Source: Pseudomonadota bacterium
Lineage (GTDB): Bacteria; Pseudomonadota; Gammaproteobacteria; Burkholderiales; Thiobacillaceae
Assembly: GCA_021791235.1 (NCBI GenBank)
Contig: JAJYXA010000543.1
Span: forward strand, 1 to 11,352
Length of the DNA stretch: 11,352 nt
Reading direction: 5' to 3'
The position numbers were made by a program, and so were the translations under genes. Positions 1-11,352 of the stretch are shown one piece after another; position 1 is the first letter of the stretch, and every line of letters begins with the position of its first letter. Under the pieces are notes generated by a model, which was given only the letters and a program-made list of their open reading frames with translations, had not been told where the DNA came from and did not search any database.

Positions 1-2222
1 CGCACCAAAGCCAGGATGGCATCCGGATTGTGGCCGTAATCGGCGATCAGCGTCGCACCGCGGTAACTGAACACATTGAAGCGGCCGGGCACGGTCTCCA
101 CGTCCCCGACGAAGGAATTCAGGCCGACGCGAATCACGTTCCAGTCCAGACCCAGCGCCCACGCGGCCGCAACGGATGCCATCGCATTATCGACCTGGAA
201 ACTGATCGTTCCCTTGCGCGTGAGCGGCACGTCGTCGAGTGCGATCCGCTGCGCAACGGCGCCGCGCTCGGCGGCGACGATGGCATTGTCCTCGACATAG
301 ACGACGCGTCTTCCCCTTGCATGGTGCGTCGCCATCACCGGATGGTGGGGATCGGCGGCGAAGAACGTAACCGCGCCAGGGCAGTTCTCGATCATCTTGG
401 CCACGTCGCGGTCGGCGGCGTTGAGCACGGCCATGCCGTCGGCTGCGATGTTCTGCACGATGACGCGCTTCAACACGGCGAGATCCTCGACCGTGGCGAT
501 ATAGCTCAGTCCGAGATGGTCGCCCTCACCGATGTTGGTGACCACGGCCACCTTGCAGCGGTCGAACGCGAGACCCTCGCGCAACAGGCCGCCGCGGGCC
601 GTCTCGAACACCGCCGCGTCGACCTCGGGGTGCATGAGCACGTTGCGCGCGCTCTTGGGACCGGAGCAATCACCGCTTTCGATGCGGCGTCCGCCAACAT
701 AGATGCCGTCGGTGCAGGTCATGCCGGTGCGCAATCCGCTGCAGGATAGGATATGCGCGATCAGTCGCACCGTCGTGGTCTTGCCGTTGGTGCCGGTCAC
801 CGCCACCACCGGAATGCGGCCGTCCTCGCCCTCCGCGTACATGTCGGCGATAACGGCTTCGCCCACTGCGTGGGCTTTGCCGGCTGAGGGCATGAGATGC
901 ATGCGCAGGCCGGGCGCAGCATTCACCTCGACCACGGCGCCGCCCTGCTCCTCCAGCGGCTGTTGCAGGGTTTCGCACACCATGTCGACGCCGGCGATGT
1001 CCAGACCGATCATTTGCGCCGCCGCTACGGCCTGCGCCTGCACTTCCGGATGCACGTCGTCGGTCACGTCGGTGGCGGTGCCGCCGGTGGACAGATTGGC
1101 ATTGTTGCGCAGAACAATGCGCGTACCCTGCGCCGGCACCGATGTGGCGCTGAGCCCCTGCAGTTCCAGGCGGCGCAAGGCCACTTCGTCGAAGCGGATT
1201 TTCGTCAGCGAGGTGGCGTGCCCTACGCCGCGGCGCGGATCCCGATTGACCTCTTCGACCAGCTGTTGCACCGTGTGTACGCCATCGCCTATGACCAGAG
1301 GCGGTTCGCGGCGCGCCGCCGCGACGAGTTTCCTGCCCACCACCAGCAGGCGGAAATCGTGGCCCGGCACGAAGCGTTCCACCAGGACGGTCGAGCCGTA
1401 ATCCGCTGCGGTGGCGAAGGCCGCCGCCAATTGTTCTCGCGTCGTGACGTTGACCGTGACGCCTTTACCCTGGCTGCCGTCCTGAGGTTTGACCACCACC
1501 GCAGCGCCGATTTCCTGCATGGCCTTCCACGCGTCCTCAAAGTCGGCGACAGGGCGGCCCTGTGGAATCGGTACGCCGGCCGCCTCGATCAGACGCTTGG
1601 TGAGCGTCTTGTCCTGCGCGATCGATTCCGCGATGGCGCTGGTGCGGTCGATTTCTGCGGCCTGGATGCGGCGCTGGCGGCTGCCCCAGCCGAACTGCAC
1701 CAGGCTGCCCTTGGTGAGGCGGCGATAGGGAATCCCGCGCGCGACGGCGGCGTGGACGATCGCTCCGGTGCTGGGCCCCAGGCGCTCGTCCGCGTCGAGT
1801 TCGCGCAGGCGCGCGAGCGCATCGGCCAGGTCGAACGGCGCATCGGCCATGGCTGCCAGGCACAGTTGCTCTGCGAGCGTGAGCGCCAGCCTGCCTACGG
1901 CCTCCTCCGAATATTCCACGGCCACCTGGAATACGCAGCGCTCGATGGTTTGCGTCACCCGCGTGAACGTCACCGGGCAACCGGCCTGCGCCTGCAGGCC
2001 GAGTGCGGCGAACGCGAGCGCATGGGCGAGAGAAATATCTCCGACCTGGCCGATCAGCCGCATAGAACCGATATTGGGGAAGCGGGCGCGCAAGCGCTCC
2101 TCGAAGCCGGGCAGTCCGGACAGCGCACACTCTGCCTCGCGGCAGTGAACCACTGCCTCGATCGCGGTATTGCGGCTCCACAGGTTGGGGCCGCGCAAGG
2201 CTCGGATTCTTGAAACGTCCAT
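1..2222 (-). CDS. cphA: Cyanophycin synthetase CphA (3' end beyond window)
   Basis: ATP-dependent cytosolic polymerase that adds Asp to the polyaspartate backbone and then Arg to each Asp side chain. ATG at 2222 opens with MDVSRIRALRGPNLWS, a typical CphA start. 740 residues are visible; I estimate 100-150 are missing. Domain order: N-domain (about 1-160); ATP-grasp for Asp addition, with KPQDGSQGKGV at 245-255, NLSTGGTATD at 376-385 and metal-binding EVNAAPG at 432-438; Mur-ligase domain for Arg addition, with P-loop GTNGKTTT at 477-484, ETARGG at 540-545, TNIGEGDHLG at 562-571 and DYGHNPDA at 728-735. Both ligase sites therefore look intact. The N-domain lacks the HxxEH motif of self-priming synthetases: the aligned stretch reads HALAF (67-71). 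It should therefore depend on primers from elsewhere (inference). It lies 21 bases downstream of its paralogue, so the two are probably one operon. No strong ribosome binding site is seen. Confidence 0.96.
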   Translation of the reverse strand, partial: MDVSRIRALRGPNLWSRNTAIEAVVHCREAECALSGLPGFEERLRARFPNIGSMRLIGQVGDISLAHALAFAALGLQAQAGCPVTFTRVTQTIERCVFQVAVEYSEEAVGRLALTLAEQLCLAAMADAPFDLADALARLRELDADERLGPSTGAIVHAAVARGIPYRRLTKGSLVQFGWGSRQRRIQAAEIDRTSAIAESIAQDKTLTKRLIEAAGVPIPQGRPVADFEDAWKAMQEIGAAVVVKPQDGSQGKGVTVNVTTREQLAAAFATAADYGSTVLVERFVPGHDFRLLVVGRKLVAAARREPPLVIGDGVHTVQQLVEEVNRDPRRGVGHATSLTKIRFDEVALRRLELQGLSATSVPAQGTRIVLRNNANLSTGGTATDVTDDVHPEVQAQAVAAAQMIGLDIAGVDMVCETLQQPLEEQGGAVVEVNAAPGLRMHLMPSAGKAHAVGEAVIADMYAEGEDGRIPVVAVTGTNGKTTTVRLIAHILSCSGLRTGMTCTDGIYVGGRRIESGDCSGPKSARNVLMHPEVDAAVFETARGGLLREGLAFDRCKVAVVTNIGEGDHLGLSYIATVEDLAVLKRVIVQNIAADGMAVLNAADRDVAKMIENCPGAVTFFAADPHHPVMATHHARGRRVVYVEDNAIVAAERGAVAQRIALDDVPLTRKGTISFQVDNAMASVAAAWALGLDWNVIRVGLNSFVGDVETVPGRFNVFSYRGATLIADYGHNPDAILALV

Positions 2223-2243
2223 CAGTTCGTCTTTGGCCGGCTG

Positions 2244-4463
2244 CTACAGGTTGACCGCTTTGCGCGGCAGGCTTTGCACAGGCGGTTTGCCCCTGCAATC
2301 GTGCTCGAACGTTTCAATGCCGACGCGCGTGATGTCGAGCGCAATGTCCAGCGCCACAGCCGCACCCGCCGCTGCGAGCACGCTCGCAGCGGCATCGGCG
2401 TCGCAGCGTCCATCGCTCAATTGCATGGCGAATGCGGGCAGTTCGACCAGCATGCTTTCAACGGGGCCATGCGCCAGCTGGACGCGGTTGTCGCGCAGGA
2501 AAACTGCGCGGCCGCCGCGGGCGCGCTGCTTGACGATCGCCGGCAGATCGGGATCGAGGCCGTAGAGTATCGTGTCGCCGTCGCACAGGTCAGCCATGCG
2601 CATGACAAAAGGATCGGCCGCATTCAATACGGCCGCGCCTTCGGGCAGGACGATGTCCACTTGGGTGCGCAGAACCTGAAACACCTGCTCGGCATCGTGG
2701 ATCTCGTAGCGGCCAAGCGCCTCGACACTATCGACGTCGGTGACGATGCCGACCAGGCAGCGGTCGTAGGCCACGCCCTGGCCGAGAATGACTTCGGCGC
2801 CGTTTTCGAATACGGCAGCTTCCAGCGATTTGTTGATGAGCAGGCGCTGCCCGGCAGTCCAGCTGGCGCAATCGTTCTTGTCGACCAGCCTGCAGTCGAG
2901 GTACAGACCGTCACGGCAAGCCAGTCCGACCGATTTGCCCGAGAGATGGATCAGCCAGGCGACGAGCCGGGCGATCAATGAAGTGCCGCGCGTGCCGGCC
3001 ACGCCGACGATAGGGATGCGGCCGCTGTCGTTTTGCGGAAAAAGACTGTCCACGATGGCCTGCCCGACCGGGCGCGGCCTGCCTTTGGCCGGCTTCAGGT
3101 GCATCAGCAGACCTGGGCCGGCGTTGACCTCGACCACCGCACCGCGCTGCTCGGCTAGGGGGCGCGAGATGTCCTCGGCGACGATGTCCACGCCGGCGAT
3201 GTCCAGGCCGACGACGCGCGCGGCCAATATGGCCACGGCTGCAACCTCGGGGTGTACTTCATCCGTGACTTCGTCGGCGAGATTGCCGTAGCGGATGACC
3301 AGGACTTTCTTGCCGGCGGGCGGAATCGAATCGGGAGCGTAGCCTTGCCGCTGCAGTTCCATGACGACTGCCGGTTCGCGCTCCAGCCGCACCGGCTCGA
3401 GCGGAAAGGATTCGTCCTCGCCACAGCGCGGATCGCTGTTGATCTGGCTGTCGATCAGCTCGACGATGGTCGAACTGCCGTCGCCGGTGACCCAGGCGGT
3501 CTCGCCGCGCGAGGCCGCGACCAGCTGCTTTCCCACGACCAGCAAGCGATGTTCGACGCCGGGAATGGAACGTTCGACCAGAACCTCGCTGCCCTCGGCA
3601 AGCGCCAACTGGTAGGCGCGCTCGACTTGCTCGCGCGAAGTCAATTCCAGCGACACGCCGCGCGCATGATTGGCATCGATCGGCTTGACCGCTACCGGCA
3701 GACCGATTTCCTCTGCCGCTTCCCAGGCATCTTCCGGGCCGCTCACGACACGCCCTTCGGGCACCGGCACGCCGCAGGCGGCAAGCAGGCTTTTGGTCAG
3801 GTCCTTGTCGCGTGAAATGCCTTCGGCGATAGCCGAAGTCGCGTCGGTTTCTGCGGTCCAGATACGCCGCTGCCGGCAGCCGTAGCCGATCTGTACCAGG
3901 TTGCCCTCGTTGAGGCGTATCCAGGGAATGTGGCGTTCAGTCGCCGCATCGACAATGCTCTCGGTGCTGGGGCCGAGGCAAAGTGAATCGGCCAGTTCGC
4001 GCAGCTTTGCTATCGCACTCGGCACGTCGAACGAGGTGTCGTTGATGGCCGCCATGACCAGGTCGCGGGCCGCCTCGAGGCAGGCACGCGTAACCTGTTC
4101 CTGGCGCGAGCGCACGACGACGCGATAGATCCCGCGCTTGGAGGTCTGACGCGCCTTGCCGAAGCCGGTGCGCTGACCGGCCAGGTTCTGCAATTCAAGG
4201 GCGACGTGTTCCAGGATATGGCCGGCCCAGGTGCCGTCGCGCAAGCGTTGCAGGAAACCGCCGTATTCGCCGACGCTGCAGCGGTGCTCGATCAGCGAAG
4301 GCAGCCAGGAGGACAGGCGCTCATAAAAGCCGGGGATACTATTGGAGGGGGCATCCTCCAGGTCTCCGATATCGACCCAGGCCTCGATGATCGGGCGGTA
4401 GGTCCAGAGGTTTGGTCCGCGCAGCGGGGTTAAACGCAAGAATTCGATATTTTTATATTTCAC
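2244..4463 (-). CDS. cphA': Second cyanophycin synthetase-like protein, CphA' (CphA2-like, degenerate Mur ligase)
   Basis: Paralogue of the downstream CphA, 739 residues. I chose GTG at 4463 because homology begins there (VKYKNIEFLRLTPLRGPNLW). The frame is open further upstream, but that extension resembles nothing in CphA. An AGG triplet lies about 9 bases before the GTG. The N-domain (1-160) keeps GHILEHVALELQ, giving HxxEH at 82-86, with Cys62 upstream. The ATP-grasp keeps K260 and EVNAGPG (445-451), but its glycine loop reads DANHARG (263-269), and about six residues equal to STGGTA are missing near 395. The Mur domain has lost key motifs: the P-loop reads GTRGTS (490-495, no Lys), ETARGG is replaced by ENGAEV, and TN..DHLG by TDVDSVEALG. 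The protein ends before the Mur C-terminal lobe with its DYGHNP motif. Arg ligation from free Arg should be lost. Cyanobacterial CphA2, which polymerises beta-Asp-Arg dipeptides, has a similarly shortened Mur domain. The true activity here is unknown; primer-making or a regulatory role are alternatives. Confidence 0.93.
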   Translation of the reverse strand: MKYKNIEFLRLTPLRGPNLWTYRPIIEAWVDIGDLEDAPSNSIPGFYERLSSWLPSLIEHRCSVGEYGGFLQRLRDGTWAGHILEHVALELQNLAGQRTGFGKARQTSKRGIYRVVVRSRQEQVTRACLEAARDLVMAAINDTSFDVPSAIAKLRELADSLCLGPSTESIVDAATERHIPWIRLNEGNLVQIGYGCRQRRIWTAETDATSAIAEGISRDKDLTKSLLAACGVPVPEGRVVSGPEDAWEAAEEIGLPVAVKPIDANHARGVSLELTSREQVERAYQLALAEGSEVLVERSIPGVEHRLLVVGKQLVAASRGETAWVTGDGSSTIVELIDSQINSDPRCGEDESFPLEPVRLEREPAVVMELQRQGYAPDSIPPAGKKVLVIRYGNLADEVTDEVHPEVAAVAILAARVVGLDIAGVDIVAEDISRPLAEQRGAVVEVNAGPGLLMHLKPAKGRPRPVGQAIVDSLFPQNDSGRIPIVGVAGTRGTSLIARLVAWLIHLSGKSVGLACRDGLYLDCRLVDKNDCASWTAGQRLLINKSLEAAVFENGAEVILGQGVAYDRCLVGIVTDVDSVEALGRYEIHDAEQVFQVLRTQVDIVLPEGAAVLNAADPFVMRMADLCDGDTILYGLDPDLPAIVKQRARGGRAVFLRDNRVQLAHGPVESMLVELPAFAMQLSDGRCDADAAASVLAAAGAAVALDIALDITRVGIETFEHDCRGKPPVQSLPRKAVNL

Positions 4464-4627
4464 GTATAGGGCCTGCCACCGCGCTGACGCTCGGCAAAGA
4501 TTGAGTCTAGACCTGGGAGGCTTAACGCGGGATATGGGGTTAGGGTTTACCAGATTTCGACAAGAATTTCCCGGCCGCCGACCCGCATCGAGGGTAGGCG
4601 CGGGTAATTCGGCATATACTCGTAAAT

Positions 4628-4634
4628 AAAGGAG
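4628..4634 (+). promoter_or_regulatory. Strong Shine-Dalgarno sequence AAAGGAG, far from the ABC start
   Basis: AAAGGAG is the best ribosome binding site in the divergent region, but it lies 56 bases before the ATG at 4691, too far to serve that start directly. It sits 5 bases before TTG at 4640, which opens a 16-codon frame ending in TAG directly before the ATG. The sequence just before 4691 has only a weak purine run (GGG at 4676-4678). Confidence 0.4.
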
Positions 4635-4639
4635 TGACA

Positions 4640-4690
4640 TTGCACCGCAGCAATAGAGCCGCAGCCCTTGATTGCGGGTGCATTTCATAG
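4640..4690 (+). CDS. Possible 16-codon leader peptide ahead of the ABC transporter
   Basis: TTG at 4640, spaced 5 bases from AAAGGAG, starts a frame encoding MHRSNRAAALDCGCIS. It stops at TAG (4688-4690), immediately followed in the same frame by the ATG of the transporter at 4691. Such an arrangement would allow reinitiation or translational coupling. Alternatively the frame is the remnant of a longer N-terminus interrupted by TAG, or pure chance. No run of codons for one amino acid points to classical attenuation, although two Arg codons and one Asp codon are present. Evidence is positional only. Confidence 0.25.
   Translation: MHRSNRAAALDCGCIS
4641..4682 (+). promoter_or_regulatory. Inverted repeat in the 5' leader of the ABC operon
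   Basis: TGCACC (4641-4646) can pair with GGTGCA (4677-4682), and GCAAT (4650-4654) with ATTGC (4671-4675). This gives an 11-bp stem with a 3/1 internal loop and a 16-base apical loop. It begins at the putative leader start codon and ends 8 bases before the transporter ATG, so folding could hinder initiation there and leader translation could open it. There is no U-tract, so it is not a terminator. Regulation is inferred only. Confidence 0.35.
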
Positions 4691-6994
4691 ATGATTTCCG
4701 CTAACAATCATGGAGTTGATCAGCTTTCCGCTTTGCCCGACGCCTGGCGGGCGGAAATCGAGGCAGGTCTGGGGGCAGACGAGAGCCTTCAAGTCTGGCT
4801 GGAAACCGATCTGGACACCGGGTTGCGCTATTCCCGGGGGCTGGTGGCGCTGACGAATCGGCGCCTGCTCGCGCTTCAGGCAGAGGAGCCGAAACGGCGG
4901 GAGTGGACTTTCCAGCCGGAACTCAGCCTGTTGCACCACGATCATGCCGGGGTCGGCACGCTGGAATTGCGTGACGCGGCGTCCTGTCTCGCAACCTGGC
5001 GTTACACCATCGGTCAGAACCCGGCTGCGCAGCGGCTGTTTGACGAATTCGAGCGCCAGCTCGAGAGCCGCCTTTCCGGCCGCCCCGTCGAGCGGCCTCC
5101 CGAAGAGCGTTGCCCCAAGTGCAACACCCTGCTCGAACCCGGCCAGGAGGAATGCCCGGTCTGCGCGCGCGAAATCCATGCGCCGCCGTCGACGCGCACC
5201 TTGCTGCGGCTGGGACGTTTCGCCAGGCCCTATCGCTGGCCTTTGTTCTGGGGCTTTATCCTCACGCTGATTTCGACGGCCGCCGCCATGGTGCCGCCCT
5301 ACCTGACCATGCCGCTGATGGACGACGTGCTGATTCCCTACCAGAGCGGCAAACCCATCGATGCCGGCCTGGTCGTGCTGTTGCTGGGCGGCCTGCTCGG
5401 CGCCGCCGTGCTCGCCTGGGGCTTGGGATGGGTGAAAACCTATATCCTTTCGCTCGTCGCGGAGCATATCGGCTCGGACTTGCGCACCGCCACTTTCGAA
5501 CATCTGATGCGGCTGTCGCTCGAATACTACGGCGGCAAACGCACCGGTGATTTGATGGCGCGCATCGGCTCGGAATCGGACCGCATTTGCCAGTTCCTTT
5601 CGGTGCACGTGCTCGAGTTCGCCACCGACATGCTCATGATCGCGATGACCGCGGTCATACTCTTTTCTGTCGACCCCTGGCTCGCGCTGGTCACCCTGCT
5701 GCCCCTGCCCTTCATCGCCTGGATGATCCAATTGGTGCGCCACCGGCTGCGCATCGGCTTCGAGAAGGCCGACCGCATCTGGTCCGAAATCTCCAATGTG
5801 CTGGCCGACACCATCCCCGGCATCCGCGTGGTGAAGGCCTTCGCCCAGGAGAACCGCGAAACCCAGCGCTTCCGCGCCGCGAACGCAATCAATTTGACGG
5901 TGAACGACCGCGTCAACCGCATCTGGTCGCTGTTCTCGCCGACGGTGACGCTGCTGACCGAAGTCGGCCTGCTCGTCGTCTGGGCCTTCGGCATCTGGCA
6001 GGTGTCGCGCGATCAGATCACCGTGGGCGTATTGACGGCTTTTCTCGCCTATATCACGCGCTTCTATACACGCCTGGATTCCATGAGCCGCATCGTCTCC
6101 ACCACGCAGCGCGCCGCCACCGGCGCGAAGCGCCTGTTCGACATACTCGATCATGTCTCCAGCGTGCCCGACCCGGCGCGTCCGGTGCGCCTGGGCGAGG
6201 TAAAAGGACGCATCGAGATTCGCGACGTCGGCTTTCGCTACGGCAACCGCTCGGTGCTGCGCGGCGTCGATCTCACCGTCGAGCCAGGCGAGATGATCGG
6301 CCTGGTCGGCCACAGCGGCTCGGGCAAGACTACGCTGGTGAACCTCATCTGCCGCTTCTACGACGTAACCGAGGGCGCTATCCGCCTCGACGGCGCCGAC
6401 ATCCGCTCGCTCGCGGTCGCCGATTACAGGCGCAACATCGGCCTGGTGCTGCAGGAACCTTTCCTCTTTTTCGGCACTGTTGCCGACAACATCGCCTACG
6501 GGAAACCGGATGCGTCACGCCAGCAAATCATCGATGCCGCGCGCGCCGCGCACGCGCACGAGTTCATCCTGCGCCTGCCGCAGGGCTACGATTCTCTGGT
6601 CGGCGAGCGCGGTCAGGGGCTGTCCGGCGGCGAACGCCAGCGCATCTCCATTGCCCGCGCCCTGCTCATCGACCCGCATATGCTCATCCTCGACGAGGCC
6701 ACTTCCTCGGTGGATACCGAGACGGAGACCGAAATCCAGAAGGCGCTCGACAACCTGGTGCGCGGGCGCACCACCATCGCCATTGCCCACCGCCTATCGA
6801 CGCTGCGGCGCGCCAACCGCCTGGTGGTGCTCGACCGCGGCCGCATCGTCGAGACGGGCAACCACGACGAGTTGATGGCGCGCGAAGGCGCCTACTACCG
6901 CCTGTACGAGGCCCAGGCGCGCAACATCGACGTGGACCTCGACGAGACAGCCGAGCCAGGATGGAAGATGGAACACAAGGCGAAGGACGAATAA
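4691..6994 (+). CDS. Cyanophycin-associated ABC transporter, exporter-type permease/ATPase fusion with zinc-ribbon N-terminus
   Basis: Inner-membrane half-transporter of 767 residues, expected to work as a dimer. Start is ATG 4691, because an in-frame TAG lies directly before it. Residues 1-130 form a soluble region whose GLVALTNRRLLAL (50-62) recalls bacterial PH-like domains (weak call). A zinc ribbon follows, with Cys at 141, 144, 155 and 158. The type IV exporter membrane domain spans about 180-470, with helices near 184-206, 226-248, 306-328, 330-346 and 418-438. The ATPase has Walker A GHSGSGKTT (540-548), Q-loop Gln588, signature LSGGERQ (644-650), Walker B LILDEAT (665-671) and His700; all catalytic residues are present. 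The extra N-terminus is unlike MsbA-type exporters, which are near 580 residues. It diverges from the cphA pair and overlaps the DUF1854 gene, matching a family I recall as cyanophycin-metabolism-associated. The substrate is unknown; a peptide or amino acid linked to the polymer is a guess. Confidence 0.93.
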   Translation: MISANNHGVDQLSALPDAWRAEIEAGLGADESLQVWLETDLDTGLRYSRGLVALTNRRLLALQAEEPKRREWTFQPELSLLHHDHAGVGTLELRDAASCLATWRYTIGQNPAAQRLFDEFERQLESRLSGRPVERPPEERCPKCNTLLEPGQEECPVCAREIHAPPSTRTLLRLGRFARPYRWPLFWGFILTLISTAAAMVPPYLTMPLMDDVLIPYQSGKPIDAGLVVLLLGGLLGAAVLAWGLGWVKTYILSLVAEHIGSDLRTATFEHLMRLSLEYYGGKRTGDLMARIGSESDRICQFLSVHVLEFATDMLMIAMTAVILFSVDPWLALVTLLPLPFIAWMIQLVRHRLRIGFEKADRIWSEISNVLADTIPGIRVVKAFAQENRETQRFRAANAINLTVNDRVNRIWSLFSPTVTLLTEVGLLVVWAFGIWQVSRDQITVGVLTAFLAYITRFYTRLDSMSRIVSTTQRAATGAKRLFDILDHVSSVPDPARPVRLGEVKGRIEIRDVGFRYGNRSVLRGVDLTVEPGEMIGLVGHSGSGKTTLVNLICRFYDVTEGAIRLDGADIRSLAVADYRRNIGLVLQEPFLFFGTVADNIAYGKPDASRQQIIDAARAAHAHEFILRLPQGYDSLVGERGQGLSGGERQRISIARALLIDPHMLILDEATSSVDTETETEIQKALDNLVRGRTTIAIAHRLSTLRRANRLVVLDRGRIVETGNHDELMAREGAYYRLYEAQARNIDVDLDETAEPGWKMEHKAKDE

Positions 6995-7464
6995 TGCAGG
7001 CGCCGGATTTCCAACTAAAGCGCGACGCCTTCGGCCGGCTGGTATTGACCGCCGCGGACGGCAGCGTGTGCGAAGGCGTGGTACCGGTACGCGCCTTTCC
7101 CATCAGCGCGCCCGGCGAAGGCATCGCGCTGGTCGGCCCCGACGGCCACGAAGCCGCATGGATCGAGCGCCTGGACCAGCTGCCGCAGGCGCTGCGGCAG
7201 CTGGTGGAGGAGGAACTCGCCCGGCGCGAATTCGTGCCGGAGATTCGTCGCATCCACGAGGTCTCGAGCTTCGCCACGCCCAGCACCTGGAAAATCGACA
7301 CCGACCGCGGCGAAACCACGCTGATTCTGTGGGGAGAGGAGGACATCCGCCGGCTCGGCAAGTCCGGCCTGCTGATCGAGGACAGCCACGGCATTCATTT
7401 CCTGGTGCGCGATATCAACCGGCTCGACCGGGCCAGCCGCCGGCTGCTCGACCGATTCCTCTGA
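6994..7464 (+). CDS. DUF1854 protein, cyanophycin-metabolism-associated
   Basis: Soluble protein of 156 residues with no signal peptide or membrane segment. The ATG at 6994 shares its A with the stop TAA (6992-6994) of the ABC gene, and AAGGA at 6983-6987 lies 6 bases upstream. The two genes are thus very likely translated in a coupled way and may form a complex. The sequence fits the DUF1854 family: an N-terminal beta-rich part (FQLKRDAFGRLVLTAADG), a central stretch around IRRIHEVSSFATPSTW (85-100), then TTLILWGEEDIRRLG and a C-terminal segment LLIEDSHGIHFLVRD (126-140). No catalytic motif is recognisable. As I recall, this family is annotated beside cyanophycin genes, which agrees with this locus. 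Its biochemical role is not known; an accessory or regulatory subunit of the adjoining transporter is the simplest inference. Confidence 0.88.
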   Translation: MQAPDFQLKRDAFGRLVLTAADGSVCEGVVPVRAFPISAPGEGIALVGPDGHEAAWIERLDQLPQALRQLVEEELARREFVPEIRRIHEVSSFATPSTWKIDTDRGETTLILWGEEDIRRLGKSGLLIEDSHGIHFLVRDINRLDRASRRLLDRFL

Positions 7465-7480
7465 TCGACACGGCATACCG

Positions 7481-9181
7481 CTAGCCAAATCGGTAGCCTT
7501 GCGCGGGCTGCAACAGCCATGCCCCGTCTCCGGTGAGCTGCAATACTTGCTGGTGATATTTCAAGATAGTGGCGCGGTGACCGACGCTGACGATGGTCGT
7601 ACCGCTTGCGGCCAGCTGCCGATACAGGCTCTCCTCGTTGGCAACATCCAAGGCGCTGGTGGCTTCATCCAGCATGACATACCTGGGTTGGGTGAGCAGT
7701 ACCCGCGCGAGCGCGATGCGCTGCTGCTCTCCCACGGAGAGAAGCTTGTCCCAGTCCAGGTCGAGATCCAGGCCGCCGAAGCGTGCGGCGAGATCCGGCA
7801 GGTTTACGCGTTCCAGCAGATGGAGCAGATCGGCATCCGCGATCGGTCTGTCCTTATTCGGGTACAGCAGCTGGCTGCGCAGACTGCCCAGGATCATGTA
7901 AGGCTGCTGCGGCAGGAACAGAAGGTCCTCGGGATCCGGTCTCAGGATCCTGCCGCTGCCGCAGTACCACAAGCCCGCGATCGCGCGCAGCAGCGAACTC
8001 TTCCCGCTGCCGCTGTCCCCCACGATCATCAACCCTTGTCCGGCGTCGATGGCGAGCGAGAGATTGCGGATCAAGGTTCGCTCTTGATTCGGCGTCTGCA
8101 GGGTGACGTCCTCCAGCGCGAGGCGGGAAGCGTGCACCGAGACGATGACGCCGCCTGAGCGCAGGCTCCCCTCCGCCTTCCCCGCCAGCACCCTGGAAAA
8201 AGTGCTGAGGCGATCGATCCCCGCCGCGAACCGGCTCAGACTTTCGAAGTTCTCCACGATCACCGTCATTGCACTCAGCACCGCCGCGAAAGCACCCGCG
8301 GCCTGGACCGCGCTGCCGACTTCGAGCTCGCCCGACAGCACGCGCGAGGCGATAAGCGCGCTGGGCAGGACGATGGTCAGCAGCCCATAGGCATACTGGA
8401 ACAGGTTCAGGAAAAGCTGGCTCTTGATGAGCCGGTTGAAATTGTTGAAGGCCTCGGTAAAGCGCCGCTTGATCTGCTGCGACTCCTGCGCTTCACCGCG
8501 GTAGAACGCAATCGATTCGGCATTCTCGCGGATGCGCACCAGGCCGAAGCGGAAATCCGCCTCGCGCTTGAGTTGAAGGAAATTGAGCCCGATCAGCACT
8601 TTGCCGAATACGAACAGGGTCACCAGCGTGCCGAAGGTTGCATACAGGACAAGGAAGTAGACCATCTCCCTGGAGATCGACCAGAGCACGCTGCTGAACG
8701 CAACCAGCTGCAGCATCGCCCCGATGAGTATCAGCAGGAAATAGAGCGAGCGCTGGGTGAAGGTGTTGATGTCCTCGGCGATGCGCTGATCGGGGTTGTC
8801 GATGCCCGCATTGGAATTCAGTTCATAGAAATGCCGCTTGCTGAAATAGCCGTCCAGGAATCGGTTGGTCAGCCAGCGCCGCCAAAGAATACCGAGCTTG
8901 TCCCGCACGTAGTAGTAGAACGCATAGATGGGAACCGCCAGCATGAGCAGGACCAGGCACAGCTGGATCGCGTCCCAGAAACGCTCCTCGTCTCTTGCCG
9001 CCAGCGCCGAGGTGAATTCGCCCGTCTGCTGGTTGAATAGCACCGCGAATCGCGTCTCCGCCAGCAGCAACAGCACCAGCAGGGCGAGCATGCCCCAGGC
9101 TTTCCATTTCTCTTCCAGGCGCCAGTAAGGCGTCGCGACGGCCCAAAAGCGCTGCCATAGGTGATGGTCGACTTTGGTCAT
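7481..9181 (-). CDS. ABC transporter, fused permease/ATPase of the YddA/SbmA-like (ABC_membrane_2) type
   Basis: Inner-membrane half-transporter of 566 residues starting at ATG 9181 (MTKVDHHLWQRFW). The frame continues upstream to a TTG at 9223, but those 14 residues look unrelated to the family. The membrane domain spans about 25-330, with helices near 28-50, 72-92, 145-168, 172-200 and 260-282. The ENAESIAFYRGEAQE stretch (219-233) is the EAA-like motif typical of the YddA / peroxisomal ABCD group. The ATPase has Walker A GDSGSGKSS (388-396), signature LSVGEQQR (481-488; LSVGE instead of LSGGQ is usual in this group), Walker B YVMLDEAT (501-508) and His535. It should be active. Relatives are named for vitamin B12, bleomycin or antimicrobial peptide transport, but the substrate here cannot be told. 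It converges on the DUF1854 gene with a 16-base gap and no visible terminator; a link to cyanophycin is not shown. Confidence 0.9.
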   Translation of the reverse strand: MTKVDHHLWQRFWAVATPYWRLEEKWKAWGMLALLVLLLLAETRFAVLFNQQTGEFTSALAARDEERFWDAIQLCLVLLMLAVPIYAFYYYVRDKLGILWRRWLTNRFLDGYFSKRHFYELNSNAGIDNPDQRIAEDINTFTQRSLYFLLILIGAMLQLVAFSSVLWSISREMVYFLVLYATFGTLVTLFVFGKVLIGLNFLQLKREADFRFGLVRIRENAESIAFYRGEAQESQQIKRRFTEAFNNFNRLIKSQLFLNLFQYAYGLLTIVLPSALIASRVLSGELEVGSAVQAAGAFAAVLSAMTVIVENFESLSRFAAGIDRLSTFSRVLAGKAEGSLRSGGVIVSVHASRLALEDVTLQTPNQERTLIRNLSLAIDAGQGLMIVGDSGSGKSSLLRAIAGLWYCGSGRILRPDPEDLLFLPQQPYMILGSLRSQLLYPNKDRPIADADLLHLLERVNLPDLAARFGGLDLDLDWDKLLSVGEQQRIALARVLLTQPRYVMLDEATSALDVANEESLYRQLAASGTTIVSVGHRATILKYHQQVLQLTGDGAWLLQPAQGYRFG

Positions 9182-9417
9182 TTTCTCGCTTCGACCCGAA
9201 GGGGCTGAATGCTCGAATTTCAATGCCCATCAACGCGAGCCGCGCTGCGCATATGCGGCCTCGAGAGAGTGGCAATTTGGTATCGTTCGTCCTGAATGAG
9301 ATCTGTATAGTTCATTCCGGGCAAATCGAATTTGAGTTCGCGCAACATAATTCGCGAAAGAAATGCGGCTATGGATTTTCCATTCCTCTGCGCCAAGCCG
9401 GCTGCAACGGCCTAGTC
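9182..9417. promoter_or_regulatory. Divergent intergenic region between ABC transporter and queG
   Basis: These 236 bases lie between two genes pointing away from each other and should contain both promoters. The stretch from about 9290 to 9370 is more AT-rich than its surroundings. The motif TTCGCG occurs at 9337 and again at 9351, the second inside the perfect palindrome TTCGCGAA (9351-9358). I could not find a -35/-10 pair with proper spacing on either strand. The frame of queG is open through this region, but the codons there do not look like QueG sequence. Confidence 0.35.
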
Positions 9418-10482
9418 ATGTCCGCAGCCGAGACTGGTCGCGATTACACCGCGCTTGCGCGCGCGATCAAGGTCTGGGGGCGCGAATTGGGTTTCCAGGC
9501 GGTGGGCATTGCCGATGCCGACCTTGGCAGCGCCGAAGCCGGCCTCGCGCATTGGCTCGCCGCCGGATTCCACGGCGAAATGGACTATATGGCAAGGCAC
9601 GGCATGAAACGCGCGCGCCCGGCGGAACTGCATCCGGGCACGATCCGCGTGATCACCGTGCGCATGGACTATCGGCCCGAGGCGGCAGAGGGCTGGTCTG
9701 TCATCCATGCGCCGGAAAAGGCTTACATCGCGCGCTATGCCACCGGCCGCGATTACCACAAGCTGCTGCGCAGCCGGCTGGCGCAGCTCGCGCAGCGCAT
9801 CGAACGCGAAATCGGCGCCTTCGGTCATCGCGTGTATACCGACTCGGCGCCGGTGCTGGAGGTGGAGCTGGCCGCAAAAAGCGGCTTGGGCTGGCGCGGC
9901 AAACACACGCTGCTGCTTTCGCGCGATGCCGGCTCCTATTTTTTTCTCGGCGAAATCTACACCGACCTGCCGCTGCCCGCCGATGCGCCGGTCAAGAATC
10001 ACTGCGGCAGCTGCAGCAAATGCCTGGACATCTGCCCTACCGGCGCGATCGTCGCGCCCTACCGGGTCGATGCCCGGCGCTGTATTTCTTATCTCACCAT
10101 CGAGCTCAAAGGCCCGATCCCGCTCGAGCTGCGGCCGCTGATCGGCAATCGCGTCTACGGCTGCGACGACTGCCAGCTCGCCTGCCCCTGGAACCGCTAT
10201 GCCCAAACGAGCGGCGAGCCGGATTTCCGCGTGCGCCACGGTTTGGACGATGTGCAGTTGGTGGAATTGTTCGCCTGGAACGAGAGCCGCTTCCGCGAGC
10301 GCATGGCGGGCAGCGCGATTCGCCGCATCGGCTACGAGCGCTGGTCGCGCAATCTTGCCGTGGGACTGGGCAATGCACCGACTGGCGCGGACGTGGTCGC
10401 CGCGCTGCAAGCGCGCGCCGAAGATCCATCCGCACTGGTACGCGAACATGTCGCCTGGGCACTGCGGCGCCACGGCATTTGA
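9418..10482 (+). CDS. queG: Epoxyqueuosine reductase QueG
   Basis: Cytosolic cobalamin- and iron-sulfur-dependent enzyme that reduces epoxyqueuosine to queuosine at the wobble base of GUN-anticodon tRNAs, the last step of queuosine synthesis. I chose ATG 9418 (MSAAETGRDYTALARAI), giving 354 residues, the usual family size; upstream in-frame residues are not family-like. Visible motifs: YTDSAPVLEVELAAKSGLGW around residues 140-159, with Asp142 as the likely catalytic acid; a two-cluster [4Fe-4S] ferredoxin-like region with Cys 196, 199, 202 and 206 (CGSCSKCLDICPTGA) and Cys 222, 249, 252 and 256 (GCDDCQLACPWNR); and a C-terminal HEAT-like part (about 295-354) expected to bind tRNA. All cluster cysteines are present, so the protein should be functional. 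The ribosome binding site is weak. The gene is followed after 31 bases by a hypothetical gene on the same strand. Confidence 0.96.
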   Translation: MSAAETGRDYTALARAIKVWGRELGFQAVGIADADLGSAEAGLAHWLAAGFHGEMDYMARHGMKRARPAELHPGTIRVITVRMDYRPEAAEGWSVIHAPEKAYIARYATGRDYHKLLRSRLAQLAQRIEREIGAFGHRVYTDSAPVLEVELAAKSGLGWRGKHTLLLSRDAGSYFFLGEIYTDLPLPADAPVKNHCGSCSKCLDICPTGAIVAPYRVDARRCISYLTIELKGPIPLELRPLIGNRVYGCDDCQLACPWNRYAQTSGEPDFRVRHGLDDVQLVELFAWNESRFRERMAGSAIRRIGYERWSRNLAVGLGNAPTGADVVAALQARAEDPSALVREHVAWALRRHGI

Positions 10483-10513
10483 ATTTGATCGATGCGGCCG
10501 ATATGATTGAGCC

Positions 10514-11044
10514 ATGCGCCTGCACCAGCTCAAGCTCGACTTCATCCCGGAACAGGACCGGCTGCTGCTGCGCGTGAGCACCGACAACCGGCTCGAGGTG
10601 CGCCTATGGTTGACGCGGCGCGCGCTGCGCCTGCTGTGGCCGCTGCTGCTGCAGATGCTGCGCTCCGCGCCCGAGGTCGCGCTGCAGAGCAGCCCGCAGG
10701 CGCGCGATGCGCTGCTCGGCCTGCAGCACGAGCAGGCGCTGGGCCGGGCCAATTTCGCCGACGCCTTCGAGGAAGCGCCGCGTGAGATGCCGCTCGGTGC
10801 CGAGCCGATCCTGGTGGTGCATATCCAGGTGAGGAAAGACGGCAACGGCAACCAGGTGCTCGGATTGATGCCGCAGAGCGGTCCGGGGATACACCTGACG
10901 CTGGACAACACGCTGCTGCACTCCCTGTGCAAGCTGTTGCAGGACGCCGTGGCCAAATCGGACTGGGATATCGCGCTGGAATTGCCGACGCTGCTGACGC
11001 AGGCGCCTGCCGATGACGCGGCCGCGCCGAAAACGCTGAACTAA
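10514..11044 (+). CDS. Hypothetical protein, probably conserved in betaproteobacteria
   Basis: Protein of 176 residues, start ATG 10514 (MRLHQLKLDFIPEQDRLLLR). I do not recognise a named domain. The N-terminal part looks like a beta-hairpin followed by RLWLTRRALRLLWPLLLQML (30-49), an amphipathic Arg/Leu-rich helix rather than a clear membrane span. The middle (50-90) is helical and alanine-rich. The second half has a beta strand ILVVHIQV and the stretch HLTLDNTLLHSLCKLLQDAV (126-145). No signal peptide, no metal-binding cluster and no catalytic motif are visible. It begins 31 bases after queG and is probably co-transcribed, which need not mean a link to queuosine. Codon use is GC-rich like its neighbours, and the protein-like pattern and position support a real gene. 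Its TAA overlaps the stop of the facing ABC-F gene. Confidence 0.8.
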   Translation: MRLHQLKLDFIPEQDRLLLRVSTDNRLEVRLWLTRRALRLLWPLLLQMLRSAPEVALQSSPQARDALLGLQHEQALGRANFADAFEEAPREMPLGAEPILVVHIQVRKDGNGNQVLGLMPQSGPGIHLTLDNTLLHSLCKLLQDAVAKSDWDIALELPTLLTQAPADDAAAPKTLN

Positions 11045-11352
11045 TCCTCGAGCGTCTCCAACTCGGCCTGCAGCGCCAGCCATTCTTCCTCCGCCTTGGT
11101 GAGTTCGGCGGCAAGTTTGCCTTCGCGCACGAGTTCAGCCTTGAACTTATTCGCATCGGCATAGCTCTCCGGATCGGCGAGCCATTTGCCGAGCAAGGCG
11201 CGTTCGCGCTCGAGTTCGCCCATGCGCCGCTCGAGCTTGGCCAGGCGCTGCGTCAGCGGGCGCTTCTGCGCATAGCGCCGGTTGCGCGCCTCCGCCTCGT
11301 CGCGCTTTTGCTGCTTGCGCGTTGCCGCGGCCGGCTCGGCTGCGGCGCCGCC
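11041..11352 (-). CDS. ABC-F ATPase, C-terminal end (YheS-like), cut by right edge
   Basis: The frame is open from the right edge to TAG at 11041-11043, giving the last 103 residues of a longer protein. They are highly charged and predicted coiled coil: RKQQKRDEAEARNRRYAQKR, then LTQRLAKLERRMGELERERA, then DPESYADANKF and EEEWLALQAELETLED at the end. This layout is that of the C-terminal coiled-coil extension of ABC-F proteins, especially YheS, which shares the D-x-x-x-Y near the middle and the E-x-x-W-L before the end. ABC-F proteins are soluble twin-ATPase factors acting on ribosomes. The ATPase domains lie outside the window, so the exact subfamily (YheS versus Uup) is uncertain. It converges on the hypothetical gene with a 4-base overlap of the stop codons. 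Confidence 0.8.
   Translation of the reverse strand, partial: GGAAAEPAAATRKQQKRDEAEARNRRYAQKRPLTQRLAKLERRMGELERERALLGKWLADPESYADANKFKAELVREGKLAAELTKAEEEWLALQAELETLED

Follow-up and report, generated by a model that had tools for sequence, protein, structure and literature searches.

Why should a bacterium carry two cyanophycin synthetase genes side by side, each of them without sites that the other has kept? The question is raised by a stretch of 11,352 nucleotides from a member of the Thiobacillaceae, referred to below as the window, in which a polymerising cyanophycin synthetase (CphA) lies downstream of a paralogue (CphA'). The obvious point of reference is SuCphA1, in which, according to the accessible text of PMC9262961, a Cx19HxxEH site in the N domain acts as a slow endo-cyanophycinase that probably binds zinc; it makes primers, its products being mostly tetramer pieces. 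SuCphA1 with dead G and M domains, or its isolated N domain, enables primer-free synthesis by the motif-less TmCphA1 in trans (PMC9262961, same text), and this engineered pair is a precedent for an N-site acting on a separate polymerase. Here we ask which sites the two natural neighbours have kept and how far their division extends, and weigh the reading that they are, as we think rather probable, the two halves of a divided three-site synthetase in which CphA' primes CphA in trans.

Two neighbouring genes with reciprocal losses

CphA starts 21 nt downstream of CphA' and is truncated by the start of the window (Table 1). CphA scores 963.5 bits against the TIGR02068 equivalog, above the curated cut-off of 850; CphA' scores 704.7 bits, below that cut-off, and passes only the broader NF010623 (1021 against a cut-off of 877). 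The domain search found no Peptidase_S51 domain in CphA'. Its N domain carries C62-x19-H82-ILE-H86, the Cx19HxxEH of the SuCphA1 N domain, and the contrast drawn in the sequence-only reading between HALAF in CphA and HILEH in CphA' is borne out at residues 67-71 and 82-86, respectively. The Mur losses which that reading ascribed to CphA' are likewise confirmed: comparison of GTRGTS with the GTNGKT of CphA indicates that the P-loop Lys has been lost, and the Mur Asp-His and the C-terminal lobe are gone. That list was incomplete, however, as the ATP-grasp part of CphA' is also affected, with STGG deleted and Arg458 replaced. The accompanying claim that the motifs of CphA are intact holds for the STGG loop, Arg458, GTNGKT and the Asp-His, all of which are present, with one exception in the ATP-grasp site, which is not fully canonical because His267 is replaced by Gln.

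Table 1 Features of the window and their coordinates
Feature	Position	Strand	Remarks
CphA' (cyanophycin synthetase paralogue)	2244..4463	-	739 aa, GTG start at 4463
Longer open frame of CphA'	begins at 4688	-	
CphA' N-domain metallopeptidase-like site, Cys62 to His86 (C-x19-HILEH)	4206..4280	-	
CphA' residues 392-400, place of the deleted G-domain STGG	3264..3290	-	Asn394 equivalent just before is kept
CphA' Leu453 replacing Arg458 (aspartate recognition)	3105..3107	-	
CphA' degenerate Mur-ligase P-loop GTRGTS (490-495)	2979..2996	-	no Lys
CphA, polymerising cyanophycin synthetase	1..2222	-	871 aa; last ~390 coding nt beyond the window; complete gene is L005 2604-5216, contig C131
CphA HALAF (67-71), place of the lost N-site	2010..2024	-	
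CphA intact Mur-ligase P-loop GTNGKT (477-482)	777..794	-	
ABC transporter	4691..6994	+	NCBIfam NF052233, 1381 bits; divergent from CphA'
DUF1854 protein	6994..7464	+	NF052234 match

The N-site is partitioned throughout the order

We surveyed 399 genomes of the order, which we take to be Burkholderiales, for CphA-like matches at E <= 1e-100; at most two candidates were scored per genome, so that third copies could escape here as in the class and planctomycete searches, and all candidates were scored in follow-up searches of the order and class genomes. Among the matches listed, 145 genomes have a CphA-like match, 137 of them with CphA' and 8 with a solitary CphA only. After exclusion of the two genomes in which CphA' is in pieces (G160 and G378), 135 CphA' loci were read, of which 131 reach the adjacent CphA. 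The presence, loss and conservation of site residues, their linkage and their co-occurrence are read from the sequences of these loci. CphA' lies directly upstream of CphA and on the same strand in all 131 pairs; the other four loci (L072, L108, L162 and L169) end at or near a contig end, and in one of the genomes concerned, G029, where the contig ends about 500 nt past CphA', no CphA was found.

The motif Cx19HxxEH is present in 135 of the 135 aligned CphA' and in none of the 131 adjacent CphA, a count that includes the split-frame CphA of L061, which is absent from the 130 aligned sequences. The association that had been suggested as a check, HxxEH lost from one gene and present in the other, thus holds in every adjacent pair of the order, and even with looser spacing (13-25 residues) the motif is found in 0/130 paired CphA. 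Traces of it persist: seven of the 130 retain H79, E82 and H83, minus only the Cys part, and four have a Cys 15-25 residues earlier, while none combines the Cys with the other three. In CphA', equivalents of SuCphA1 H57, C59, F67, R70, H79, E82, H83, E87 and Y110 are present in all 135 sequences, and the positions of S60, E90, R100 and T101 vary; R100A is harmless in SuCphA1 (PMC9262961, accessible text). The four motif residues are all invariant against a background of 23 invariant columns among the 145 of the N domain (p 5e-4), and so are nine of the 13 listed site residues (p 7e-6). The 131 pairs represent one inherited arrangement and not 131 events. Among the non-planctomycete named loci the motif occurs in 65 of 67 CphA' (the other two are cut) and in none of 61 complete downstream CphA; these loci overlap the survey sample and are not extra evidence.

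All eight solitary CphA of the order carry the motif and keep the nine residues, except for one with Leu in place of F67. When all candidates were scored, these eight genomes gave no further CphA-like match, except that five of them have one to the ATP-grasp region at 30-32% (E 1e-22 to 1e-29). Directly downstream of the solitary CphA in L273-L280 there is a second CphA-related frame of about 450-495 aa with a weak match (137-180 bits), perhaps the Mur half alone.

Two observations concern individual lineages. In the window's own family (f1) a CphA match is found, among the matches listed, in only two of 15 genomes, and this patchiness is as expected for loss or transfer. In Accumulibacter sp. 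MAG bin_122, CphA' and CphA form one in-frame protein up to the contig end (L208:3966-6833), the sole such frame among the ORFs scanned, which reflects either a true fusion of the genes, loss of a stop codon or faulty assembly.

CphA' has lost the aspartate loop and, repeatedly, the Mur site

In the portion of PMC9427784 available, the substrate aspartate lies beside Ser396, the large-loop Asn394 and Arg458, His267 and Arg309 are catalytic, and Lys499 of the Mur P-loop is essential. The STGG that holds Ser396 is absent from 135/135 CphA' and kept in 130/130 CphA; Arg458 is absent from 134/134 CphA', with Leu in 129, and is Arg in 130/130 CphA. Other residues of the site are retained in CphA', namely Asn394 in 127 of 135, His267 in 133 and Arg309 in 135. 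With both STGG and Arg458 lost, CphA' should be unable to add aspartate or to elongate the polymer, even where its Mur site survives. A missing 'J-loop' in the CphA' of Ralstonia eutropha was reportedly noted by Adames in 2013. In the paired CphA the position of His267 is Gln in 128 of 130, and catalytic detail may consequently differ in the clade that they form with planctomycete sequences; Gln at this position is also common to most of the tabulated three-site planctomycete CphA.

An intact Mur site, counted as such when the P-loop Lys and the Asp-His are present and the tail exceeds 60 residues (that of L075 is short, at 92), is found in 11 of 135 CphA', which belong, among the matches listed, to families f4, f13, f27, f30, f46 and f50. 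On a tree of the CphA' N and G domains its loss requires six changes, or 15 losses if loss is irreversible, a figure that tree error and transfer could inflate. The Mur site of CphA' thus appears to have decayed repeatedly, and the N-site never in these 135 proteins. All pairs of the order share two losses, the N-site in CphA and the aspartate loop of the G domain in CphA'; loss of the Mur site from CphA' is secondary and happened repeatedly.

Divergence follows the same division. Over the same 130 genomes the mean amino-acid distance is 0.284 in CphA' versus 0.450 in CphA for the N-site region, 0.502 versus 0.252 for the Mur core and 0.328 versus 0.286 for the G domain. We also set dN per domain against the dS of the gene, taken over G plus M. 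In 56 within-genus comparisons, to which no genus contributed more than six and which are not independent of one another, the medians for N, G and M were 0.148, 0.161 and 0.236 in CphA' and 0.229, 0.125 and 0.106 in CphA. Relaxation therefore looks reciprocal between the two proteins, and no domain looks unconstrained. By keeping constrained G and M domains CphA' would be more than a peptidase.

The division extends beyond the order

In the class sample 20 of 370 genomes matched, 17 of them outside the order, with two candidates scored per genome. Two genomes of family f128 (G586 and G672) have CphA'/CphA pairs that divide the sites in the same way; for a third genome (G476) the sequence read reaches the upstream partner in its C-terminal part only, the N end of CphA' lying outside. 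The motif is carried by 13 of the 13 solitary CphA of this sample if G599 is set apart, and the ten that were tabulated have all seven residues shown. G599 (L308) encodes a divergent, motif-less CphA relative with no known partner.

A G-domain tree (71 rows, SH-aLRT support, unrooted) joins beta-proteobacterial CphA' and planctomycete paralogues in one clade (support 99), and groups the paired CphA with planctomycete tandem second genes (89), beside a three-site planctomycete CphA (90); L297 was left out of the second tree. CphA' and CphA thus appear as separate clades, each of them present in Planctomycetota. The sequence-only reading had proposed that a three-site enzyme was duplicated and its activities then divided; the activities do look divided, but the unrooted tree speaks against a recent tandem duplication.

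Correlated loss of the motif, the other expectation of that reading, recurs in Planctomycetota as comparable trade-offs, albeit in few genomes. In the tandem pairs of G1157, G1105 and G1000 the N-site is in the first gene only, and in G775 CphA has Asn for C59 and Trp for R70 and the paralogue retains the site. The reverse is seen in G774, G769, G768 and G765, where CphA alone has the N-site and the paralogue has lost it. G1137 has the site in one of two short copies and G784 has it in both, so that the site need not be limited to one copy. None of the ten planctomycete genomes with two copies read lacks it from both. Of the three short copies that G768 has, this count covers L305 and L306, which are both without the motif, and the planctomycete set leaves outside the second copies of G764, G766, G767, G771, G772, G773 and G776. 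On the G-domain tree, at least two losses of the N-site fall in CphA and one in CphA', and in every case the partner has retained it. In G1137 the Mur P-loop is degenerate in both copies (L313 and L314), one of which keeps the N-site and the aspartate loop; a third copy was possibly missed, or the system is decaying.

A proposed synthetase split over two genes

The division of the sites is solid and extends past the window. We propose that CphA would add Asp through its G domain and Arg through its M domain and would be unable to cut the polymer. CphA' would be unable to add Asp and usually also Arg, its N domain acting as a Zn-dependent endo-cyanophycinase; by cutting nascent cyanophycin it would release short segments, and these segments would prime CphA in trans. 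The G and M folds of CphA' would be kept as a scaffold, probably for polymer binding or for assembly with CphA. Three elements of this proposal are steps that we infer, namely that CphA' is catalytically active, that its main task is priming and that it forms a physical complex with CphA. CphA' likely cuts cyanophycin, and to regard priming as its main task, over turnover or the processing of an exported product, seems a reasonable choice.

Several observations count against the split. S60 and E90, which contact the polymer in SuCphA1, vary in CphA'; G599 and TmCphA1 are motif-less relatives without a known partner; seven paired CphA still have H79, E82 and H83; G784 carries the N-site in both copies; the G and M domains of CphA' are still constrained; the 131 pairs amount to a single inherited arrangement; and some pair genomes also encode a protein above the cyanophycinase cut-off (see below). 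In addition, the two homologues of Ralstonia eutropha gave no cyanophycin, either in the wild type or when overexpressed (Adames 2013, as cited in the accessible text of the reviews PMC11362209 and PMC8560796).

Cyanophycinases, linked genes and other explanations

Typical cyanophycinases are scarce where the pair occurs. In a count that leaves out G565, a protein scoring above the curated cut-off of TIGR02069 is encoded in 12 of 136 pair genomes of the order (seven over 200 bits), in none of three f128 genomes and not in G599, versus 20 of 20 solitary-CphA proteobacteria (8 from the order, 12 from the class). The window's genome has no match to PF03575 (Peptidase_S51), and a cyanophycinase is recognisable, according to the available text of PMC10206079, in only 2.8% of 903 beta-proteobacterial CphA1 genomes, for which unknown isozymes were suggested. 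These figures lend some weight to the possible, if unlikely, explanation that CphA' is mainly the missing cyanophycinase, its N-site mobilising stored polymer and primer supply being a by-product. The known N domain, however, is slow and releases mostly tetramer pieces, and among the matches listed 20 of 22 planctomycetes of the CphA/CphA' clade pass the curated cut-off and by this measure possess the family, as do 37 of 38 single-match planctomycetes, whose kind was inferred from distance and not from sequences. The curated cut-off thus does not separate the two groups. A line at 200 bits, drawn after the scores had been seen, is passed by 37/38 single-match and 0/22 clade planctomycetes (best 167.7), again among the matches listed. 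Since none of the 22 exceeds it whether the N-site is in CphA or in CphA', low scores may simply follow the clade.

Two further genes travel with the pair. Relatives of the ABC transporter are found in 126 of the 135 CphA' loci, accompanied by DUF1854 in 125; NCBIfam names the NF052233 and NF052234 families 'cyanophycin metabolism-associated'. All 18 pair genomes of the order that were tested encode DUF1854 (eight of them without it in the stretch read), as do 3/3 f128 genomes and 11/12 clade planctomycetes. It is lacking in 21/21 solitary-CphA proteobacteria, in 9/9 single-match planctomycetes, in 13/13 genomes of the order without a CphA match and in G599, so that 76 of 77 genomes agree with a distribution tied to the CphA/CphA' clade. 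The CphA' paralogues of G775 and G784 each adjoin an ABC relative (267 and 191 bits, respectively), and in both genomes a DUF1854 gene lies beside CphA on another contig. Comparison of the DUF1854 protein model with the PDB gave no convincing match, and the domain is not named in the open-access literature searched. At its N terminus the ABC transporter carries an extension whose CxxC...CxxC stretch resembles a zinc ribbon.

The shared transporter and DUF1854 protein, together with the few typical cyanophycinases, suggest that CphA' may turn polymer over in addition to priming. A bolder proposal, which we put forward as speculation that is probably wrong, makes the pair the core of a second cyanophycin economy: CphA would build the polymer; CphA', as the missing beta-proteobacterial endo-cyanophycinase, would cleave it into defined oligomers; and these would be moved or handled by the ABC transporter and the DUF1854 protein encoded alongside. 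If so, cells would process and perhaps export the product instead of only storing it, and this would account both for the rarity of CphB and for the failure to detect polymer in Ralstonia eutropha.

It is very unlikely, in our view, that CphA' is catalytically silent and stabilises or regulates CphA in a mixed oligomer, its metal site being structural. The constraint still acting on its G and M folds would fit such a role, as would a structural model that is confident for most of the protein (G-domain residues 206-216 and 439-450 apart) and the single CphA'-CphA frame of the Accumulibacter MAG; yet Glu85 (the general base in SuCphA1), together with Arg73 and Tyr113, which contact the substrate, shows the same invariance as the metal ligands, beyond what a structural zinc would require. 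That the N-site of CphA' is a relic of its ancestry and serves no purpose today is hardly credible: the split arose early, and shared ancestry therefore inflates the counts, but the Mur site decayed repeatedly in the same 135 proteins in which nine N-site residues are unchanged.

Implications and comparison with known systems

If CphA and CphA' are indeed halves of one divided enzyme, the primer-making site of a polymerase can move to a separate and separately evolving partner. The split would also offer candidate, testable answers to two questions, namely why a recognisable cyanophycinase is missing from most beta-proteobacterial genomes with CphA1 (PMC10206079, available text) and why the Ralstonia eutropha homologues gave no cyanophycin (PMC11362209 and PMC8560796, accessible text), and it predicts in practice that a paired CphA is best assayed together with its CphA'.

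The pair shares the three-domain fold of CphA1 as known from SuCphA1, whose Cx19HxxEH is found also in CphA' and whose M motifs and aspartate loop are found also in CphA. Unlike SuCphA1, it divides the three sites over two adjacent genes, and CphA' is without the aspartate loop and usually without the Mur site. Neighbouring cphA copies have been described before: in non-cyanobacteria (Fuser and Steinbuchel 2007, cited in PMC10687191), in Accumulibacter, where they are evenly expressed (PMC10687191), and in Sideroxydans, with adjacent CphA1/CphA2 and no cyanophycinase (PMC5178258), each according to the text accessible. The copies of non-cyanobacteria, Sideroxydans and Ralstonia eutropha very likely correspond to the pair described here. 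The accessible text of these sources speaks of two copies or of two synthetases and does not mention the reciprocal loss of the N-site; nor does the open-access literature searched, which consisted mostly of titles and abstract starts, with subscription papers and preprints outside it, and novelty is thus unproven.

TmCphA1 resembles the paired CphA in being primer-dependent with a motif-less N domain and has been studied alone. Cyanobacterial CphA2 is a CphA relative described, in the sources accessible, with a single active site; it is without the N-domain motif, whereas CphA' has it. CphB-type cyanophycinases (S51, TIGR02069) would likewise cut the cyanophycin backbone, but CphA', unlike CphB, has no S51 domain and would do so through an endo-acting metal site.
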